7,685 nucleotides of DNA from Spirochaetaceae bacterium. GTDB lineage: Bacteria; Spirochaetota; Spirochaetia; B11-G9. The stretch covers positions 1 through 7,685 of the forward strand of contig DAOVSY010000133.1 in assembly GCA_030633365.1 (NCBI GenBank), read 5' to 3'. Each line of letters opens with the position of its first letter. Position 1 is the first letter of the stretch. Of the stretch, positions 1 through 7,685 are shown piece by piece. The notes beneath the pieces are model-generated. The model saw only the letters and a program-made list of their open reading frames with translations. It ran no database searches and had not been told where the DNA came from. A program made the translations under genes and the position numbers.

Positions 1-1
1 A

Positions 2-2113
2 TGTGGAGAATGTATCCAGTCCTGTCCTACAGGTGCTTTAGTTGAGAAACCTCTTGTTTCCATGATTCGGGCAATGGATATTGATAAAAAAGTGCAAACA
101 ACATGTACCTACTGCGGTGTAGGCTGTCAGGTTGAGATGTGGGTTAAGGATGATGAGGTTGTACGTGTTCGTGGTGTTAATGCGAAACCAAATAACGGCA
201 GACTTTGTGTTAAAGGCCGGTTTGGTTACGAGTTTATAACAAATAAAGATAGATTAACTACTCCTCTTATTCGAAAGAATGGGGTTTTGGAAGAGGCTTC
301 CTGGGATGAAGCACTGGACTTAATTGCAGAAAAAATGACTGGAATAAGAGATACTCATGGTTCTGATGCTCTTGCAGGTCTTGCCTCTGCAAGATGTACA
401 AACGAGGATAACTATGTTTTTCAAAAGTTTTTCAGGGCTTCTTTGGGAACAAATAATGTGGACCACTGTGCCCGTCTTTGTCATGCTCCAACAGTAGCCG
501 GTCTTGGTAAGGCTTTTGGTTCCGGTGCTATGACTAACCCTGTAGAGGAGTTTGTAGATGCAGACTGTATACTTATAACAGGAACTAACGCTACAGAAAC
601 TCATCCTGTAACAGGAACATATATTAGAAATGCAGCTGCCAAAGGGGCTAAGATTCTTGTAATTGATCCCCGTAAAATTGATATAGTAAGTGATTCCTAT
701 CTATGGATGAGACAGAAGTCCGGAACTGATGTTGCCTGGATTAACGGTATGATCAATATAATAATTACAGAAGGTTATGCTAATAAAGAATTTATAAAAG
801 AAAGAACAGAGGGCTTTGAAGAACTAAAAAAAGCAGTTGCATCCTATACTCCCGAAAAGGTGGAGGAAATTACAGGAATTAAGGCTGCTGACCTGAAGGA
901 AGCTGCCAGAGTTTATGCAACTTCCGAAAAATCTTCAATTGTCTATGCCATGGGTATTACCCAGCATGTTACAGGAACAGATAATGTTCTTTCTCTTGCA
1001 AACCTTGCAATGGTAACTGGTCAGATTGGTCGGTCTTCCACTGGTATGAATCCTCTAAGGGGCCAGAATAATGTTCAGGGTGCCTGTGATTTTGGTGGCC
1101 TGCCGAATGTATATTCAGGTTATCAGAAGGTAGCTGATCCTGCTGCCCGTGAAAAATTCCAGAAAGCCTGGGGTGTGGATACTCTTTCAGATAAAGATGG
1201 GTTAACCATTGTAGAGATGATGAACGAAGCAGCTGATGGAAATGTTAAGGGGCTGTATATAATGGGTGAAAATCCAATGTTATCCGATCCAAACCTGAAT
1301 CATGTAAAAGAGGCTCTGGAGAAGCTTGATTTTCTGGTTGTTCAGGATATTTTTCTTACAGAAACTACAGAATTTGCAGATGTTGTTCTTCCTGCTTCCA
1401 GTGCAGCAGAGAAAGAAGGTACTTTTACAAACTCTGACAGAGCTGTACTACGGGTTCGACCTGCTCTTCCAGCTCCTGGTAATTCCCGGGGTGACTGGGA
1501 AATTTTGTGTGATCTTTCTACAAGAACAGGTTATCCAATGAGTTTTACTGACAGTAAAGCTGTTATGGAAGAGATTGCAGAAGTAACACCTATTTATGGC
1601 GGCATTAGTTACGAACGTCTGGAAAATGAACATCTTGCATGGCCATGTCCGACACCTGAACATAAAGGAACTACTTTTCTCCATGCAGATAAATTTTCCA
1701 GAGGCCTGGGGCTTTTTACTCCTGTAGATTTTATACCTCCGGCAGAACAGCCCGATAAAGAGTATCCTTTTATTCTGACCACAGGACGTATGCTCTACCA
1801 TTATCACACTGCTACAATGACAAGGCGTTCGACTCCTTTAAGAGAGTTCGCTCCTGAAGGTTACCTTGAGATTTGTAAAGAAGATCTTAAGGATCTTGGA
1901 GCTGCTGATGGAGATAAATTACAGATTAGTTCCAGAAGAGGTGTAATTACTGCAAAGGCAAAGATGAGTGACAGGGTTGCCAAGGGTGTAATCTTTATAC
2001 CATTCCATTTTAGTGAATCACCAGTTAATGCCCTTACAAATGATGTCCTTGATCCACATTCCAAAATACCGGAGCTTAAAGTTGCTGCCTGTCGAGTAGA
2101 GACAGTAGGGTAG
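2..2113 (+). CDS. fdhA: Formate dehydrogenase catalytic (alpha) subunit, Cys-type, 5'-truncated by window edge
   Basis: Molybdenum/tungsten bis-MGD enzyme that oxidises formate or reduces CO2 in the cytoplasm. The frame is open to the window edge. The ATG at 62 is internal, because the 20 codons before it encode CGECIQSCPTGALVEK, the end of a ferredoxin-like 4Fe-4S domain as in NuoG-type N-terminal extensions of long (about 890 aa) alpha subunits. Counting from the Met at 62, the catalytic-domain 4Fe-4S cysteines are C15, C18, C22 (CTYCGVGC) and C49. The active site reads HCARLCHAPTVAGL with C140 (TGT, 479-481) where E. coli FdhF has selenocysteine; His141 is kept. PLRGQNNVQG (around 336) matches the conserved substrate-site Arg region. 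The C-terminal molydopterin dinucleotide-binding domain appears complete and ends just before mobA. The long form normally works with NAD(P)- or ferredoxin-linked diaphorase or hydrogenase subunits, which may lie upstream. Family very sure; electron partner unknown. Confidence 0.95.
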   Translation, partial: CGECIQSCPTGALVEKPLVSMIRAMDIDKKVQTTCTYCGVGCQVEMWVKDDEVVRVRGVNAKPNNGRLCVKGRFGYEFITNKDRLTTPLIRKNGVLEEASWDEALDLIAEKMTGIRDTHGSDALAGLASARCTNEDNYVFQKFFRASLGTNNVDHCARLCHAPTVAGLGKAFGSGAMTNPVEEFVDADCILITGTNATETHPVTGTYIRNAAAKGAKILVIDPRKIDIVSDSYLWMRQKSGTDVAWINGMINIIITEGYANKEFIKERTEGFEELKKAVASYTPEKVEEITGIKAADLKEAARVYATSEKSSIVYAMGITQHVTGTDNVLSLANLAMVTGQIGRSSTGMNPLRGQNNVQGACDFGGLPNVYSGYQKVADPAAREKFQKAWGVDTLSDKDGLTIVEMMNEAADGNVKGLYIMGENPMLSDPNLNHVKEALEKLDFLVVQDIFLTETTEFADVVLPASSAAEKEGTFTNSDRAVLRVRPALPAPGNSRGDWEILCDLSTRTGYPMSFTDSKAVMEEIAEVTPIYGGISYERLENEHLAWPCPTPEHKGTTFLHADKFSRGLGLFTPVDFIPPAEQPDKEYPFILTTGRMLYHYHTATMTRRSTPLREFAPEGYLEICKEDLKDLGAADGDKLQISSRRGVITAKAKMSDRVAKGVIFIPFHFSESPVNALTNDVLDPHSKIPELKVAACRVETVG

Positions 2114-2119
2114 AGGTGG
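2112..2119 (+). promoter_or_regulatory. Ribosome binding site of mobA
   Basis: AGAGGTGG overlaps the fdhA stop codon and lies 3 bases before the mobA ATG, with its GAGG core 6 bases away. The position supports the ATG at 2123 and suggests that translation is coupled to the end of fdhA. Confidence 0.5.
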
Positions 2120-2122
2120 TTA

Positions 2123-2719
2123 ATGAGTCTTAAGTCAGAAGCTGACCATAAGGTTATTGCAGGAATCCTGGCAGGCGGTGGAAGCCGTCGGTTTGGAAGC
2201 GATAAGGCCTGTGCTGTTTACGAAGGGAAATCCCTTTTAGAGTGGACTATACACAATGCTTCGGAGATTACTGATAATATAAATATTCTGACAAAAAAGC
2301 CGGATGCATATAATTTTACGGGCTGCAGGATTATTGAAGACCTTCTTGAGGTTTCTACTCCTATTAGTGGTATTATTTCCATTATGCCCTATGTAAGTGA
2401 CTGGCTGCTTCTTTTAGCTTGTGATATTCCCTTTTTTGAAAAGAAAGTATTAGACTTTTTATGGGATAAAAGGGACAGCAAAAAAGCCACAGTAATACAT
2501 GTTAATGGAAAGTATCAGCCCTTTTTGGGACTCTATCCAAAGAGTGTTCTTCCTTATTGGGAAGAAGCATTTGAACGTGAAGAGTATCATCTTCAAAGGG
2601 TTATTGAAAGTATGCCAAAGATTGTTATTGAACAGAGTGATCTTATGTTTGCAGGTATTAGTCTTCAGTCCTTTCTGAATATTAATACCCCTGCAGATTT
2701 AGAACTAATTGGAATATGA
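2123..2719 (+). CDS. mobA: Molybdenum cofactor guanylyltransferase
   Basis: Transfers GMP from GTP to Mo-molybdopterin, giving the guanine dinucleotide cofactor that formate dehydrogenase needs; cytoplasmic. At 198 aa it is close to E. coli MobA (194 aa). The nucleotide-binding signature LAGGGSRRFGSDK is at residues 16-28. The conserved LLACDIPF strand, with the metal-binding Asp101, is at 97-104. QPFLGLYPKS (132-141) and the closing NINTPADLE (186-194) are both typical of the MobA nucleotidyltransferase fold. It begins 9 bases after fdhA and its TGA overlaps the fdhD ATG as ATGA, so the three genes are almost certainly co-transcribed. MobA-like paralogues such as MocA (CTP-specific) share the fold, but the neighbouring bis-MGD enzyme makes the guanylyl function the natural reading. 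Confidence 0.93.
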   Translation: MSLKSEADHKVIAGILAGGGSRRFGSDKACAVYEGKSLLEWTIHNASEITDNINILTKKPDAYNFTGCRIIEDLLEVSTPISGIISIMPYVSDWLLLLACDIPFFEKKVLDFLWDKRDSKKATVIHVNGKYQPFLGLYPKSVLPYWEEAFEREEYHLQRVIESMPKIVIEQSDLMFAGISLQSFLNINTPADLELIGI

Positions 2720-3516
2720 TAATATCAAACAAAGAAATTATTAAATATAAAAACGGTGTATCAGAAAAAGTAAAAGATTCTGTTATAAGTGAAGAATGGT
2801 TTAATCTCTACCTAAATGAACAACTTATCTATCAGACTCCTGTTCTTGACCAGGAAATTGATGATCTTATTTATGGTCTGCTTTTTGTAAAAGGACACAT
2901 AAAAGTAGGGGCGGGCGGCCGTTCTCAAGTAGGGGCACGGCGCGCCGCGCCTCTACTTGATATTCTGCAAAAGGGCAGATCCTGGTATATAAATTTCAAT
3001 GAATCCCTTCCTGGTCAATCTTTCAGGCAAATGGTTGAAGAAGCTTTTAAACATTTAAATAATAATTCTCCGGCTGCTTTTGATATAAAGAAGAAATATA
3101 GGGCTGAAACAATTCTTGACCATATGAGAGAATTTCAAAAGCTGCCTTCTGTTTACCATGAAACTGGTGGTGTTCATATGGCTGCTTTTGCAACAGACAA
3201 AATATTATTCTGGGCTGATGATGTAAGCCGTAGGAACTCTGTAGATAAGGTTATTGGGAAGGTTTTCCTTTCTGATATACATTTTCAGGATGGTATATTT
3301 GTATCTTCAGGCAGAATATCTTCTGATATTGTTATTAGAATGATTAAAACCGGAGTAAAGTTAATAGCCTCTGTTTCTGCCCCTATGGATAAAGCAATTA
3401 AACTTGCTGATTTTTATGGAATAACTCTCTGTGGATTTGCAAGAGGGAAACGTATGAATATCTATACACATTCAGAAAGAGTTGTAATAAAAAAGGAGAG
3501 GTCCTATGGCATATAA
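2716..3516 (+). CDS. fdhD: FdhD-like formate dehydrogenase accessory protein, diverged, with in-frame repeat insertion
   Basis: FdhD proteins bind bis-MGD and pass sulfur from IscS onto the Mo of formate dehydrogenase. Family features seen in this 266-aa protein are: a GF..SEGII-like segment (YGLLFVKGHI, 53-62), TGGVH (150-154), ADDVSRRNSVDK (167-178, family consensus EDVGRHNAVDK), SSGR (197-200), SVSAP (219-223) and TLCGFARG near the end. Two things are odd. The CxxC motif (CGVCG in E. coli, residues 121-124), whose cysteines carry the sulfur, is absent; the only cysteine is Cys239. Residues about 64-82 come from a GC-rich palindromic repeat inserted in frame. Length is normal only because the insertion offsets the shortened middle. 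It starts by an ATGA overlap with mobA and has no strong ribosome binding site, so it is probably translationally coupled. The frame is intact, so I call a CDS. It could be a Cys-independent FdhD or a gene losing function. Confidence 0.87.
   Translation: MIISNKEIIKYKNGVSEKVKDSVISEEWFNLYLNEQLIYQTPVLDQEIDDLIYGLLFVKGHIKVGAGGRSQVGARRAAPLLDILQKGRSWYINFNESLPGQSFRQMVEEAFKHLNNNSPAAFDIKKKYRAETILDHMREFQKLPSVYHETGGVHMAAFATDKILFWADDVSRRNSVDKVIGKVFLSDIHFQDGIFVSSGRISSDIVIRMIKTGVKLIASVSAPMDKAIKLADFYGITLCGFARGKRMNIYTHSERVVIKKERSYGI
2903..2959 (+). repeat. GC-rich palindromic repeat inserted inside fdhD
   Basis: The element has two direct copies of AAGTAGGGGC (2903-2912 and 2927-2936, 24 bases apart), and an inverted near-copy GCCTCTACTT (2949-2958). 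Bases 2926-2959 form a 34-bp near-palindrome centred on GGCGCGCC, with 15 of 17 positions complementary. In the mRNA one of the two mismatches is a G-U pair, so a strong hairpin is expected. It is strikingly GC-rich within an AT-rich gene. The 57 bases equal 19 codons and keep the frame, encoding roughly VGAGGRSQVGARRAAPLL. GTAGGGGC-bearing palindromes resemble REP/MITE-like repeats seen in other bacteria; that family link is from memory and untested. No other copy is visible in the window. Confidence 0.8.
3493..3498 (+). promoter_or_regulatory. Ribosome binding site of the AlaX-type gene
   Basis: AAGGAG lies 7 bases before the ATG at 3506, inside the last codons of fdhD. It fixes the start and shows that the gene can be translated on its own despite overlapping fdhD by 11 bases. 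Confidence 0.75.
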
Positions 3517-4711
3517 AACAGAACTTCTTTACTACAATGATCCATATAAAGTTGATTTTGACGCAACTGTTCTTTCAGTTAAAAAGGTTTCATCCGGGGA
3601 AAATCTCTGGGATGTGATTTTAGATAAAACTTGCTTTTACCCTGAAGGAGGAGGACAGCCCTCAGATTTTGGTACAATTGCCGGGATAGAAGTAGTAAAT
3701 GTTTTAAAAAAAGATGGAGAGGTTTTTCATCGAACTCTATCTCCTCCAAATATGGGCAAAGTAAATTGTAAGATAGACTGGGAACATCGTTTTGACTATA
3801 TGCAGCAGCATACCGGGCAGCATATTTTATCCGGTGCATTGTATAAATATGGATATGGAACCGTTTCTGTTCACCAGGGTGAAAGTGTTACAACAATTGA
3901 AATTGATAAATCTGAAATTTCTGAAGAAGATTTACAGAATGTCGAAACTCTTTCCAACAGAATTATATCTCAAAATATTAAGCTTAATTCTACATGGGTT
4001 TCTGATGCTCAGGTGGATGAACTCTCTTTAAGGAGGAAATCAAAAGTTTCCGGAGAAATTAGAATTATTAGTATTGGAGACTTTGATAAGGTTGCTTGTG
4101 GGGGCGTGCATACTGAAACTACTGGAGAAGTTCAGTGTGTTAAGTCTTTATCTGTAGATAAAATTCGGGGACATGCAAGAATAAGCTGGAAAATAGGTTA
4201 CAGGGTTTTACTGGATTATGGAGAAATGGCTTCTATTTTATCAACTCTTTCAACGCAATTTTCTGCTAAGCAGTCTGAGATACTTTTAAAAGTTAATAAT
4301 GTGTTAAACAGTTTTCAGGAAAATAAACGACTTTATAAGCAGCTGGAAGAACGGTTTATAAGTTTTCGAATTAAAGAATTGTTTAACAAAAAAGATAAAA
4401 TTAATAATATAATTTTTCTTACTGATATATTTGAAAATGAATCAAAAGATTTTTTGCGAAATTTTGTAAGTTCTATTAAAACAGAAAATAAATATTTAAT
4501 TTGTTTAATTAATAAAACGGATTCAAATTTTCAATGGATTCTTGCTTCTGGTGGTATTGATTTTCCATTTAGTGAAAACAGGCAGCATTTGCTATCTTTA
4601 TTAGGTGCAAAGGGTGGAGGTAAAGCTCCTGTTTGGCAGGGGGTAGCAGATAATACTGATGGAATAGATTCTTTTTTTGATGGTCTTGGGAATATACTTA
4701 CTGAACTTTAA
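3506..4711 (+). CDS. alaX: AlaX-type alanyl-tRNA editing protein, long form with C-terminal DHHA1-like region
   Basis: AlaX proteins are free-standing relatives of the alanyl-tRNA synthetase editing domain that hydrolyse Ser-tRNA(Ala), and in some members Gly-tRNA(Ala), in the cytoplasm. Visible in this 401-aa protein: FYPEGGGQPSD (44-54), the start of the AlaRS second-additional/editing region; the zinc-binding HxxxH at 102-106 (HTGQH); and its partner CxxxH at 198-202 (CGGVH). Together these supply the four metal ligands. A helical, charged stretch around 250-295 looks coiled-coil-like. The end, LLGAKGGGKAPVWQG (365-379), matches the glycine-rich DHHA1 motif of AlaRS C-terminal domains. Length fits the long AlaX class. 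No synthetase catalytic domain is present. It is the last gene of the fdh operon by spacing, although its role there is unclear. The 3' end overlaps the convergent cyclase gene by 14 bases. Confidence 0.9.
   Translation: MAYKTELLYYNDPYKVDFDATVLSVKKVSSGENLWDVILDKTCFYPEGGGQPSDFGTIAGIEVVNVLKKDGEVFHRTLSPPNMGKVNCKIDWEHRFDYMQQHTGQHILSGALYKYGYGTVSVHQGESVTTIEIDKSEISEEDLQNVETLSNRIISQNIKLNSTWVSDAQVDELSLRRKSKVSGEIRIISIGDFDKVACGGVHTETTGEVQCVKSLSVDKIRGHARISWKIGYRVLLDYGEMASILSTLSTQFSAKQSEILLKVNNVLNSFQENKRLYKQLEERFISFRIKELFNKKDKINNIIFLTDIFENESKDFLRNFVSSIKTENKYLICLINKTDSNFQWILASGGIDFPFSENRQHLLSLLGAKGGGKAPVWQGVADNTDGIDSFFDGLGNILTEL
4698..4711. other. Tail-to-tail overlap of alaX and the diguanylate cyclase gene
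   Basis: The + strand alaX stop (4709-4711) lies beyond the - strand cyclase stop (4698-4700), so the last codons of each gene are read from both strands. No intergenic space remains, and I see no hairpin-plus-T-run for either transcript at the junction. Converging transcripts therefore probably run into each other's genes. Confidence 0.85.
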
Positions 4712-5612
4712 ATGTGCTTTTGTTATGGTTTTCAATTTTAGTACGTCTTTTATGGGCATACATTTTTCTATCTGCTATTTGGATTAATTCATCAATATAT
4801 AAGATATTTTCGGAGTTTGTCTCTGCAAAACCATAACTTGCACTAATATTGTATTCAGCATCAGGTTTTTTGTTTCTATCCCTCATTGATTTTTGTATAC
4901 GTCTCCAAATAGTTTTTACTTCACTAAGTTTACAGTCTGGAAAAACTAACAGGAATTCATCTCCTCCAATACGGCTGAGTATATCAGATTCTCTCATAGC
5001 TAATTTTATATCCTCAACTATTGCGAGTATTAGATTATCTCCTGCTTCATGTCCGAAATTATCATTTACTATTTTTAAGTCGTTTATATCAATATAGCAG
5101 ACACTTAAAAATGTTTTACCTCTACGCATTTTTTTTAGTTCCTGCTTTAGAAATTCCATTCCTACTCTACGATTGTATACTCCTGTTAGTTCATCAAAAG
5201 TTGCAAACTGATAGAGCTCATCTGTTATTGCTTTAAGATCACAAATATCTTTTATAAGCCCTGATATATTTATTATATTTCCATTTGTATCTTTGATTAT
5301 GTTTGCAGAAACGAGAGTATGATGTACTTTTCCATTTTTATCTGTAAGCCGCATTTCATAATTGGAGACGGAATTTTTTGACAGCAGCATCTTTTGAAAC
5401 AAACCTTTATATTTATTCCCTTTAAATAAAAAATTTATACTTTTACCAATACATTCATTTTGCCTGTATTCGGTATACTTTTTTATGGATGGACTAATAC
5501 ATTCTATAATTCCATTTATATCTGTTTCATAATAAATGTCAGGGAGATTATTAAAAATTGTTTTATATGTTTCTTCATTTTTTTTCATTTGTGTTAATGG
5601 TATAGAGTTCAC
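4698..5612 (-). CDS. PAS-GGDEF diguanylate cyclase
   Basis: Predicted to make cyclic di-GMP from two GTP in response to a signal sensed by its PAS domain. The 304-aa protein has a PAS domain at about 13-125 (EETYKTIFNNLPDIYYETD onward, with a PAC-like end at NISGLIKDICDL). A GGDEF domain spans about 138-295: DELTGVYNRR at 140-149, the intact active-site IGGDEF at 215-220, and YGFAETN at 260-266. The inhibitory site RxxD is present as RESD (207-210), exactly five residues before GGDEF, so product feedback inhibition is expected. There are no membrane segments or signal peptide, so it is cytosolic. The PAS ligand cannot be told. The start is uncertain: GTG at 5612 (reported; an in-frame TGA lies just upstream) or ATG at 5588 (MKKNEETYK), which sits better with the promoter candidate. 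Neither has a clear ribosome binding site. No EAL domain is fused to it. Confidence 0.9.
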   Translation of the reverse strand: MNSIPLTQMKKNEETYKTIFNNLPDIYYETDINGIIECISPSIKKYTEYRQNECIGKSINFLFKGNKYKGLFQKMLLSKNSVSNYEMRLTDKNGKVHHTLVSANIIKDTNGNIINISGLIKDICDLKAITDELYQFATFDELTGVYNRRVGMEFLKQELKKMRRGKTFLSVCYIDINDLKIVNDNFGHEAGDNLILAIVEDIKLAMRESDILSRIGGDEFLLVFPDCKLSEVKTIWRRIQKSMRDRNKKPDAEYNISASYGFAETNSENILYIDELIQIADRKMYAHKRRTKIENHNKSTFKVQ

Positions 5613-5625
5613 ACTAATTTGTCAA
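5597..5625 (-). promoter_or_regulatory. Candidate promoter of the diguanylate cyclase gene
   Basis: On the - strand TTGACA (5620-5625) is followed after 17 bases by TACCAT (5597-5602). Transcription would begin near 5590, only a few bases before the ATG at 5588, implying a nearly leaderless message and ruling out the GTG at 5612 for this transcript. The same two hexamers occur upstream of gdhA. Sequence match only. Confidence 0.4.
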
Positions 5626-5631
5626 AACATA

Positions 5632-5661
5632 CGTACGGAACAGGCATGCCAGTTTCGTACG
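5632..5661. repeat. 30-bp near-perfect palindrome between gdhA and the cyclase gene
   Basis: Thirteen of 15 positions are complementary around the centre at 5646/5647. The core is GGCATGCC (5643-5650) and both ends are CGTACG (5632-5637 and 5656-5661). It lies 10 bases after the gdhA stop and just upstream of the cyclase promoter candidate. It could be a gdhA terminator (only a short TATGTTTT follows on the - strand), an operator for the cyclase gene, or a small dispersed repeat. A terminator is only one of three options because the T-run is weak. Confidence 0.6.
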
Positions 5662-5671
5662 CAATAATATC

Positions 5672-7029
<1,358 letters not shown>

Positions 7030-7050
7030 ATTTACGTCGATGTTGTCTTG

Positions 7051-7078
7051 ATGGTAACATGGTTTTATGGGTTGTCAA
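7051..7078 (-). promoter_or_regulatory. Sigma70-like promoter of gdhA
   Basis: On the - strand a perfect TTGACA (7073-7078) is followed after 16 bases by TACCAT (7051-7056). The start point would fall near 7044, giving a leader of about 28 bases that contains the ribosome binding site. The position in the only intergenic gap upstream of gdhA supports it. Confidence 0.65.
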
Positions 7079-7120
7079 CAAAATCTTTCGAAATATTGTG
7101 AAAAAACAGTGATATATTAC

Positions 7121-7139
7121 TATTAAATTATTATTAAAT
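7121..7139. repeat. Two TATTAAAT direct repeats upstream of gdhA
   Basis: TATTAAAT occurs at 7121-7128 and 7132-7139, 11 bases apart, about one helical turn. They lie in a very AT-rich stretch (about 7090-7159) between the gdhA promoter and the stop of the next gene. It could be an activator or repressor site, or just AT-rich sequence. Chance is a serious alternative given the composition. Confidence 0.25.
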
Positions 7140-7159
7140 ATAAAAATTTCTCAAAAACA

Positions 7160-7684
7160 TTATTTCAATACTACAGCATTACCGGATTTACCATCCATAA
7201 GTATTGTAAATGGAATATCTCTGGAAACATGTGTAAAGAATTCTCCATTTTCAATTGGTTCCATAGTTCTTAAATAATCCCAGTCAATAAATGATTCCCC
7301 TTTGTGATGAAAAGGGATATTTAGATATCCTATGTTCATTGCCACAAGGTTATGAAAAAAGTGGGATCCCTGGGAAGGTTCGATATCAAAGTCATGAAGA
7401 CCTGTTTCAATAATAATACCAGCTTTATTAATTTCTCCCCAATGTACTGGTATCCCAAGGAATCTGTCTCTGGTTCCCCATCGGCCGGGTCCAATAAGTA
7501 TATAATCTTTATCATTCTCTTTAAGTTTTTTGTTAATCTCTTTTATTTCTTCTTTCATATCCATTGTTCTGGTTTTATCAAATTTTAGTGGATCAATATA
7601 AACAATATCAGAAATATCTTTTATAAAACCATTTCCCAGAGCTTCAGTAGAATAGAGAATTGCTTTTTCTTTTGTTGTATTTTC
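7160..7684 (-). CDS. PEP/pyruvate-binding (PPDK_N-like) protein, C-terminal fragment
   Basis: The frame is open through the right edge of the window, so the Met at 7564 is internal and the gene starts outside; 174 residues are visible. The fragment reads ILYSTEALGNGFIKDISD, then IDPLKFD, then LIGPGRWGTRDRFLGIPVHW, IIIETG, PSQGSHFFHNL and GYLNI. This pattern is shared, as I recall, by large bacterial proteins annotated as phosphoenolpyruvate synthase / pyruvate phosphate dikinase N-terminal domain proteins, where it forms the end of the ATP-grasp-like region. The visible end shows no PPDK phosphohistidine or PEP-binding barrel domain after it, so this is probably a stand-alone nucleotide/PEP-binding protein and not a true PEP synthase. 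Substrate unknown. No clear terminator follows the stop. Family fairly sure, function not. Confidence 0.75.
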   Translation of the reverse strand, partial: ENTTKEKAILYSTEALGNGFIKDISDIVYIDPLKFDKTRTMDMKEEIKEINKKLKENDKDYILIGPGRWGTRDRFLGIPVHWGEINKAGIIIETGLHDFDIEPSQGSHFFHNLVAMNIGYLNIPFHHKGESFIDWDYLRTMEPIENGEFFTHVSRDIPFTILMDGKSGNAVVLK

Positions 7685-7685
7685 C

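Follow-up and report, generated by a model that had tools for sequence, protein, structure and literature searches.

Very probably, the GC-rich hairpin block within the fdhD gene analysed here is a double-foot REP that lies in the reading frame and is tolerated as a loop of the protein, and it occupies one of a set of family addresses that remain stable as their contents are lost, gained or exchanged. The element is read in frame in fdhD, relatives carry further copies of it, FdhD homologues have or lack it, and one and the same address holds differing contents in different genomes. The window, i.e. the whole stretch of 7,685 nucleotides that was analysed, encodes a formate dehydrogenase-type molybdopterin oxidoreductase (its 5' end cut by the start of the window), a MobA-like protein and FdhD, followed by an AlaX-like protein, a GGDEF protein, GdhA and a last ORF without a Pfam match. 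The features of fdhD and its hairpin block are as follows:

2716-3516, plus strand: fdhD, 266 aa, its reading frame uninterrupted by the REP (ORF list and Pfam FdhD-NarQ, E 6e-47)
2905-2924, plus strand: partial first REP unit, GTAGGGGCGGGCGGCCGTTC followed by TCAA, like the left 20 nt of a GAACGGCCGTTC-type REP
2925-2960, no strand: 36-nt palindrome, composed of the REP and its complementary flanks TCAA/TTGA
2929-2956, no strand: full 28-nt double-foot REP with arms GTAGGGGC and GCCTCTAC (motif and genome copies)
2929-2932, plus strand: GTAG foot (from the sequence; the role of GTAG in TnpA_REP substrates as given in the published passages drawn on here)
2937-2948, no strand: core of the full REP, ACGGCGCGCCGC, this unit being read as VGARRAAPL in fdhD
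2953-2956, plus strand: CTAC, the reverse complement of the foot (from the sequence; a 'double foot', of the type set out in the passages of PMC6006769 drawn on here)

The earlier note had described a GC-rich palindromic block in frame in fdhD, and this description holds, as the GC content of positions 2903-2959 is 70% versus 33% in the remainder of the gene. Its 34-bp near-palindrome was recovered as the 36-nt palindrome at 2925-2960, the arms of which are 91% complementary. The proposed interruption of 19 codons is indeed in frame, but comprises 18 residues (64-81), located between K63, which ends at 2904, and D82, which starts at 2959. AAGTAGGGGC is present at 2903 and 2927, with the inverted GCCTCTACTT at 2949-2958. 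The palindrome that is dispersed among relatives has the 28-nt consensus GTAGGGGC-N12-GCCCCTAC, and the window carries one partial and one full copy, the first unit having been assigned by comparison, by eye, with the fdhD DNA of L148 and L146. The two units stand in direct order with their starts 24 nt apart, and a REPIN (two inverted REPs and a spacer) was thus rejected.

The RNA of positions 2893-2969 is predicted to fold at -39.7 kcal/mol versus a mean of -24.4 for shuffled sequences (sd 3, z -5.1), with none of 200 shuffles folding as well. A fold of this strength would suit a hairpin under selection for regulation of the fdhD mRNA, through pausing, attenuation or termination; however, this reading is scarcely credible given that the hairpin is missing from 17 of 38 homologues, that no Rfam match at gathering scores was found in the window, and that a terminator scan of 2700-3560 lists no terminator-like site at the hairpin. 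The stem is followed by TTGATATT and not by a T-run, and both an intrinsic terminator and the transcription stop suggested in the earlier note were rejected on these grounds. As both the presence and the sequence of the hairpin vary, a selected role is unlikely. The sole match of the scan was a terminator-like hairpin elsewhere in fdhD (3252-3277, plus strand), which is probably due to chance (one match versus 0.5 expected in shuffles).

Owing to its own sequence, the element can be read in two frames, as VGAxxxxPL or RGxxxxAPT, while the third frame encounters TAG. The AlphaFold2 model of the window FdhD (mean pLDDT 89; best PDB folds the FdhD structures 4pde and 2pw9) places residues 66-76, with pLDDT below 50, in a loop between a helix (48-58) and a strand (83-86), in agreement with the extra loop anticipated in the earlier note. 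Low pLDDT is weak evidence of disorder in this case, since many of the aligned rows lack the insert. Nonetheless, because of the two stop-free frames and the predicted loop position, FdhD may be expected to accommodate the REP as a disordered linker; the model suggests that the insert is probably tolerated as a disordered loop on the surface, and a neutral linker, which would have no function of its own, is the simplest reading. FdhD of E. coli possesses a CxxC motif; the window FdhD has a single cysteine in total, within GITLCGF, and therefore lacks CxxC.

Scanning of genome contigs for FdhD yielded 28 loci, the closest of which, L001 (a Spirochaetia MAG) and L002 (a Spirochaetaceae MAG), are each 76% identical to the window FdhD in their best segment. 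Copies were counted in the eight genomes of the nearest family (G001-G008), i.e. relatives reached through these two loci. The 28-nt motif, searched with a core of 12 nt and no more than two mismatches, was found 39 times in G001, 39 in G002, seven in G004, 31 in G005, 24 in G006 and 17 in G007, and not in G003 or G008. The control with a reversed pattern gave 0-2 matches per genome, the two being in G004, where the motif itself scored seven. The designation as an intergenic-type repeat holds, and the 7-39 copies in six of the eight genomes agree with the description of GTAG REPs as dispersed multi-copy palindromes of 20-40 bp. With 4-30 nt allowed between the arms, exact copies numbered 15 in G001 and 17 in G002; across the phylum Spirochaetota, 28 of 296 genomes had exact copies.

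Long ORFs hold 13 of 78 tallied copies. Homology supports a position within the gene for FdhD, FliG, a PHP-domain protein, RAYT and a small Zn-ribbon protein, relatives of which occur in seven of the eight family genomes. In L075 and L079 the copy lies outside the matched domain of the ORF, while for L077 the family was searched for the ORF with its REP and none was found; this search of REP-bearing ORFs left out L035 and L095. The REP-less relatives of FliG and of the Zn-ribbon protein are similar or variable in length at the site, so that clean insertion was rejected for these two and replacement of a linker is as likely as insertion. A second hairpin-bearing insert of approximately 39 nt was observed inside REPs, including the copy in fdhD of G005, where the frame is still maintained; its pattern, GGTTGCATAG[CG]CGAGC, occurs in L146 (about 1700-1770), L185 (about 1453) and L240 (about 5946), and a related version was seen by eye at L244 (610-679).

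Matches to Y1_Tnp are present in all eight family genomes. Two RAYT-like genes, L067 (G001) and L092 (G002), which are 44% identical to each other, have a REP in frame immediately behind the HUH motif. Against NCBIfam REP_Tyr_transpos they score 67.2 bits (E 1.3e-18) and 65.7 bits (E 3.9e-18), respectively, both below the cut-off of 80, while Pfam Y1_Tnp is passed by L067 and falls short for L092 (19.2 of 23 bits). A REP-like peptide follows HUH within 60 aa in 113 of 119 RAYT homologues (those with the HUH pattern among the best 120 of 7983 matches) and precedes it within 60 aa in 0 of 119, a count that is biased upward since the query itself has a REP peptide and the pattern was written after the matches had been viewed. 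The core class of the window, as the peptide RGTARRAPT or near forms, occurs in six of these 119 proteins, again among the best 120 of 7983 matches; the same class is also found in G005. By eye, the RAYT-like L142 (G007) and L131 (G002) appear to contain decayed internal REPs.

To follow the fdhD address among homologues, a tree of 38 rows, 37 of them different, was built from 34 proteins (some being the G genomes' own), the window and three loci; the 36 best of 230 matches were considered, of which the partial P0035 was not entered and P0033, in which the slot pattern failed, was dropped. A REP occupies the slot in 21 of the 38 rows and is absent from 17. Between GH and the RSW-like motif, the slot measures 13 residues without a REP and 18 with one REP (19 in P0013), while compound forms measure 25, 26 or 32 residues. 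The insertion of an in-frame intergenic-type repeat therefore stands, whereas a clean insert of 19 codons does not, the slot being 18 versus 13 residues and the window combining a partial with a full unit. At the DNA level, for which a search by order for further fdhD sequences yielded eight genomes, the REP is present in G001, G002 and G005 (the last with the further insert at its tip), so that these relatives encode the residues by way of a REP and not with ordinary codons, while the fdhD DNA of G004, G006 and G008 has no REP at the slot.

The position and frame of the element are identical in the 21 rows that possess it. Cores fall into several classes; among 79 collected, self-complementarity is complete in 44 and broken by one mismatched pair in 29. 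A single insertion, inherited vertically and diverging by point and compensatory mutation, would account for the shared position and for the 44 self-complementary cores, but is very improbable because close relatives carry unrelated cores that match other REP classes. Outside the slot, the nearest homologue, P0001, and the window FdhD differ at a single one of 240 residues; inside the slot they differ at 4 of 26, the four being the core residues, RRAA in the window and KDFL in P0001. KDFL fits the AAAAGATTTTTT core class of relatives, as back-inferred from the protein, since P0001 and most of the FdhD homologues are known as proteins alone. Between the two, the partial first unit is kept and only the core of the second unit has changed. 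Similarly, the sister rows P0002 (NGRS) and P0004 (KNLL), joined at 99/95, differ in their core.

The FdhD tree implies seven changes of REP state (bootstrap 6-8), at least three of which are forced by starred branches. These changes could reflect transfer of alleles, i.e. fdhD versions with and without the REP spreading by recombination between strains, and homologous recombination could in general spread the presence or absence of a REP. As an explanation of the contents of the slot, however, allele recombination is improbable, given that the window and P0001 differ in the core and one other residue alone and that the addresses described below changed within otherwise well-aligned DNA. The 17 REP-less rows, with their slot of 13 residues, are scattered on the tree, and empty states therefore exist in fdhD. 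This would be expected if REPs were first lost completely and others then inserted independently at the same hot spot, without being exchanged directly, and the REP-less Zn-ribbon gene of G003, G004 and G008 would agree with such insertions. Nevertheless, we consider this reading rather unlikely, as it does not sit easily with the retained first unit and altered second core of the window and P0001, nor with a pair of relatives (G002 and G007) in which none of eight compared addresses is cleanly empty.

In this pair, 20 HSPs of at least 300 nt were obtained at 83-97% identity, and a 21st links two Y1_Tnp genes at 75% over 488 nt; the HSPs together cover 45,499 nt. Twelve of the 17 exact G002 copies were queried (11 composite and the one in the PHP gene; L030, L040, L092, L097 and L098 were left out), of which L044, L090, L091, L095 and L096 had no usable alignment in G007, and C227:3682 was added from synteny to give eight addresses; L036 and L094 have full alignment of one flank only. 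A ninth site, C141:17279 of G007, was ambiguous and was set aside, as was L235:4349, a GTGA-ended palindrome that is alike in both genomes and represents a different element. The content differs at six of the eight alignable addresses. Clear double-foot REPs of different classes face each other at four of these (the PHP gene, L032, L034 and L036), within HSPs of 95.6% over 5.6 kb for L032 and 96.6% over 2.65 kb for L036, and G007 has an added insert at the L034 address. At the other two, G007 retains a degenerate hairpin (L042) or a remnant arm (L094), which decay could explain. The remaining two addresses keep the type: a single base differs at L093, and at C227:3682 G007 has an additional insert. 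A REP of G002 (L238 about 3122, L246 about 1131) was also seen to adjoin a break, with approximately 7.3 kb of G002 absent from the alignment with G007.

Differing contents were also found at two further sites. The Zn-ribbon gene has a REP of one type in G001/G002, of a second in G005 and of a third in G006, all within about one codon of each other; a search of G007 for this gene gave no match. The other is a second address within the window itself:

5631-5662, no strand: near-palindrome between the GGDEF gene and the 3' end of gdhA, self-complementary at 26 of 32 positions

At this 3' end of gdhA, the window, L001 and L002 have three different palindromes, and L146 has a stretch that is REP-like by eye and was not listed by the palindrome test.

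The sequences bordering the REPs of the nearest family are frequently complementary to each other: at offsets 1-8, 349 of 616 pairs from 77 copies were complementary, and none of 5000 permutations reached as high a value. Two other Spirochaetota genomes carrying the same element displayed no such excess, namely G146 (33/120; 2067 of 5000 permutations; 15 of its 37 exact copies) and G024 (28/120; 4737 of 5000 permutations; 15 of its 35 exact copies), and flank pairing was therefore rejected as a general trait. Landing of REPs in terminators is not supported as its sole cause, since copies in ORFs pair about equally (a mean of 4.6 of 8 in 13 long-ORF copies versus 4.5 in 65 others). The unbroken extension of the flanks is shorter in the long-ORF copies (mean 2.0 versus 3.0), and six or more T beyond the stem were counted in 10 of 32 copies with a long extension and 8 of 33 with a short one. 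In G007, the L094 address has GGGAAAC on its left, mirroring GTTTCCC on its right; the right flank is common to G002, which has AAAAC on its own left side. On the left of the L032 address, G002 has AAACC, which mirrors GGTTT and which G007 lacks there. Complementary flanks could arise through fold-back copying or through landing in inverted repeats, and there are examples that suit each.

Both the family-wide excess and the mirrored flanks of these two addresses would be explained if a resident palindrome were extended and homogenised by fold-back template switching during replication or repair, for which no transposase would be needed on site. This is possible, if somewhat doubtful: on its own such a process brings in no core of another REP class, inverted repeats already present in the host would pair equally (as at the L034 address), and G146 and G024 are devoid of the pairing excess. 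It is quite possible, though short of probable, that the REP addresses of this family constitute conserved exchange slots, in which a cassette-like swap at the feet, both within genes and between them, proceeds faster than change in the surrounding DNA and the palindrome is extended into unique flanks by fold-back. Loops such as the FdhD slot would then change by replacement of a whole REP and not by point mutation. In the broader and more probable reading given at the outset, a 28-nt palindrome that has GTAG and CTAC at its ends, such as is ascribed to RAYT/TnpA_REP transposases, can be lost from an address, gained there or replaced by one of another sequence class; we infer that the exchange would be carried out by a RAYT at the GTAG/CTAC feet, perhaps accompanied by fold-back copying of the flanks. 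The spread of REPs is called poorly understood in the part of PMC8266576 drawn on here, and if contents are exchanged at stable addresses, this spread is not fully described as insertion at new sites and subsequent decay. Such exchange would also be a source of abrupt four-residue changes in conserved proteins, of a kind not expected from point mutation. The window and P0001, and G002 and G007, represent natural before-and-after sites in this respect.

With regard to known systems, the element fits, by its sequence features, a double-foot REP of TnpA_REP/RAYT subclass 2.4. The passages of PMC6006769 drawn on here describe for this subclass double-foot REPs and transposase genes with in-frame REPs between HuH and Y; the window REP resembles the former in its 5' GTAG and 3' reverse complement, and L067 and L092 of the relatives G001 and G002 resemble the latter in their in-frame REP after HuH. 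Those passages do not describe copies in fdhD or addresses with changing contents, and the assignment made here is by features and not by tree. The GTAG REPs of Di Nocera et al. (2013; PMC3733652) are, in the parts used here, likewise short GTAG palindromes with stem subfamilies, some of them in ORFs. In the classic form, however, GTAG is an unpaired end, whereas the GTAG of the window pairs with CTAC, and the element was therefore filed as double-foot and not as classic; those same parts do not list Spirochaetes or any systematic exchange. Rickettsia palindromic elements, as portrayed in that paper's passages, also lie in frame in protein genes, but bear the tag CGTC where the window element has GTAG. 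The REP 'orthoswitch' (PMC3686654, 2013) resembles the exchange seen here in that the REP class changes among related strains; in the portion of that paper drawn on, it concerns REPs flanking RAYT genes and proceeds by mutation followed by multiplication, and not by exchange at ordinary addresses. A literature search for the 8-mer GTAGGGGC gave no REP paper by title among the matches listed, and in the open-access literature, as far as its texts were available (subscription papers, preprints and supplements being outside this scope), no paper reporting that REPs are systematically exchanged at fixed addresses was found. Since REPs within genes have already been published, membership of the class brings nothing new, and the apparent novelty is the address with changing content, to which the nearest case, in the relevant passage of PMC3733652, is that of two Xanthomonas species carrying different REPs at about the same site in recB.
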